The notes under the pieces are model-generated. The model worked only from the letters and a program-made list of their open reading frames with translations. It did not search any database and had not been told where the DNA came from. A stretch of 64,000 nucleotides of DNA from an uncultured Bacteroidota bacterium (GTDB taxonomy: Bacteria; Bacteroidota; Bacteroidia; Flavobacteriales; Flavobacteriaceae), in assembly GCA_902536935.1 (NCBI GenBank), contig CACAZM010000003.1, forward strand, positions 1 through 64,000, given 5' to 3'. Positions 1 through 64,000 of the stretch are shown here, one piece after another. Every line of letters begins with the position of its first letter. Position 1 is the stretch's first letter. The position numbers and the translations under genes were made by a program.

Positions 1-8
1 TATTTTTG
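1..8 (+). promoter_or_regulatory. Promoter -7 element of gcvT
   Basis: TATTTTTG matches the Bacteroidota -7 consensus TAnnTTTG exactly and lies 11 nt before the gcvT start codon. The -33 element would lie outside the window. Confidence 0.6.
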
Positions 9-19
9 AAAAAACCCAA

Positions 20-1096
20 ATGAAAAAAACATCTCTTTATCAGTCGCATTTGGCAATTGATGCCAAAATGGTACATTTTGCTGGCTTTGAAATGCCTATG
101 CAATACACAGGAGTCGTGCATGAACATCTCGCTGTTCGACATAAAGTAGGGATTTTTGATGTTTCACATATGGGAGAGATTTTGGTCAGTGGACCACATG
201 CAATCGATCTCATCCAATATGTGTTTAGTAACGATGCTCAGCATTTGGATGTCGGGCAAGCACAATATGGCTATATGCCAAATGCAAAAGGAGGGATTAT
301 TGATGATTTACTCGTGTATCGAATTGACAGTCAGAGCTACTTACTCGTTGTGAATGCAGCAAATATTGAAAAGGACTGGAATTGGTTGCTTACCCATAAC
401 AAGGTGTTTGGTGCTTCGCTTCAAAACCAGTCAGATCAATGGAGTCTAATCGCCTTGCAAGGACCTCAGGCAACGTCTGTTCTAGCAAAACTTACAAATA
501 CAGACATTGGGAGCATTCCGTTCTATCGTTTTGTTTACGGAAAAGTTGCTGGGATAGATCAGGTTTTGATATCTGCTACGGGATATACAGGATCTGGTGG
601 CTATGAATTGTACGTTCCTAATGAAGGGGCAGAAAAAATTTGGAATTCCTTAATCCAAAATGGGGCCGAACCCTGTGGGCTAGCTGCTCGAAATACCCTT
701 AGGATTGAAATGGGGTATTGTCTCTACGGTAATGATATTGATGATACTACCTCTCCCATATCGGCGGGCTTGAGTTGGTGTACAGCACTATCGAAGGACT
801 TTGTCAGTAAAGATCAAATTGAAAAACAGAAAGTAGATGGTGTTTCAAGAAAGAGAGTTGGATTTATAGTCAATGAACGTGGTATCCCTAGACAGAGTTA
901 TGGTTTAGTAGATGAAAGTGAAAATGTCATTGGGATCGTGACGTCTGGAACACAATCTCCATGCCTTGAAAAAGGGATTGGTATCGGATATGTTGATCGA
1001 GAAAAAGCGATTGTTGGAAATATCATTTATGTTTCCATTCGAAATAAACAGGTTCCTGCTACAATTACCTCACTTCCCTTTTATCATGCAGAATGA
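20..1096 (+). CDS. gcvT: Aminomethyltransferase, glycine cleavage T protein
   Basis: The 358-residue protein is full length for GcvT. It transfers the aminomethyl carbon from the lipoylated H protein to tetrahydrofolate, releasing ammonia, in cytosolic glycine cleavage. Family motifs visible include HMGEI near residue 51, YTGSGGYELY near 190 and GLAARNTLRIEMGYCLYGND near 220. The ATG is placed just after a -7 box. The next gene starts inside its stop codon (ATGA overlap), so the two are translationally linked. The other glycine-cleavage genes are not in the window, which is normal for flavobacteria. Confidence 0.95.
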   Translation: MKKTSLYQSHLAIDAKMVHFAGFEMPMQYTGVVHEHLAVRHKVGIFDVSHMGEILVSGPHAIDLIQYVFSNDAQHLDVGQAQYGYMPNAKGGIIDDLLVYRIDSQSYLLVVNAANIEKDWNWLLTHNKVFGASLQNQSDQWSLIALQGPQATSVLAKLTNTDIGSIPFYRFVYGKVAGIDQVLISATGYTGSGGYELYVPNEGAEKIWNSLIQNGAEPCGLAARNTLRIEMGYCLYGNDIDDTTSPISAGLSWCTALSKDFVSKDQIEKQKVDGVSRKRVGFIVNERGIPRQSYGLVDESENVIGIVTSGTQSPCLEKGIGIGYVDREKAIVGNIIYVSIRNKQVPATITSLPFYHAE

Positions 1097-1917
1097 AACG
1101 AGTTTTACTTTTTGGTGGAAGTGGATTTTTGGGACGCGCGCTATTCAAAGAGTTGCACCCTTACATGGATGTGTATGGCACATACTGTAGTCAAACTCGT
1201 TTTGTAAACAACAAGCGCTATACGCATTATGACTATCGTGAGGATTCTCCATTAAGAGTCTTACGCGTGGTCAAGCCAGATGTGATCATCTCTTGTCTTC
1301 GTGGCGATGCTGACGAGCAGTTTGTTGCTCATGATCTGATCATTGATTTTGCTTTCAAACAAGAAGCAAAACTCATTTTCCTATCCTCTGCCAATGTTTT
1401 TGACGGTTTTTCGCACTACCCTAGTTACGAACATGACAAAACTTACTCTGAAAGCACCTATGGCCTTCTTAAAATCAAAATTGAAAATAAGGTCATGCAA
1501 ATGCCTCCTTTTAGCTGGGCTATCGCACGTCTACCAATGGTCTTTGGCTTAAATACACCAAGAGTCATGGAAGTGAAAAAAGCTATTGAAGAACAATGCC
1601 CTTATGAAATATTTCCAAATACTGTAATCAATCTAACAACAGATTATTTTTTTACACAACAACTGCATTACATTATCAATCGAAATTTATGGGGAATTTT
1701 TCATTTGGGCAGTTCAGATTTAATTCACCACGATGAATTTATTTATCAACTTGTTGATGGTCTTAAAATCAAAACAAAACCCATATACAAACACGTATAT
1801 ACAAGCAACCATGACCGTTATATTGTGGCACTGCCGAGAGACAATATTCTTGCAAAACATCTACGCTTTTCCTGCGATGATGTACTACAAAACAGCTTAC
1901 AACGTTCAATAAAATAA
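1093..1917 (+). CDS. RmlD-like NAD(P)-dependent sugar-nucleotide reductase/epimerase family protein
   Basis: This 274-residue protein opens with a Rossmann dinucleotide-binding motif, GGSGFLG at residues 8-14, followed by an extended-SDR layout with a YGLLK motif near residue 122 (YxxxK catalytic pair). The fold resembles dTDP-4-dehydrorhamnose reductase (RmlD), but no other rhamnose genes are nearby, so the substrate is unknown. It overlaps gcvT by 4 nt and precedes a yebC homologue. A role in nucleotide-sugar metabolism is an inference from the family only. Confidence 0.75.
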   Translation: MKRVLLFGGSGFLGRALFKELHPYMDVYGTYCSQTRFVNNKRYTHYDYREDSPLRVLRVVKPDVIISCLRGDADEQFVAHDLIIDFAFKQEAKLIFLSSANVFDGFSHYPSYEHDKTYSESTYGLLKIKIENKVMQMPPFSWAIARLPMVFGLNTPRVMEVKKAIEEQCPYEIFPNTVINLTTDYFFTQQLHYIINRNLWGIFHLGSSDLIHHDEFIYQLVDGLKIKTKPIYKHVYTSNHDRYIVALPRDNILAKHLRFSCDDVLQNSLQRSIK

Positions 1918-1962
1918 ATCGAAATCATGTTCATGCATTTGCACAAACACATTTTGCGTTTT

Positions 1963-1970
1963 TATCTTTG
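1963..1970 (+). promoter_or_regulatory. Promoter -7 element of the YebC-family gene
   Basis: TATCTTTG is an exact TAnnTTTG match, with a TTTG at 1938-1941 about 21 nt upstream as a -33 candidate. Only 5 nt separate it from the ATG at 1976, so the transcript is probably leaderless or nearly so. Confidence 0.65.
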
Positions 1971-1975
1971 TTGTC

Positions 1976-2683
1976 ATGGGTAGGGCATTTGAGTTTCGCA
2001 AAGCGAGAAAAATGAAGCGTTGGTCGGCCATGGCCAAAACCTTCACACGCATAGGTAAAGAAATAGCAATGTCTGTCAGAGATGGCGGACCCAATCCAGA
2101 AATAAACTCACGACTACGTGCTGTGATTCAGAATGCCAAAGTCGTCAATATGCCAAAAGATAATATTGAGCGTGCCATCAAGCGAGCATCCGATAAAAGT
2201 ACCGAAAACTATAAAAAGGTACTTTTAGAGGGTTATGGACCACACGGGATTGCTATCCTAGTCGAAACTGCAACAGACAATAACAATCGAACTGTTGCCA
2301 ATATTCGTAGCTATTTTAATAAGTACAATGGAACACTCGGTAAATCTGGTTCGGTGGAGTTTATCTTTGATCACACTTGTAATTTTAGAATTTCTCCCGA
2401 AAGACTAGACGTAGAGGAACTTGAATTGGAGTTTATCGACCACGGAGTTGATGAGGTGTTTGTCGATGATGATGGGATTTTGCTTTATGCCCCGTTTGAA
2501 TATTTTGGCGCCATTCAAAAAGAACTAGAACATCGAGAAATCCTTATTCTTTCTTCTGGTTTTGAACGCATACCAACAACAACCAAATCCTTAACCCCAG
2601 AGCAGACAGTGGAAGTTGAAAAATTACTTGAAAAAATTGAAGAGGATGACGACGTGCAAAACGTTTATCATACCATGGTTTAG
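1976..2683 (+). CDS. YebC/PmpR (TACO1) family protein
   Basis: At 235 residues it has the expected family length and the typical N-terminus MGRAFEFRKARKMKRW. YebC proteins were first described as DNA-binding regulators; several members, like mitochondrial TACO1, are now known to help ribosomes through difficult sequences such as polyproline. This one could do either, and the sequence alone does not decide. It is monocistronic with its own promoter. Its TAG stop shares bases with the TAA stop of the convergent kdsB gene. Confidence 0.92.
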   Translation: MGRAFEFRKARKMKRWSAMAKTFTRIGKEIAMSVRDGGPNPEINSRLRAVIQNAKVVNMPKDNIERAIKRASDKSTENYKKVLLEGYGPHGIAILVETATDNNNRTVANIRSYFNKYNGTLGKSGSVEFIFDHTCNFRISPERLDVEELELEFIDHGVDEVFVDDDGILLYAPFEYFGAIQKELEHREILILSSGFERIPTTTKSLTPEQTVEVEKLLEKIEEDDDVQNVYHTMV

Positions 2684-3402
2684 GGCATTAACTTTTTTGC
2701 ACGTTCTAAATCTTCAAGAACATCAATTCCAACACTCTCAAATTGTGTTTCGATCATTTGAATTGTTTTTCCCATTTCCAAATAACGAATGGCTTCGATT
2801 TGTTCAGCCAATTCCAAGGGAGTTGCGGCGTGCTCGTAAAAATCGATCAGTGCACTTTTGCGAAATGCATAAACCCCTACGTGCTTGTAGACTGAAACAT
2901 GAGTTTCTTTAGATCGCTGATGTGGAATTGCAGAACGTGAAAAATAAAGTGCTCGATTGGACAAGTCCGTGATGACCTTAACAATATTTGTATTGTTCAA
3001 GTCATCAGAAATTGGAATCATTAGTGAGGTAAGATCAATATCTTTTTTTGTATCAGATTTGAATACCTCAATTAACGAAGCTAAGCCTTCTGAAGTTATA
3101 AATGGCTCATCCCCTTGTACATTTATGACAATATCTACATCCAAGTCAAAAACTGCCTCCGCAATGCGGTCACACCCACATTGATGGTCTTTTTGACTTC
3201 GAATGACATCACCTCCAAAACCCAACACAACGGATTCGATTTTGCTGTTTTCAGTGACAACAATTACACGGTCAAACAAACCTGAATTAAGCACATTCTC
3301 ATAGGTGTGTTGGATTACGGGTTTGCCATTCAAGTCGGCAAGTAGTTTGCCTGGGAATCGACTGGCAGCATATCGAGCTGGTATGGCAGCAATTACTTTC
3401 AT
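2680..3402 (-). CDS. kdsB: 3-deoxy-manno-octulosonate cytidylyltransferase
   Basis: The 240-residue protein has the KdsB signature at the N-terminus (AIPARYAASRFPGKLL, residues 5-20) and the NVQGDEPFI motif near residue 95 that binds CTP and metal. It activates KDO to CMP-KDO for the lipopolysaccharide inner core in the cytosol. A KdsC phosphatase for the preceding step is encoded at 47173-47703. It lies 19 nt downstream of the helicase gene on the same strand and is probably co-transcribed with it. Confidence 0.95.
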   Translation of the reverse strand: MKVIAAIPARYAASRFPGKLLADLNGKPVIQHTYENVLNSGLFDRVIVVTENSKIESVVLGFGGDVIRSQKDHQCGCDRIAEAVFDLDVDIVINVQGDEPFITSEGLASLIEVFKSDTKKDIDLTSLMIPISDDLNNTNIVKVITDLSNRALYFSRSAIPHQRSKETHVSVYKHVGVYAFRKSALIDFYEHAATPLELAEQIEAIRYLEMGKTIQMIETQFESVGIDVLEDLERAKKLMP

Positions 3403-3421
3403 ATGACTAAATTAATTCAAA

Positions 3422-4837
3422 TCAATCGATGCTAAAGTCTTCTTCATTAAATCCAACCAGAAATAAATGTTCTGATGCTCTTGTGATTGCTGTATATAAC
3501 CAACGGTAATAGTCAGCAGAGGGTCCATCAGGTAAATATGGCTTTTCAATAAAAACACGTTTCCATTGTCCTCCCTGTGCTTTGTGACAGGTTAAGGCGT
3601 AAGCGTATTTAACCTGTAAAGCATTAAAATAAGGATTTTTCTTGACTTCGGGATATTGTTTATATTTTGGCAAATGAGAATAGTCTTGACGAACCTTTTT
3701 ATACAACTCGTTCGATTGCTCATGGGTCAATGCATGCCCTTCTGCATCCAAAGCGTCTAAAATCAAAACGGTATCAAAAGCGTCTTGATCTGGGTAATCA
3801 ACCAACTGCACATGAACCTTAGCAAAGCGGAAGCCGTAGATCTCTTGAAAAGATAAAATTCGCAGTATTTCAATTACATCACCATTTGCAATAAAACCAG
3901 CTTGACTTTCAGCATTAAGCCAGAAATAGTTGTTTTTAACCACCATGAGTAGGTCTCCAACTGCCAAGTCATTTTCCAAACTCATGATCTGCGTTCGGAT
4001 TTGGCGATTGAACTGATTTGCTCTTTTATTTGAACGCACTATGAAGGTGGTCTCTGTCCGACCCACGTCTCTGTAGCCATCTTCAAGTGCACCTTGAATA
4101 TCATAGCCATCCTGCAAATGGGTAATATCGGTTTGATTTAGAATCTGAAATTGAAAATGATGATCGATGTTTTCATGTACAAAGTTTCTCAAATTCGTGG
4201 CATTGTAAAGGATTCCTGAAAGGGCATTTTGTCGAAGAACTTTAGAAAGTTCAACTTGTGAAACTTCAACAGAAAAGTTGAGGGATAAATAGCTTTGGTT
4301 TAATGCTGGACTGAGCATTTGCTTTACGGGAGGCAATTGGGCGGTGTCACCCACAAAAATAAGTTTACATCTTTCTCCTTGTTTTGTGTAAGAGATTATA
4401 TCTTGTAAAAGTGAACCGTTTTGAAAAAGTTGAGAGGAAGATTGTTCATCGCCAATCATTGATGCCTCGTCAACAATAAAAATCGCTTTTTTAAACTTGT
4501 TTTTTTGAAGGGTAAATTGAATTCCACCTTGTTTATTTTGTTGGGCGAAATAAATTCTCTTGTGGATGGTATTGGCTTTAGTTTTGGTATATGTTGACAT
4601 GACTTTGGCCGCCCGACCTGTCGGTGCCATGAGAACAACTTTGTAACCCTGATTTTTAAGTGGTTTGAGCCAGGAAGCGATTAGTGTCGTTTTACCTGTA
4701 CCAGCATATCCTTTGAGTATGAATATAGAGTATGAGGAACTTTGCTCCACAAAAGTAGAAAATTGATGAATGGCTTCGTTTTGATCTGAAGTTGGCGGAT
4801 ATGGAAATTCTTTCTGAATGTGCTGCTGGAGACTCAT
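3422..4837 (-). CDS. RecD-like superfamily 1 DNA helicase
   Basis: This 471-residue AAA_30/UvrD_C_2 protein has Walker A GYAGTGKT at residues 43-50, Walker B IFIVDEASMIGD, and a C-terminal helicase motif set (LTCHKAQGGQW and YTAITRASEHL). It resembles the short RecD2-like helicases of Bacteroidota, which lack the N-terminal domain of RecBCD RecD. It probably unwinds DNA 5'-3' in repair. RecB and RecC are not nearby, so I do not call it recD. Confidence 0.85.
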   Translation of the reverse strand: MSLQQHIQKEFPYPPTSDQNEAIHQFSTFVEQSSSYSIFILKGYAGTGKTTLIASWLKPLKNQGYKVVLMAPTGRAAKVMSTYTKTKANTIHKRIYFAQQNKQGGIQFTLQKNKFKKAIFIVDEASMIGDEQSSSQLFQNGSLLQDIISYTKQGERCKLIFVGDTAQLPPVKQMLSPALNQSYLSLNFSVEVSQVELSKVLRQNALSGILYNATNLRNFVHENIDHHFQFQILNQTDITHLQDGYDIQGALEDGYRDVGRTETTFIVRSNKRANQFNRQIRTQIMSLENDLAVGDLLMVVKNNYFWLNAESQAGFIANGDVIEILRILSFQEIYGFRFAKVHVQLVDYPDQDAFDTVLILDALDAEGHALTHEQSNELYKKVRQDYSHLPKYKQYPEVKKNPYFNALQVKYAYALTCHKAQGGQWKRVFIEKPYLPDGPSADYYRWLYTAITRASEHLFLVGFNEEDFSID

Positions 4838-4896
4838 GAGCTGTTGTGAGCTGTAAAAGTAAGTCCTTTTTCACTTAATCTATTGAAAAAAAATTG

Positions 4897-4904
4897 TAGT
4901 TTTG
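4897..4904 (+). promoter_or_regulatory. Promoter -7 element upstream of the 216-residue membrane protein
   Basis: TAGTTTTG is an exact TAnnTTTG match. It covers the in-frame TTG at 4902, so that codon cannot be within the transcript; translation should begin at ATG 4926. Confidence 0.6.
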
Positions 4905-4925
4905 TTGGCATTCAATTTCAAAATC

Positions 4926-5576
4926 ATGAAAGTCGGAATTCAAGCGGTACTCTGGATTTTATGTGTCTTTTTTGTCTATAAAATTTACGACTCCATTAAT
5001 GGCCCAATTGCTTTTAACAATATAAAAACCGAACGCTACGCAAAGGTAATTGCGAAACTCAAAGATATAGGAAATGCACAAGCTGCTCACAAAGATATAT
5101 TAGGATATTACAATGATAATCTTGATAGCCTAGTCGCCTTCATTGACACAGCACAATACACCTTAACCCAAAAGAGAGACTCCAGTTATTTGGAGTTTGA
5201 CAGAGTCTATCGTATTGATATGCTTCGTGAAGTGATTGTTATTGATACCCTCGGTTTTGCATCTGTTAAGGATTCCTTATTTAAGGATTCAGAGCGTTAT
5301 AAAGATATGGCTTACATACCAGTTAAAGGGCTAGAACACGAGCGATTTACGCTCAGTACTGATATTTTGGACAACAACGGATATCGACTCCCTGTATTTG
5401 AAGTCAAAGTCAGCAAGGATATCATTCTTCACGATCAAGACAAATACCTTGTCGCACTTGAAAAAGAAGTTGTTTCTGTTGATGGTGTGAATGGCCCCGA
5501 AATTACTCTTGGTTCATTAACCGAAGTAAATACAAGCGGAAATTGGCCAACAACCTATGACTCAGGAAAAAAATAA
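4926..5576 (+). CDS. Conserved-looking membrane-anchored protein of unknown function
   Basis: I do not recognise the family. The 216-residue product has one N-terminal membrane segment (about residues 7-22, ILCVFFVYKIY) followed by a charged, probably helical region and a beta-rich soluble part, likely periplasmic. An upstream in-frame TTG at 4902 lies in the -7 promoter box, which supports the ATG at 4926. Its last 20 nt overlap the DUF3822 gene, so the pair and rsmD form an operon. Confidence 0.75.
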   Translation: MKVGIQAVLWILCVFFVYKIYDSINGPIAFNNIKTERYAKVIAKLKDIGNAQAAHKDILGYYNDNLDSLVAFIDTAQYTLTQKRDSSYLEFDRVYRIDMLREVIVIDTLGFASVKDSLFKDSERYKDMAYIPVKGLEHERFTLSTDILDNNGYRLPVFEVKVSKDIILHDQDKYLVALEKEVVSVDGVNGPEITLGSLTEVNTSGNWPTTYDSGKK

Positions 5577-6393
5577 TACCGATTCAAATTCAAACCATGC
5601 ACTGTCCATTCTGATTAATAGGAGTGGACTTTCTTTTTTGATATCTGACACAAATCGGAATGATGTTATATCTATAAAATCTCACGATTTCCTCGGTCAC
5701 TCTCATGAAGAGGAATTACACCACTTTATTTATAAATACCTTGTTGAGCAAGAGGTTATTGGACAGTCATTTTTAGATGTTCGTGTTTGTGTCGTAAATA
5801 ACCTCTCTTCTTTTGTGCCCCTATCTCTATTCGATAAAAACAAAAAAGCAACATACTTGGAAAGTCATGCAGACGTTAGAAAGCAAGACTATATATCATT
5901 TGACTCCCTAGCATCTGCTCAAGTTGCGAATGTCTATATTCCTTATGTCAATGTAAACAATATGTTGCTCGAGTCATTTGGTAAGTTTTCCTACGTCCAT
6001 TGCAGCAGCTTACTACTTGAAGTACTACACAAACAAGACATTGATAAAAATGAGACCTATTGGTTTGTTCATGTTCAGTATGATTTGGCCTATTTCTTTC
6101 TAATGAAAAAGGGAAAACTATACTTTTACAATGCCTTTCAGTGGAAGAATGAAAAAGATTTACTGTATTATACAATGGCAGTTGCAAAAAATAATGCGAT
6201 TGAACTGAATAAAGCAACGCTATGGCTAAGTGGGCTTGTTCGACCCGGGGACGAAATCCATCAACTCTTATCAAACTATGTATATAAGACAAGTTTTTTT
6301 ATCCCTTCCAAAGATCTCCATTTTTCAAGTTCAAAACCATTGCACCCACATATCCATACGCTACTACTAGAGCTTCCGACATGCGCATTATAG
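5557..6393 (+). CDS. DUF3822 family protein
   Basis: The 278-residue protein matches my recollection of DUF3822, a Bacteroidota-specific family of unknown function found next to rsmD. It has no signal peptide or membrane segment and looks like an alternating beta/alpha fold. It overlaps the upstream membrane protein by 20 nt and the rsmD start by 13 nt, so the three are translationally coupled. No biochemical role is known; the neighbourhood hints at ribosome assembly or coenzyme A metabolism. Confidence 0.75.
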   Translation: MTQEKNNTDSNSNHALSILINRSGLSFLISDTNRNDVISIKSHDFLGHSHEEELHHFIYKYLVEQEVIGQSFLDVRVCVVNNLSSFVPLSLFDKNKKATYLESHADVRKQDYISFDSLASAQVANVYIPYVNVNNMLLESFGKFSYVHCSSLLLEVLHKQDIDKNETYWFVHVQYDLAYFFLMKKGKLYFYNAFQWKNEKDLLYYTMAVAKNNAIELNKATLWLSGLVRPGDEIHQLLSNYVYKTSFFIPSKDLHFSSSKPLHPHIHTLLLELPTCAL

Positions 6394-6923
6394 CTGGAAC
6401 ACATAAGGGAAGAAGATTAAAAATTCCAAAAAACCTTCCTGTCAGGCCAACAACAGATCGATCCAAAGAAGCCTTGTTTAGTATTCTCAATCATAGAGTG
6501 AATTTTGAATCGATTCGGGTTCTAGACTTATACAGCGGAACAGGAAGTATTGGATTTGAGTTCTGCTCTAGGGGCTGTCTAAATGTGATTGCGGTAGACG
6601 CAGATTACAAGTGTTCAGGGTTTATTGCGAAAACTGCAGAAGAATTTGGACTTTCTATACAATCCATTCAATCAACCGTTCAGAGCTACCTGAATAAATG
6701 TGACACTAATTTTGATATCATATTCGCTGATCCGCCATATGAGGACGGACAAAAGGAGTTTCAAACGATAAAAGACAGCATACAAGCACGGAAAATCCTT
6801 CGGCCCGGAGGTTGGCTAATCTTTGAGCATACCGAACAACTGGATTTTAAGTCAGATGAAGCATTTATAGAAGCGCGAAAATATGGGAGTTCTGTATTTA
6901 GCTTTTTACAATTTACAGCTTAA
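6381..6923 (+). CDS. rsmD: 16S rRNA (guanine(966)-N(2))-methyltransferase
   Basis: This 180-residue protein shows all RsmD landmarks: IAGTHKGRRLKIP at residues 3-15, RPTTDRSKEALFSIL, the SAM motif VLDLYSGTGSIGFEF, and the catalytic DPPY near residue 116. It methylates G966 of 16S rRNA on the assembling 30S subunit. Its TAA stop overlaps the stop of the convergent rhomboid gene by 4 nt. Confidence 0.93.
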   Translation: MRIIAGTHKGRRLKIPKNLPVRPTTDRSKEALFSILNHRVNFESIRVLDLYSGTGSIGFEFCSRGCLNVIAVDADYKCSGFIAKTAEEFGLSIQSIQSTVQSYLNKCDTNFDIIFADPPYEDGQKEFQTIKDSIQARKILRPGGWLIFEHTEQLDFKSDEAFIEARKYGSSVFSFLQFTA

Positions 6924-7795
6924 GAATTGCCTGCACGAAATAAAAGCTCTTTTTCTTCTTTGGTTAGACTCGCATAACCAGATTGACTGATCTTATCAAG
7001 AATCTCATCGATTTTTTCTTGTTTTACATCTTTATGATTTGGTTTTGGCTGTGGATTGGGTGAACGATATACTTTGCGAACACGAGTACTTTTGAATGTA
7101 AACAGGGTGGAAAAAGACCTCCAAAATTTTGAAATCCATTGACCAAAATCATTTCCTCTAGAAATGTTTCGTTGGTATAGAAATCCAATGAGTGCACCAC
7201 CTAAGTGTGCCAAATGGCCTCCCGCATTGTTGACAGGTATTTGAATCAAATCTAGAGCTATAAACAACAAGCCGATGTAAATCAGTTTGATATTAAACAC
7301 AAATATTCTAATGTCTTTATATGGCATATAGCTACACATAAAAATAAGAACGGCCATCACACCTGCTGAAGACCCGATCAATCTAGGAGATTGTCCTTGA
7401 AATGCAGGGAAAAAGTTATAACTCAAAACAAATGTTGCTCCGCCTACCAAAACCCCTAAAAAAAAGGTATTGACAAAGAGCTGTGGCTTGAAAAGGTTTA
7501 CCATCATTCGTCCAGAAAAGTAGAGTAAGATTAAATTCCAGAAAATATGTCCAAAATCACCATGAAAAAAAGCATAGGTAAGAATTGTCCATGGACGATA
7601 GAGTAAATCTTCAAAACTAGCGGATAGTTCAAACCATGTGAAAAACTGATCGAAGGGAATTGAAAACAGATACAACAGGGTACGAAAAAGAAAAGGCAAG
7701 AAAAAGCATGCGACCAAAATAATGATAAGCCGTTCGACAACCCCAAAAGTTTGGTATCGATATTTCATCTGGTCAATAAAATTCATAAATCCCAT
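6920..7795 (-). CDS. Rhomboid family intramembrane serine protease (first of tandem pair)
   Basis: The 291-residue protein has six or more hydrophobic segments, the catalytic Ser in GSSAG and the catalytic His in GGHLAHLGG, so it should be active. The C-terminal 80 residues are basic and soluble with a final helical region. The start may instead be the ATG at 7786, which would give a classic ATGA overlap with the upstream rhomboid gene. Substrates cannot be inferred. Confidence 0.88.
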   Translation of the reverse strand: MGFMNFIDQMKYRYQTFGVVERLIIILVACFFLPFLFRTLLYLFSIPFDQFFTWFELSASFEDLLYRPWTILTYAFFHGDFGHIFWNLILLYFSGRMMVNLFKPQLFVNTFFLGVLVGGATFVLSYNFFPAFQGQSPRLIGSSAGVMAVLIFMCSYMPYKDIRIFVFNIKLIYIGLLFIALDLIQIPVNNAGGHLAHLGGALIGFLYQRNISRGNDFGQWISKFWRSFSTLFTFKSTRVRKVYRSPNPQPKPNHKDVKQEKIDEILDKISQSGYASLTKEEKELLFRAGNS

Positions 7796-8523
7796 CGGTT
7801 ATTGTTAAACTGCTGCTTTTTCCAATACCACATCATCGCATAACCAGTTACAGCTCCACCAAGGTGGGCAAAATGCGCAATTGGCCCTAACGAATACGAG
7901 CTAAATCCAAAAAAAAGATCACTCCCTAAAAGAATCGGAACAAAGTATTTGGCTTTAATGGGAATGGGTAAAAAGATAATCATCAACTCCGTATTAGGAA
8001 AAAGGAAGGCAAATGCCACAAGAATACCATAGAGTGCACCAGAAGCACCAACCATTGACATATTAAATGCGGTCAAAAGTTGTGTGAGTTGACTTTGCGA
8101 AATTTCGTTTAACCAAGCGGTGTTATATTGTCCAGCTTGCAATGTCTTTGTTAGATCAGAAACGGAAAAGCCAGCACCAACAAGTTGATCCACAACTTCG
8201 CTAATCTGCAAATAATTTATTCCAAGCTGAAGAGCAGCAGCCCCAAGACCAGTAGAAAAATAGAAAAACAAAAACTTATTACTTCCCCACATTTGAGCTA
8301 ATGTACCACCAAACATCCATAAGCCAAACATGTTGAACAAAATATGATTGACCCCTCCGTGCATAAACATATGAGTTGCAATTTGCCAAGGCGCAAACTT
8401 TGGGTTTTGTGGGTAGTGTAGCGCAAGTAAGTCATAAGCTGACCCTCCCAAACTCATAGAACCCAAAAAAAACAGCACATTGACAACAATCAGTTGCTTG
8501 ACAATATCGGGAAGGGTTCTCAT
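7783..8523 (-). CDS. Rhomboid family intramembrane serine protease (second of tandem pair)
   Basis: This 246-residue membrane protein has the rhomboid active-site Ser in GASGA and His in HFAHLGGA, plus the HMFMHGGVNHILFNM loop typical of the family (about residues 48-62). It contains an inserted soluble stretch between early helices. Its start overlaps the mutL stop (ATGA), and the following rhomboid gene overlaps its end, so mutL and both proteases are one operon. The two rhomboids are diverged paralogues rather than a recent duplication. Confidence 0.9.
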   Translation of the reverse strand: MRTLPDIVKQLIVVNVLFFLGSMSLGGSAYDLLALHYPQNPKFAPWQIATHMFMHGGVNHILFNMFGLWMFGGTLAQMWGSNKFLFFYFSTGLGAAALQLGINYLQISEVVDQLVGAGFSVSDLTKTLQAGQYNTAWLNEISQSQLTQLLTAFNMSMVGASGALYGILVAFAFLFPNTELMIIFLPIPIKAKYFVPILLGSDLFFGFSSYSLGPIAHFAHLGGAVTGYAMMWYWKKQQFNNNRWDL

Positions 8524-10292
8524 AGATTCAATTTGTTTTGGATATCGTTATCTGTCATCGATGCAAATATAGCTTTTCCTTCTGGGCATCTTGATGGCTC
8601 ATCACAAGAAAATAAATCTTCGATCAATCGGCTTTGAGCCAAAGGATGTAGGTTCGTTCCAGAACCAATGGAACCATATTTAGACATTGTTTTTGCCATC
8701 ATCTGACTGAGGTGACTCTCCTCCACTTTGGGCTCGTTGTCTAGATTCTCCAATATATTGGACAAAAACTCAGGAACGGAGTTTGGGGATAAGCTATTGT
8801 GGATCGCTGTTATTTCCAAGGAGTTAGAATCGGCATTTCCAAAATTGAATCCCATGAGCTCTAAGGTTTTTTGATGGGGTTTAAACTCAACTAATTGTTG
8901 TTGGTTCATTTCGACCTCAATGGGAAAAGCAAGTATTTGGGAAGGAACACTTCTTTGTTTGATTTGACGAATTAGAGATTCATACAAGACCCGTTGGTGA
9001 GCGCGTTGTTGATGAATGATAATCAAACCCTCTACGCGTGTGGTAATGATATATTTTTTATAGAATTGCAGTGTGGGGGAATAGGTATTTATACGGTCAT
9101 CATCGAAGATTTGCTCATTCTGGGAAGGGATTGTCACATCATGTAAACCTTCGTACAATGGCTCCCAATCGTTTCCTTTTTGATTCTCGTTAAAGGGATT
9201 AAAATTTCGATCAACCTGTATACTTGGTGATTGTGTTGGAGGTTTGCTTCCCACAGGAACATCAAAGGATTGATTGTGGTCAAAATCGAGAACGGGGCTA
9301 ACATTAAACTGCCCCAAACTATGCTTGAGAGCCGACCGTATAATGGCATAGAGTGCATGATCATCTTCAAATTTGACTTCCGTTTTTGTAGGATGTATAT
9401 TGACATCTACTGTTTCGGTGGGTACTGTCAAGTAAAGCATATAACCTGGTTGCATATTTGGACCTAGCAACCCCTCAAAAGCTGCTAATACAGCATGATG
9501 GAGATAGGAACTTTTGATAAACCGGTCGTTCACAAAAAAGAATTGATGTTGTCTTGATTTTTTTGAAAACTCTGGCTTAAAAACAAATCCATTCAACTGC
9601 AAAATATCAGTTGATTCTTGAACTGGAACTAACTTCTCATTGGTTTTTTTGCCAAATACCTGAACGATTCGCTGACGTAAATTGCCCGGCTCCAACTGGA
9701 ACAAAACCGCATCATTACTGAATAGCGCAAACCGGATTTGATGATGCACTAAAGCAACGCGCTGAAATTCATCTATAATGTGGCGCTGCTCGACATTGTT
9801 TGACTTTAAAAAATTTCGTCTGGCGGGTATATTGTAGAAAAGATTACGAACTGCCATTGAACATCCTGTTTCGGTTGCGACCGCTTGCTGTTCTTTGACC
9901 TCACTGCCTTCGATACTAATTTCTGTTCCTACCTCCGCATTTTTGGTTTTTGTTCGCAAGCGAACCTGTGAAATCGCTGCAATACTCGCCAATGCCTCTC
10001 CTCGGAATCCTTTCGTTGTAATTGAAAATAAATCCTCTGCCTTTTTGATTTTTGAAGTGGCATGTCGTTCAAAACACAAACGCGCATCGGTTGTCGTCAT
10101 TCCCTTGCCGTTGTCGGTGACCTGAATCAAGGTTTTACCGCCATCCTTTACAATGAGTTTGATTGATGTTGCTCCTGCATCAACTGCGTTTTCAAGCAAT
10201 TCCTTCACCACCGAAGCTGGCCGCTGTACGACTTCACCAGCAGCAATCTGATTGGCAACATGATCAGGTAGTAAAGAAATGATATCTGGCAT
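8520..10292 (-). CDS. mutL: DNA mismatch repair protein MutL, probably without endonuclease activity
   Basis: The 590-residue protein has the GHKL ATPase domain with the motifs ENAVDAGAT, DNGKGM and GFRGEALASI. The C-terminal domain is present, but the metal-binding endonuclease motif DQHA(x2)E(x4)E reads HQQR-AH-Q-RVLY-E, and the CPHGRP motif reads CPEGKA. It should therefore act as a MutS-MutL matchmaker without its own nicking activity, as in enterobacteria. It lies 2 nt downstream of a small membrane-protein gene and overlaps the rhomboid genes. Confidence 0.95.
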   Translation of the reverse strand: MPDIISLLPDHVANQIAAGEVVQRPASVVKELLENAVDAGATSIKLIVKDGGKTLIQVTDNGKGMTTTDARLCFERHATSKIKKAEDLFSITTKGFRGEALASIAAISQVRLRTKTKNAEVGTEISIEGSEVKEQQAVATETGCSMAVRNLFYNIPARRNFLKSNNVEQRHIIDEFQRVALVHHQIRFALFSNDAVLFQLEPGNLRQRIVQVFGKKTNEKLVPVQESTDILQLNGFVFKPEFSKKSRQHQFFFVNDRFIKSSYLHHAVLAAFEGLLGPNMQPGYMLYLTVPTETVDVNIHPTKTEVKFEDDHALYAIIRSALKHSLGQFNVSPVLDFDHNQSFDVPVGSKPPTQSPSIQVDRNFNPFNENQKGNDWEPLYEGLHDVTIPSQNEQIFDDDRINTYSPTLQFYKKYIITTRVEGLIIIHQQRAHQRVLYESLIRQIKQRSVPSQILAFPIEVEMNQQQLVEFKPHQKTLELMGFNFGNADSNSLEITAIHNSLSPNSVPEFLSNILENLDNEPKVEESHLSQMMAKTMSKYGSIGSGTNLHPLAQSRLIEDLFSCDEPSRCPEGKAIFASMTDNDIQNKLNL

Positions 10293-10294
10293 TT

Positions 10295-10582
10295 CTAGGA
10301 TTTAAAAATGGAAAGATCAAAGTCAAGGATATACAAAGCGATCAGAACGAGTGTAGCAAGTACAATCAAAAACAAGCGAGAAAACCCCCTGTTTGACCTA
10401 TTGCGACTGTCACGTCGAGCAGCTTGCCATTGTGCACCAAAATCGTTTGAGTTGCTCATATCTCTATATTTTGAAAATGTAGAATCAAAATCGTAGGGGG
10501 TATCATCATTTTTTCCCTTATAAAACCTTGGTGTATAATTAAAACGTCGGTTGGTTCGTTGTTTGAAAAAATTGATGCGCAC
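10295..10582 (-). CDS. Small membrane protein upstream of mutL
   Basis: The 95-residue product is rich in Arg, Asn and Asp through residue 70 and ends in a hydrophobic helix (RLFLIVLATLVLIALYIL), suggesting a tail-anchored or single-pass inner-membrane protein. Similar small genes sit before mutL in other flavobacteria and, as I recall, are sometimes annotated as riboflavin synthase subunit beta; I see nothing enzyme-like in it. The function is unknown. Confidence 0.65.
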   Translation of the reverse strand: MRINFFKQRTNRRFNYTPRFYKGKNDDTPYDFDSTFSKYRDMSNSNDFGAQWQAARRDSRNRSNRGFSRLFLIVLATLVLIALYILDFDLSIFKS

Positions 10583-10672
10583 AGTCTGAGATTAGATGAT
10601 TGATATCGAAACCCAAAAATACAAAATGTAACGTGTATACTGACAAACAATCATTATGTATCTTAGCGGTCT

Positions 10673-11692
10673 ATGAAAATCGAAAAGATACAACTCTTAC
10701 AATCCCTATTGGAAACTCCAAAACAGGTGGTCATTGTTCCCCACACCAATCCAGATGGAGATGCGATCGGAAGTAGCTTGGGTTTCATGCATTTTCTTAG
10801 ACAAAACAAGCATGATGTGCAAGTGATAAGTCCAAATCAATACCCCGATTTTTTGAAATGGGTTCCCGGCTCATCAAGTTTGTCTATCTATGAGGAGAAT
10901 CCAATCATTGCAAATGAAAAAATTGCACATGCAGACCTCATTTTTACTCTCGATTTCAATACCCTTAGCCGGATTGGAGAAATGGGTGTTCAAGTTGCAG
11001 CAAGTCAAGCACAAAAAATCATTATTGACCACCATCAAGAGCCAGACGACTTTGCAGACCTTACGTTTTCATACCCTTCATTGGGCTCAACTTGTGAGTT
11101 GGTATACCACATGATATTAGGCCTCGATGGCGAAGATAATATCAGTGCTAATATGGCCACCGCCCTGTATGTCGGTATTTTAACCGATACTGGCTCTTTT
11201 CGATTCCCATCTGTGACTCCCACGACTCACCGAGTTGTTGCGAGTCTGATTGAAAATGGAGCAAATCCCAGTGAAATTAACCGCCGTGTTAGTGACACTG
11301 CTCATTTGGGAAGACTTCAACTTTTAGGAATTGCCCTCAATAATTTACAATACGATGACGGTCTCCGTACTGCAACCATTACACTTAGCCATGAAGAATT
11401 GAAAAAATGTAATTTCCAAAAAGGTGACTCTGAAGGAATCGTCAATTATGGGTTGAGTATTTCAAACTGTGTATTGGCTGTGTTGATGATTGAGCACCCC
11501 ACAGATGGTTTTGTGAAAATGTCATTTCGATCAAAGGGAGACTTTTCTGTGAATGAGTTTGCTCGTGAACATTTTTCTGGTGGTGGACACACCAATGCTG
11601 CTGGTGGAAAATCGGATCTTTCACTACAAGAAACCCATAACCTTCTTCTCAAAAAACTAAAGCAATGTCAGCAAGACTTACAACAAGCATAG
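10673..11692 (+). CDS. DHH family phosphoesterase, NrnA-like oligoribonuclease/pAp phosphatase
   Basis: The 339-residue protein has the DHH domain (PHTNPDGDAIGSSLG near residue 24, and IIIDHH near residue 122) and the DHHA1 domain ending in GGGHTNAAGG. The family hydrolyses short RNA oligomers and often 3'-phosphoadenosine 5'-phosphate in the cytosol. A near-consensus -7 box (TATCTTAG) ends 6 nt before the ATG. The gldI gene starts inside its 3' end, an arrangement also recalled from Flavobacterium. Confidence 0.88.
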   Translation: MKIEKIQLLQSLLETPKQVVIVPHTNPDGDAIGSSLGFMHFLRQNKHDVQVISPNQYPDFLKWVPGSSSLSIYEENPIIANEKIAHADLIFTLDFNTLSRIGEMGVQVAASQAQKIIIDHHQEPDDFADLTFSYPSLGSTCELVYHMILGLDGEDNISANMATALYVGILTDTGSFRFPSVTPTTHRVVASLIENGANPSEINRRVSDTAHLGRLQLLGIALNNLQYDDGLRTATITLSHEELKKCNFQKGDSEGIVNYGLSISNCVLAVLMIEHPTDGFVKMSFRSKGDFSVNEFAREHFSGGGHTNAAGGKSDLSLQETHNLLLKKLKQCQQDLQQA

Positions 11693-12195
11693 TCTTTCTC
11701 TGTTTTGTCTTTTTCCTGACTGCTTGTGATCAACAACAGGCACGAAGACCCATACAGCAATCCATAAGCAAACATGTTGAAAATTCTGTTCAAAAGAATC
11801 AAATCCAGTTGGCTCGCGAGATTGAAATCATCGAACAATGGGTCTTGGCTCAAGAATCCACATTTTCAGAAACCGATCACGGTATTTATTACAGCTTTGA
11901 TAATCTGAAAAATCGACCCGTACTAGATGTAGAAAATCTACAAAAAATATATGTTCGTTTTGAGCAATTCGATAGGGTACCAATCTACGACTGGAAGGTC
12001 TTCCAAAACCCAATGACCAACCAAGATGTGCCACAAGGTGTTGTCTTGTCCTTGCCGTATATTCCCATTGGCGTAGAAAGCACGCTAGTCTTAACATCTT
12101 TTCTAGCATACGGCTCATCAGGTGATGGATCATTAATTGCTCCTTACACACCAATTGTTGCACGTATTTATATACCTTTAAACCAAAATAAATGA
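11665..12195 (+). CDS. gldI: Gliding motility-associated FKBP-type peptidyl-prolyl isomerase lipoprotein
   Basis: This 176-residue protein has a lipoprotein signal with Cys at residue 21 (FFLTAC), followed by the QQARRPI segment that characterises GldI. Its C-terminal half is an FKBP-like domain ending in AYGSSGDGSLIAPYTPI. In Flavobacterium johnsoniae GldI is needed for gliding and type IX secretion, probably by folding envelope proteins in the periplasm. It overlaps the phosphoesterase gene by 28 nt and the next isomerase gene by 4 nt. Several FKBP active-site aromatics are not obvious, so catalytic activity is uncertain. Confidence 0.82.
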   Translation: MSARLTTSIVFLCFVFFLTACDQQQARRPIQQSISKHVENSVQKNQIQLAREIEIIEQWVLAQESTFSETDHGIYYSFDNLKNRPVLDVENLQKIYVRFEQFDRVPIYDWKVFQNPMTNQDVPQGVVLSLPYIPIGVESTLVLTSFLAYGSSGDGSLIAPYTPIVARIYIPLNQNK

Positions 12196-13223
12196 TCATG
12201 AAAATCAAATACCTTTTCGCTGGAATTCTATTCATAAGCATCCTAAGTTGCTCTCCCAAACTTGAAGATGGCTTGTATGCTAAAGTCGACACCAATAAAG
12301 GAGAAATTCAACTGAAATTAACTTTTGATCAAACCCCAGTTACCGTAGCCAATTTCGTGTCTCTAGCAGAGGGGACAAATCGACAAGTAGATTCTATATT
12401 TATTGGAAAAGCATACTACGATGGATTGATTTTTCACCGTGTCATTGCTGATTTCATGATTCAAGGTGGAGATCCCACAGGAACAGGCCAAGGAGGCCCT
12501 GGCTACAAATTTGGAGATGAAATTGTTTCAGACCTCAAACATGACGGTCGTGGGATATTATCAATGGCAAATGCAGGTCCTGGCACAAATGGAAGTCAAT
12601 TTTTTATCACCCACAAAGAAACCCCTTGGCTCGATGGCAAACACACGGTTTTTGGTCGTGTGACTCAGGGGCAATCCGTAGTCGATTCGATAGCACAAAA
12701 CGACACCATAATCGCAGTTCACATTATTAGAAAAGGAAAAGAAGCGAGAAAGTTTGATGCAGCAGCTACCTTTGAAAACTATTTTCAAGAGAAAGATAAG
12801 ATCAAAAACGATAAGCGAGACGCCTTGACAGCATTGGAACAGTCGGCGACATACACAGAGAGTGGTCTGGGTTATGTGATTACCAATGAGGGTGATGGCG
12901 AAGCGGTTGCGATAGACAAAACCGTACTGACTCACTATGCCGTGTATTTTGAGGATGGGCGTTTACTCGATACCAGTATTGAAGACATTGCAAAGGCCTA
13001 TAAAATGTACAACTCCAAACGACCCTATCAGCCAATCCCAGCTCGTGTTGACCCTGATGCTGGAATGATTGCTGGATTTAAAGAGGGCTTGCGTCTTTTG
13101 TCGGTTGGCGATAAGGCAACACTTTATTTGCCTTATGAACTGGCATATGGTGTCAACGGAGGACGTGGCATTCCACCTCAAACCAATCTGATTTTTGAGG
13201 TCGAAGTGGTTGGATTGGAATAA
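12192..13223 (+). CDS. Dual-family immunophilin lipoprotein: cyclophilin plus FKBP domain
   Basis: The 343-residue protein has a lipobox Cys at residue 20 (ISILSC), a cyclophilin domain (about residues 25-180, with FHRVIADFMIQGGDPTGTGQ and NGSQFFIT) and an FKBP domain (about residues 210-343, ending LPYELAYGVNGGRGIPPQTNLIFEVEVV). Both are peptidyl-prolyl isomerase folds. Dual-family immunophilins of this order are known from flavobacteria. It should sit on the periplasmic face of a membrane and act in protein folding alongside GldI. Translation starts at an ATG that overlaps the gldI stop; ATG 12198 is an alternative. Confidence 0.9.
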   Translation: MIMKIKYLFAGILFISILSCSPKLEDGLYAKVDTNKGEIQLKLTFDQTPVTVANFVSLAEGTNRQVDSIFIGKAYYDGLIFHRVIADFMIQGGDPTGTGQGGPGYKFGDEIVSDLKHDGRGILSMANAGPGTNGSQFFITHKETPWLDGKHTVFGRVTQGQSVVDSIAQNDTIIAVHIIRKGKEARKFDAAATFENYFQEKDKIKNDKRDALTALEQSATYTESGLGYVITNEGDGEAVAIDKTVLTHYAVYFEDGRLLDTSIEDIAKAYKMYNSKRPYQPIPARVDPDAGMIAGFKEGLRLLSVGDKATLYLPYELAYGVNGGRGIPPQTNLIFEVEVVGLE

Positions 13224-14262
13224 AAATCGTGCCTTGCGCATCTACAAATATTTTGCGATTTCCATCATTCCCCAATGGCTATTGTTACAGTGGATAAAGC
13301 GCAACCCAGAAATTGTTGATCAGTTCTATTCACAGGGCGTTTTTGTATGGCTGTCTAAACTCAGTCTTCAAGCGACTGCTTGGATCCCTTTTTCAGTTGG
13401 TGATCTTTTCTATGCGATTGCAATTGCTTACATTTTAAAAAGTATTTGGCATTTTAAGCATTTGCTTCGTTTTTCAACGCTGATTAAAATTCTCGGTGCC
13501 TTTGGTTTTCTTTTATTCCTATTCCATTTGCAATGGGGGCTACATTACCATCAAACAAGTTTGTCCGCTCGGGTCAACGCTCCTTCTAACTACTCTTCTG
13601 AAAAGTTGGAGTTGTTTACACACCATCTTATTGAGCAAACAAATCAATTCCACAAAAAACTTTCTCAACACGATTCTATCGCTGTTGAAGTCCCCTACAC
13701 AACAGACAAAATTTTTGATGTTGCAACAAAGACTATTCAAAATCAACATCATTACCCAGTCTCGAATATCAAAAAATCGATATTCAGCCTCCCCCTAAGC
13801 TATATGGGTTATGGCGGTTACATAAATCCCTTTACACTAGAGGCGCAAGTCAATGCATATCAGCCCAAATTGCGATTGTTCACAACTTCAGCTCATGAGA
13901 TTGCACACCAATTGGGCTATGCAGCAGAAGAGGAAGCAAACTTTATTGCGATTGACGCGGCCCTTCAATCAGAAGATCTATATATGCAATATGCAGGCTA
14001 CCACTTGGCTTTGGGGTATGCCCTAGCCGATTGTCGAAAGAGAAAAGACATTGATTCCAAAGTGCTTTACCGAAAACTCGAGGTAGGGGTTTTGAAGCAG
14101 TATCAGCAAGTCTCTGCATTTTGGCAGAGCTACCAAAACCCATTTGAACCATTGTTTAAGAAAAGTTATGATTCCTACCTGAAAGCAAACAACCAAACTG
14201 CAGGAATTAACAGCTACAGCCTGGTTGTTGGTTTATTACTTCACAAATATCATAAGGACTAA
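13195..14262 (+). CDS. DUF3810 family membrane protein with HExxH metalloprotease motif
   Basis: The open frame gives up to 355 residues. It has about three hydrophobic segments in the first 120 residues and then a soluble domain with HEIAH at residues 234-238 and a downstream EEEANF that may supply the third zinc ligand. This matches DUF3810, a Bacteroidota family of unknown substrate. The start is uncertain: the listed TTG lies inside the upstream gene, and another TTG at 13234 is possible. Its stop overlaps that of the convergent gene by 4 nt. Confidence 0.8.
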   Translation: MRSKWLDWNKNRALRIYKYFAISIIPQWLLLQWIKRNPEIVDQFYSQGVFVWLSKLSLQATAWIPFSVGDLFYAIAIAYILKSIWHFKHLLRFSTLIKILGAFGFLLFLFHLQWGLHYHQTSLSARVNAPSNYSSEKLELFTHHLIEQTNQFHKKLSQHDSIAVEVPYTTDKIFDVATKTIQNQHHYPVSNIKKSIFSLPLSYMGYGGYINPFTLEAQVNAYQPKLRLFTTSAHEIAHQLGYAAEEEANFIAIDAALQSEDLYMQYAGYHLALGYALADCRKRKDIDSKVLYRKLEVGVLKQYQQVSAFWQSYQNPFEPLFKKSYDSYLKANNQTAGINSYSLVVGLLLHKYHKD

Positions 14263-17200
14263 TCCAGAACGACTGGTGCACCTGCAGACTCCATTTCGGC
14301 AGAAGCGGTTTTGACATCTGAAACAAAGCTATCAATCATCGGTTTGAGCTCGGCAAACAATGTTTTGGCAACTTCAAAACTCTCCATATGCAGTGGGATT
14401 GGACCGTATGAATTGCCCATCAATCCATTTGCTGCAAAATAAAGCCGATAGGATAGGGTTAGGTTGTCCTTCTCCCCGACTTCAGATTTAGAAGAACTTC
14501 CTTCCAAAATGTGGTTGACCACATGCATCCTGTCTTGTAGGGCATGAAGCGTTGACGACAAATCCTCTTGGCTTGACTCTACAAAAGGAAGTGCCTTAAG
14601 CAGTGTTTTCAAATGCTTACTGGACTTTTTAAATGAATGACTTGCAAGATCTATCTCCATATCAAGTGCCATGAGTTGATCGATATAATCTTGCCTCATA
14701 TCAGCAAGTGGATTTTTCAGTACATTTTCTCGGATTCGATCTACCTCAAAAGATTGAGGCCCGATGAGCTCGGTGACCTGACCGCCAATTTGCTGATGCA
14801 AGCTAACCTTGTAGATGCCAGGGGCAACATTCAAACGAAAAGTGTTTAGAGATTCTCGCTTAGAATCGGCATTAGCTACACTGACATAGGGTTGTTTTAA
14901 ATCCCAAGACACACGCTGAACACCCGTTTTATGGGGCGTATAGATTCGGTCAATCACTTCTCCAGCTTCATTTTGAATGACTAAAATCGCTTGGGCTTTG
15001 GGCTCCTGTTTTTCTGCATCAAGCGCCTCCCATCCAGGGAATGGAATATCCTCAGTCTTTTTGTCTTTTTCCTTTTCCTGACGTGTAGATTTCATCGACT
15101 TGTGCCCATCTTTGAGATAAAAAGTAAATAGAGCACCGTAATCTGGGTTTTTGGCTGTAAAAAACGATCCCCCCTGACTTGATGTTCCACCGCGAATCGG
15201 ATTGTATTGCAGTGCCTTTCGTGTTTCGAAGAGCATCGCGGTTTGATCTACACTTTCCGCTGTGATATTGCGAAGTGGACTGTAATCGTCAAGTACATAA
15301 AAACTACGCCCAAAAGTCGCTAAGACAAGGTCATTTTCACGTTTTTGAATGGCAAGGTCACGGACTGAAATTGTGGGAAGTCCAGTAGAAAATTTATGCC
15401 ATTGATCTCCTTGATCCAAACTCACATAAACCCCGTACTCAGTTGCCAAAAACAATAGTTTGGGGTTGACATGATCCTGTACAATTCTCCAGACCAGTGT
15501 TCCTTTCGGAATCCCATTGGTTATCGAAGTCCATTTTTTTCCACCATTAGTCGTTTTGTACAGGTATGGGGCATAATCACCATACTTGTGGTTATCGAGA
15601 ACTACGTAGGCAACTTGGTCATTGTGAAGGTCGACTTTTATATCATTCACAAATGCAGTTGCAGGTGAGTCGGGTAGCTTGTCAACCGTCATTTTTGTCC
15701 ATGTTTTACCTCCGTCATTCGTGTGCTGAATGATACCATCATCAGTACCAACATACAAAAGATCAGGGTTTGTGGTTGATTCGCTCAACGAGGTAATGGT
15801 ATTATAGGTTGACATCGCATAAACATCCCAGGGGTTGTCAAAACTTTGCTGACGACCCATAATCGGCAGAGCCAAACGCTCTTCGTCTTTTGTTAGATCA
15901 CCAGAAATCGCAGACCAGCTATCCCCACGGTCATCCGATCTCCAAACACGTTGGGTGCCAAAATACAATCGCTTTGGGTCATGGTGACTCACAAGGATTG
16001 GTGCATCCCAATTGTAACGTTCATAGGGCTCTCCAATTCCACTTTGTGGTTTGATATATATGCCTTCCATTGTGGTTTTATCGATACGATACAGGTTCCC
16101 TTGTTGCCATTGTGCATACACAATATCGGGGTTTCCTGGCTCGGTAGCAGGCTGATGACCATCACCTCCCAACAAAACATACCAATCTGAATTTGTAATT
16201 CCATTGGTTCGAAAAGTACGAGACGGACCGCCTTGTGTATTATTGTCTTGTGTTCCACCATAAATATTGTAGAATGGTGCTGCATCGTCAACTGCGAGTT
16301 TGTAAAACTGGGTTAAAGGGAGATTGTTGACAAACTTCCAAGTTTTGGAATCGTCAAACGATTCATAAATCCCTCCGTCAGTTCCAAAGAGAAGGTAATT
16401 GGGATCGTCCTTTTTAAAAGTCAAAGAGTGATTGTCAGAGTGTTTGTTGGCCTCGCTCATGGTGTAGAATGTTTTACCACCATCTTCCGATACCAACGCG
16501 CGGACATTCATCAAATATATCCGATCAAAATGGTGTGGAGAGGCAATCAACTCTTGATAGTAGTGAGGACCTGTTCCACCTGAAACGGTATCCGACATTT
16601 TTGTCCAGCTACCACCACTGTTTGATGAGCGATAAACTGCTCCTTTGCGCCTATCGAGTTCGATTGCGGCATAAAGTACCTCAGGATTTATGGGAGAAAT
16701 AGCCAATCCGATTTTACCCATATTCGAAGTTGGTAATCCATTGTCTATTTTAAACCAATTTTCTCCTCCATCAACGCTTTTATAGAGAGATGTTCCAGGA
16801 CCACCTCCCATGTGGGCAGCAACATTTCTGTGACGCTGCCAACTCGCAAGATAGAGTACGTCTGGATTGGTTGGATCAATAACAAGATCCGTAACCCCTG
16901 TCCACTCATTGATATTGAGTTTGTTTATCCATGTTTTACCTCCATCAATGGATTTATATAATCCTCTTTCGCCCCCTGAACTCCATAACGGACCTTGAGA
17001 AGCCACCCAAATGGTATTTGAGTCATTGGGATGGACGATAATTTTTGAAATATGCTCGGACTGTTTTAAGCCCATATCTTGCCAGGACGAACCGCCATCT
17101 GTACTGCGATAAATCCCATGACCGATTCCGACATGACGTCCGCCAACATTCTCTCCAGTCCCAAGCCAAACAACAGACGAGTTGCTCGGGTCGAGGCTGA

Positions 17201-17495
17201 TACAGCCTGTTGAATAAAAGGACTCCTCATCTGTCAATGGAGTCCATGTTGTCCCCGCATTCGTAGTTTTCCATGTTCCACCTGAACCGACGGCGACATA
17301 CCAAATATTTTCGTTTGTTGGGTCAATGGCAATATCAGCGATACGCCCTGACATAAATGCAGGGCCGACACTGCGAAAAGAAAATCCGTTTAAAGCAGAT
17401 TTGAGTCCAGTTTCTTCTTCATCCGACTGAGCAAATGAAAAGGAAAAAATGAGCATCAAAGATGCGCATACGATATGTAAAAAAGTATTTTTCAT
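14259..17495 (-). CDS. Large secreted BNR/VPS10-type beta-propeller protein
   Basis: The 1078-residue product begins with a clear signal peptide (MKNTFLHIVCASLMLIFSFS), which fixes the start at 17495 rather than the longer open frame. It holds many Asp-box repeats of the type S-x-D-G-G-x-x-W (for example STDGGSSW, SIDGGKTW, SVDGGENW), giving one or two sortilin-like beta-propellers over about 700 residues. A C-terminal alpha-helical part follows. Relatives are often labelled glycosyl hydrolases, but no catalytic residues support this. It lacks an obvious type IX sorting domain. Confidence 0.85.
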   Translation of the reverse strand: MKNTFLHIVCASLMLIFSFSFAQSDEEETGLKSALNGFSFRSVGPAFMSGRIADIAIDPTNENIWYVAVGSGGTWKTTNAGTTWTPLTDEESFYSTGCISLDPSNSSVVWLGTGENVGGRHVGIGHGIYRSTDGGSSWQDMGLKQSEHISKIIVHPNDSNTIWVASQGPLWSSGGERGLYKSIDGGKTWINKLNINEWTGVTDLVIDPTNPDVLYLASWQRHRNVAAHMGGGPGTSLYKSVDGGENWFKIDNGLPTSNMGKIGLAISPINPEVLYAAIELDRRKGAVYRSSNSGGSWTKMSDTVSGGTGPHYYQELIASPHHFDRIYLMNVRALVSEDGGKTFYTMSEANKHSDNHSLTFKKDDPNYLLFGTDGGIYESFDDSKTWKFVNNLPLTQFYKLAVDDAAPFYNIYGGTQDNNTQGGPSRTFRTNGITNSDWYVLLGGDGHQPATEPGNPDIVYAQWQQGNLYRIDKTTMEGIYIKPQSGIGEPYERYNWDAPILVSHHDPKRLYFGTQRVWRSDDRGDSWSAISGDLTKDEERLALPIMGRQQSFDNPWDVYAMSTYNTITSLSESTTNPDLLYVGTDDGIIQHTNDGGKTWTKMTVDKLPDSPATAFVNDIKVDLHNDQVAYVVLDNHKYGDYAPYLYKTTNGGKKWTSITNGIPKGTLVWRIVQDHVNPKLLFLATEYGVYVSLDQGDQWHKFSTGLPTISVRDLAIQKRENDLVLATFGRSFYVLDDYSPLRNITAESVDQTAMLFETRKALQYNPIRGGTSSQGGSFFTAKNPDYGALFTFYLKDGHKSMKSTRQEKEKDKKTEDIPFPGWEALDAEKQEPKAQAILVIQNEAGEVIDRIYTPHKTGVQRVSWDLKQPYVSVANADSKRESLNTFRLNVAPGIYKVSLHQQIGGQVTELIGPQSFEVDRIRENVLKNPLADMRQDYIDQLMALDMEIDLASHSFKKSSKHLKTLLKALPFVESSQEDLSSTLHALQDRMHVVNHILEGSSSKSEVGEKDNLTLSYRLYFAANGLMGNSYGPIPLHMESFEVAKTLFAELKPMIDSFVSDVKTASAEMESAGAPVVLD

Positions 17496-17582
17496 GATTA
17501 CGACTTTAGGAATTGGTCGATTAAAGTACAAAATAATTAAGATTCCTACCCTTTTCAGATTAAAAAATCCGTTAAACCTATC

Positions 17583-17590
17583 TATTTTTG
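17583..17590 (+). promoter_or_regulatory. Promoter -7 element of rlmD
   Basis: TATTTTTG matches TAnnTTTG and ends 8 nt before ATG 17599. This supports the 17599 start over upstream in-frame starts. Confidence 0.6.
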
Positions 17591-17598
17591 CAACCAAA

Positions 17599-18999
17599 AT
17601 GAAAGTCAAACAATCTATTAAGTTAGCTCTGACAGGGATTGCTGCGAAAGGCATGGCAGTTGGTCGAACATCTTCAGGGGTCGTTGTCTTTGTGAAAGAT
17701 GCTGTTCCGGGTGATATTGCCATGGTGTATCTCTACAAAAAAAGGAAAAGTTATTTTGAAGGAAGACTGGAGAAACTGATATCCCCAAGCCCAGATCGAA
17801 TGTCAGCCAAATGCAGTCATTTTGGAATCTGTGGGGGTTGCCAGTGGCAACATTTATCGTACTCTAGTCAGCTCGAACACAAGCAAGAAGAAGTCCATCA
17901 AAATTTTGTAAAAATCGGCTCATTCGATTTTCCTAAAATAAAAAAGATTATCCCGAGTAAGTCACAATTCAATTACCGAAATAAAATGGAGTATAGCTTC
18001 TCCAACAGTCGTTGGTTGACTAAAGCAGAGATTGAGTCCAGGGAAATCATAAACCGCAATGCCTTGGGCTTTCACAAACCGCGGATGTGGGACAAAATTG
18101 TTCACATTGAGGAATGTCACCTTCAGCAAGAACCAGGAAATGAAATTCGAAATTTTATTCATCAATATGCCCTAGACAATGAAATCACTTATTTTGATCT
18201 GAAACAGAAAACGGGCCAATTGCGAAGCATGATGATTCGTACGGCTACAACTGGACAAATCATGCTCGTCATTCAGTTTTTCGAAAATCAACCCGAACAG
18301 AGGGAGTCCTTGTTTGAAGCAATCCTTACCAATTTTGCACAAATCAGCTCTCTCCATTACATTATCAATCAGAAGGCAAACGATAGCATCTACGACCGAG
18401 ATGTGATTTTGCATGCTGGAAGTCCATTTATTGAAGAAGAAATGGAAGGGCTTCGCTTTCAGATTACACCCAAATCTTTTTATCAGACGAACTCGTTACA
18501 GGCCTATGAATTGTACAAAATTACGCGTGAATTTGCATGTCTTGTTGGAAATGAAATCGTTTATGACTTGTATACAGGTTTGGGAACCATCGCACAGTTT
18601 GTCGCTAAAGGAGCAAAACACGTAGTTGGCATCGAAGCCATCCCAGAAGCCATTACTGCTGCAAAAGAAAATGCAAAGAGTAACAAATTGTCCAACTTGA
18701 GTTTTATTTCTGGTGATATGAAAAAAGTGTTTACCGATGATTTTATCGCCACCCATGGAACACCAGATGTTGTGATTACAGACCCCCCTCGTGAAGGGAT
18801 GCACAAAGATGTTGTTCAGCAATTGATTGCAGTTCAACCACAGCGAATCGTTTATGTGAGTTGTAACTCCTCTACGCAGGCACGAGATTTAAATTTGTTA
18901 ACCGACCATTATGCAATTCAAAAAGTACAGCCAGTCGATATGTTTCCGCATACACAACACGTAGAAAATGTTGTACTTTTGGAGAGAATCCATGCGTAA
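17599..18999 (+). CDS. rlmD: 23S rRNA (uracil(1939)-C(5))-methyltransferase family protein
   Basis: The 466-residue protein has an N-terminal TRAM domain, the iron-sulfur Cys set CSHFGICGGCQWQH (about residues 73-86), a SAM-binding core (VYDLYTGLGTIAQF) and the catalytic VSCNSSTQARDL with the nucleophile Cys. It forms 5-methyluridine in 23S rRNA; in Bacteroidota the exact target uridine is not certain from sequence. The start follows a -7 promoter box. Its end overlaps the DUF6452 gene by 8 nt. Confidence 0.9.
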   Translation: MKVKQSIKLALTGIAAKGMAVGRTSSGVVVFVKDAVPGDIAMVYLYKKRKSYFEGRLEKLISPSPDRMSAKCSHFGICGGCQWQHLSYSSQLEHKQEEVHQNFVKIGSFDFPKIKKIIPSKSQFNYRNKMEYSFSNSRWLTKAEIESREIINRNALGFHKPRMWDKIVHIEECHLQQEPGNEIRNFIHQYALDNEITYFDLKQKTGQLRSMMIRTATTGQIMLVIQFFENQPEQRESLFEAILTNFAQISSLHYIINQKANDSIYDRDVILHAGSPFIEEEMEGLRFQITPKSFYQTNSLQAYELYKITREFACLVGNEIVYDLYTGLGTIAQFVAKGAKHVVGIEAIPEAITAAKENAKSNKLSNLSFISGDMKKVFTDDFIATHGTPDVVITDPPREGMHKDVVQQLIAVQPQRIVYVSCNSSTQARDLNLLTDHYAIQKVQPVDMFPHTQHVENVVLLERIHA

Positions 19000-19453
19000 A
19001 ATCTGGTTTTTCTTTTTGTTTCTTTTTCTCAACTCCAGTTGTGAGCCAGATGATGTGTGTAGTGAAGCAAATCCATCGACCCCACAACTTGTTTTTCGAT
19101 TCTACGATTCAAGTCAACCAAATGAATTTAAAACTATAGATACCTTACGAGTAATGGGCTTGAACGGAGTAGCCACTATTGAATTTATAAATACCGATTC
19201 GATTGCATTTCCTCTTCAAGTCAATGCGAGTAAAATAAATGCAGCCCTAACCATTTCTAATGGAGTCACAGATCGTATTGAAATTGATTACCTATCGAAA
19301 GATGTTTATTTGAGTCGAGCGTGTGGATTTCAAACCACATTTCAAATCCATACCATTGAAGTTGACCAGCCCATCAATTGGGTAAATTCAATTGAGATTG
19401 TTACAAATGAAGTCATCATAGACACTCTAGCCCATGTTAAAATCTATCATTAG
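18992..19453 (+). CDS. DUF6452 family lipoprotein
   Basis: The 153-residue protein has a lipoprotein-like signal (FLFLNSSCEPDD, Cys at residue 17) and a small beta-sandwich-like domain. It matches the DUF6452 family of Bacteroidota, function unknown. It starts within the rlmD 3' end, and the next gene starts within its own last 20 nt, so the three genes form one operon. An outer-membrane or periplasmic location is inferred. Confidence 0.75.
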   Translation: MRKIWFFFLFLFLNSSCEPDDVCSEANPSTPQLVFRFYDSSQPNEFKTIDTLRVMGLNGVATIEFINTDSIAFPLQVNASKINAALTISNGVTDRIEIDYLSKDVYLSRACGFQTTFQIHTIEVDQPINWVNSIEIVTNEVIIDTLAHVKIYH

Positions 19454-20120
19454 CGGTTTATTCCTTTTAATAGTTTGCTTTGGCCATGGCCAGGATAGCA
19501 TTCCCAAATACACCGAACGATATAGTCTTCGTTTTGGAATCGATATAAGCAAGCCCATTCGATCTGTAGTGGAAGATCGCTACAAGGGTCTCGAACTCAC
19601 CGCTGATTACCGATTAACACAAAAACTATATCTCGCAGGGGAAGCAGGAATGGAGGACAAGCGAGTGGTCAGTGAGTCTCTCGATTTTCAGACTTCAGGT
19701 GAATACCTCAAGCTAGGCTTAGATATCAATTTATTTAGAAATTGGCAAGGCATGGAAAATCAACTCCTGACAGGATTCCGGCTGGGTACAAGCACGTACA
19801 AACATCGACTCCATGGCTACGCAGTACGACAACTCAATCATTTCTGGCAAGAAGAGTTATACAAGCCATTAGATACCCCGGTAGACTACAACAATCTAAG
19901 CGCATTTTGGTTTCAACTTTTGATTGGTGTAAAATCTGAGCTACTAACCAATTTGTATTTAGGAATCAGTGTGCGGATGAATTACTTGATTAGCGACAAG
20001 GAGGTCGATAATTTTGACAACCTTTATGTTCCTGGTTTTCATCGCGTTTCAGACATTAGCCCTTGGGGTGCTGGACTAAACTATACCATTATGTACCAGT
20101 TTCCCCTTTACCGAAAATGA
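19434..20120 (+). CDS. DUF6048 family outer-membrane protein
   Basis: This 228-residue protein has an N-terminal signal (MLKSIISGLFLLIVCFGHG) and alternating amphipathic strands ending in an aromatic-rich C-terminus (YTIMYQFPLYRK), as in small outer-membrane beta barrels. It matches DUF6048. With the preceding DUF6452 lipoprotein it probably forms a two-component envelope unit; their link with rlmD is positional only. Confidence 0.75.
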   Translation: MLKSIISGLFLLIVCFGHGQDSIPKYTERYSLRFGIDISKPIRSVVEDRYKGLELTADYRLTQKLYLAGEAGMEDKRVVSESLDFQTSGEYLKLGLDINLFRNWQGMENQLLTGFRLGTSTYKHRLHGYAVRQLNHFWQEELYKPLDTPVDYNNLSAFWFQLLIGVKSELLTNLYLGISVRMNYLISDKEVDNFDNLYVPGFHRVSDISPWGAGLNYTIMYQFPLYRK

Positions 20121-20181
20121 GATGATACTCTTGCAACTTGTATAAAAGAGGTTGAACGGTTGCACACTAAAAAAAAATATC

Positions 20182-20189
20182 TAATTTTG
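20182..20189 (+). promoter_or_regulatory. Promoter -7 element of rplS
   Basis: TAATTTTG is an exact TAnnTTTG match, with a TTG at 20160-20162 about 19 nt upstream as the -33 element. It leaves a leader of about 60 nt before rplS. Confidence 0.6.
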
Positions 20190-20256
20190 CAGACCCTAGG
20201 TTCAACCGCTGGCGATGGTCGTGAATGTTGCTCTTAGTTATTTTTAGCTAAATATC

Positions 20257-20607
20257 ATGGAACACCTAGTTCAATATGTTCAAGACGAATTCGTCGAGAA
20301 GAAATCCTTTCCTTCGTTTCAAGCAGGTGATACCATCACCGTTTATTATGAAATTCGCGAAGGCGAAAAAGTAAGAACACAGTTTTTTAAGGGGGTTGTA
20401 ATCCAAATTAAAGGTACTGGTAGCACTAAAACCTTTACAATTCGTAAGATTTCTGGTACTGTAGGGGTTGAGCGTATTTTTCCTTTCAACCTACCAACCA
20501 TTCAAAAAATCGAGGTTAATAGTCGTGGTAAAGTACGTCGCTCTCGTATTTTTTACTTCCGTGAATTGCGTGGAAAGAAAGCGCGAATCAAGGAAAGAAA
20601 GAATTAA
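20257..20607 (+). CDS. rplS: 50S ribosomal protein L19
   Basis: The 116-residue protein has the L19 signature (FQAGDTITVYYEIREGEK near residue 20 and the IEVNSRGKVRRSRIFYFRELRGKKARIKE tail region). It sits at the 30S-50S interface. The gene is monocistronic, with a leader of about 60 nt after its promoter and an intrinsic terminator after its stop. The leader may carry autoregulation, but I see no defined structure. Confidence 0.96.
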   Translation: MEHLVQYVQDEFVEKKSFPSFQAGDTITVYYEIREGEKVRTQFFKGVVIQIKGTGSTKTFTIRKISGTVGVERIFPFNLPTIQKIEVNSRGKVRRSRIFYFRELRGKKARIKERKN

Positions 20608-20624
20608 CAATTCCCGTAATATCA

Positions 20625-20650
20625 AAAGCCTCCTTTTTAGGAGGTTTTTT
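20625..20650 (+). terminator. Intrinsic terminator of rplS
   Basis: GCCTCC (20628-20633) and GGAGGT (20640-20645) form a stem with a 6-nt loop, extended by A-T pairs, followed by a run of T. It lies 20 nt after the rplS stop. Confidence 0.85.
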
Positions 20651-20744
20651 TGTTGATTTACTTTTTTATCTAAGTTGTTAATTTGAATCGTTTAATGAAA
20701 ATGAATTCTAGTGTAAAGACCTATGTCTTTTGCCTGTCTCGTTG

Positions 20745-20752
20745 TATATTTG
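20745..20752 (+). promoter_or_regulatory. Promoter -7 element of icd
   Basis: TATATTTG matches TAnnTTTG and lies 20 nt before ATG 20773, supporting that start over the upstream ATG at 20695 and the open-frame start at 20683. Confidence 0.6.
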
Positions 20753-20772
20753 CGCCACTTAAAAACAAAATC

Positions 20773-21999
20773 ATGTCCAAAATTAAAGTTGCTAAGCCAG
20801 TCGTTGAGATCGACGGAGACGAAATGACAAGAATAATCTGGAAGTTTATCAAAGAACAATTGATTCTTCCCTATCTTGATATTGAGCTTCTATACTATGA
20901 TTTGGGACTTGAGAGTAGAGATGCAACAAATGATCAAATTACGATTGACGCTGCCAATGCAATTAACAAGCATAAAGTTGGCATTAAATGTGCCACAATT
21001 ACTCCAGATGAAAATCGTGTAGAAGAATTCCGCTTAAAAAAAATGTGGCGTTCCCCAAATGGAACAATTCGTAACATCGTAGGAGGAACTGTATTTCGCG
21101 AACCTATTATCATGAAAAATATTCCTCGTTATGTACAAGGTTGGACAAAGCCTATTTGTATTGGACGTCATGCTTTTGGGGATCAGTACAAAGCGACCGA
21201 TACTGTCATAGAGGGGAAAGGGAAACTAACCATGACTTTTACACCGGAAGATGGAAGCGAATCACAAAGTTGGGAAGTATATAATTTTCAAGAAGGGGGA
21301 GTCGCAATGAGCATGTACAATATCGACTCATCTATTTATGGATTTGCGCGTTCTTGTATGAATCGTGCTTTAAGTAAAGGATGGCCATTGTACTTAAGCA
21401 CTAAAAATACCATTATGAAAGCTTATGACGGTAGATTTAAAGACATTTTTGAAGAGGTTTATCAAAACGAATTCAAATCAAAATTTGAAAAAGCAAGTAT
21501 TTATTATGAGCATCGTTTAATTGATGATATGGTAGCTGCTGCAATGAAATGGAATGGTGGTTTTGTTTGGGCCTGTAAAAACTATGATGGAGATGTTCAA
21601 TCAGACACAGTAGCCCAAGGTTTTGGTTCCCTTGGCTTAATGACTTCTACACTAGTAACTCCAGATGGAGAAATCATGGAAGCAGAAGCAGCACATGGTA
21701 CAGTAACTAGACACTACCGCCTTCACCAAAGAGGAGAAGAAACTTCCACTAATCCAATCGCATCAATATTTGCATGGACGCGTGGACTTGCTCATCGTGC
21801 TAAACTTGACAATAATATTGAACTAAATAACTTTTGTGAGGCACTTGAAAGAGTTTGTATTGAAACTGTAGAGAGCGGCAAAATGACTAAAGATTTGGCA
21901 TTACTTATTCATGAAAAGAAGCTCAAAAGAGAGCACTATTTAAGCACCCAAGAATTTTTAGATGCTATTAAAGTTAATTTCGAAAAATCAATAGTATAA
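20773..21999 (+). CDS. icd: NADP-dependent isocitrate dehydrogenase, eukaryotic-type (dimeric)
   Basis: The 408-residue protein aligns by eye with the eukaryote-like NADP isocitrate dehydrogenases: [14 protein letters not shown] at residues 8-21, [20 protein letters not shown] in the substrate site, and [12 protein letters not shown] near residue 310. It oxidises isocitrate to 2-oxoglutarate and supplies NADPH to the cytosol. The start is chosen because a -7 box precedes it. It is monocistronic. An AT-rich inverted repeat (22012-22049) follows the stop. Confidence 0.93.
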
Positions 22000-22136
22000 C
22001 TAAATGATTTCATTCTAAATATATTTTATATAAAATTTTATTTTAGAATCAATTATTTGTTTTAAAATAAGTCATTCTTTGCGCTTGCAATGATGTCCAC
22101 ACAATTCTTACATTTAACATCATAATAATATTGGAT

Positions 22137-23003
22137 ATGGATATCACATCGATTATTGGACAAATATTTTTGCCAATTTCTTTGGCAATTATCATGTTTG
22201 GCATGGGACTTAGTCTGGTTACAGACGATTTTGTAAGACTCTTTGCCTATCCAAAAGCTGTACTGGTTGGTTTGTGCAATCAGCTCTTGTTTCTTCCACT
22301 CATCGGATTTGCGATTGTTGTGTTGTTTGATCTCAACCCAACAATGGCCATTGGGGTGATGATCCTTTCGTTATGCCCGGGTGGACCCACAAGTAATTTG
22401 ATAACACAAGTTTCGCGTGGAAATATTGGACTTTCAGTCACACTAACTGCCTTAGCGAGTCTCATTACTGTATTTACCATTCCAATTCTGTTGTCAAAAG
22501 CCATAGCATATTTTACTGGAGACATTGATGTTGTTATCCAACTTCCTATATTGGAAACCATGCTGCAGATTTTGGTGATTACCGTTATTCCGATCTCTAT
22601 CGGGATGATGATCCGTAAACGACGAGAAGCATTTGCGATTAGTATGGAAACGCCCATGCGAACTGCCTCCACTGTATTGTTTGTGATTATTTTTTTGATC
22701 ATCATCATTGCCAATAAAGACAATTTAACCCAGGCCATGAAAGAAGTTGGACTACCAACATTACTTCTCAACTTGTCAACAATGGGATTGGGATTTGTAA
22801 GCTCAAAATTTTTTGGCATCACTGGAAAAAGTCAGATATCAATAACCATTGAAAGTGGGATTCAAAATGGGACATTGGCGTTTGTCATTGCCACGACCAT
22901 TCTAAATAATTTTGAGATGGGACTGCCCACTGGTGCCTATTCAATTTGGATGTTTTTCACCGGTGGATTTCTCATGTGGCGATTGGGAAATAAAGGAGAT
23001 TGA
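22137..23003 (+). CDS. Bile acid:sodium symporter (SBF/BASS) family transporter
   Basis: This 288-residue membrane protein has about nine to ten hydrophobic segments and the SBF motif LSLCPGGPTSNLITQVSRGN (about residues 76-95), part of the crossover region that binds sodium and substrate in this fold. The substrate in marine bacteria is unknown and may be an organic anion. The ATG at 22137 is preferred over an in-frame TTG two codons earlier. It stands alone between icd and a TonB receptor. Confidence 0.82.
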   Translation: MDITSIIGQIFLPISLAIIMFGMGLSLVTDDFVRLFAYPKAVLVGLCNQLLFLPLIGFAIVVLFDLNPTMAIGVMILSLCPGGPTSNLITQVSRGNIGLSVTLTALASLITVFTIPILLSKAIAYFTGDIDVVIQLPILETMLQILVITVIPISIGMMIRKRREAFAISMETPMRTASTVLFVIIFLIIIIANKDNLTQAMKEVGLPTLLLNLSTMGLGFVSSKFFGITGKSQISITIESGIQNGTLAFVIATTILNNFEMGLPTGAYSIWMFFTGGFLMWRLGNKGD

Positions 23004-23029
23004 GCTTCTCAAAACATTTCATTAAATCG

Positions 23030-23037
23030 TATATTTG
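23030..23037 (+). promoter_or_regulatory. Promoter -7 element of the TonB receptor gene
   Basis: TATATTTG is an exact TAnnTTTG match ending 17 nt before the ATG at 23055. Confidence 0.6.
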
Positions 23038-23054
23038 CCAAAATTGCTATAGAA

Positions 23055-25403
23055 ATGCGCCGTATTGGTTGTGTAACACTACTCCTTTTTTGGTTTTATC
23101 TATTACCCGCACAAGACCGTGTAACCTTAAGTGGAGACGTTTCCGATTCATTTTCTAAAGAAACACTTCTTGGCGTTACCATATTAATCCCCGAACTTAA
23201 CACAGGAACGGTCACCAACAGCTATGGATTTTATTCGATCAGTGTACCTCCCGGAAACTACACGATTTTGGTACAATATCTTGGTTACCAATCGCTTCAA
23301 TTTCCTTTATCTCTAATTGAAAACATCAAACAAAATATTCTGCTCACTCCCGCAGCCGAAGAACTCGATGAAGTTGTTTTAATAGATGATACAGAAAGGG
23401 TGAACATCAAAAAACCCGAAATGAGTGTGAATCGACTCCTTTCAAAAACCGTTTTGCAAACACCTGCGGTTTTTGGGGAGCCAGATGTGCTCAAAACCAT
23501 ACAGTTGCTCCCTGGAGTAACCAGTGCAGGCGAAGGCGCATCTGGTTTTAATGTTCGTGGTGGTTCTGCCGACCAAAATCTAATCCTATTGGACGAAGCA
23601 ACCATTTACAATTCCTCTCACCTATTTGGTTTTTTCTCCGTATTTAACCCAGACGCAATTAAAGACTTACGACTCTTCAAAGGCGGAATTCCTGCCAAGT
23701 ATGGCGGTCGACTATCCTCCGTTTTGAACATCTATCAAAAGGAAGGGAACAAGGAGGAGTTTGAAGTGAATGGAGGGATTGGACTCGTAACCAGTCGTTT
23801 GCTTGCTGAAGGACCTCTAGGAGATGGGAGTTTTGTTATTGGTGGAAGAGTAACTTATGCACATCTTTTTCTCAAGTTAACCGATAACCCAAATAGTGCC
23901 TACTTCTATGATTTTAACACAAAAATGAGCTTTCCGATCAACGATCATAACAAGCTTTACCTATCTGGATACTTTGGCCGTGATGTGTTTAATGTTGATG
24001 AGAGTTTTGTCAATACCTATGGAAATGCCGTATTTAATTTCAGATGGAACCATTTATTTTCACCGCGCTTATTTTCAAATCTGTCCATTATTTACAGCGA
24101 TTACTATTACGGTTTATTACTTGATTTTGCCGGTTTTGATTGGAATTCTGGCATACAGAACCTCAACTTTAAATATGATTTCTCCTATTTTGCAAATGAC
24201 AAAACCAATCTTGAATTTGGCCTACAATCAACCTACTATACTTTTAACCCTGGCTTCATAGAGCCTGCTCGATTGGACTCTGGAATCAACACTGAACAGT
24301 TGCAAAAGAAGTATGCAACAGAGCACGCAGTTTATGCGGATATATCACACGAGATTTCTCCCTCTTTTTCTTTTCAATTTGGAATGCGTATCAATCATTT
24401 TGCAAGATTGTCACAAGACGGCTTGTTTACCTATACAAATGGGCAGTCAACACGGTTTAATACCGCATTGGGCATCTATGAAAAAGGGATTCCAACAGGT
24501 GAATACTCAGCTGACAGATCTTCTGCAACATACAGTCATATTGAACCGAGACTAACGCTGTCTTATGCCATGAAAAACAGCGCTTTAAAAGCGTCCTACA
24601 ATCGACTTAATCAATACCTCCATCTAATTTCAAACACTAGCTCTCCAACGCCTTTAGACGTCTGGGCACCCAGTGGGCCACACCTCAAACCTCAACAACT
24701 TGATCAGTGGGCAATCGGCTTTGTCACTGAAACTTCTAGTCAGCAGAGTATTGAGGTTGAGGCATTTTATAAAGATGTTAAAAACCGACTCGATTATATC
24801 GACGGTGCTGATTTAGTTGCCAACGATGCTGTCGAGCAAGTAACGCTCCCTGGAATTGTTCGTGCCTATGGTGCGGAGTTATTATTAAAAAAGTCATTGG
24901 GGGAATTGCAATACTGGCTGGCTTACACTTGGTCGAAGTCTGAACAAAAAACAGTGGGGTTGGGACTCAGCGACCCTGGAATTAATGACAGCAACTGGTA
25001 TCCAAATGCCTACGATAAGAGACACGATTTAAGCATCAACACAAGCTATCAACTCAACAACAAATGGAGTTTTAATGCCAACTTTTTATACCAAACTGGT
25101 CAGCCAACAACCTATCCTGTAGGGCAGTATGAATTTGGCGGTTTACGCGTGCCAAATTATGGAACACGCAACAGCAGTCGATTTGATGATTACCACCGCA
25201 TGGATCTATCAGCAACTCTGAAAAGACCTCCCAAAAAAGACCTACAAGGTAGTTGGATTTTTGGTATATATAATGTGTATAATCGTAAAAATGCTGCGAG
25301 TATTAACTTTAGGCAAAATCGGGAAACACAGGAAAATGAAGCTGTACGATTTTCCATTTTTGGAATTGTACCCTCTGTAATGTATAGAATAGATTGGTTA
25401 TGA
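23055..25403 (+). CDS. TonB-dependent outer-membrane receptor with carboxypeptidase-like N-terminal domain
   Basis: The 782-residue protein has a signal peptide (about 20 residues), a CarboxypepD_reg-like beta domain (about residues 24-110), a plug domain with FNVRGGSADQNLILLDEATIYN-type sequence near residue 165, and a C-terminal 22-strand-type barrel. It imports an unknown ligand across the outer membrane using TonB energy. Compared with SusC it is short, and the partner is a DUF4249 lipoprotein rather than SusD. The DUF4249 gene overlaps its end by 4 nt. Confidence 0.88.
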   Translation: MRRIGCVTLLLFWFYLLPAQDRVTLSGDVSDSFSKETLLGVTILIPELNTGTVTNSYGFYSISVPPGNYTILVQYLGYQSLQFPLSLIENIKQNILLTPAAEELDEVVLIDDTERVNIKKPEMSVNRLLSKTVLQTPAVFGEPDVLKTIQLLPGVTSAGEGASGFNVRGGSADQNLILLDEATIYNSSHLFGFFSVFNPDAIKDLRLFKGGIPAKYGGRLSSVLNIYQKEGNKEEFEVNGGIGLVTSRLLAEGPLGDGSFVIGGRVTYAHLFLKLTDNPNSAYFYDFNTKMSFPINDHNKLYLSGYFGRDVFNVDESFVNTYGNAVFNFRWNHLFSPRLFSNLSIIYSDYYYGLLLDFAGFDWNSGIQNLNFKYDFSYFANDKTNLEFGLQSTYYTFNPGFIEPARLDSGINTEQLQKKYATEHAVYADISHEISPSFSFQFGMRINHFARLSQDGLFTYTNGQSTRFNTALGIYEKGIPTGEYSADRSSATYSHIEPRLTLSYAMKNSALKASYNRLNQYLHLISNTSSPTPLDVWAPSGPHLKPQQLDQWAIGFVTETSSQQSIEVEAFYKDVKNRLDYIDGADLVANDAVEQVTLPGIVRAYGAELLLKKSLGELQYWLAYTWSKSEQKTVGLGLSDPGINDSNWYPNAYDKRHDLSINTSYQLNNKWSFNANFLYQTGQPTTYPVGQYEFGGLRVPNYGTRNSSRFDDYHRMDLSATLKRPPKKDLQGSWIFGIYNVYNRKNAASINFRQNRETQENEAVRFSIFGIVPSVMYRIDWL

Positions 25404-26188
25404 AAAAAATAATCTTTTTACTGACTATCCTGTGCATTTCGTGTGAAGATGTTGTCACCGTCGACCTTCCGAAAGCTATTGAACAAATCGTAATCGATGC
25501 GGAGCTTGGGCGTCCACAAGGAGGTGGAATGGCCACATTGCGCGTGCTTGTTACCAAAACAACTGACTTTTACAACTCCGAAATTCTCTCTGTTGATGAT
25601 GCCTCTGTATCCCTACAATATAACAATGAAGTCTGGACTGCCAATCATATTGAAGATGGTTTATATACAATGGATATTCCCGAAATCACGACTGACAAAC
25701 AATATCAATTGATTGTCGATGTTGATGGGGTGAGCTATACTGCCGAAGAAGAGTTGGTTCTGTCTGGTACTTTTGATAGCGCAATACAAGGAGATGGTCA
25801 ACTGTTTAGTGGCAATGAGACAGAAGTATTGATAACCCTCACGGATCTTCCTGGTCTAGGAAATTTTTATTTATTTGATTTTTCCGATAACAACCTCTTC
25901 GTGACAAGAGATCGATTTTATGATGGACAGCCATTTACGTTTTCTTTTTTCTATGACGATCTCTTTCCCAAAAATGATCAAGTCACCATCCGAATGGTTG
26001 GTATAGATGAAGCATTCTTTACCTACATGCAAATTTTGTTGAGCCATAGCGGTCAGAGCGACGGTGGTCCTTTTACTACTGCAACTTCAACGCTATTGGG
26101 AAATTTTGTGAGTTCAGAGCAAGAAATTGTTGCATTGGGTTATTTTAGAGTTGTGGAATACAGTTCACTTCCATTTACAGCCGAATAG
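25400..26188 (+). CDS. DUF4249 family lipoprotein, partner of TonB receptor
   Basis: The 262-residue product has a lipobox (TILCISC, Cys at residue 15) and a beta-sandwich-like N-terminal part followed by a second domain, as in DUF4249. Genes of this family typically follow FecA/CirA-like receptors in Bacteroidota, and the products are presumed surface lipoproteins that help ligand capture. ATG 25400 overlaps the receptor stop by 4 nt. The ligand is unknown; murQ follows 12 nt later but has its own promoter. Confidence 0.82.
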   Translation: MKKIIFLLTILCISCEDVVTVDLPKAIEQIVIDAELGRPQGGGMATLRVLVTKTTDFYNSEILSVDDASVSLQYNNEVWTANHIEDGLYTMDIPEITTDKQYQLIVDVDGVSYTAEEELVLSGTFDSAIQGDGQLFSGNETEVLITLTDLPGLGNFYLFDFSDNNLFVTRDRFYDGQPFTFSFFYDDLFPKNDQVTIRMVGIDEAFFTYMQILLSHSGQSDGGPFTTATSTLLGNFVSSEQEIVALGYFRVVEYSSLPFTAE

Positions 26189-26189
26189 T

Positions 26190-26197
26190 TACTTTTG
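26190..26197 (+). promoter_or_regulatory. Promoter -7 element of murQ
   Basis: TACTTTTG is an exact TAnnTTTG match immediately after the DUF4249 stop, and only 3 nt before ATG 26201. The transcript would be leaderless. Confidence 0.5.
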
Positions 26198-26200
26198 TGT

Positions 26201-27016
26201 ATGCGCTTCACAAAAATCACAGAAGCCGATTCCGATCACGACAAGCTCGAACAAATGAGCGTGGAACAACTCAGTCTTATCATAAATGAAGAAGACCAAA
26301 CTGTAGCAAATGCCGTCAAAAAAATACTCCCACAAATAAATTCATTTATCGATGCAACTTTACCTAAAATGCAGCAAGGGGGTCGGCTGATTTATATAGG
26401 AGCAGGCACGAGTGGGCGTATGGGTATTCTCGACGCTTCGGAATGCCCTCCTACTTTTGGAGTTTCACCAGAGCGCGTAATCGGATTAATTGCTGGTGGA
26501 GACGACGCAATTCGAACCGCCGCCGAAGGTGCGGAGGACGATCCGAATCAAGGATGGAAAGATTTGAAAAAACATCATATTTCGAGTTTAGATACAGTTG
26601 TTGGGATCGCCGCATCAGGGACAACTCCCTTTGTGCTCGGTAGCCTTCAAAAATGTAAATCCAAAGGAATTACCACTGCAAGTATCAGCTGTAACCCAGG
26701 AAGTCCAATTGCAGAACAAGCAGACTTTCCAATGGTTCCAGTGGTTGGACCTGAAGTGATCACAGGAAGTTCTCGCATGAAAGCTGGTACTGCTCAAAAA
26801 ATGATACTCAATACCATCTCAAGTATTTTAATGATCAAACTGGGTCACGTTAAAGGCAATCGTATGGTGGATATGCAGTTGTCCAATAAAAAGTTACAAC
26901 AAAGAGCTATCCGTATGGTTTGCGAATCAAGCTTAGTAAGTAAAGAAAAGGCGATTGAATTATTACGCATTCATGGCAGTGTTAGAAAGGTATTAAACCA
27001 TTTGAAAAATGAATAA
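26201..27016 (+). CDS. murQ: N-acetylmuramic acid 6-phosphate etherase
   Basis: The 271-residue SIS-domain protein has the MurQ signature YIGAGTSGRMGILDASECPP (about residues 64-83) and the EVITGSSRMKAGTAQK segment. It cleaves the lactyl ether of MurNAc-6-phosphate, giving GlcNAc-6-phosphate and lactate, in cytosolic cell-wall recycling. No AnmK or MurNAc transporter is adjacent. A small membrane-protein gene overlaps its 3' end by 8 nt. Confidence 0.93.
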   Translation: MRFTKITEADSDHDKLEQMSVEQLSLIINEEDQTVANAVKKILPQINSFIDATLPKMQQGGRLIYIGAGTSGRMGILDASECPPTFGVSPERVIGLIAGGDDAIRTAAEGAEDDPNQGWKDLKKHHISSLDTVVGIAASGTTPFVLGSLQKCKSKGITTASISCNPGSPIAEQADFPMVPVVGPEVITGSSRMKAGTAQKMILNTISSILMIKLGHVKGNRMVDMQLSNKKLQQRAIRMVCESSLVSKEKAIELLRIHGSVRKVLNHLKNE

Positions 27017-27227
27017 AGAACAAATTTTCAAGGGACTATCACGTCTTTTTATCGCAATCCTCTTTGCCTTTACTGGTCCGGTGATTTACACGTCAGCTGT
27101 TCGAAATGAACACCATCCTTTTTTTATTCCTGTTTTAGGCCTTGGATTGATTGCCTGTATCCTTGCCATTCTGTACGGATTTCGTGGGATAAAACTTCTA
27201 GTAAAGGGTTTCTTTAATGAAAACTAA
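27009..27227 (+). CDS. DUF6095 family small membrane protein
   Basis: This 72-residue protein has two hydrophobic helices (about residues 13-32 and 39-60) separated by a short polar loop. It matches DUF6095, a flavobacterial family found after murQ. The gene overlaps murQ by 8 nt, so the two are co-translated. Its function is unknown; an inner-membrane accessory role in amino-sugar recycling would be only a guess. Confidence 0.75.
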   Translation: MNKEQIFKGLSRLFIAILFAFTGPVIYTSAVRNEHHPFFIPVLGLGLIACILAILYGFRGIKLLVKGFFNEN

Positions 27228-27258
27228 GTTTACCCCTTGAAAGAGCCCCTAATCGTAT

Positions 27259-27266
27259 TATCTTTG
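27259..27266 (+). promoter_or_regulatory. Promoter -7 element of the thrS-infC-rpmI-rplT operon
   Basis: TATCTTTG is an exact TAnnTTTG match, with a TTG at 27237-27239 at 19-nt spacing as -33. It leaves about 19 nt before the thrS ATG, too short for a T-box. Confidence 0.65.
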
Positions 27267-27285
27267 TGGTTTTGATAAACAACTA

Positions 27286-29232
27286 ATGATTCAAATTCGA
27301 CTTCCAGACGGAGCAATAAAAGAAGTGAGCAAAGGGACAACTCCCCTTGATATCGCAACTTCCATCAGCGAAGGGCTCGCACGAAATGTAATGTCAGCAA
27401 GCTACAACGGAGAAGTTGTTGAAGCGACTACACCACTTCAAGTAGACGGCAGTTTAATTCTATATACATGGAATGATCCTGAAGGGAAAAAGGCATTTTG
27501 GCATTCATCTGCTCATGTACTCGCACAGGTTCTTGAAGATCATTATCCTGGAATAAAGCTCACCATCGGACCTGCTATCGAGCAAGGGTTCTACTACGAT
27601 ATTGATCCAAGTAGTCATACAGTAACCGAAAAAGATTTTGATGTCATCGAAAAACGTATGATTGAGGTGTCACGTGAGCAATATGCGTTCTCGATACGTT
27701 CTGTTTCCAAAAAAGAAGCGTTGGCGTATTATCAAAACGAAAAAAATCCATACAAGACTGAGCTCATTGAAAACCTCAGTGATGGTGATATTACCTTCTG
27801 TGACCATGCAGACTTCACAGACCTTTGTCGAGGGGGGCATCTGCCCCACACTGGCTTTATTAAAGCTGTAAAGCTCACAAATATCGCTGGTGCATATTGG
27901 CGTGGGGACGAAACCAAACCACAACTCACACGAATTTATGGGATCTCATTTCCCAAAGAAAAGCTGCTTAAAGAACACCTTCAGCTCGTCGAAGAGGCTA
28001 AAAAAAGAGATCATAGAAAGCTTGGAAGTGAAATGGATCTTTTTACTTTTTCTAAAAGAGTCGGTCAAGGTCTTCCTCTGTGGCTGCCAAAAGGTGCTGC
28101 TCTTCGCGATAGACTTGAACGTTTCTTAAAAGAAGCTCAACGAAAAGCTGGATATGAACAGGTTGTCTCTCCGCATATCGGACATAAAGAGCTTTACATG
28201 ACTTCTGGTCATTACGAAAAATATGGTTCTGATAGTTTTCAGCCAATCAAAACCCCTTCGGAAGATGAAGAGTTTTTGCTAAAACCAATGAATTGCCCGC
28301 ATCATTGTGAAATTTTTAGTGCGCGTAGTTGGAGTTACCGCGATTTACCTAAACGCTATGCTGAGTTTGGAACGGTATATCGCTACGAGCAAAGCGGTGA
28401 ACTACATGGATTGACACGGGTTAGAGGATTCACACAAGATGATGCGCATATATTTTGTACTCCTGATCAACTGGACAGTGAGTTTAAAGCTGTCATTGAC
28501 TTGGTTTTATATGTATTTAGTTCTTTGGGGTTTGCAGATTTTACCGCACAAGTATCCGTTCGAGACCCTGAAAACTCAAATAAATACATTGGAAAAGTTG
28601 AAGATTGGGAAAAAGCAGAGCAAGCCATTATCAATGCAACACAAGAAAAAGGATTAAATTATGTCATCGAAACAGGTGAGGCCGCTTTTTATGGACCCAA
28701 GCTAGATTTTATGGTAAAAGATGCCTTGGGAAGAAGTTGGCAACTGGGAACAATTCAGGTGGATTACAGCTTACCTGAGCGATTTGATCTCACATACAAA
28801 GGTAGTGATAATGCCCTTCACAGACCTGTGATGATTCATCGTGCACCCTTTGGTAGTTTGGAGCGATTTGTAGCCATCCTCATCGAACATACAGCAGGGA
28901 ACTTCCCGCTTTGGCTCACACCAGATCAAGTTAATATATTGTGCGTGAGCGAGAAATACGAAAAATACGCGAAAAAAGTTTCTCAATTATTGGAAAATAA
29001 CGAAATTCGCACCCTCGTTGACAACAGAAATGAAACCATCGGTAAGAAAATTCGTGAGTCTGAGCTTCAAAAATATCCATACATGATTATTGTTGGAGAA
29101 AAAGAAGTTTCGGAATCTGTGGTTTCGGTTCGAGAGAACGGCGGGAAAGATCACGGAGCTATGTCTCTGGATAACTTCATTCGATTGGTAGAAATGACAA
29201 TACAGAACGAAGTTCTAGAATTTAAAACATAA
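27286..29232 (+). CDS. thrS: Threonine--tRNA ligase
   Basis: The 648-residue protein has the full bacterial ThrRS layout: TGS domain (residues 1-60), the editing domain with HSSAHVLAQ and [10 protein letters not shown], a class II core with [10 protein letters not shown] and [14 protein letters not shown], and a C-terminal anticodon-binding domain. It charges tRNA-Thr and edits mischarged serine. It leads the conserved operon with infC, rpmI and rplT; the leader is short. Confidence 0.97.
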
Positions 29233-29242
29233 ATCGCACGTT

Positions 29243-29794
29243 ATAGCCATACGAAGAAGAAGAGGCAGAGGTCCTCAACGAGTAATCAAAGAAGACCAAC
29301 ACAAGATTAATGACAAAATCTTGGCAGGTGAAGTTCGTCTTGTTGGCGAAAACATAGAAATGGGAATTTATCCTCTTGCAAAGGCGATGGGAATTGCTCG
29401 GGAACTCGAGCTGGATTTGGTAGAAATTTCACCAAATGCATCTCCCCCAGTTTGTAAGATCATTGATTACAAGAAATTTCTATACGAACAAAAAAAGCGT
29501 GAAAAAAGTTTAAAGGCCAAAGCAAGCAAAGTTGTGCTAAAAGAAATTCGTTTTGGGCCACAAACAGATGAGCACGATTATGCATTTAAGAAAAAACACG
29601 CTATTAAGTTTTTAGAAGAGGGAGCGAAACTAAAAGCATTTGTGTTTTTCAAAGGACGCTCTATTATTTTCAAGGAACAAGGACATATCTTGTTACTGCG
29701 ATTAGCTCAAGACCTTGAAGAATATGGAAAAGTTGAGCAGCTTCCAAAATTAGAAGGGAAAAGGATGATCATGTTGATGAACCCTAAAAAATAA
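29243..29794 (+). CDS. infC: Translation initiation factor IF-3, probable ATA start codon
   Basis: The 183-residue reading from ATA 29243 begins [11 protein letters not shown] and continues into the IF-3 N-domain (HKINDKI...EVRLVGEN) and C-domain ([14 protein letters not shown], then [17 protein letters not shown]). The first conventional start, TTG 29321, would delete the family's basic N-terminal tail and first strand. No ATG, GTG or TTG occurs in frame between the thrS stop and 29321. IF-3 genes commonly use rare AUU-type starts, which allows autoregulation because IF-3 rejects such codons. Confidence 0.9.
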
Positions 29795-29806
29795 AAAACT
29801 TAAAAT

Positions 29807-30004
29807 ATGCCTAAGCAAAAAACAAAATCAAGTGCAAAAAAGCGTTTCAAGCTAACCGGAACTGGAAAAATTAAACGAAAGCACGCATTTAAAAATCACA
29901 TTTTGACAAAAAAATCAAAAAAGACAAAATTAAAATTAACGCATTCAACATTGGTGCACGATGCCGACGTTGACAATGTAAAACAACAACTTCGATTGAA
30001 GTAA
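29807..30004 (+). CDS. rpmI: 50S ribosomal protein L35
   Basis: The 65-residue basic protein has the L35 pattern ([31 protein letters not shown] region and the HILTKKS core). It lies 12 nt after infC and before rplT in the standard operon order. It is part of the large ribosomal subunit. Confidence 0.95.
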
Positions 30005-30079
30005 AAACTGGTGTATAACCCTTGGGCGGGTCATAAAGAGCAAAAACAATTTGCCACCTTCCTAAAAACAGAAAATAAA

Positions 30080-30424
30080 ATGCCGAGATCAGTAAATGCA
30101 GTAGCCTCTAGGGCCCGAAGAAAAAAGATGATGAAACACGCCAAAGGATATTTTGGGCGTCGTAAAAATGTATGGACAATTGCCAAAAATGCTGTTGAAA
30201 AAGCATGGGAATATGCATATAGAGATCGAAAAACCAAGAAAAGAAATTTTCGCTCATTGTGGATTGTTCGAATTAATGCCGCAGCCCGTTTACACGGTAT
30301 GTCTTATTCCCAATTTATGGGGAAAGTCAAGGCCAAAAACATTTTATTAAATCGAAAAGTTTTAGCCGACCTTGCAATGAACCATCCAGATGCTTTTAAA
30401 GCTGTGGTGGATAAAGTGAAGTAA
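30080..30424 (+). CDS. rplT: 50S ribosomal protein L20
   Basis: The 114-residue protein starts [19 protein letters not shown], the normal L20 N-terminus, so the ATG at 30080 is right and the open frame upstream (from 30011) is untranslated. L20 binds 23S rRNA early in 50S assembly and in several bacteria represses its own operon. The 75-nt gap from rpmI could hold such a site, but I cannot identify one. A weak hairpin terminator follows. Confidence 0.96.
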
Positions 30425-30445
30425 TTTTTCAAAAAAAAGTTGATT

Positions 30446-30472
30446 TAAAACACTTCTGTGTGTTTTTGTTTT
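30446..30472 (+). terminator. Probable intrinsic terminator after rplT
   Basis: AAAACAC and GTGTTTT form a 7-bp stem with a short loop followed by more T, between the convergent ends of rplT and dnaB. It is AT-rich and weak; it is the only clear spacer between convergent genes in the window. Confidence 0.45.
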
Positions 30473-31988
30473 AAAACGGCACTCCATCATCGCCATCAAA
30501 AGCATCGTCTGGGTTAACGCGGGGGTTTTCAAATGAATCGTCTTGATTCCGATTGATTTTGGACTGAAATTCAACTGGAGCGTCAAAAGCATCGAGATTT
30601 TCGAATTTTCCAAGAGAAGCAACAAACTTCAAGCGAATGTTGTCCAAGCCACCGTTACGGTGTTTAGCTACAATAAACTCTGCTTGACCAGCCGATGGGG
30701 TACGCTCTTCATCATCCCACTCATCAATTTTATAGTACTCTGGGCGGTAAATAAATGAAACAATATCAGCATCTTGTTCAATTGCACCCGACTCACGAAG
30801 GTCAGAAAGTAATGGCCGCTTGCTTCCACCTCTAGTTTCTACTGCACGTGACAACTGCGATAGAGCAATGACTGGGATATCAAGCTCTTTAGCTAATGCT
30901 TTAAGATTTCGTGAAATCATCGATATTTCTTGTTCGCGATTTCCAGATTTATTTGATGTGCCTGTTGTCATTAACTGCAAGTAATCAACAACGATTAGTT
31001 TAATTCCAAATTGAGAAGACAAACGTCTTGCCTTTGCACGTAAGTCAAATATGGATAATGATGGCGTGTCATCTATAAATAAAGGTGCGCTTTCTAAAGC
31101 GGTTACCTTGACATTAAGTTGTTTCCATTCGTGGTCAGCAAGATTTCCGGTTCGCAGTTTTTCAGAGGATAGGCCAGTTTCAGAAGAAATCAAACGTGTA
31201 ATCAACTGAACAGACGACATCTCCAAAGAGAAAAAGGCAACTGGTATCGAGTGATCAACACATATGTTTCGAGCCATGGACAGAGTCAATGCTGTTTTAC
31301 CCATACCTGGTCGAGCAGCAACAATAATCAAGTCGCTTGATTGCCAACCGGAGGTCAATTTATCTAAGTCGAAAAATCCAGATGGAACTCCACTTAAACC
31401 CTCTTTGTTTGAGATTTCTTCAATTTTCTTTTTGGCTTGAATCACCAAACTTTGCGCAGTATCTGTTGATTTCTTTATATTGCCTTGACTAACATCGTAC
31501 AGCTTTGACTCCGCATCATCCAGCATGTCAAAAACATCCTTGGTATCGTCATAGGCATTCTCTATAATTTCATTTGAAATTTTAATCAGGCTTCGTTGAA
31601 TAAATTTTTGAAGAATTATACGAGAATGGTGTTCAATGTGTGCAGATGAAGATACTTTTTGAGTGAGCTGGATTAAATAAAAATCTCCTCCGATTTGTTC
31701 GAGCTTATCATTTTTTCGCAGTTGGTTGGAAACCGTTAATAAATCAATCGGATTGGAGTCTGAAAACAAATTAATAATAGCCTCAAAAATGTGCTGGTGA
31801 GCCTGCTTATAAAACGCCGCTGGGCTTAGAATATCGATCACGTTATCGACTCCTTTTTTATCAATCATCATCGCACCGAGAACAGCTTCCTCTAAATCAG
31901 TTGCTTGGGGTGGAAGTTTACCTTTTTGTAGGGAAACGATCTGCCCACTTTGACGTGATTGCTGCGTTATAGGTTTTTGTTTTTCCAC
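30471..31988 (-). CDS. dnaB: Replicative DNA helicase
   Basis: The 505-residue protein has the DnaB N-terminal domain (DLEEAVLGAMMIDKKGVD near residue 31) and RecA-like helicase core with Walker A ARPGMGKTALTLS, IVVDYLQLM and SDLRESGAIEQDADIV. It is intein-free. It unwinds DNA at the fork as a hexamer. Translation probably starts at GTG 31988. No DnaC is nearby; the DUF721 (DciA-like) protein at 45638-45937 is a candidate loader. Confidence 0.97.
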   Translation of the reverse strand: MEKQKPITQQSRQSGQIVSLQKGKLPPQATDLEEAVLGAMMIDKKGVDNVIDILSPAAFYKQAHQHIFEAIINLFSDSNPIDLLTVSNQLRKNDKLEQIGGDFYLIQLTQKVSSSAHIEHHSRIILQKFIQRSLIKISNEIIENAYDDTKDVFDMLDDAESKLYDVSQGNIKKSTDTAQSLVIQAKKKIEEISNKEGLSGVPSGFFDLDKLTSGWQSSDLIIVAARPGMGKTALTLSMARNICVDHSIPVAFFSLEMSSVQLITRLISSETGLSSEKLRTGNLADHEWKQLNVKVTALESAPLFIDDTPSLSIFDLRAKARRLSSQFGIKLIVVDYLQLMTTGTSNKSGNREQEISMISRNLKALAKELDIPVIALSQLSRAVETRGGSKRPLLSDLRESGAIEQDADIVSFIYRPEYYKIDEWDDEERTPSAGQAEFIVAKHRNGGLDNIRLKFVASLGKFENLDAFDAPVEFQSKINRNQDDSFENPRVNPDDAFDGDDGVPF

Positions 31989-32093
31989 AACATAAATTTA
32001 GGAAAACATTTCGCATCAAAGTGCGGATTCATTTCAAAAAAGATGAACGTTATGTTGTTAACAAGTTTAGATAAATGTTAATATCCCAAACAT

Positions 32094-33047
32094 TTATTCT
32101 TGAAAAACACCGATTTGAAAGAATTTCTCCTGTCGCTCAAGAATCAACTGATCAAGCGGAATATCTTTTAGCTCATTGTATGCTTTTAAGATACTTTTTC
32201 GAACTGTTGAAAAAGTTTGTGCTCGATCGCGATGAGCACCGCCTAAGGGTTCTTTTACGATTGTATCGATGATCTTTAAACGCTTCATGTCTTTAGCTGT
32301 GAGCTTCAATGCATCAGCGGCTTGTTCTTTATGTTCCCAACTGCGCCAAAGAATAGATGAGCATGACTCGGGTGAAATTACAGAGTACCAAGTGTTTTCG
32401 AGCATAAACACGCGATCTCCCACGCCGATTCCTAGTGCACCCCCTGAAGCGCCTTCCCCAATAATCACTACAATAACTTGTGTTTTCAATCGTGACATCT
32501 CCAAAATGTTTCGAGCGATTGCCTCACCCTGACCTCGTTCTTCCGCTTCAAGTCCTGGGTAAGCACCAGGGGTATCAACCAAACACAAAACAGGAATCCC
32601 AAACTTTTCGGCAGATTTCATCAAGCGAAGTGCCTTACGATATCCTTCGGGATTTGCCATTCCAAAATTGCGGTACTGCCGTGTTTTTGTGTTATATCCT
32701 TTTTGCTGACCAATAAATAAAAAACTCTGGTCACCAATTTTTCCAAATCCGCCAACCATGGCTTTATCATCTTTAACTGTACGGTCGCCATGTAATTCTA
32801 AAAAGGTCTCTCCAGAGAGTGCCTGAATATAATCCATGGTATAAGGACGCTGTGGGTGTCTCGAAAGCTGAACTCGTTGCCAAGGGGTCAAGTTTCCATA
32901 AATTTCTTTTTTGGTGGAAAAAAGCTTGTCTTCGATTTGTTGGCAAGTCGTGGTCACGTCTACGTCACTCTCATCGCCAATCACAGCACATTTTTGGAGT
33001 TGCTCTTCAAGTTCTTGAATGGGTTGTTCAAAATCCAAATATTCCAT
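32094..33047 (-). CDS. accA: Acetyl-CoA carboxylase carboxyltransferase subunit alpha
   Basis: The 317-residue protein is typical AccA: the N-terminal helical region ([12 protein letters not shown]), [13 protein letters not shown] near residue 68, [21 protein letters not shown] and [17 protein letters not shown] that form the oxyanion holes. With AccD it carries carboxyl from biotin to acetyl-CoA to give malonyl-CoA. A minus-strand -7 box (CAAATATA on the plus strand, 33070-33077) lies 22 nt before its ATG. Confidence 0.96.
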
Positions 33048-33069
33048 AGCGGATTGTATTTTGCTCTAA

Positions 33070-33077
33070 CAAATATA
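33070..33077 (-). promoter_or_regulatory. Promoter -7 element of accA
   Basis: The minus strand reads TATATTTG here, an exact TAnnTTTG match 22 nt before the accA ATG at 33047. Confidence 0.5.
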
Positions 33078-33087
33078 GTATTTTGAT

Positions 33088-33981
33088 TTAGTTGTTATCG
33101 CTACTTCTTCCTTTTTTTAGCTTCAAATACCCATTCATCAAAACAGACGATAAGATCAATAGGGTCCCTATATAAAACGGCAAACTCATTTTCTCATCAG
33201 ATCCAAAAATGAGCAGCCCAAGTAAGATGCCATAAACGGGCTCCATATTGATCGCCAACATCAATGAAAAAGGACGTAAATGACGCATTACCGCTATGGA
33301 AACCACAAAAGCATAGGCGGTACAGACGATTGCTAAAATCAAAATCCAAAGCATGTCGGATTGGGTGATTGAAAACAAGCCAACAGACCATTTACCTTGA
33401 AAAAGAAGAATAACACTCATACATATTGCGCCTGTACCCAACTGGTAAACTGACATTACTCTGGCATCTGATTTGTGCACAACCTTTCCGTTGATCAGCG
33501 TAAATGCAACAGACAAAAGAACAGCAATGAAAGCAAAGAACATTCCATCAAAAAGATGGTATTCTGTTTGCATAATCATCCCCAAAGCAATAGCAACAAC
33601 CAACCCCAGTATGATTTCATTTGAGTCAAACGATCGTTTGTATACTATGGGCTCAATCAATGCGGTTACCAATGCACCTGTAGACATGACAGACAGCGTC
33701 ACAGAAACGTTAGAGACTTTGATTGCATGAAAGAAAAATACCCAATGGAGCGCGATCAAAATACCACAAACTATCATAAAGAGTAGATGTTTTTTTGAAA
33801 GACGAAATGGAATCTTGAAACACAACATAAACAAAGTCACCACAGCAGTCGCCAACATCATTCTATACCAAACCAACGACACGGCATCAATCGAAATGAG
33901 CTTTCCCAAAATAGCTGTAAATCCAAAAATGAAAACAATCCCATGGAAGTGGAGTATACTTTTGAGTTTATCGCTTAGCAT
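33088..33981 (-). CDS. EamA/DMT family transporter
   Basis: The 297-residue protein has about ten membrane segments arranged as two EamA repeats (residues 8-140 and 150-285), the second with the typical ending MEPVYGILLGLLIFGSDEKMSLPFYIGTLLIL-like region. These exporters move amino acids, nucleotide sugars or other small metabolites; the substrate is not evident. Its start overlaps the LptF/G permease gene by 14 nt, placing it in the tgt operon. Confidence 0.88.
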   Translation of the reverse strand: MLSDKLKSILHFHGIVFIFGFTAILGKLISIDAVSLVWYRMMLATAVVTLFMLCFKIPFRLSKKHLLFMIVCGILIALHWVFFFHAIKVSNVSVTLSVMSTGALVTALIEPIVYKRSFDSNEIILGLVVAIALGMIMQTEYHLFDGMFFAFIAVLLSVAFTLINGKVVHKSDARVMSVYQLGTGAICMSVILLFQGKWSVGLFSITQSDMLWILILAIVCTAYAFVVSIAVMRHLRPFSLMLAINMEPVYGILLGLLIFGSDEKMSLPFYIGTLLILSSVLMNGYLKLKKGRSSDNN

Positions 33982-35056
33982 AACGTAAAATAACTATGGA
34001 AAAGATCCCAAAAATAAGATTGGGAATCCATGCAGCTAGTGCTGCTGTATAATTGGACTTTTCAACCATAACCTCAAATATCTTGTCAAAAAAGATATAG
34101 AGAAAAGCGAGGACAACACCAAGTGCTAAATTCAGCCCAATCCCACCTCGTCTTTTAAGAGAGGCAACGGAAACTCCAATAATTGTTAAAATAAATGCAG
34201 CAACCATAATTGACAATCGTTTGTGTCGCACGAGAAGGTGGCGATTGATGAGGGGGCTTCCGCTTTCTTTTTCTTTAGCAATAAAACGGTTGAGATCAAA
34301 TAAAGTCAGGGTTTGAGCTGCATAGTTCAAGGGCGATAAGTCCTCAAATGTAAAGGGCATTAGGGTGTCTAAGCGAGATGCAGATTCAATTCTTTCATTA
34401 CCACTACTATCAATCGATCGTTTAAAATAATCCGTAAGGCGATATAGTGTGTCATCTTCAACCCATCGGATATTTCTAGCTGTTATTTTCGATGTCATTC
34501 GGTTGCCTTCAAAACGCTCATAGCTGAAATTATATCCCAATTGGCGAGTTGGATTAAACTGACTCAAATAAATAAAATCACCCTCCCCAATCTGCTTAAA
34601 AAGTTGCTGTGTTTGTCGATCTTTTTTAGAGGATTTAAAATAGGTAAACTCAAATTCTTTGATGTTTTTACTCGCTGATGGTACAATAAATTGACCCGCA
34701 ATAAAAGAGCCGATGGAAATCAGAAGAGCGGCAACTAAAAACGGGCGGAGATATCTGTTGAAAGAAATCCCTGAAGCCAACATAGCGATCACCTCAGAGT
34801 TGGAAGATAGTTTAGAGGTAAACCAGATGACGGATAGAAATAAAAATATGGGAAATAAAATAAAACCGAAATGCCAAATAAAATTGTAATAATACCATAG
34901 AATATCAGATGTTGGGACTTCATGCTGATTGAAATTATCGATTTTCTGTGACAAATCAACCAATACACTAATGGGTATGAATAGAACCAACATTGTCAAA
35001 AAAGTAACAATGTATTTGGTGATAATATATCGGTCTAATATCCTGGTATTCAACAT
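33968..35056 (-). CDS. LptF/LptG family lipopolysaccharide export permease
   Basis: The 362-residue protein starts LDRYIITKYIVTFLTML, the first helix of YjgP/YjgQ permeases, and has three more helices at the C-terminus with a periplasmic beta-jellyroll between. It belongs to the ABC exporter that extracts LPS from the inner membrane. Whether it is LptF or LptG is unclear. ATG 35056 overlaps the tgt stop by one base (TGATG), which favours it over GTG 35059. Confidence 0.9.
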   Translation of the reverse strand: MLNTRILDRYIITKYIVTFLTMLVLFIPISVLVDLSQKIDNFNQHEVPTSDILWYYYNFIWHFGFILFPIFLFLSVIWFTSKLSSNSEVIAMLASGISFNRYLRPFLVAALLISIGSFIAGQFIVPSASKNIKEFEFTYFKSSKKDRQTQQLFKQIGEGDFIYLSQFNPTRQLGYNFSYERFEGNRMTSKITARNIRWVEDDTLYRLTDYFKRSIDSSGNERIESASRLDTLMPFTFEDLSPLNYAAQTLTLFDLNRFIAKEKESGSPLINRHLLVRHKRLSIMVAAFILTIIGVSVASLKRRGGIGLNLALGVVLAFLYIFFDKIFEVMVEKSNYTAALAAWIPNLIFGIFSIVILRYAKR

Positions 35057-36186
35057 CACAGTCTGTTGTTCATTTGACGAACCATTTTATTTTTCCAGTT
35101 AGCAAAATCGTCACTAAGAATGTGATTTCTTGCTTCGCGAACCAACCACAAATAAAACCCTAAATTGTGAATACTTGCAATTTGCTTGCCCAAAAACTCA
35201 TTTGCCGCAAACAAATGACGCAAATATGCCTTTGAATAATAGGTGTCTATGGAGGTTGAGCCTTCAGCATCGATGGGAGTATGGTCATTTTGCCATTTTT
35301 TATTTTTGATATTGATCGTGCCATGAGACGTAAATAGCATCCCATTTCTTCCATTTCGAGTTGGCATGACACAATCAAACATGTCCACGCCTAGTGCGAT
35401 GTTTTCTAAGATGTTGATTGGCGTCCCCACACCCATAAGGTATCGGGGTCTGTCTTTGGGAAGTATGGAGCAGACTGCATCTGCCATCGCATACATTTCT
35501 TCTGCTGGTTCCCCAACTGAAAGACCTCCAATGGCGTTTCCGGGAGCGTTGGCATCGGAAATATATTTGGCGGATTCGACTCGCAAATCTTTGTAGGTAC
35601 TCCCTTGCACGATTGGAAACAAAGATTGCTCATGACCGTATTTTGAATCGGTATTGTTCATATGGTGAATACACCTGTCGAGCCAGCGGTGAGTCAATAC
35701 CATCGAGTCTTTTGCATAGTTGTAATCACAAGGATATGGAGGACATTCATCAAACGCCATAATGATATCTGCCCCAATCGAACGTTGGATATCAATTGCT
35801 TTTTCAGGCGTAAAGAAGTGCGAGGATCCATCGATATGTGATTTAAATCGTACCCCATCTTCTTCAATTTTTCTGTTGGCAGCAAGAGAATAGACCTGAT
35901 ACCCACCACTGTCTGTAAGCAGATTTCGATCCCAATTCATAAATTGATGAATACCACCTGCACGCTCAAGGATGTCTGTGGAAGGTCTTAAATATAAATG
36001 ATAGGTATTGGCCAAAATGATATCGGGGCTGACTTCCTCTTTCAATTCTTTTTGAAGAACTCCTTTTACAGTGGCTTGGGTGCCAACAGGCATAAAAATC
36101 GGGGTTTCGATAACGCCATGGTCAGTCGTAATGGTGCCTGCACGTGCATTAGATTCTGGATCGGTATGATGACAAACGAATTTCAC
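35056..36186 (-). CDS. tgt: Queuine tRNA-ribosyltransferase
   Basis: The 376-residue TIM-barrel enzyme has the Tgt active-site regions: PIFMPVGTQATVKGV near residue 31, LLTDSGGYQVYSL, GGLSVGEP and the nucleophile-containing MFDCVMPTRNGRNG. The zinc site near the C-terminus (TYYSKAYLRHLF...NLGFYLWLV) is recognisable. It exchanges guanine-34 of GUN-anticodon tRNAs for preQ1. It leads an operon with the LPS permease and EamA genes, the common flavobacterial order. Confidence 0.95.
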   Translation of the reverse strand: MKFVCHHTDPESNARAGTITTDHGVIETPIFMPVGTQATVKGVLQKELKEEVSPDIILANTYHLYLRPSTDILERAGGIHQFMNWDRNLLTDSGGYQVYSLAANRKIEEDGVRFKSHIDGSSHFFTPEKAIDIQRSIGADIIMAFDECPPYPCDYNYAKDSMVLTHRWLDRCIHHMNNTDSKYGHEQSLFPIVQGSTYKDLRVESAKYISDANAPGNAIGGLSVGEPAEEMYAMADAVCSILPKDRPRYLMGVGTPINILENIALGVDMFDCVMPTRNGRNGMLFTSHGTINIKNKKWQNDHTPIDAEGSTSIDTYYSKAYLRHLFAANEFLGKQIASIHNLGFYLWLVREARNHILSDDFANWKNKMVRQMNNRL

Positions 36187-36295
36187 AGCTTGTAAATATA
36201 AACATCGTAACTGAGCTAATCTTTGTTCTTAACAAAATGTTGATTGTTAACTTAAAATATTAACCAAATCACTTTTGTAAGCCCCTCTCTTGACT

Positions 36296-36303
36296 TATTT
36301 TTG
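36296..36303 (+). promoter_or_regulatory. Promoter -7 element of the transketolase operon
   Basis: TATTTTTG matches TAnnTTTG, with a TTTTG at 36273-36277 at about 18-nt spacing as -33. A 7-bp inverted repeat, TTAACAA (36229-36235) and TTGTTAA (36244-36250), lies further upstream. Confidence 0.65.
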
Positions 36304-36324
36304 CCAGCATCATTGATCAATCGG

Positions 36325-37170
36325 ATGGACACAATTCAACAACTTGAAAGAACTGTACAGCAAGTACGAAGGGACATCTTGAGAATGGTGCATAAAGTAA
36401 ATTCTGGACACCCCGGGGGTTCGCTTGGCTGTGCTGAATTCTTTGTGGTTCTGTATAAGGAAATCATGGAATACAATACCAATTTTTCAATGGATGGCAT
36501 TGGTGAAGACCTATTCTTTCTTTCCAATGGCCACATCTCACCGGTTTACTACAGCGTTCTTGCACGAAGCGGTTTTTTTCCTGTCAAAGAACTCAAGACA
36601 TTTCGATTGTTGGACTCTCGTTTGCAGGGTCACCCGACCACACACGAAAAGCTACCTGGAGTCCGAATTGCCTCTGGGTCTTTGGGACAGGGAATGTCGG
36701 TGGCGCTTGGTGCGGCAGCAGCAAAAGCACTTAACAGTGACGGTCGCTTAATCTACAGTTTACACGGCGACGGAGAATTGCAGGAAGGACAGAATTGGGA
36801 AGCCATTTTGTATGCTGGATCAAAACGAGTTGATAATATCATTGCAACAATCGATGTAAATGGTAAGCAAATCGATGGGAGCACAGATGATGTGCTACAC
36901 ATGGGCGATCTACAAGAAAAGTTTGAGGCCTTTGGCTGGAAAGTCATTTCGATTAAAAATGGAAATGATATTGCTTCGGTTATCGTCGGATTGAAAAAGG
37001 CGAAAAGCGAAACAAATAAGGGAAAACCAATCTGTGTACTCCTTCACACCGAAATGGGAAATGGCGTTGATTTTATGATGCATACTCATGCATGGCATGG
37101 CAAAGCACCAAATGATGATCAACTTGCTCAAGCCCTTGAACAAAACCCTGAAACTCTTGGAGATTACTGA
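36325..37170 (+). CDS. Transketolase, N-terminal subunit
   Basis: The 281-residue protein is the thiamine-diphosphate-binding half of a split transketolase, with HPGGSLGCAEFFVVLY near residue 31 and the GDGELQEGQNWEA motif that binds Mg-ThDP. ATG 36325 follows a good promoter; an upstream in-frame TTG is in or before the -7 box. The C-terminal half follows 10 nt later. Together they run the pentose phosphate pathway. Confidence 0.93.
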   Translation: MDTIQQLERTVQQVRRDILRMVHKVNSGHPGGSLGCAEFFVVLYKEIMEYNTNFSMDGIGEDLFFLSNGHISPVYYSVLARSGFFPVKELKTFRLLDSRLQGHPTTHEKLPGVRIASGSLGQGMSVALGAAAAKALNSDGRLIYSLHGDGELQEGQNWEAILYAGSKRVDNIIATIDVNGKQIDGSTDDVLHMGDLQEKFEAFGWKVISIKNGNDIASVIVGLKKAKSETNKGKPICVLLHTEMGNGVDFMMHTHAWHGKAPNDDQLAQALEQNPETLGDY

Positions 37171-37180
37171 TTTGATACAT

Positions 37181-38137
37181 ATGAAGACATATACATTTAC
37201 CGAAAAAGTTGATACCCGTTCTGGTTTTGGTTCTGGGTTGACTGAGCTAGGAAAGTCGAATGAGAATGTTGTGGCACTTTGTGCAGATTTGACTGGCTCC
37301 TTAAAAATGGACGATTTCAAAAACAATCATCCTGACCGATTTTTCCAAGTTGGAATTGCCGAAGCAAATATGATGGGGATTGCTGCTGGACTCACAATTG
37401 GTGGTAAAATTCCTTTTACAGGTACCTTTGCCAATTTTTCGACGGGACGGGTCTATGATCAAATCCGTCAATCCATTGCTTATTCCCACAAAAATGTAAA
37501 AATATGCGCCTCTCATGCTGGGGTGACTTTGGGAGAGGATGGGGCAACCCACCAGATTCTTGAAGATATTGGATTGATGAAAATGCTCCCAGGCATGACA
37601 GTTATTAATACTTGCGACTTCAATCAAACCAAAGCAGCAACCATTGCCATTGCAGAGCACAATGGACCGGTTTACCTCCGTTTTGGAAGGCCAAAAGTTC
37701 CCAATTTCACTGAAGAAAATCAAAAGTTTATAATCGGAGAAGGACTTCTCCTTTCTCCAGGAACTGATGTCAGTATTATCGCTACCGGGCATCTTGTTTG
37801 GGAAGCGCTTGAAGCAGCAATAATGTTGCGTGAAAAAGGAATTTCAGCCGAGGTTATCGACATACATACCATCAAACCAATTGACGAAAAAATCGTAATT
37901 GAGTCCGCCAAAAAGACAGGCGCGGTCGTTAGCTGTGAAGAACACAACTTTTTAGGTGGATTAGGAGAAAGTATTTCGAGGACGCTAGCGACGCATAACC
38001 CCACTCCACAAGAGTTTGTCGCAACTCAGGATACTTTTGGTGAATCTGGAACTCCTGCTCAACTCATGGAAAAATATGCGTTGAACGCGCAGTCGATCGT
38101 GAATGCCACAAAGCGGGTAATCGCAAGAAAACAATAA
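37181..38137 (+). CDS. Transketolase, C-terminal subunit
   Basis: The 318-residue protein carries the pyrimidine-binding and C-terminal domains of transketolase (TRSGFGSGLTELG near residue 12, FFQVGIAEANMMGIAAGL, and HAGVTLGEDGATHQ). It is complete on its own, starting MKTYTFTEKVD, and is encoded directly after the N-terminal subunit. The split is a normal arrangement in flavobacteria, not a frameshift. It ends 5 nt from the convergent FKBP gene. Confidence 0.93.
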   Translation: MKTYTFTEKVDTRSGFGSGLTELGKSNENVVALCADLTGSLKMDDFKNNHPDRFFQVGIAEANMMGIAAGLTIGGKIPFTGTFANFSTGRVYDQIRQSIAYSHKNVKICASHAGVTLGEDGATHQILEDIGLMKMLPGMTVINTCDFNQTKAATIAIAEHNGPVYLRFGRPKVPNFTEENQKFIIGEGLLLSPGTDVSIIATGHLVWEALEAAIMLREKGISAEVIDIHTIKPIDEKIVIESAKKTGAVVSCEEHNFLGGLGESISRTLATHNPTPQEFVATQDTFGESGTPAQLMEKYALNAQSIVNATKRVIARKQ

Positions 38138-38142
38138 TTATT

Positions 38143-39033
38143 TTAAGAAGCGTCTAAATAGTCTGGTGTACCATCCTTGTCAGAATCATCAGCAACACCA
38201 TCTGCGTTAACATCATATTCGTCGATCGTCAGAACGCCATCGCCATCATCATCATTGTCGAGATAGTTCGGGATGCCATCGCCATCGGTATCGTCAACAT
38301 CATCAGTAAAATGATAATTTCCGTCGATGTCCTCCTCACTTGTCGGAACAGAATCTTCATCATGATCTGCAGTAGAAAAAGTGTACAAATCGACTGCAAA
38401 AATCAAAGGCGCATAGTCTCTAGGAGCAGATTGACTGCCATAATACCCCAAAGCGGAAGGCATAATTGCTACCGCAGTTCCAAATCCATCAAAAGTAATC
38501 AATCCAGTTGCAGGATCAACTTCCCAAGTTCCTCGCTTAATAAAAGGATAGAGTTCATAAAATCCCTGAACTGTACTCAGTCCCATAAACCAAATTTGCT
38601 GTTCACTTTGATCAAAAGAGTACCCATCAAGAAACATCCCTTTATAGGTAATGTACACCTCGTCAGCGATGGTTGGCGAGTCCCCAACGCCTTCTCTAAC
38701 GTTTGGAATCACGTACATGCTATGGGCGATAAAATTACCATCCTGATCTTTGACTTGCACTTCATGCTCTACAACTTGATCAATCATCGGTGTTTTATCA
38801 GGTGCGTTAATTAATGAATCGATTGTAAATTCCACTCTTTCGCCAGACGCTGCATTTGCGTAGTCTTCGTAATTATAGTAATGACTTTGTAAAAAAGAAA
38901 TGATTGAATCGTTGTCAGCCGTCCGTTGATCCTGGTAATCACGGGGTGGGGGGATTACAGATCTTGTTGTATCATCACATTGTGTTAAGGTAAAAGCCAG
39001 AAGAAATAAGAAAAGAAAATCGTGCGTTTTCAT
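38143..39033 (-). CDS. FKBP-type isomerase lipoprotein with C-terminal calcium-binding-type repeats
   Basis: The 296-residue product has a lipobox (FTLTQC, Cys at residue 19), an FKBP-like domain (about residues 110-225, with DEVYITYKGMFLDGYSF and AIMPSALGYYG), and a 60-residue acidic tail of D-x-D-x-D-G repeats like thrombospondin type 3 repeats. It should be an envelope lipoprotein that folds proteins, with Ca2+ stabilising the tail. The signal peptide fixes the start at 39033. It diverges from the S4 protein gene. Confidence 0.83.
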   Translation of the reverse strand: MKTHDFLFLFLLAFTLTQCDDTTRSVIPPPRDYQDQRTADNDSIISFLQSHYYNYEDYANAASGERVEFTIDSLINAPDKTPMIDQVVEHEVQVKDQDGNFIAHSMYVIPNVREGVGDSPTIADEVYITYKGMFLDGYSFDQSEQQIWFMGLSTVQGFYELYPFIKRGTWEVDPATGLITFDGFGTAVAIMPSALGYYGSQSAPRDYAPLIFAVDLYTFSTADHDEDSVPTSEEDIDGNYHFTDDVDDTDGDGIPNYLDNDDDGDGVLTIDEYDVNADGVADDSDKDGTPDYLDAS

Positions 39034-39068
39034 GAAAAAAAATAGTGGTGTAAGATACGATTTTCTTG

Positions 39069-39076
39069 TATTTTTG
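39069..39076 (+). promoter_or_regulatory. Promoter -7 element of the S4-domain protein gene
   Basis: TATTTTTG is an exact TAnnTTTG match 30 nt before TTG 39107 and downstream of the ATG at 39032, so that ATG would be untranscribed from this promoter. Confidence 0.6.
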
Positions 39077-39106
39077 AATCTGTATGAATCACAATTAACA
39101 TTTCTT

Positions 39107-39493
39107 TTGCGTATTGACAAATATCTCTGGGCGATTCGATTTTATAAATCGAGAAATGAAGCATCGAACGCTTGTAAAAAAGGTCATATTCGCATTGACG
39201 AAGTTACAGTAAAACCCTCAAGGGAGGTTTTTGGTGCGGAAAAAATACTGATTCGAAAAAACCAGATGGAGTTTACCCTACTTGTAATTGGAATTCCAAA
39301 GTCAAGAGTCGGCCCCAAATTAGTGGAACAATATGCCAAAGATTTGACGCCTGAAGATGTTCGTAAAGCAAGAATCGAAGTTGCCATCAATCAAGCGAAA
39401 AACAAATTCGAAATTAGTGGTAGGCCCAGTAAAAAAAATCGAAGAGACCTTATGGATTTTATAGATGGTGAGTCCATTTCTTCAGATGAATGA
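39107..39493 (+). CDS. RNA-binding S4 domain protein, Hsp15-like
   Basis: The 128-residue protein reads M-RIDKYLWAIRFYKSRNEASNACKKG, the standard N-terminus of the HslR/Hsp15 S4 family, if translation begins at TTG 39107. Family members bind stalled 50S subunits carrying nascent chains. The basic C-terminal part ends in an acidic stretch. An ATG at 39032 is in frame but lies before the -7 box and is paired back-to-back with the start codon of the opposing gene, so I reject it. Confidence 0.82.
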   Translation: MRIDKYLWAIRFYKSRNEASNACKKGHIRIDEVTVKPSREVFGAEKILIRKNQMEFTLLVIGIPKSRVGPKLVEQYAKDLTPEDVRKARIEVAINQAKNKFEISGRPSKKNRRDLMDFIDGESISSDE

Positions 39494-39494
39494 T

Positions 39495-39502
39495 TATATT
39501 TG
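39495..39502 (+). promoter_or_regulatory. Promoter -7 element of the phosphoribosyltransferase gene
   Basis: TATATTTG is an exact TAnnTTTG match and ends 3 nt before ATG 39506, implying a leaderless transcript. Confidence 0.6.
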
Positions 39503-39505
39503 AGT

Positions 39506-40003
39506 ATGTACAATAACTGTATATTAACAGCCGAACAGGCTGTGCTGAGTGTTCGGAGGATTGCTTATCAAATCCTTGAAGACAATCCAAATGAAAAAAG
39601 AATTATTATTGCTGGCGTGATGTCAAACGGCAATCATGTCTCCAAATCAATCGCTAAAGTTTTACGATCTATTTCTAATATTGATGTGGTGAATTGCCAA
39701 ATCCGAATCGATAAAAAAAATCCCAGAAACAAGATTCAAACTTCCATTGATAAATCTGTATATGAAAATCAATCGATTGTAATCGTTGATGACGTTTTAC
39801 ATACTGGCTCGACATTGATTTATGTAGTCCGTCACTTTCTTCAAGTGTCACTCACCAAATGTAAAGTTGCTGTTTTAATCAATCGAAATCATAAAAAGTT
39901 TCCCATAAAGGCAGATTATAAAGGGATTTCGTTATCCACAAGCATGCACGAACATGTAGAAATTGTATGTAAAAACGATACTTTCGAAGGGTACCTAACC
40001 TAG
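39506..40003 (+). CDS. Type I phosphoribosyltransferase family protein
   Basis: The 165-residue protein has the PRPP-binding motif VIVDDVLHTGSTL (about residues 93-105). Overall length and N-terminus resemble PyrR-like or hypoxanthine-type transferases, but the substrate hood does not let me choose. The true start is ATG 39506; the in-frame TTG at 39500 is part of the -7 box. It overlaps the convergent aroK by 9 nt. Confidence 0.82.
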   Translation: MYNNCILTAEQAVLSVRRIAYQILEDNPNEKRIIIAGVMSNGNHVSKSIAKVLRSISNIDVVNCQIRIDKKNPRNKIQTSIDKSVYENQSIVIVDDVLHTGSTLIYVVRHFLQVSLTKCKVAVLINRNHKKFPIKADYKGISLSTSMHEHVEIVCKNDTFEGYLT

Positions 40004-40549
40004 TTTTTTGATAATCTGATCGACGAGTTCTTGTGGAGTTTCGTCTTGTATATATAAGAGGTGATTGGCCTGCTCATAAAAATGTTTTCTTTCAAAAATA
40101 TGCTTTGCAATAAACTCTTGTAGTTCATCCTCTGAAGTCAGATGAGATATCATTGGTCTATGGTCTTTCGCAGAATATAAGCGATGACAAAGAGTTGAAA
40201 TTGAGGGCGAGATATAAAAAGTGTGGGGTGTAGATTGTATCACTGAATGCATGTTGTCAGCATAGCAAGGAGTGCCGCCCCCAAGCGAAATCACAGATGC
40301 GTGAGTAGAAGATAACAAATCATCAAGTGCTGTTTGTTCAAGTTTTCTAAAGCCTATTTCGCCATGATCATCAAAAAGATTTGGTACAGAACGGTCGTGT
40401 ATTTCCTTCAAATAATCGTCCAAATCAACAAATGGCAATGCGAGTTTTTGTGCTAAAAGTCGACCGACTGTTGTTTTTCCACTACCCATATAGCCAAGAA
40501 GAATAATTGGTTGATTCGATTTTTCTGAATAATTTAATTTATAACTCAT
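39995..40549 (-). CDS. aroK: Shikimate kinase
   Basis: The 184-residue protein has Walker A GYMGSGKTTVG (residues 19-29), the shikimate-binding FVDLDDYL and the GGGTPCY motif. It phosphorylates shikimate in the aromatic amino acid pathway. It is slightly longer than usual at the N-terminus (MSYKLNYSEKSNQ), and the start codon is the only ATG before the P-loop in this frame. Other aro genes are not in the window. Confidence 0.92.
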   Translation of the reverse strand: MSYKLNYSEKSNQPIILLGYMGSGKTTVGRLLAQKLALPFVDLDDYLKEIHDRSVPNLFDDHGEIGFRKLEQTALDDLLSSTHASVISLGGGTPCYADNMHSVIQSTPHTFYISPSISTLCHRLYSAKDHRPMISHLTSEDELQEFIAKHIFERKHFYEQANHLLYIQDETPQELVDQIIKKLG

Positions 40550-40604
40550 TGTATGATTACAAATTTAAGCCAATTTAAACTTTGATTAATCGTAGAATTG
40601 AATA

Positions 40605-40612
40605 TATATTTG
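40605..40612 (+). promoter_or_regulatory. Promoter -7 element of the tRNA cluster
   Basis: TATATTTG is an exact TAnnTTTG match with TTTG at 40581-40584 at 20-nt spacing. It would transcribe the three tRNA genes. Confidence 0.7.
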
Positions 40613-40631
40613 CAGCCATCATAAAAAGAAA

Positions 40632-40704
40632 GATTTGGTAGCTCAGTTGGTAGAGCATCTCCCTTTTAAGGAGAGGGTCCTGGGTTCGAGACCCAGCCAA
40701 ATCA
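40632..40704 (+). tRNA. tRNA-Lys (TTT), copy 1
   Basis: The 73-nt cloverleaf has acceptor GATTTGG/CCAAATC, D arm AGCTCAGTTGGTAGAGC, anticodon loop CTTTTAA with anticodon TTT, T arm GGGTTCGAGACCC and discriminator A. CCA is not encoded. Confidence 0.95.
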
Positions 40705-40708
40705 CAAA

Positions 40709-40781
40709 GACTTGGTAGCTCAGTTGGTAGAGCATCTCCCTTTTAAGGAGAGGGTCCTGGGTTCGAGACCCAGCCAAGTCA
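40709..40781 (+). tRNA. tRNA-Lys (TTT), copy 2
   Basis: Identical to copy 1 except for one acceptor base pair: GACTTGG/CCAAGTC replaces GATTTGG/CCAAATC, so a T-A pair has become C-G with both sides changed. Only 4 nt separate the two copies. Confidence 0.95.
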
Positions 40782-40795
40782 CAAAAAGTCCCTCA

Positions 40796-40881
40796 GCGCA
40801 CGTGGCGGAACTGGTAGACGCGCTAGGTTGAGGGCCTAGTGGGAGTTAAATCCCGTGGAGGTTCGATTCCTCTCGTGCGCA
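40796..40881 (+). tRNA. tRNA-Leu (GAG)
   Basis: The 86-nt type II tRNA has acceptor GCGCACG/CGTGCGC, anticodon stem CTAGG/CCTAG around loop TTGAGGG (anticodon GAG), a long variable arm and T arm GAGGTTCGATTCCTC. Discriminator A, no encoded CCA. Confidence 0.95.
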
Positions 40882-40907
40882 CAATTTTCCATTTGTATTT
40901 TTTTTTC

Positions 40908-40915
40908 TATTTTTG
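40908..40915 (+). promoter_or_regulatory. Promoter -7 element of the MerR regulator gene
   Basis: TATTTTTG is an exact TAnnTTTG match. Its last five bases are also the first bases of the left operator arm at 40911, so regulator binding would cover the promoter. Confidence 0.55.
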
Positions 40916-40947
40916 TTTAACTTTTGTTAATTAAACATTAAACAAAA
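40911..40947 (+). promoter_or_regulatory. Putative operator of the CarH-like regulator (autoregulation)
   Basis: Left arm TTTTGTTTAAC (40911-40921) and right arm ATTAAACAAAA (40937-40947) form an inverted repeat with one mismatch and a 15-nt spacer. Between them lie two more half-site-like sequences, TTTTGTTAAT (40922-40931) and ATTAAACA-like bases. The repeat spans from the -7 box to the start codon. The same repeat occurs at 49204-49239. Binding by the MerR protein is inferred. Confidence 0.6.
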
Positions 40948-41843
40948 TGGATCGAGTTAAAACAAGTTTTAGCATCAAAAACCTTGAGCACCTTTCTGGA
41001 ATCAAAGCTCATACTATTCGGATTTGGGAAAAAAGATATGGTCTTTTTGAGCCTGAACGTACAGAAACAAATATCCGCCTTTACAATCTGGAAAGTTTAC
41101 AAAAGCTACTAAACGTTTCAATGCTATATAAAAATGGTTTTAAGATTTCAAAAATTGCCAAAATGGAATCAAACGAAATCAATGATAAGGTCCACAACAT
41201 TACTTTACAAAAGAGCCCTTATGATTGGTCTTTGGGGCTATTCAAACTTTCTATGATCAATTTTGATCAGCGTTTGTTTACAAATACTTTTGAAGAACTT
41301 TTAGAAAAAATGAGTTTTGGTGAGATTTTCCAATCTATCTTTACCCCCTTAATGATTGAACTCGGGGTATTATGGCAAACCAATTCGATTAGTCCATCAC
41401 ACGAGCACTTTATAACTAGTCTTATCAAACAAAAAATTCATTCACTGTGTGAGAAATTACAAGAGAAGCAACCACAGAGAACAGAAGCCACTTTTGTCTT
41501 ATACCTCCCTGATAACGAAATTCACGAGCTAGGTCTACTTTATCTAAACCATGAAATTCTTGAACGTGGCTACAAAACAATCTTCTTGGGTCAATCTGTG
41601 CCAACGGCAAGTCTGTCTAATTTTCAAGAAAAATCCGAAAAAATGATTTTTGTCTCATGTTTTACTATTGAACCCAATCAGGATCGTATTCGAGAATACT
41701 TACATGAATTTGAAACTGAAATCTTGTCAAATGAAAGTTCTGAATTATGGGTTACAGGGTACCAAGCACAATTTTTACCTAATCCGAATAATCAAAGGAT
41801 TCGTATTTTTGAGACTTCTGCTGAACTAGTAAGAGCATTATAA
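40947..41843 (+). CDS. CarH/LitR-like B12-dependent MerR family photoreceptor-repressor
   Basis: The 298-residue protein has an N-terminal MerR winged helix (residues 8-75, IKAHTIRIWEKRYGLFEPER), a four-helix region with the CarH motif W-x9-EH (WQTNSISPSHEH, about residues 146-157), and a C-terminal cobalamin-binding domain with ExHxxG (EIHELG). CarH proteins bind adenosylcobalamin, repress carotenoid genes in the dark as tetramers, and release DNA on illumination. It sits before crtB and crtZ and carries a likely operator over its own promoter. The residue after the motif Trp is Gln, whereas Thermus CarH has the light-state ligand His132 there. Confidence 0.85.
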   Translation: MDRVKTSFSIKNLEHLSGIKAHTIRIWEKRYGLFEPERTETNIRLYNLESLQKLLNVSMLYKNGFKISKIAKMESNEINDKVHNITLQKSPYDWSLGLFKLSMINFDQRLFTNTFEELLEKMSFGEIFQSIFTPLMIELGVLWQTNSISPSHEHFITSLIKQKIHSLCEKLQEKQPQRTEATFVLYLPDNEIHELGLLYLNHEILERGYKTIFLGQSVPTASLSNFQEKSEKMIFVSCFTIEPNQDRIREYLHEFETEILSNESSELWVTGYQAQFLPNPNNQRIRIFETSAELVRAL

Positions 41844-41913
41844 ATTTTTTATTTTAGTTGATTAAAAAACAAAAATATTATAATTTGCAACTAGTTTTAA
41901 GAAAATACTATTT

Positions 41914-42753
41914 GTGAAATCGATTTTTGATTTAGTTTCTAGACGCTTTACTAGAGAAGTTACTGAGTCGTACAGTACATCATTTTCTTTAGCCACTCGT
42001 ATGTTGTCTTCTGAAATACGCCAGGATATTTATAATATTTATGGTTTTGTCAGATTGGCGGATGAAATTGTTGACAGTTTTCACGATTATGACAAAGAAT
42101 CACTTTTAAACCGTTTTGAAGACGATTTAGAGTATGCGTTGAAGGAAAAAATCAGTACAAACCCTATCTTAAATGCATTTCAAGAAACAGTTCACCGTTA
42201 TAATATTGATGAAGAATTTATTAATGCTTTTATGAGAAGTATGAGATGGGATTTATCAAAAAAAGTTTATGAAACAGATGAGGAATACAAAAAATATATA
42301 TATGGTTCTGCTGACGTTGTTGGTTTGATGTGCCTTCGTGTTTTTGTCAAAGGCGACCACAAGCTTTTCAATGAATTGAAATCATCAGCCATGGCTTTAG
42401 GTTCTGCATTTCAAAAAGTAAATTTTCTTCGTGATCTCAAAAATGACTACGAACAACTTGAACGTTCTTACTTTCCTAATATAAACTTAAGAGAACTTGA
42501 CGAAGCCTCAAAACATAAAATTATTTTAGAGATTGAAGCTGATTTTAGAAAAGGTTTTTCAGGAATTTTTAAACTGCCAGATGCTGCAAAATTTGGCGTT
42601 TACACCGCATACAAATATTACCTCCGTCTTTTAAAGAAATTAAAACGGGTTCCGTCTGTTGATATCAAAAACAAAAGAATACGCGTCGCCAACATTCAAA
42701 AAATGGATGTATTAGCTCGCTCTTATGTTCGGTATCGCTTCAATATTCTGTAA
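41914..42753 (+). CDS. crtB: Phytoene synthase (squalene/phytoene synthase family)
   Basis: The 279-residue protein has both Asp-rich substrate motifs, DEIVD in YGFVRLADEIVDSF (about residue 50) and DLKNDY in NFLRDLKNDYEQLERSYFP (about residue 175). It condenses two geranylgeranyl diphosphates to phytoene at the membrane. Translation starts at GTG 41914. It lies 70 nt after the CarH-like gene and 3 nt before crtZ. The desaturase crtI, normally beside it in flavobacteria, is not here or elsewhere in the window. Confidence 0.9.
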   Translation: MKSIFDLVSRRFTREVTESYSTSFSLATRMLSSEIRQDIYNIYGFVRLADEIVDSFHDYDKESLLNRFEDDLEYALKEKISTNPILNAFQETVHRYNIDEEFINAFMRSMRWDLSKKVYETDEEYKKYIYGSADVVGLMCLRVFVKGDHKLFNELKSSAMALGSAFQKVNFLRDLKNDYEQLERSYFPNINLRELDEASKHKIILEIEADFRKGFSGIFKLPDAAKFGVYTAYKYYLRLLKKLKRVPSVDIKNKRIRVANIQKMDVLARSYVRYRFNIL

Positions 42754-42756
42754 TCC

Positions 42757-43209
42757 ATGCTAATCGCTCTTCAGATTTTTATTTTCTTGATGACTTTTGC
42801 TTTAATGGAAGCTGTCGCATGGTTTTCACACAAATATATCATGCATGGTTTTTTATGGACACTTCACAAAGACCATCACCACAAAGATCACGACTCTCAT
42901 TTTGAAAGAAACGATACTTTTTTTCTATTTTATGCAGCTGTTAGCGCTGGTTTTGTAATTTTGTGGGGGGAGTTTGGATTTTGGCCTGGAATGGCAATCG
43001 CCTTGGGGATTTTCGCCTATGGTCTCACCTATTTTTTTGTTCACGACATTTTTATCCATCAGCGTGTAAAATGGTTCCGTAATGCCAACACAACCTATAC
43101 AAAAGCTATTCGTAGAGCACATAAAATCCATCATAAAAACCTAGATAAAGAAAACGGAGAATGCTTTGGCATGCTCTGGGTACCAATGAAGTATTTTAAG
43201 AAAAAATGA
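42757..43209 (+). CDS. crtZ: Beta-carotene hydroxylase
   Basis: The 150-residue membrane protein has the di-iron His clusters of CrtZ: HKYIMH (about residues 25-30), HKDHHHKDH, HDIFIHQR and HKIHHK. It hydroxylates beta-ionone rings at C3, giving zeaxanthin. Four hydrophobic segments are visible. It is translated 3 nt after crtB, and its stop abuts the stop of the convergent ribH with no spacer. Confidence 0.93.
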   Translation: MLIALQIFIFLMTFALMEAVAWFSHKYIMHGFLWTLHKDHHHKDHDSHFERNDTFFLFYAAVSAGFVILWGEFGFWPGMAIALGIFAYGLTYFFVHDIFIHQRVKWFRNANTTYTKAIRRAHKIHHKNLDKENGECFGMLWVPMKYFKKK

Positions 43210-43677
43210 CTATAAATGCGCTATTTGAATAGCTGCAACCGCCGCTTCTTCCCCTTTATTCCCCAATGACCCTCCGCTTCTTTCACGAGATTGCTCAATT
43301 ATATCATCAGTTAAAACACAGAAAATAACCGGGACTCTACCCATGGCGTTGAGATGCTGAATTCCATTAGTCACTCCTTGACAGACATAGTCGAAATGAC
43401 TTGTTTCACCTCGAATTACATTGCCAATGGCGATGATAGCATCATAATTCTTTTCCATAGCAATACGACTAGCATATACCAATTCAAAGCTGCCGGGAAC
43501 ATCAATACGATCAATTTGTTTTGCCTGTTGTTTTTGTAAAATTTGATGGGCACCCTCAAAAAGACGATTGGTTATTTCACTGTTCCATCGGGAGACGATC
43601 AGTGCAAAACACAAGCCTTCAGCACTTGGGATTGTTTCATTAACGATATGCTTGCTATTATGACTACTCGTTGCCAT
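43210..43677 (-). CDS. ribH: 6,7-dimethyl-8-ribityllumazine synthase
   Basis: The 155-residue protein shows the lumazine synthase pattern: ALIVSRWNSEIT near residue 27, VPGSFELVYA, IAIGNVIRGETSHFDYV and the catalytic His within it, and PVIFCVLTDD. It makes the lumazine precursor of riboflavin and flavins. ATG 43677 lies 1 nt after the TPR gene's stop. The product is also the antenna pigment of Fe-S photolyases such as the one encoded at 53136-54668. Confidence 0.94.
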   Translation of the reverse strand: MATSSHNSKHIVNETIPSAEGLCFALIVSRWNSEITNRLFEGAHQILQKQQAKQIDRIDVPGSFELVYASRIAMEKNYDAIIAIGNVIRGETSHFDYVCQGVTNGIQHLNAMGRVPVIFCVLTDDIIEQSRERSGGSLGNKGEEAAVAAIQIAHL

Positions 43678-43678
43678 A

Positions 43679-44434
43679 TTATATGCTGGCTTGACCAAGC
43701 AAAGCATCGATGTGCTTGGCGTCTACCCCACTTGAAAAATGATCTTTAATGATGGTAAAGTAAGCTTTGGCAGTTATTTTATCTCCAAGTGATAAAGCAA
43801 CAAGGCCGGCTTTACGTAAGTAACGTGGGTAAGTAATTTGATTCTCGCTGTAGGATAAGGCCTTTTCATAGTAGTTTAAGGCATCTGAAAGTTGATCTAG
43901 CTCAGCAAAAGCATCACCAATACCGCCAAGAGCAAGGGGTGCAAGCAAGGGATCTGAAGAATTAAAATCTTCTAGGAAATCAATCGCTAACTCATATTCA
44001 TCTAAATGAAGATAAATCATACCCGAATTGTAGATTGCCAAATTGGCTGCGGGTGTCCCGCCATAATTATCAATAATATCGAGAAAACCATATTTGCCGT
44101 TGGCTCCACTTAGTGCGTTCTGAAAAAGAGAATCGCGAAGCTCTTCGTCAGCCAATCCCTTTTCAAAAAAATCTTGTGCTTGAAAAATCTCATTGTTGGC
44201 TTCAGTAATTTTAGGATTAAGAATTAAACTTTGATATCCCAAATAACCAAGAACAATAAGGATGACTCCAAAAATCAATCCGAAAATCTGTCGCTGATAG
44301 GCAGCAATCCATTGTTCTAATCTTGTTGCCCCTGTATCGAGATTTGAAAAAACTTCTTCAGTTTTGCTCTCTACTGCTTGAGAACCCTTGGGACTTTGCG
44401 TTTTCTTAGCGCCGCGTTTTTTATATGTGGCCAT
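43679..44434 (-). CDS. Membrane-anchored tetratricopeptide repeat protein (YfgM-like)
   Basis: The 251-residue protein has a basic, Lys-rich N-terminus, one membrane helix (about residues 50-68, IFGLIFGVILIVLGYLGY) and a TPR domain (residues 110-250). The architecture resembles YfgM-type proteins that sit on the periplasmic face and work near the Sec translocon. It stands directly before ribH, a pairing seen in other flavobacteria without a known reason. Confidence 0.8.
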   Translation of the reverse strand: MATYKKRGAKKTQSPKGSQAVESKTEEVFSNLDTGATRLEQWIAAYQRQIFGLIFGVILIVLGYLGYQSLILNPKITEANNEIFQAQDFFEKGLADEELRDSLFQNALSGANGKYGFLDIIDNYGGTPAANLAIYNSGMIYLHLDEYELAIDFLEDFNSSDPLLAPLALGGIGDAFAELDQLSDALNYYEKALSYSENQITYPRYLRKAGLVALSLGDKITAKAYFTIIKDHFSSGVDAKHIDALLGQASI

Positions 44435-44547
44435 GGCTTGTAAATCGTGTTTGCAAAAATATGATAATTATTGAAATGAACATTCTACATAAACAAGTAA
44501 AAATCAATAATTTAGTAATGTACAAACTAAAATGCAATCACTAAACT

Positions 44548-45636
44548 GTGAAGGAACTAATTTTGGACCAACTTTCCATCGTAAATTACAGAAATCTGAC
44601 AGGTATTGATTTTAGTCTAGATCGCAATATCAACTGTTTTGTGGGTAATAATGGAGTCGGTAAAACAAATGTTTTGGATGCAATATACTTTCTCGCTATG
44701 GGTAAAAGTTACTCCAATAGTATCACTAGTCAAAATATTTCTCATCAATCAGATTTTAGCATGATCGAAGGCGTTTTTGATAAAAGTGGAAAAGATTTGC
44801 GAATTCAATGTCATTTCGAACGGGAGGGCAAAAAAACGATTAAACGAAATAGGAAGGCTTATAAAAAAATCGCAGAACACGTTGGTTTAATCCCAGTAGT
44901 GATTATTTCCCCTAGCGATAGAGATTTAATATCTGAAGGGAGCAGTGTTAGAAGAAAGTTTTTGGATCGTACAATTTCTCAATCGAATAAGTCCTATTTG
45001 CAACACCTACTTGCTTACCAGCGTACGTTAAACCAAAGAAATGCACTGCTCAAACACTTTGCATCATTAAATCAGTTTAACAAAGAAACCCTCTCAGTTT
45101 TCAACGAAAAACTTGTGCAGTTCGGGGAACCCATTCACCAAGCACGAAAAAAGTTTATAGAGAGCTTTCAACCGCTTTTCCAAGATCGCTATAAGTTTAT
45201 AAGCGGAGACAAAGAAGTCGTTTCGATCAGCTATGAGTCCAAACTTGATGAGAAATCCTTCATTAATCTTTTGGATAAATCCTTGGAAAAAGACCGTGTT
45301 TTACAATACACCAGCATTGGACCCCATAAAGACGATTTGCGCTTTGAAATTAGCGATTTCCCAATCAAAAAATTTGGAAGCCAAGGACAACAAAAAACAT
45401 TTTTAATCGCTTTGAAACTTGCTCAGTTTGATGTAATCCGAAATCAGATGAACGTATTGCCCATTTTGCTATTGGATGATATTTTTGACAAACTGGACGA
45501 TCGTCGTGTGATGCAAATCATCAACCTTGTCAATGACGATTCTTTTGGACAACTATTTATTACTGATACCAATAAAGATCGCACCGAAAATATGATTAAA
45601 CAAACCGCACAAAGCTATTCGATATTCACCTTGTAA
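44548..45636 (+). CDS. recF: DNA replication/repair protein RecF
   Basis: The 362-residue protein has Walker A GNNGVGKTNVLDAIYFLAMGKS (about residues 34-55), the ABC-type signature region GSQGQQKTFLIALKLAQ and Walker B ILLLDDIFDKLDD. RecF helps load RecA at gaps. It begins at GTG 44548. The DUF721 gene follows one base after its stop. It is not next to dnaN or dnaA, unlike in many other bacteria. Confidence 0.94.
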   Translation: MKELILDQLSIVNYRNLTGIDFSLDRNINCFVGNNGVGKTNVLDAIYFLAMGKSYSNSITSQNISHQSDFSMIEGVFDKSGKDLRIQCHFEREGKKTIKRNRKAYKKIAEHVGLIPVVIISPSDRDLISEGSSVRRKFLDRTISQSNKSYLQHLLAYQRTLNQRNALLKHFASLNQFNKETLSVFNEKLVQFGEPIHQARKKFIESFQPLFQDRYKFISGDKEVVSISYESKLDEKSFINLLDKSLEKDRVLQYTSIGPHKDDLRFEISDFPIKKFGSQGQQKTFLIALKLAQFDVIRNQMNVLPILLLDDIFDKLDDRRVMQIINLVNDDSFGQLFITDTNKDRTENMIKQTAQSYSIFTL

Positions 45637-45637
45637 A

Positions 45638-45937
45638 ATGCATGAAAATATGAGTGATGACGCAAAAAAAATCAAATCCATTTTGGGAGAGTTTATTTCC
45701 AAAAATGATCTTGCTGATGGTATCGATTCCGCTCGAATACAAGATAGTTGGCATGAGTTATTGGGGGAAAACATCAATGCCTACACCAAAAACATCAATC
45801 TAAAAAATGACGTCCTTGTTGTGAAACTCAGCTCTTCTGTACTTCGACAGGAACTAAGTTATGGTAAAGATAAAATCATCGATATGATTAATGAATCTCT
45901 TGGAAAAAACAAAGTAAGGGATATTAGATTTATTTAG
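45638..45937 (+). CDS. DUF721 (DciA-like) family protein
   Basis: The 99-residue protein has the DUF721 core ([21 protein letters not shown] and [17 protein letters not shown]), a KH-like fold. DciA proteins load the replicative helicase DnaB in bacteria without DnaC; this window has dnaB but no dnaC. The recF-DUF721 arrangement fits a DNA metabolism role. ATG 45650 is an alternative start. Its stop overlaps that of ndk. Confidence 0.82.
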
Positions 45938-46350
45938 TAGATCTCTCTTGAAGAAAAGTGGAATGAGCACTCAATATTAGCATTGTCATCGCTGTCAGAT
46001 CCGTGAATCGCATTTCGTCCAACCGACTCAGCAAACAATTTTCGGATGGTTCCTTCTGCCGCTTCCTCGGGGTTTGTTGACCCAATCAGAGCTCTAAAAT
46101 CAGCGACTGCGTTCTCTTTTTCCAACACGGCAGCCACAATTGGTCCGCTGGTCATAAAGGTAACCAATTCACGAAAAAATGGTCTTTCTTTGTGAACATC
46201 ATAAAATGCCTCAGCTTCTCGTTGACTGATTTGGGTCATCTTAAGCCCTCGAATAACAAATCCAGCGGTTGTGATTTTTTCTAGTATCGCACCAACATGG
46301 CCGTTTTGGACTGCGTCAGGCTTAATCATAGTGAATGTAGTGTTAGACAT
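45934..46350 (-). CDS. ndk: Nucleoside diphosphate kinase
   Basis: The 138-residue protein is standard Ndk: [16 protein letters not shown] at residues 4-19, RPFFRELV, and the catalytic His in [16 protein letters not shown] near residue 115. It equilibrates nucleoside triphosphates. It is monocistronic and converges on the DUF721 gene with a 4-nt stop overlap. Confidence 0.96.
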
Positions 46351-46409
46351 CTATTTTTTTTGCAAACCTACTAAAATTTCATAGGTAGTCAACTATGGAC
46401 TTTAGTTTG

Positions 46410-46417
46410 TAGTTTTG
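46410..46417 (+). promoter_or_regulatory. Promoter -7 element of the DUF2520-kdsC-maf operon
   Basis: TAGTTTTG is an exact TAnnTTTG match ending 4 nt before ATG 46422, so the transcript is probably leaderless. Confidence 0.6.
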
Positions 46418-46421
46418 ACAT

Positions 46422-47186
46422 ATGATTCGAATTGGATTGATCGGTACTGGAAATGTAGCAATTGCCCTAGCAAGAGAAATGTATAACCATGAGATTATAA
46501 CAATAGTTCAAATCATTGGCAAAGATCAAAATAAACTCCCAAAAGATCTGATTCATATTCCTTTCTCGAACCAATTTAATTCCCTTCCAACATGTGATGT
46601 GGTTTTGATTGCAGTTTCAGATAATGAGATACAAAATGTTAGTAATCAACTTTCCTTGACAGATACAGTCGTTGCACACACTTCGGGGGCATCTTCAATA
46701 GATTTATTGAGTAACCACCAACATCGGGGGGTTTTTTACCCATTGCAAACATTCTCAAAGCAACAGCATTTAAATTGGTCCGAAATCCCAATACTATGGG
46801 AGGGTAACAACAAACTAGTTAATGAAAAATTGAAAACCCTATCTCAACTGCTGAGTCCACTTGCTACACAAATCGATGAAAAACAGCGCTTCAGTATACA
46901 TTTGGCTGCTGTTGTCGTGAATAATTTTACCAATCATTTGTATGCGGAAGCTCATCACTTTTGTAAGTCTGAACACATAAATTTTGACTTGTTGGTTCCT
47001 CTTATCGAAGAAACAACTAGAAAAATAAAACAACTAGATCCAAGGGAGAGTCAGACAGGGCCTGCAGCGAGAGGAGACACCCAAACCATCCAGCGTCACA
47101 TGGCGATTCCAATGACAAAAGAATTGAGCGATATCTACTCGCTTTTTACATCTCAATTATTAGAAAAAAGCAATGAAAATATTTAA
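46422..47186 (+). CDS. DUF2520 family Rossmann-type NADP-binding protein
   Basis: The 254-residue protein has an N-terminal Rossmann motif (IGLIGTGNVAIALA, residues 3-16) and the C-terminal helical DUF2520 domain with GPAARGDTQTIQRH. The fold resembles ketopantoate reductase and pyrroline-carboxylate reductase, but the reaction is unknown. In Bacteroidota it regularly precedes kdsC and maf, as here; it overlaps kdsC by 14 nt. Confidence 0.85.
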   Translation: MIRIGLIGTGNVAIALAREMYNHEIITIVQIIGKDQNKLPKDLIHIPFSNQFNSLPTCDVVLIAVSDNEIQNVSNQLSLTDTVVAHTSGASSIDLLSNHQHRGVFYPLQTFSKQQHLNWSEIPILWEGNNKLVNEKLKTLSQLLSPLATQIDEKQRFSIHLAAVVVNNFTNHLYAEAHHFCKSEHINFDLLVPLIEETTRKIKQLDPRESQTGPAARGDTQTIQRHMAIPMTKELSDIYSLFTSQLLEKSNENI

Positions 47187-47703
47187 AAAGGAGCTCAAGC
47201 ACATTCAGAACTTTATTTTTGACGTCGATGGGGTTTTTACTGATGGAAGTATCTTGATCCATGAAGATGGTTCTATGTTACGAACCATGAATACCAAAGA
47301 TGGCTATGCCATAAAAGCCGCATTACAAGCTGGGTTTCGGGTTTGTATTATTTCGGGGGGAACAAACCCTGCCGTTCAAAAAAGACTAAATGATTTGGGG
47401 GTAAAAGATGTGTATCTCGGCATTCATGATAAGGCAAGTGTTCTAGAGACCTACTTTGCAGAAAACAATCTCAAAGCAAGTGAAAGTTTATTTATGGGGG
47501 ATGATATCCCTGATATTCCTGCAATGAATCAAGTGCACCTTGCCACTTGTCCAAACGATGCCGTTGCTGAGGTTCGAGCGGCAGCTGATTATATTTCTCA
47601 TGTCCCTGGCGGAAAGGGATGTGTTCGGGATGTCATAGAACAAACCTTGAAAATCCACGGTAAATGGGGCGGGTTTTTTGAGGCAAGAAAAGATAAAAAA
47701 TGA
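47173..47703 (+). CDS. kdsC: 3-deoxy-D-manno-octulosonate 8-phosphate phosphatase, KdsC-like HAD
   Basis: The 176-residue C0-type HAD protein has the nucleophile motif FDVDGVFTDGS (about residues 17-27), IISGG and FMGDDIPDIP. It removes phosphate from KDO-8-phosphate ahead of KdsB, whose gene lies at 2680-3402. The overlapping DUF2520 and maf genes form its operon. Substrate is inferred from close family resemblance. Confidence 0.88.
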   Translation: MKIFKKELKHIQNFIFDVDGVFTDGSILIHEDGSMLRTMNTKDGYAIKAALQAGFRVCIISGGTNPAVQKRLNDLGVKDVYLGIHDKASVLETYFAENNLKASESLFMGDDIPDIPAMNQVHLATCPNDAVAEVRAAADYISHVPGGKGCVRDVIEQTLKIHGKWGGFFEARKDKK

Positions 47704-48290
47704 CCATCCCAAAATCAGTTGATATCATACTGGGTTCTGGCTCACCAAGGCGACAAAGCTTGCTTGAGCAAATGAAGATTAATCATCGTGTAGAACTGCG
47801 AACAATCGTTGAAAAATTTGATCCTGATCTACAAGCCGAACAAATCACTGACCATTTAGCACAGCAAAAAGGCAAGGTATTTCAGCACGACCTCAACCCT
47901 GATCAGCTAGTGATCACAGCAGACACGATTGTTTGGTTTGAGGGAAAAGCACTTGGAAAGCCCAAAAGCCAAGAAGAAGCCAAACGGATGTTGCTTTCGC
48001 TTTCGGGAAAAACGCATCGGGTCATTAGTTCGGTTTGCTTTTCAACCACCAACCGACAGCATACCATCAACTGCTTTACAGATGTCAGGTTTGCGGATTT
48101 AAACGAAGACCTAGTTGACCAATACGTGGCAACAGGAAGCCCCATGGATAAAGCGGGCTCCTACGGAATTCAGGATGCATTTGGGCTCTATGCTGTTTCG
48201 GAGATCAATGGGTCTTACACAAATGTGATGGGATTGCCATGTATGCAAACTTTTGAGGCACTTCACGTGTTTGTACAAAACTATTTTTAG
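47700..48290 (+). CDS. Maf family nucleotide pyrophosphatase
   Basis: The 196-residue protein has the Maf signature ILGSGSPRRQSLLEQM near residue 10, ADTIVWF and the GSPMDKAGSYGIQDAFG segment. Maf proteins hydrolyse dTTP, UTP or modified nucleotides and are linked to cell-division arrest. Its ATG overlaps the kdsC stop by 4 nt. It ends 5 nt from the convergent DUF2911 gene. Confidence 0.9.
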   Translation: MTIPKSVDIILGSGSPRRQSLLEQMKINHRVELRTIVEKFDPDLQAEQITDHLAQQKGKVFQHDLNPDQLVITADTIVWFEGKALGKPKSQEEAKRMLLSLSGKTHRVISSVCFSTTNRQHTINCFTDVRFADLNEDLVDQYVATGSPMDKAGSYGIQDAFGLYAVSEINGSYTNVMGLPCMQTFEALHVFVQNYF

Positions 48291-48295
48291 CTCGC

Positions 48296-49135
48296 TTATT
48301 GAGCACCCCATTTGGCCAATTGTTTTTTATTGAGGTTAATATATTGCTGGTTTCCAGAAGTTGTAGCCAATTGAAGAGAAGTTTTCGCAGAACCGATGGC
48401 CAAATCCAATTCCCCAAGTGCTTCGTGAATCAACGATTTTTGACGAAAAAACCAGAACGCGTCGTTTCTCAATTCAACTGCCTTTGTAATCCATGCCTTT
48501 GCTTTTTGCAAATCTTTATCATTGTTTAAATAATAAACTGCTGCAGTGTATAAATCATTGGCAGAGGCAGAATCTGGGTTCATTTTTGAGATGTGAAATG
48601 ACATAATCTCGTTTGTTGGAAAAGTCATCGGAATCTGTATCGCGACTTGCTCCCAAGCCAATTGCAAATCCGCTGAATCTAGGGTTATATTCTCGAGTGA
48701 TATGGAAAGTGACTCTGCATGAGCGATGGTTTGCACTTTAGCTCGAACAGCAAGACTCACTTGATCCTCATCCCAGGTTGAAGGCGTCCCCCAATTATTG
48801 GTTTCATTATAGAAATACACCATCCAAACATCTTGTTTCGGAATGGAATACAGAGCATAGGTTCCCTTGGAAAGGGGTTGCCCAGAGACCGTTACATCGT
48901 CAGAAAAGGTGATTAGCGTATTTCGGTTTGCACCCGTACGCCATAAAACGTCGTAGGGAACCAAGTCGCCAAATATGTTTCGATCTCGCACCGCTGGTCG
49001 AGAATATTCAATTGTGACCTCGGACAAACCAACCGTTTGAACAAACTTTGCTTTCGGACTGAGTTGTGGTCGTGGCAACTGTGCATGAACCGTAAAAGAG
49101 ATCAATAATAGAGATAGATAAAGTATGGGTTTCAT
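48296..49135 (-). CDS. DUF2911 family secreted protein
   Basis: The 279-residue product has a signal peptide (about 18 residues, LYLSLLLISFTVHA) and the DUF2911 domain (residues 25-180, with QTVGLSEVTIEYSRPAVRDRNIFG and WRTGANRNTLITFS). The C-terminal 80 residues are helical and TPR-like. It is probably periplasmic; the function is unknown. It is transcribed away from the photolyase operon. Confidence 0.85.
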   Translation of the reverse strand: MKPILYLSLLLISFTVHAQLPRPQLSPKAKFVQTVGLSEVTIEYSRPAVRDRNIFGDLVPYDVLWRTGANRNTLITFSDDVTVSGQPLSKGTYALYSIPKQDVWMVYFYNETNNWGTPSTWDEDQVSLAVRAKVQTIAHAESLSISLENITLDSADLQLAWEQVAIQIPMTFPTNEIMSFHISKMNPDSASANDLYTAAVYYLNNDKDLQKAKAWITKAVELRNDAFWFFRQKSLIHEALGELDLAIGSAKTSLQLATTSGNQQYINLNKKQLAKWGAQ

Positions 49136-49203
49136 TTTTTTTGCGATTTAGAATTTCTAAACTACACTTTTTGTGTAAATCACTATGAAACTTTAACAAT
49201 TTA

Positions 49204-49239
49204 TTTTGTTTAATCTTTTTTTTAATTCATTAAACAAAA
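49204..49239 (+). promoter_or_regulatory. Putative CarH-type operator of the photolyase operon
   Basis: TTTTGTTTAAT (49204-49214) and ATTAAACAAAA (49229-49239) are a perfect 11-bp inverted repeat with a 14-nt AT-rich spacer. It lies directly upstream of the -7 box and covers the -33 region. The arms match the repeat at 40911-40947 before the MerR regulator gene. Regulator binding is inferred. Confidence 0.65.
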
Positions 49240-49242
49240 GAG

Positions 49243-49250
49243 TATCTTTG
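49243..49250 (+). promoter_or_regulatory. Promoter -7 element of the photolyase operon
   Basis: TATCTTTG is an exact TAnnTTTG match 17 nt before GTG 49268. No good -33 TTG is seen at normal spacing; the operator repeat fills that place. Confidence 0.6.
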
Positions 49251-49267
49251 ACAAAAATAAAAAAAAC

Positions 49268-49726
49268 GTGTACAGCTATACATCTGAACAAAATTTACCG
49301 ATTGACATGGAAAAGGCATGGGATTTTCTATCGGATCCCAAAAACCTAAAAACGATTACGCCAGATTATATGGGCTTTGATATCTTGTCTGGTGCTGATC
49401 GCAAAATGTTTCCAGGGCAAATCATACAATATATCCTCACCCCCATTTTCGGAATCCCATTTCGGTGGGTGACTGAAATTACGCATGTTGAAAAGGGGCA
49501 TTATTTTGTTGATGAACAACGCTTTGGGCCGTATACTTTTTGGCACCACAAACATTTTATCAAAGAGATTCCCAATGGTGTTCAAATGACCGATATCGTT
49601 GATTACAAGCTTCCTTTGGGTTTTCTCGGGCGATTTGCCCACTGGCTGTTTGTTAAAAAGAAAGTCAAATCAATTTTTGATTATCGTGAACAAAAGCTCG
49701 AAAGCATTTTTGGAAAATATAAATAA
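49268..49726 (+). CDS. SRPBCC family ligand-binding protein
   Basis: The 152-residue protein starts at GTG and reads as an SRPBCC (Bet v 1-like) fold: YTSEQNLPIDMEKAWDFLSDPKNL, then PFRWVTEITHVEKGHYFVDEQRFGPYTFWHHKHFI, and a C-terminal helix. Such folds bind hydrophobic or aromatic ligands. It is the first gene of the photolyase operon, where relatives are also found in other bacteria; its ligand is unknown. A flavin or antenna pigment would be a testable guess. Confidence 0.82.
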   Translation: MYSYTSEQNLPIDMEKAWDFLSDPKNLKTITPDYMGFDILSGADRKMFPGQIIQYILTPIFGIPFRWVTEITHVEKGHYFVDEQRFGPYTFWHHKHFIKEIPNGVQMTDIVDYKLPLGFLGRFAHWLFVKKKVKSIFDYREQKLESIFGKYK

Positions 49727-49729
49727 CAT

Positions 49730-50422
49730 ATGAAAAAGAACATTTTACTTATCGGCGGATCAAGTGGTATTGGTCTGGCCACCGCCAAACTACTCACTGA
49801 AAGTCATGAGGTGTATATCGCCTCCCGCTCATCGGATTCCCTAACAGGACTCGACATCCATCACCTTCCTTTTGATGTGACTACTAATGATTTGTCCACA
49901 CTGGACTTACCCGCAGAACTATCAGGACTTGTTTATTGTCCAGGGAGCATCAATCTGCGACCGTTTAAGGGGCTAAAGCCAGAAGCATTCGAGGCAGATT
50001 TTCAAATCAATGTCATGGGCTTTGTCAAGTCTTTACAAGCAGTTCTCCCAAAGCTCACAACCAATAGCAGTGTGGTGTTGTACAGCACCGTTGCTGTAAA
50101 AGTAGGTATGCCCTTTCACGCCAGTGTAGCGGCATCTAAAGGAGCCCTTGAAGGCCTTGGCAAATCACTTGCTGCTGAGCTTGCACCCAAGACGCGAGTA
50201 AACATAATTGCACCATCAATCACAAATACACCTTTGGCAGATCGATTTTTGAACAACGAAGCTAAAATGGAAAAGTCAGCGCAACGACACCCATTAAAGC
50301 GTGTAGGTGAAGCAAGTGATATCGCAGCAATGACACGCTTTTTACTCAGCGATGATAGTAGCTGGATGACGGGCCAAATCCTTGGGCTAGATGGAGGAAT
50401 GTCAACGCTAAACACACATTAA
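49730..50422 (+). CDS. Short-chain dehydrogenase homologue lacking the catalytic Tyr
   Basis: The 230-residue protein has the NAD(P) motif GGSSGIG (residues 8-14) and the C-terminal SDR end (WMTGQILGLDGGMSTL). The catalytic YxxxK reads V-A-A-S-K (ASVAASKGALEG), so Val replaces the proton-donating Tyr, while Ser and Lys are kept. It may bind a dinucleotide without normal redox activity. It lies 3 nt after the SRPBCC gene and 1 nt before the first photolyase gene. Confidence 0.85.
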   Translation: MKKNILLIGGSSGIGLATAKLLTESHEVYIASRSSDSLTGLDIHHLPFDVTTNDLSTLDLPAELSGLVYCPGSINLRPFKGLKPEAFEADFQINVMGFVKSLQAVLPKLTTNSSVVLYSTVAVKVGMPFHASVAASKGALEGLGKSLAAELAPKTRVNIIAPSITNTPLADRFLNNEAKMEKSAQRHPLKRVGEASDIAAMTRFLLSDDSSWMTGQILGLDGGMSTLNTH

Positions 50423-50423
50423 T

Positions 50424-51725
50424 TTGGACTCGATTGCATTGTTTTGGTTTCGCAGGGATTTGCGTTTAGACGACAACGTCGGGCTTTATCATGCGATAAA
50501 AAATGAGACAAAAGTAGTCTCTATCTTTATTTTTGACATTGACATTTTAAACCGTCTTCCAAAAGAGGATTCGCGTGTCTGTTTTTTACACCAACAGATT
50601 GAGGAACTCAATCAACAACTCGCTGAGTCTAATAAAAAAATTCATGTCTATCACGGCAAACCAATCGATATTTTTCGAAAAATCTTAAGCGCAAATGCAG
50701 TTCATGCAGTTTACACAAACCGCGACTATGAGCCCTATTCCACACAAAGAGATGCAGAAATCAAGGCACTCCTTTCTGAAAATGACGTTACCTTTTCAAC
50801 GTTTAAAGACCATGTTATCTTTGAACAAGATGAGATCGTCAAATCGGATGGTACGCCCTACCGAGTGTACACTCCCTATTCCAGGGTATGGCTCGACAAA
50901 TTTGATCGACAAGAGCACCTCAAAAGCCATAGCATTGACGATTTTGAAAAACTCACGACCCTTGCAGATCATAACAATCCTTCTTTAACAGATATCGGTT
51001 TTACAACATCAAAGATAACAGCGCCGCAGTACAATACTTCAGATGAAATCATAGACCAGTATGAGGCAAGACGAAACACCCCAGCTGTTGAAGGAACCTC
51101 CAAAGTTGGAGTTCATTTGCGGTTTGGTACGTTGAGCATTCGAAAAGCGGTTGCCAAGGCCTTGGAGTCCACGAATCAAACCTTTTTAAAGGAGTTGATC
51201 TGGCGAGAATTTTTTATGCAGATTCTTTGGCACTTTCCACATACCGAAAACAAAAGCTTTAAACCCCAATACGACCGCATCGAATGGCGAAACAATCCTG
51301 AGGAATTCAAGCGTTGGTGCGATGGCGAAACGGGTTATCCTTTTGTGGATGCTGGTATGCGAGAATTAAATGAAACGGGCTTTATGCACAATCGGGTCCG
51401 AATGCTAGTCGGTAGTTTTTTGTGCAAACATTTGCTTATCGATTGGCGCTTGGGAGAGGCCTATTTTGCGGAGAAGCTCCTCGATTATGAAATGGCAAGT
51501 AATGTTGGGAATTGGCAATGGGTTGCTGGGTGTGGTGTGGATGCAGCACCTTACTTTCGGATTTTTAATCCTACCGAGCAAATCAAAAAGTTTGACAAAG
51601 ACCATGCATACATCAAAAAATGGGTGCCAGATTACCAAAAATCATCTTATGCAAAGCAAATTGTCGATCATAAAATGGCACGTGAACGATGCTTGGAAAC
51701 GTATAAATCGGCCTTAAACAGATGA
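50424..51725 (+). CDS. phr: Deoxyribodipyrimidine photolyase, CPD type
   Basis: The 433-residue protein has an N-terminal photolyase antenna domain ([14 protein letters not shown]) and a FAD domain. Aligned by eye with E. coli PhrB it keeps Glu274 and Trp277 (KELIWREF), the Trp triad W306/W359/W382, Met345, Asn378 and Trp384 (SNVGNWQW). It should repair cyclobutane dimers with blue light. Translation starts at TTG 50424, one base after the SDR stop. The DUF2256 gene overlaps its stop by 4 nt. Confidence 0.93.
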
Positions 51726-51868
51726 GAGGGGTAAAAAAAGAAAACCTCCCTGAAAAAATTTGTTTGGTTTGTAAACGCCCGTTTAGTTGGCGTAAAAAAT
51801 GGGAAAACAATTGGAACGAAGTCAAATATTGTAGTCAAAAATGCAGGAGAAACAAAATACCGCTTTAG
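51722..51868 (+). CDS. DUF2256 zinc-ribbon microprotein
   Basis: This 48-residue protein was found by reading between the photolyase genes. It contains [19 protein letters not shown] and [10 protein letters not shown], the DUF2256 pattern, with C-x2-C and C-x3-C pairs that should bind one zinc. It starts in the phr stop (ATGA) and its last 28 nt overlap the cryptochrome DASH gene in another frame. DUF2256 genes are widely paired with photolyases, but no function is known. Confidence 0.9.
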
Positions 51869-53136
51869 TTTGGTTTAGAAATGATCTGCGCGTTGTGGAC
51901 AATCAATCGCTTTACGATGCGACCACAAAGCACGACAAAGTGATTGGGCTTGTACTGATTCCTGTCGAATGGCTTGCTGAAACCCCGATTGGATTTAAGA
52001 AAATGGAAGCATTTCGAGCTCGTTTCTTGTTGGAATCCATTGCCGATTTACAGCGCGATCTCGAATCCCATCACATTCCCCTCATCGTTAAAATCGATGA
52101 TGGAACGTCTTTGACTCAAATTTGTAGCCAATACCAAATCACGGACATCTACCTGCAAAAGGAGTGGACAAAAGAGGAGATTGACCAAGAAAAAGGAATC
52201 CCTGAATCGGTTGCGGTTCACAAGTCCTACAACCAATTTTTATTTCACCCCGATGACTTGCCAATCTCAATCGAGGAGTTACCAGAAATTTTTACCGTCT
52301 TTCGTAAAATATGCGAAAAGAAAGTCAACGTTCGTCCTTGTGTGTTAGAACCGAAAAGATTAGCAGCAGAAAATGCAAAAATCGCCTCTTACACACCATT
52401 GACTTTGGAAGAACTCGGCTATGAGCCATTTGACATTCATCCCAATAGCGCATTTCCATTTCAGGGGGGCAGCCATGCCGCAGACGAGCGATTGAACCAT
52501 TATTTTTGGACAACAAAAAAATTATCATACTATAAAAAAACACGAAATGGATTAGTGGGAACAGATTACAGTTCGAAGTTTTCCCCTTGGTTAGCCAACG
52601 GGTCGATATCGGCCAAATCAATTTATTGGGCGGTTAAAGATTATGAGCAAAATGTGGCCAAAAACCAGTCCACCTATTGGTTAATTTTTGAATTGATTTG
52701 GAGAGATTACTTCAAATACGTTTCCTTGCGACATGGAAATTCTATTTTTACTGTTGGGGGAATCAAAAACAGAACTTACGATTGGGGGCAAAATCCGCAT
52801 GTGTTTCAGCAGTGGGTAAACGGAACAACCGCAGAACCTTTTGTCAATGCCAATATGATTGAACTCAAAAGAACAGGGTTTATGAGCAATCGAGGTCGGC
52901 AAAATGTAGCCAGTTATTTGGCCAAAACACTTCAAATGGACTGGCGCTGGGGCGCTGCCTATTTTGAAGCCATGTTGATCGACTATGACGTTCATAGCAA
53001 TTATGGAAATTGGATGTATAATGCTGGTGTCGGGAATGACCCCAGAGATCGCGTTTTTAACTTACGCTTACAAGCAGATCGGTATGATGGAAATGGAAAA
53101 TTTCAGTCCATGTGGCTACAAAAACAACTCTTTTGA
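51841..53136 (+). CDS. Cryptochrome DASH family photolyase
   Basis: The 431-residue protein carries the DASH signature: [19 protein letters not shown], then [20 protein letters not shown] followed by [22 protein letters not shown] proteins bind FAD and methenyltetrahydrofolate, repair CPDs mainly in single-stranded DNA, and may signal. It overlaps the DUF2256 gene by 28 nt at its start and shares one base (TGATG) with the next gene. Confidence 0.94.
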
Positions 53137-54668
53137 TGGAAGTACGTTTAATTCTTGGGGATCAACTCAATGCCGAACACACTTGGTTTGAGGAAGTTAA
53201 TGACAACGTGTGTTATGTCATGTTTGAAATGCGTCAAGAGACAGACTACGTCAAACATCACATTCAAAAGGTTGTTGCCTTCTTTGGAGCCATGCGAAAC
53301 TTTGCACGTGCAAGAGAGAAAGAAGGGCATCGAGTTTTGTATTACACCCTAGATGATTCGCAAAACGAGCAGGAGCTAGAGAAAAACCTCAACAAAGTCA
53401 TTTCCCTTTTGGATGCTACACGCTTTGCCTACCAGCTGCCAGATGAGTTTCGACTCGACCAACAACTTCAAAGCTTTTGTAAGGGCTTGAAAATCTCGTC
53501 TGAGGGCGTTGACACCGACCATTTTCTAACGACAAGGGATGAAATGGGGAAATTCTTTGCGGGAAAGAAAAAATGGGTAATGGAATTTTTCTACCGCTAT
53601 ATGCGGAAAAAATTTGATATCCTGATGGTGCATGATCAGCCAGAAGGCGGGTCTTGGAATTATGACAAGTTTAATCGAAACAAATGGAACGGCTCTCCAG
53701 CCATTCCTCCGCCCTATCTGCCAAAAGTCGAGGATATTGAACAACTCCATAAGATGATCGAAGATCAAGGGATTATGACGCTAGGAAGCATCTCTAAAGA
53801 CCAATTTTTATTTCCAATGACCAGAAAGGAGAGTATAAAACAGCTCGACTATTTTTGCGAAAATCTGCTTGTGGACTTTGGGAGCTTTCAAGATGCGATG
53901 CATCAAGAAGAAACCAACCTATTCCATGCGAGGATTTCCTTTGCATTGAATGTCAAAATCCTTCATCCTTTAGAGGTCATCAATCATGCCATTGAGGCCT
54001 ATCGAAAACAACCCGATACCATATCCCTTTCACAGGTTGAGGGCTTTGTGAGGCAAGTGTTGGGATGGCGAGAATATATCCGTGGACTGTATTGGAAAGA
54101 AATGCCAACTTATAAAGGGTTAAACGCCTTAGAAAATACCAATCCCCTTCCCGATTTTTATTGGACTGGAAAAACCAAAATGAATTGCTTGAGTACAACT
54201 GTAAAAAACAGTTTGGAGCATGCCTATGCCCATCACATTCAGCGATTGATGATCACTGGAAATTTTGCACTCCTTGCCCAAACTCACCCCGATGCTGTTG
54301 ATGAATGGTATTTGGGAATCTATGCTGATGCAGTAGAATGGGTGCAACTGCCAAACACACGCGGAATGAGTCAATATGCCGATGGTGGTATGGTAGCTAC
54401 AAAACCTTATGTTTCTTCTGGGTCTTATGTCAACAAAATGAGTAATTATTGCTCTTCTTGTAGCTACAACCACAAAAAGAGATTGGGAGATGACGCTTGT
54501 CCGTTCAATAGCTTGTATTGGAACTTTTTGGACGACAAAAAAGATTTCTTAAAAAGCAACAATCGTATGGGAATGATGCTCAATTTGTTGCGGAAAATCA
54601 AACCGGAGGAATTGGCAGCCATAAAAACACGTGCTTACGAAATCATTGCCAATCCCGATGCCTACTAA
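53136..54668 (+). CDS. Iron-sulfur bacterial cryptochrome/(6-4) photolyase (FeS-BCP)
   Basis: The 510-residue protein belongs to the PhrB/CryPro clade: N-terminal [30 protein letters not shown] and the motif [20 protein letters not shown]. Four Cys are placed as in Agrobacterium PhrB for a 4Fe-4S cluster ([21 protein letters not shown]). Known members repair (6-4) photoproducts and use 6,7-dimethyl-8-ribityllumazine as antenna. ATG 53136 overlaps the previous stop by one base. Confidence 0.93.
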
Positions 54669-56136
54669 AGCAGACCTTTCCATATTTTGGTTTAAAAGAG
54701 ACCTCCGCGTCATGGACAACCCTGCACTCCAAGCCGCCGTGCTAGACCCTTCCCCTACACTAATGGTATATAATTTTGAGCCCATACTACTCAAAAACGA
54801 TCACTATGACAATCGGCATTGGCAATTTGTTGCCGAGAGTCTTGAAGAATTAAATCTATTTTTCTCGCAATACGACACCAAAATTCTCATTTGCAGTACA
54901 GAAATCCTGACCCTTTTTACAACAATCCAAAAGCAATACTCAATCAAGTCCATACACAGTCATCAGGAAACTGGGCTTGCCTGTACTTATGAGAGGGATC
55001 AGTTAATTGGTCGCTATTGTCAATCTGAAGGGATTAAATGGAATGAATTTACAAATCAAGGCGTTTTTCGCGGGCTTTCAAATCGAAAAAATTGGCGTAA
55101 AAAATGGGCTCAGTTTATGTCTGATCCAATAAAACCATGGGAAGCCGAAAAGCATTCATTTATTCCCAATCTCAAGATTGACTCGATTGGGATCGATTCT
55201 TTTGAGTGGAGAGGTATATCAACTGGTCACATTCGACAAAAAGGAGGGACAAAACAAGGGATCGCCTACTTGAACAGCTTTATGAATATCCGTCACAAGA
55301 CCTATCAGAAATCGATATCTAAACCTGAATTGTCTCGCAAAGGATGCAGTCGATTGTCGCCATACATCTCTTGGGGCAACCTTTCGGTTCGCTATGTATG
55401 GCAAACCGCTGAGCAAGCCAAGCGCAATGGTGCCTCACGATTTCAACTACATGCATTTACCTCCCGTTTGCGTTGGCAAGCCCATTTTATTCAAAAATTC
55501 GAAATGGAAGACCGCATAGAATTTGAAAGCGTCAATAAAGGATTTGCCTCTTTGAAAAAATCCCCCAACGAAACTTATATACAAGCTTGGAAAACCGGAC
55601 AGACTGGCTTTCCATTGATAGACGCGTCAATGCGTTGCTTGATTCAAACCGGCTATATAAACTTTCGAATGCGTGCTATGTTGGTTTCTTTTTTTACGCA
55701 TCATTTATGGCAACCCTGGCAACTTGGCGTCAAGCATCTGGCAAAACAATTTTTGGATTTTGAGCCCGGAATTCATTATACCCAATTCCAAATGCAAGCA
55801 GGGGAAACTGGAATCAATATGTTGCGAATCTACAACCCCGTCAAAAATAGTATCGTCCATGACACAGAGGGCGTGTTTATTGGCAAATGGGTACCTGAAC
55901 TCGAAAAATTGCCATTGCACTTGCAACACGAACCGTGGAAAATCACCCTAATTGAGGAAGAACTCTATGGCTTTTCTTTGGGAAAAGATTACCCAAGGCC
56001 CATTGTTGAGCTAAAAAGCGCAGCAAAACATGCCTCCACCAAGTTGTGGGGGATGAAAAAAAAGGCCAGCGTACGTGAGGAATCGCGACGAATACTGTCC
56101 AAACATACCTTGGCAGACAGGAATAACTTTGACTAG
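54658..56136 (+). CDS. Divergent photolyase/cryptochrome paralogue with altered FAD and Trp-chain residues
   Basis: The 492-residue protein has a normal antenna-domain start ([14 protein letters not shown]) and a recognisable FAD domain ([39 protein letters not shown]). By eye against E. coli PhrB, Glu274 is Arg, Trp306 is not Trp, Asn341 is Phe, Asn378 is His, Trp382 is Phe and Trp384 is Met; Arg342, Arg344 and Trp359 remain. Ordinary CPD repair and photoreduction look unlikely. It overlaps the FeS photolyase gene by 11 nt. It may be a light sensor or repair an unknown lesion. Confidence 0.85.
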
Positions 56137-56137
56137 G

Positions 56138-56425
56138 ATGAAAGACAAGCAATTTAATATTGAACAACTCGACCGCATTATCGAAATGGCATGGGAAGAT
56201 CGCACCCCATTCGATGCAATTTTATTTCAATTTGGAATCAAAGAGCAAGAAGTCATTACGATCATGCGAAACAACCTCAAACCGGCTAGTTTTCGTCTTT
56301 GGCGAGCCCGTGTACAGGGTAGAAAGACGAAGCACAGCAAGCAAAGAGATGATGATGTCAATCGATTTAAATGCAACCGCCAGCGAGGAATTAGCAACAA
56401 TAAGGTTTCGAAACGAAAGAGATGA
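56138..56425 (+). CDS. DUF2805/TIGR03643 family protein
   Basis: The 95-residue protein reads LDRIIEMAWEDRTPFDAILFQFGIKEQEVITIMR and then FRLWRARVQGRKTKH, the TIGR03643 pattern, with a helix-turn-helix-like first half and a basic tail. It is the last gene of the photolyase operon, starting one base after the previous stop. The family is known from photolyase neighbourhoods but has no assigned role; nucleic-acid binding is suggested by the fold and charge. Confidence 0.88.
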   Translation: MKDKQFNIEQLDRIIEMAWEDRTPFDAILFQFGIKEQEVITIMRNNLKPASFRLWRARVQGRKTKHSKQRDDDVNRFKCNRQRGISNNKVSKRKR

Positions 56426-56434
56426 TATCGGGTT

Positions 56435-57742
56435 TTACACTCGCTTGATATCGGCGCCTATAGCTTGCAGTCTTTCGACTATACGTTCATAACCACGATC
56501 GATTTGTTCGATATTATGGATGGTACTCGTCCCTTTTGCCGATAGAGCAGCAATCAACAAGGAAATTCCCGCACGAATATCGGGAGAAGTCAACGTAGTT
56601 CCTTTCAGGGAGGACTTGAAATCGTGACCAATTACAGTCGCTCGGTGCGGGTCACAAAGTATGATTTTAGCTCCCATATCAATGAGTTTATCCACAAAGA
56701 ACAAACGACTTTCAAACATTTTTTGATGGATAAGGACACTTCCCCTTGCCTGTGTTGCAACCACCAGAATGATGCTCAAAAGGTCAGGGGTAAATCCTGG
56801 CCATGGCGCATCAGATATTGTCAAAATAGAACCGTCGATAAAACTTTGAACTTCATAGCCATCGGAATGAGCAGGGATATAGATATTGTCTTTTTGTCTT
56901 TCCACTTTTATACCCAACTTTCGAAACACATTGGGAATTTGGCCCAAATCATCCCATGAAACATTCTTGATCTTGAGTTCGCTTCTGGTCAGTGCCGCCA
57001 AACCAATCCAACTTCCGATTTCGACCATATCAGGAAGAATGCGGTGGCTTGTACCAGAAAGTCGCTCAACCCCTTCTATGGTCAATCGGTTTGATCCAAT
57101 ACCAGAGATTTTGGCACCCATTCGATTGAGCATGCTACAGAGCTGCTGTAAATAGGGTTCGCATGCAGCGTTATAAATCGTTGTTGTGCCTTTTGCGAGC
57201 ACGGCTGCCATCACCAAATTGGCTGTTCCTGTCACAGATGCCTCATCGAGAAGTAGGTAAGCGCCTTGGAGACGGTCGGTCTCTACGCTATAAAAGTGAT
57301 TTTCGCGATCATAGGTAAAATCGGCACCCAACTTCATAAGTCCTTCAAAATGCGTGTCGACTCGTCTTCTGCCAATCTTATCTCCCCCTGGTCTTGGGAT
57401 GTATCCTTTACCGAATCGGGTAAGTAGTGGGCCAACCAACATAATCGATCCTCTGATTTTTCTGCCGTCAGTCTTAAAAGCATCCGATTTGAGATACTCC
57501 AAATTCACTTGATCGGCCTGAAATAGGTAGCGGTTGCTTCCTTTTTTTTGGACACGAACGCCAAGTGATTTTAGAATATCGAGTAATTTATTGATATCGA
57601 CAATATCGGGAACGTTGGAAATTTCGACGGGCTCTGCTGTGAGAAGTACGGCACATAAAATTTGGAGTGCTTCATTTTTTGCCCCTTGGGGTTCAATCGT
57701 GCCAGACAATGGCCTTCCGCCCTTGACAACAAATGTTCCCAT
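56435..57742 (-). CDS. murA: UDP-N-acetylglucosamine 1-carboxyvinyltransferase
   Basis: The 435-residue protein has the MurA pattern, starting MGTFVVKGGRPLSGTIEPQG, with GAKNEALQILCA near residue 20 and RPGGDKIGRRRVDTH near residue 120. The loop position that is Cys115 in E. coli MurA reads Gly-Gly-Asp (PGGDKIG), so the enzyme carries Asp there and should be fosfomycin-insensitive. It commits UDP-GlcNAc to peptidoglycan. It follows the DUF4290 gene by 1 nt. Confidence 0.94.
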   Translation of the reverse strand: MGTFVVKGGRPLSGTIEPQGAKNEALQILCAVLLTAEPVEISNVPDIVDINKLLDILKSLGVRVQKKGSNRYLFQADQVNLEYLKSDAFKTDGRKIRGSIMLVGPLLTRFGKGYIPRPGGDKIGRRRVDTHFEGLMKLGADFTYDRENHFYSVETDRLQGAYLLLDEASVTGTANLVMAAVLAKGTTTIYNAACEPYLQQLCSMLNRMGAKISGIGSNRLTIEGVERLSGTSHRILPDMVEIGSWIGLAALTRSELKIKNVSWDDLGQIPNVFRKLGIKVERQKDNIYIPAHSDGYEVQSFIDGSILTISDAPWPGFTPDLLSIILVVATQARGSVLIHQKMFESRLFFVDKLIDMGAKIILCDPHRATVIGHDFKSSLKGTTLTSPDIRAGISLLIAALSAKGTSTIHNIEQIDRGYERIVERLQAIGADIKRV

Positions 57743-57743
57743 C

Positions 57744-58391
57744 TTACTTACGACGCTTATGTCGGTATTTTTTGTTTTTGTTGGACTGGTGGGGTTTTTG
57801 ACGACCAAATCGTTTGTTGCTCAATCGAATCAGATCTTCGGATTTAGACAGCATTTCATCTGTTTTTTTCAGATTAATTTTACCTTCTGAAATTTCAAAT
57901 AAATGCTCAAAAATTACAGCATCTTCCACTGTGTCTTTATTCCAGTTTAAAAAGCACTTTTTCATGTGATTGGCAATCACAAAGACCAATGCATCTTTCT
58001 GTTCTCCATCTGGAAAAGTAATCGCTGCCTCAATCATTCGTTTGATATTGTTACCATAAAAACGATATTTTGGGAAATTTTGTGGGTAGCTTAACGGGTT
58101 TGGACGAGCCGTAAGCACTTCTTTTTCAGGAATGGGATACGGCGAATCCACGTCTAGTAAAAAGTCAGACATAATAAATAATTGATCCCAAAGCTTGTGT
58201 TGGAAATCGGGAACGTCTCTAAGGTGAGGATTCAAATTTCCCATCACACCGATAATAGCGTGCGCCATTTTGTTCCGCTGTTCTTTTTTGGGTTGCTCAG
58301 TTGCTTGATCCACCATCTTTTGGATGTGACGACCATATTCTGGAATTCGTAAAGGACTGCGTTGAGTATTGTACTGAAGTGTGTCTTCCAA
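57744..58391 (-). CDS. DUF4290 family protein
   Basis: The 215-residue protein begins at TTG and reads MEDTLQYNTQRSPLRIPEYGRHIQKMVD, the start of the Bacteroidota DUF4290 family. It is mostly helical with a very basic C-terminus. Function unknown; it precedes murA in many flavobacteria. A minus-strand -7 box lies at 58414-58421. Confidence 0.85.
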   Translation of the reverse strand: MEDTLQYNTQRSPLRIPEYGRHIQKMVDQATEQPKKEQRNKMAHAIIGVMGNLNPHLRDVPDFQHKLWDQLFIMSDFLLDVDSPYPIPEKEVLTARPNPLSYPQNFPKYRFYGNNIKRMIEAAITFPDGEQKDALVFVIANHMKKCFLNWNKDTVEDAVIFEHLFEISEGKINLKKTDEMLSKSEDLIRLSNKRFGRQKPHQSNKNKKYRHKRRK

Positions 58392-58413
58392 TGTTGATGT
58401 TTAAGTGAAGTGG

Positions 58414-58421
58414 CAAAAATA
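58414..58421 (-). promoter_or_regulatory. Promoter -7 element of the DUF4290-murA operon
   Basis: The minus strand reads TATTTTTG, an exact TAnnTTTG match 22 nt before TTG 58391. Confidence 0.55.
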
Positions 58422-58430
58422 CGAAAATTA

Positions 58431-58721
58431 CTACAACTGTATGACGCCTTCTATCTGTGCAACCGCTTTGTATTTGGATATGATTTGATCGGGTGATCCA
58501 AAAACCCCTTCGATCGAAATACTGACATAAGTGTTTTTGGACGAATTTCGCTCAGTGATTTGAACAGGATCATTTGCAAAAATGGACCGAAGAGTAGCTT
58601 TTTTCTCTTCGTCGGTAGGCAAGATAAACTTAAACAAATAGTTTGATGGCCAATCTGTTGACTCTTCCAATTGCTCTCTAAGTCGATTGTAAAATAAAGT
58701 GGTTTTGGTGGTCTCGGACAT
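58431..58721 (-). CDS. DUF493 (YbeD-like) family protein
   Basis: The 96-residue protein is a small ferredoxin-like fold of the DUF493 family (FKFILPTDEEKKATLRSIF, then YVSISIEGVFGSPDQIISKYKAVAQIEGVIQL). Such domains are thought to bind small ligands as ACT-like regulators. ATG 58721 is chosen because a -7 box (CAAAGATA on the plus strand, 58727-58734) ends 5 nt before it; the longer frame lies upstream of that promoter. Confidence 0.83.
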   Translation of the reverse strand: MSETTKTTLFYNRLREQLEESTDWPSNYLFKFILPTDEEKKATLRSIFANDPVQITERNSSKNTYVSISIEGVFGSPDQIISKYKAVAQIEGVIQL

Positions 58722-58726
58722 CTCTA

Positions 58727-58734
58727 CAAAGATA
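58727..58734 (-). promoter_or_regulatory. Promoter -7 element of the DUF493 gene
   Basis: The minus strand reads TATCTTTG, an exact TAnnTTTG match 5 nt from ATG 58721, so the transcript should be leaderless. Confidence 0.6.
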
Positions 58735-58784
58735 TCGATTTTAAACAAGAAGTAAAGCGCAAAAATTGTAAATTGGTTTCCTAT

Positions 58785-59315
58785 ATGGAGCAACATAAAC
58801 GATATGTGCTGACTGGCTCTCCGGGAAGCGGGAAAACCACCTTATTGCAAGCTTTACAAAGCGAGTACATCACTTGTTTTGAAGAAGTATTTCGGGTATT
58901 GTTTTTACAAGCCAAGGACCGAGGTGTAGACTCTCCTTTTCAAGACGAACCCATAGCATTAAGTGAGGAAATCATCAAAGGGAGAGTTGCCGACTTCAAC
59001 TCAGCTGCGGTATCTAAGATTCACCTTTATGACAGGGGAATTCACGATGCGATTGCCTATTTGGATGAAATTCAGATTGAGGTTCCAAAGCAATTTATAG
59101 AAATCGGTCAATCCCATATCTATGACAAGGTATTTATCCTTCCGCCGTGGCAAGAAATTTTTGCTAATGACCATGAGCGGATCGAAAATTTTGATCAAAC
59201 CAAAGCGATTCACAACGAACTCATCAGGACCTATACTGCCTATGGCATGCCGCCAATTGTTGTGCCCAAGCTTTCGGTGGAAAAACGCGTGTCTTTTCTC
59301 AATGACCATCTATGA
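58785..59315 (+). CDS. AAA family ATPase (NadR/AAA_28-like P-loop kinase)
   Basis: The 176-residue protein has a Walker A motif GSPGSGKTTL (about residues 11-20) and a nucleoside-kinase-like layout with DRGIHDAIAYLDE near residue 83 and the lid region DHERIENFDQTKA. It matches the small AAA_28 ATPases of Bacteroidota, with no known substrate. It overlaps the recQ start by 4 nt and is divergent from the DUF493 gene. Confidence 0.83.
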   Translation: MEQHKRYVLTGSPGSGKTTLLQALQSEYITCFEEVFRVLFLQAKDRGVDSPFQDEPIALSEEIIKGRVADFNSAAVSKIHLYDRGIHDAIAYLDEIQIEVPKQFIEIGQSHIYDKVFILPPWQEIFANDHERIENFDQTKAIHNELIRTYTAYGMPPIVVPKLSVEKRVSFLNDHL

Positions 59316-61186
59316 GCAGCGCACGGGAACTTTTACAAAAACATTGGGGTTGGTCCGACTTTAGACCAGGGCAAAAAGAAGTTATTGATGCTTCTCTATC
59401 TGGAAAAAATACCCTGGTTGTACTCCCAACTGGTGGTGGGAAATCGTTGTGTTTTCAACTAACTGCACTGCTTCAAGACGGCGTTTGTGTTGTGGTCAGC
59501 CCTTTAGTGGCATTGATGATTGATCAGGTTTCGGCCTTAAATAGCAAAAACATACGCGCCATGTCGATACATGGATCGATGGGTGAAAATAACCTTGTTG
59601 AGGCACTGGATCAATGTGCGTTTGGAAACATCAAACTTTTGTACCTATCCCCCGAACGTCTGCGCAATCCGATTGTATGTGAACGCTTAAAAACCTTGCC
59701 CATCTCTCTTTTGGCGGTTGACGAAGCCCATTGCATTTCACAATGGGGGCATGACTTTCGGCCTGCCTACAGGCAAATTGCTCAATTTCACAGCATCATC
59801 AATAAGCCCCCTGTGATGGCACTCACTGCCACTGCAACCCGAAGGGTAAAAGCGGATATTATCGCATCTCTCGAACTTGAGGACACCCAGCTTATCCAAA
59901 CCTCATTTTTTCGGTCAAATCTGTCTTATCAAGTCATTCATGCCGAAAACAAACTCGGAACCATACTGTCGATGCTCAAAAACAGTTCGGGGAACACTAT
60001 CTTATATCTCCGTACTCGCAAGCACTGCGAAACCCTTGTAGAACAACTTAGAATGGAAGGAATCCATGCGCGGTATTTTCACGGAGGTAGTTTCAACAAA
60101 ACAGAGCTTATCGAGGACTGGCAAAGTGGAAGGGAACCCATTATGGTGGCAACTTCTGCCTTTGGAATGGGAATTGATCAGCCCAACGTCCGGCAAGTGA
60201 TTCATGCGGCACTTCCCGAAAGTATCGAAAGCTACTTTCAGGAAGCTGGACGAGCAGGGCGTGACGAGCGACCCGCCAAAGCCACAATCGTCACAAGCGC
60301 CCGGGACATGCAAGTTGTCAGCAGTCAATTTATGGACAGCTTTCCTCATCCAGATCTCGTCCGTAAAGTCTATGGTAAATTGTGTGCCTATTTCCAAATT
60401 GCGTACGGCGAAACTCCACTAGAACCACTTGACATGTCCTTTAAAAGTTTTGTTGATACCTATAATTTCCCTAGAAAAAAAACCTACGAAATCTTTCGGC
60501 TTTTCGATCAAATTGGATGCATTCGCTGGTCCAACCTTGTGGTAGAACGATTTCGGTTGCAAGTACTTTACAAGGCAAAAGAACTCCGGAATTTGATTCG
60601 AAAAGACTCTCCGCTTTCCACGATACTCAATATTTTGGTACGACTTTATCCAAACATAACGGAAGCAGCCCAATCGGTCGACGGAAACCTATTGAGCAAA
60701 CGAACCGGGGTAGGGTTGGATCAACTCAAAGTTCATTTTGCGGCCTTAGAGAAAAACGGATATGCCGCCATTTCCTCATTGAATTGCGATACCCGTTTGT
60801 TTTTTCTCGAACCGCGGGAAGACGAGCACATCCTGACCCGGGCGATAACATATCTAAATCAGAATCAGGAAACCAGAAAAGTACAACTCAAAGCGGTTCA
60901 GGACTATGTCGAAAACGACAAGCATTGTAAACAAGCCCTCCTCCTCGACTATTTTGGAGAAACAAGCAAGACCTCATGCAAGTATTGCAGTACTTGCCAG
61001 TCCACAACGAACCCAGTACAACTGCAGTTCTCTATCATGGCGATTTTGCAAAAACAACCTAGCTCTGCCAAAAACCTATCAAAATTGCTTGTCATTGAAG
61101 AAAAAACTATCATTGCATCATTAATGGAGATGCTCAACGAAGAACGGATCTTGCAAAAGGATTTTCTATTTTATATCAACGAATGA
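59312..61186 (+). CDS. recQ: RecQ family ATP-dependent DNA helicase
   Basis: The 624-residue protein has the RecQ helicase core (FRPGQKEVID, VLPTGGGKSLCFQ, DEAHCISQWGHDFRP, QEAGRAGRDERPAK). The zinc-binding Cys residues are not directly after the core but near the C-terminus (CKQALLLDYFGE followed by CKYCSTC), after a winged-helix-like region, a form seen in Bacteroidota. There is no HRDC domain. It overlaps the ATPase gene and fmt by 4 nt each. Confidence 0.92.
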   Translation: MSSARELLQKHWGWSDFRPGQKEVIDASLSGKNTLVVLPTGGGKSLCFQLTALLQDGVCVVVSPLVALMIDQVSALNSKNIRAMSIHGSMGENNLVEALDQCAFGNIKLLYLSPERLRNPIVCERLKTLPISLLAVDEAHCISQWGHDFRPAYRQIAQFHSIINKPPVMALTATATRRVKADIIASLELEDTQLIQTSFFRSNLSYQVIHAENKLGTILSMLKNSSGNTILYLRTRKHCETLVEQLRMEGIHARYFHGGSFNKTELIEDWQSGREPIMVATSAFGMGIDQPNVRQVIHAALPESIESYFQEAGRAGRDERPAKATIVTSARDMQVVSSQFMDSFPHPDLVRKVYGKLCAYFQIAYGETPLEPLDMSFKSFVDTYNFPRKKTYEIFRLFDQIGCIRWSNLVVERFRLQVLYKAKELRNLIRKDSPLSTILNILVRLYPNITEAAQSVDGNLLSKRTGVGLDQLKVHFAALEKNGYAAISSLNCDTRLFFLEPREDEHILTRAITYLNQNQETRKVQLKAVQDYVENDKHCKQALLLDYFGETSKTSCKYCSTCQSTTNPVQLQFSIMAILQKQPSSAKNLSKLLVIEEKTIIASLMEMLNEERILQKDFLFYINE

Positions 61187-62136
61187 AGTCACTACGGATA
61201 ATATATATGGGAACGCCAGCTTTTGCCATCTCGCCTTTGCAGCAGATTCTAGAAAGTGATCATAAAGTGGTGGCGGTGATTACGGCACCCAATCGAAAAT
61301 CCGGCAGGGGAAAAAAGTTGACCCCCTCCCCAATAAAAGTCTTTTGCGAAGAACACAATTTGCCCGTTTTACAACCCCCCAATTTGAAAGACCTTGATTT
61401 GATCACTCAGCTCCGTGAGCTTGCTCCTGATGTGATGGTGGTTGTGGCATTTCGCATGCTTCCCAAAGATGTTTGGTCCATTCCAACCTATGGTACTTTC
61501 AATCTGCACGCTTCACTATTACCAAAATACCGTGGGGCAGCCCCTATTCACTGGGCGATTATCAATGGGGAACAACAAACAGGCGTCACTACATTTTTTA
61601 TCAACGAGCAAATCGATAAGGGTGAAATCATAGCCCAAAAATCATTGATGATTGGTTTGTACGAAAATGCGGGTCAACTCAGCATTCGTCTTGAAAAGAT
61701 TGGTGCAACACTTACTCTAGAAACCCTCAATTTGATTGCAACGGGTCGCGTCAATAGCAGGCCACAACCCAATAACAATCAGACGTGTTTGGCTCCCAAA
61801 CTAACACGAGAAAACACCCAATTGGATTGGGATCAGGAAGGTCAGCGTATTGAACGCAAGGTTAGAGCACTACAACCTTTTCCATGCGCTTGGACGATGC
61901 TTTCCAACAACAACCAACTATTATACTGCAAAATCCATGACGTGGACTTTATAGATAGAAAATTTGCTCTTGAAAATGGACATATATTCATTGAGAATCA
62001 ACAAATAATGGTTGCAGTACCCAATGGTACTATTCATGTCAAACGCTTACAACTTCCCAATAAAAAACCGATGAACGATAAAGAATTACTCAATGGTTAT
62101 TCGATCGATGTAAAGGCATCTTTCGAAAATCCCTAA
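61183..62136 (+). CDS. fmt: Methionyl-tRNA formyltransferase
   Basis: The 317-residue protein has the formyltransferase motif LHASLLPKYRGAAPIHWAI (about residues 108-126) containing the catalytic Asn-His-Asp set in part, and a C-terminal OB-like domain (ALQPFPCAW). It formylates initiator Met-tRNA with 10-formyl-THF. Its ATG overlaps the recQ stop; the recQ-fmt order is conserved in flavobacteria. Confidence 0.95.
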   Translation: MKSLRIIYMGTPAFAISPLQQILESDHKVVAVITAPNRKSGRGKKLTPSPIKVFCEEHNLPVLQPPNLKDLDLITQLRELAPDVMVVVAFRMLPKDVWSIPTYGTFNLHASLLPKYRGAAPIHWAIINGEQQTGVTTFFINEQIDKGEIIAQKSLMIGLYENAGQLSIRLEKIGATLTLETLNLIATGRVNSRPQPNNNQTCLAPKLTRENTQLDWDQEGQRIERKVRALQPFPCAWTMLSNNNQLLYCKIHDVDFIDRKFALENGHIFIENQQIMVAVPNGTIHVKRLQLPNKKPMNDKELLNGYSIDVKASFENP

Positions 62137-62155
62137 AAAATTGTACATTGTAATA

Positions 62156-62716
62156 ATGAATGCGAAGTTGTCAAACGGAAAACTGCTTGTAGCAGACCCC
62201 TCTATCATTGGAGACTTTTCGTTTACACGTGCAGTGATTTTGTTAGCAGAGCATAATGACGAGGGCTCTGTAGGATTTATTCTAAACAAACCCATGACGC
62301 ATGACTTGCGTACTTTTGTTCCAGAAATCTCTCAGCCCTTTTCGGTTTTTGAAGGTGGTCCAGTCGACCAAGACCGGCTCTATTATGTTCACAGTCGACA
62401 GGACTGCATACCCAACTCAAAGCCCATTTCCCAAGAGCTGGCTTGGGGTGGTGACTTTGATGTTATCATGAATATGATAAACTCTCGTGAGTTATCCAGT
62501 GACGACATCAAATTCTTTTTGGGTTATTCGGGCTGGAGCTGTGATCAGCTTAAAGATGAGATCAAACAAAAAACATGGATTGTATTAGATGATGGAGATA
62601 AAAAAGCCAATATCTCTATATCAAACGATGCCTCATTTTGGAAATCTAAAATGATACGACTCGGGGGACGTTATATCATTTGGGCCAATTCGCCGAGTCA
62701 TCCTCACTTAAACTAA
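62156..62716 (+). CDS. YqgE/AlgH family protein (DUF179)
   Basis: The 186-residue protein has the family pattern NGKLLVADPSIIGDFSFTRAVILLAEHNDEGSVGFILNKP in its first 45 residues and FFLGYSGWSCDQLKDEI near residue 120. The fold is known but the function is not. ATG 62156 is preferred to an upstream TTG. Its stop overlaps that of the convergent aminotransferase gene. Confidence 0.9.
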   Translation: MNAKLSNGKLLVADPSIIGDFSFTRAVILLAEHNDEGSVGFILNKPMTHDLRTFVPEISQPFSVFEGGPVDQDRLYYVHSRQDCIPNSKPISQELAWGGDFDVIMNMINSRELSSDDIKFFLGYSGWSCDQLKDEIKQKTWIVLDDGDKKANISISNDASFWKSKMIRLGGRYIIWANSPSHPHLN

Positions 62717-63546
62717 GCCAGCTCGTTAAGGAGAGCTACCGCTTTTGGATAGAGTTGTGATTGATAAGTTTTTCTTCTGTAATTGGTTACCGCACGAATC
62801 CCTTGTATGCTATTGGACAGCCAGAGTTCATCTGCCTTTTGCAAATCAAAAGGGTTGATTGCTGTTTCTTTGAGGACGAGGTCGAGGTCTTTTGCCAACC
62901 GAATAATTTGTTTTCGGATGATGCCATCCAAACAGCCAGAGGTCAATGGCGGGGTGTGAATCTCCTGCCCAAAAAGCAAAAATAAGTTTGATTGAAGTGC
63001 TTCTACAACCTCTTTGTTATCGTTGATCAAAATGCAATTATCTAAATCGTTCTCCTTGGCAAAAATCGAACCAAGTACATTCAGGATTTTATTGTTTGTT
63101 TTGAGGTTTGGCAGCATCCCTGCTTGCACATAATGATCTTTGTATAAATCAACCCTATACTTGGTAACTTCATCCAAAAAGCGGTCTTGAGAGATTGGCT
63201 CACAGCCAATGACAAAGGCAACTCGATTGTGGTTTGGGGTATATCGACCTCCACTACCTCGAAAAACGGTCAGGCGCAAACGCCATGCAGGGGATTGAAC
63301 CTCTTGTGCTTGAATCAACTGAATGCATTGATCGACAAAGTATTCCGGGGTGAAGGTCATGGGAATCTCCATGCGAAGCAAACGCATACTGGCCATCAAT
63401 CGAAAGTAGTGATCTTCCCAAAACAACAGTTTGTTGCCTACTACTTTTACTGTTTCAAAAAGTGAATCTCCATAGGAAAAGCCCCGATTGTAGAATGAAA
63501 GGCCAGCGTCGGAAGAAGATACAAGATTTCCATTTGAATTAATCAT
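62713..63546 (-). CDS. Class IV PLP-dependent aminotransferase/lyase
   Basis: The 277-residue protein has fold-type IV features: FSYGDSLFETVKV near residue 25, the PLP Lys in KTNNKILNVLGS near residue 150, and EVVEALQSNLFLLF near residue 183. It could be a branched-chain aminotransferase, a D-amino acid aminotransferase or 4-amino-4-deoxychorismate lyase; the sequence resembles the last. ATG 63546 overlaps the stop of the START-like gene (TGATG). Confidence 0.85.
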   Translation of the reverse strand: MINSNGNLVSSSDAGLSFYNRGFSYGDSLFETVKVVGNKLLFWEDHYFRLMASMRLLRMEIPMTFTPEYFVDQCIQLIQAQEVQSPAWRLRLTVFRGSGGRYTPNHNRVAFVIGCEPISQDRFLDEVTKYRVDLYKDHYVQAGMLPNLKTNNKILNVLGSIFAKENDLDNCILINDNKEVVEALQSNLFLLFGQEIHTPPLTSGCLDGIIRKQIIRLAKDLDLVLKETAINPFDLQKADELWLSNSIQGIRAVTNYRRKTYQSQLYPKAVALLNELA

Positions 63547-63932
63547 CAAGCAGAGCCCAGAACTTGTTTGAGATTGGAGATTTGATTTTCCCAGAACATT
63601 TTAGACTCCTCAACCTCATCTTCATCGGCAAAGTCAGAAACGATAAGTGACACATCCTTGGTGATTTCGTCGACTTGGATACGCATTTCAAAATGGTATT
63701 TTTCGAAATCGTCTTCATCGCTTTGCCATTGGTAGCGAACAAACTCATTGGCTTTGTTTTTAATCAGCAAAGCTTCCTCACTGGAGTCGTCCCAGAAAAA
63801 CTCGTATTTATCAGAACGAGAGTTGACGTTGTCGGCAAACCATTCAGAAAGGCCAGAGGGCGTAAACAGGTATTGATAAAGGAGCGAAGGGGAAGATTTG
63901 ATTACAAATTCTATCTCAAAGTGATCTTTCAC
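63546..63932 (-). CDS. START-like (SRPBCC) domain protein
   Basis: The 128-residue protein begins at GTG and has an SRPBCC/AHSA1-like pattern: FEIEFVIKSSPSLLYQYLFTPSGLSEWFADNV, then alternating strands and a C-terminal helix. It matches the START-like family that precedes class IV aminotransferase genes in flavobacteria. Ligand and role are unknown. The 68 nt that follow to the window edge hold only a near-consensus -7 box. Confidence 0.83.
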   Translation of the reverse strand: MKDHFEIEFVIKSSPSLLYQYLFTPSGLSEWFADNVNSRSDKYEFFWDDSSEEALLIKNKANEFVRYQWQSDEDDFEKYHFEMRIQVDEITKDVSLIVSDFADEDEVEESKMFWENQISNLKQVLGSA

Positions 63933-64000
63933 GGATGTTGTTTTATCAGATTAGCAATATAATATCTTTTTTGATTGCATAAAAATATATTCTGAAAAAT

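Follow-up and report, generated by a model that had tools for sequence, protein, structure and literature searches.

An AUA start of infC without a Shine-Dalgarno sequence as a likely IF3 feedback device in Flavobacteriaceae

Introduction

Where does translation of initiation factor IF3 begin in a flavobacterium whose infC frame offers no canonical codon at its 5′-end, and why would such a start be kept? The question is raised by a window (the whole stretch of 64 000 nucleotides analysed here, to which all coordinates refer) that belongs to a Flavobacteriaceae genome available as a 1.56 Mb draft of 44 contigs, 78% complete. A survey by Gvozdjak and Samanta reportedly includes infC in its set of genes that start at codons other than AUG, and a family-level count of infC starts may exist there. 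IF3 disfavours starts other than ATG, GTG and TTG, and infC is described as self-regulated on that basis, with ATT in Escherichia coli and ATC in Streptomyces (PMC5472188). In Staphylococcus aureus an AUA start of infC is reported from retapamulin profiling, and the authors call autoregulation likely (PMC13009471), whereas infC is stated to start with ATT in Listeria, where the codon is called experimentally confirmed (PMC13068326), and with AUU in Bacillus subtilis (PMC1805508). For Bacteroidota, no description of infC starts was found in the portion of the open-access literature returned by our search, and the word infC does not occur in the main text of either the Flavobacterium johnsoniae ribosome-profiling paper (PMC6847099) or the bS21 paper (PMC9976891).

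Materials and methods

The survey comprised 201 infC loci of the phylum, for which the search yielded further matches beyond those fetched. Because L222 did not align, the survey set was reduced to 200 loci: 50 from the window's own family, 52 from other families of its order, 88 from the rest of the class and 10 from the rest of the phylum. Starts were placed by a rule, a near-cognate codon (ATG, GTG and TTG included) followed by an Ala codon, which succeeded in 143 of the 200 loci; a further 45 were placed by hand and 12 were left open, giving 188 placed loci. The rule-placed ATA of L200 is probably a copy downstream of a likelier ATC and was kept in the counts. A second set consisted of the best 80 named records of a longer scan and overlaps with the first. 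Shine-Dalgarno (SD) sequences were scored as matches to the complement of the anti-SD; a pattern search for the 16S tail in 40 genomes gave no hit. Matches to rpsU numbered 42, spread over 37 of 40 genomes, with loci available for 30.

Results

The infC frame opens with ATA 10 nt downstream of thrS

In the window, all on the forward strand, thrS (threonyl-tRNA synthetase, 27286–29232; TIGR00418, 715 bits) ends with TAA at 29230–29232 and is followed by a 10 nt spacer (29233–29242) that lacks an SD and ends in GTT, placing G at −3. ATA at 29243–29245 comes next, followed by GCC ATA CGA AGA, and infC read from it as Met (29243–29794) encodes an IF3 of 183 aa with a near full-length match to TIGR00168 (182.8 bits, residues 17–183) and the Pfam domains IF3_N, from residue 22, and IF3_C. 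No stop interrupts the frame between TAG at 29216–29218 and its end at 29792–29794. Thus, the first-pass annotation was right that the frame is open and family-like after ATA 29243, and that no in-frame ATG, GTG or TTG lies between the thrS stop and the TTG at 29321–29323. Its further statement that gene callers would cut 26 residues holds for a caller restricted to ATG, GTG and TTG, which would begin at this TTG (157 aa) and drop the N-terminal segment 29246–29320; that annotated records are truncated in this way is a probable consequence only. The operon continues with rpmI (bL35, 29807–30004; TIGR00001, 81.2 bits), and an ORF from ATG 30080 (30080–30424, inside the listed ORF 30011–30424) is, judged by its sequence, probably rplT (bL20). 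With this assignment, the window shows the order thrS-infC-rpmI-rplT expected for infC.

A non-canonical codon is retained at the infC start

The first-pass annotation took ATA as the probable start and proposed comparing this codon in close relatives. Within the family, 50 loci from 32 genera carry ATA (47) or ATC (3, one of them placed by hand) at codon 1, and never ATG, GTG or TTG; in the 13 loci of the own genus, the window included, this codon is ATA in 12 and ATC in 1. The best 80 named records give ATA 79 times and ATC once, again with no canonical codon. In none of the 50 family loci does ATG, GTG or TTG separate the upstream stop from the IF3 core, and the same is true of 45 of the 52 loci representing other families of the order, 35 of 88 elsewhere in the class, 7 of 10 elsewhere in the phylum and 77 of the best 80 named records; the three other records, L058, L062 and L072, carry TTG or GTG before the core, yet not at codon 1. 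When each genus is counted once, ATA stands at codon 1 in 30 of 32, whereas codon 3, also ATA in the window (29249), is ATA in 18, ATT in 9, ATC in 2 and not Ile in 3. The Ile codons at the two positions differ (Fisher 0.004), as do those at codon 1 and inside infC (ATT 199, ATC 94, ATA 93; P = 2e-15), although genera share history and both values serve as a guide only. Codons 2–26 exhibit a pN/pS of 0.19, compared with 0.095 for the rest of infC (18 of the 19 relatives tried).

The retention of ATA or ATC at codon 1, the variability of codon 3, the coding character of codons 2–26 and the poor conservation of codon 27 (TTG 29321) together indicate that AUA 29243 is almost certainly the start of infC, as in the relatives. 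ATG stands at codon 1 in 0/50 family loci and in none of the best 80 named records, even though it is a single transition away from ATA, and on this comparative evidence a non-canonical codon is kept at the infC start by selection. ATA had been described as an unusual version of the E. coli device; judged by these alignments it is instead what the family normally uses, and infC of S. aureus had already been reported to start with AUA (PMC13009471). Over all 188 placed loci codon 1 is ATA in 107, ATC in 32, TTG in 18, ATG in 11, ATT in 10, CTG in 6 and GTG in 4. Canonical codons (TTG, ATG or GTG) are used by 32 of the 81 placed loci in the class beyond the own order, so that the device is dispensable there. 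Six loci from genomes of 0.3–0.6 Mb, probably insect endosymbionts (L217–L221, L201), show ATT-ATA or ATA in the infC start region, two of which (L220, L221) also have an in-frame ATG there, and two genomes of one family (G102, G152) lack an infC match.

Proposed feedback by IF3 and alternative readings of the start

We consider it likely that IF3 is initiated at AUA 29243 and that this codon, being disfavoured by IF3, subjects infC to feedback, here in a form that has no SD in its own family. Initiator fMet-tRNA at AUA would give Met-Ala-Ile-Arg-Arg, with Met probably removed before Ala. As IF3 disfavours initiation outside AUG, GUG and UUG, abundant IF3 would depress the translation of infC and scarce IF3 would raise it, which would keep IF3 in step with 30S subunits. 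The 30S subunit would probably be guided to the AUA by the A-rich stretch at about −14 to −11, by the lack of structure in the leader and by ribosomes coming from thrS, which ends 10 nt upstream. Expression from a non-AUG start is lowered in the absence of feedback as well. AUA could be the start and only set a fixed low dose of IF3, with no feedback or with coupling to thrS dominating. In favour of this reading, reporters in S. aureus with non-AUG starts of other genes are reported to reach ∼10% of the output of AUG when the medium is poor and up to 30% when it is rich (PMC13009471), an rsbW reporter of Listeria is reported to rank ATG > ATA > ATT (PMC13068326), and the proximity of the thrS stop is compatible with coupling. 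Against a fixed dose, IF3 discriminates against precisely this class of codon and infC of E. coli is a documented case of feedback (PMC5472188), and we regard a fixed dose as a rather unlikely account.

Placing the start elsewhere is far less probable than either of these readings. The TTG at 29321 is the first canonical codon in frame, and initiation there would leave the preceding segment untranslated; yet its homologue, codon 27, is ATG in 8 and TTG in 6 family loci (14/50 together), codons 2–26 are under purifying selection and the first five residues of IF3_N would be lost, making this start highly improbable. Another near-cognate start is equally hard to credit: ATA 29249 (codon 3) and ATT 29306 (codon 22) are both in-frame AUN codons, but 3 of 32 genera have TTA, TTT or AGA in place of the former, which elsewhere is a mixture of ATA, ATT and ATC, and the latter, although ATN in 50/50 family loci, is a non-AUN codon (GTN, ACN, TTA or CTC) in 21 of the 188 placed loci. 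TTG 29321 and ATT 29306, which the first-pass annotation had named as starts that would overturn its proposal, thus both fail on codon conservation among relatives. Least probable of all, and already refuted, is that an error in the draft assembly hides an ATG, given the codons of the 13 own-genus loci and the presence of ATA in isolate genomes such as that of Polaribacter sp. BM10 (NZ_CP019704.1, L080).

Leader of infC

Of the 13 own-genus loci (window included), 12 have a thrS-infC gap of 10 nt and one has a gap of 11 nt, and in 48 of the 50 family loci the thrS stop lies at most 40 nt upstream of the infC start. No notable structure was found in the leader (z −1.09), and a structured leader was rejected on this value. 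Also rejected were a known RNA element (a single match at 27204–27246 on the other strand, far below the family cut-off, E 0.28), a promoter signal (8 sites versus 9.1 in shuffles) and a terminator signal (2 sites versus 3.0). Directly before the AUA, a G-pyrimidine-C/T triplet is conserved between the window (29240–29242) and genera of the family. Pairing of positions −3 to −1 with the initiator tRNA loop would suit the own genus, with its GTT, but would not suit most other genera, which have GCC or GTC, and the idea was dropped.

Adenine occupies −13, −12 and −11 in 30 of 32 genera each and −14 in 27 of 32; the window departs from this with T at −13. Adenines at −3, −6, −12 and −13 are reported to favour initiation in F. 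johnsoniae (PMC9976891), and the A-rich stretch of the family's infC fits the determinants at −12 and −13. Position −3 of infC, by contrast, is G in 28 of 32 genera (with C at −1 in 26 of 32), whereas −3 of rpmI is A in 24 of the same 32. The conserved G runs counter to the lineage preference for A and weighs against the account preferred here.

Shine-Dalgarno sequences at infC, rpmI and rpsU

SD sequences are rarely used by the class Bacteroidia. Within the family, none of the 50 infC loci has an anti-SD match of at least 5 within −19 to −5, so that the properly spaced SD of the SD-dependent device, as in E. coli and S. aureus, is absent; rpmI of the family has a match of at least 6 in 3 of 50. 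The own genus keeps a strong SD at rpsU, as described for Flavobacteriales, with a match of at least 7 in 11 of the 11 loci read (L303 and ten others), and over all rpsU loci read 19 of 30 have a match of at least 6. Without an SD at infC, the flavobacterial ribosome must select the AUA in some other way.

Among the rule-placed infC loci from the class beyond the own order, 20 of 53 have a match of at least 6, where shuffles preserving base composition only expect 2.5, and rpmI has none in 47. These SDs occur at 20 of 32 non-canonical starts and at 0 of 21 starts with ATG, GTG or TTG; with hand-placed starts included, the figures are 27 of 49 and 1 of 32, the last being a hand-placed TTG (L266) that goes against the pattern. 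Matches of at least 6 precede non-AUG infC in L134, L141, L142, L144, L148, L149, L152–L154, L159 and others (Bacteroidia outside the own order), and further SD-bearing non-AUG loci are L225, L228, L229, L231, L245, L250, L252, L253 and L255. Other families of the own order do not differ significantly between infC (5 of 35, rule-placed) and rpmI (1 of 33; Fisher 0.20), and with hand-placed starts infC reaches 6 of 49, compared with 4 of 49 for a stretch within the gene. In the rest of the phylum, no SD was found at infC (0 of 6). The matches at infC are 6–9 bases long, and GGAGG is present within 25 bases before the placed start in 32 of 188 loci, ending 4–9 nt upstream of it.

A quick tree of 137 genera, from which an endosymbiont-like family (f16) was excluded, yields 8 supported independent pairs, of which 4–5 associate a non-canonical start with an SD and 0–1 point in the opposite direction. 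The sign test gives a median P of 0.125, which implies that the Fisher values overstate the link, and once kinship is allowed for the association in the class is weak and suggestive only.

Discussion

The infC of the window resembles that of E. coli in gene, in the order thrS-infC-rpmI-rplT, in an AUN start disfavoured by IF3 and in a short gap to thrS, which measures 3 nt in the E. coli record. It differs in that this record combines ATT with an upstream GGAGG, whereas the family uses AUA and no SD. The infC starts of Streptomyces (ATC), Listeria (ATT) and B. subtilis (AUU) described in the papers cited above are likewise non-canonical, but with other codons and in other phyla. S. aureus infC shares the AUA start, but there an extended SD is predicted to direct it (PMC13009471), an element lacking in the family's infC. 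The AUA device of infC is thus already known, and what our analysis would add is the family's form without an SD. Such a form shows that a non-AUG start can persist for long without an SD. Callers that accept only ATG, GTG and TTG would probably truncate IF3 at its N-terminus throughout a large bacterial family.

The link between a non-AUG start and an SD at infC of other Bacteroidia would offer a direct test of the role of the rarely used anti-SD. A broader and more tentative possibility, which we hold to be doubtful, is that infC of Bacteroidia is a two-input sensor hidden by annotation, in which the non-AUG start senses IF3, the SD senses 30S subunits with a free anti-SD, and the window's family has kept the codon arm only. 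SDs at infC are present in 14 of 33 families outside the window's order (rule-placed starts), and the class sequesters its anti-SD. McNutt et al. point out that SDs of ribosomal genes can go unnoticed when 5′-ends are wrong (PMC9976891), and the SD of infC may have been missed in the same manner. If the two-input proposal is true, screens based on annotated starts would search at the wrong position and overlook infC.

The SD-based autoregulation of bS21 (rpsU) in Flavobacteriales is comparable in that it, too, involves an initiation site atypical of the lineage at a gene of the translation machinery, and is said to need pairing below −13 kcal/mol; it differs in its AUG and extended SD (PMC9976891), as opposed to the AUA without an SD of the family's infC. 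One family of the survey (f15) presents the reverse of the window's genus, with GGAGG at infC in all four loci (L169, L171, L172, L203) and no match longer than 4 bases at the one rpsU locus read from it (L288).
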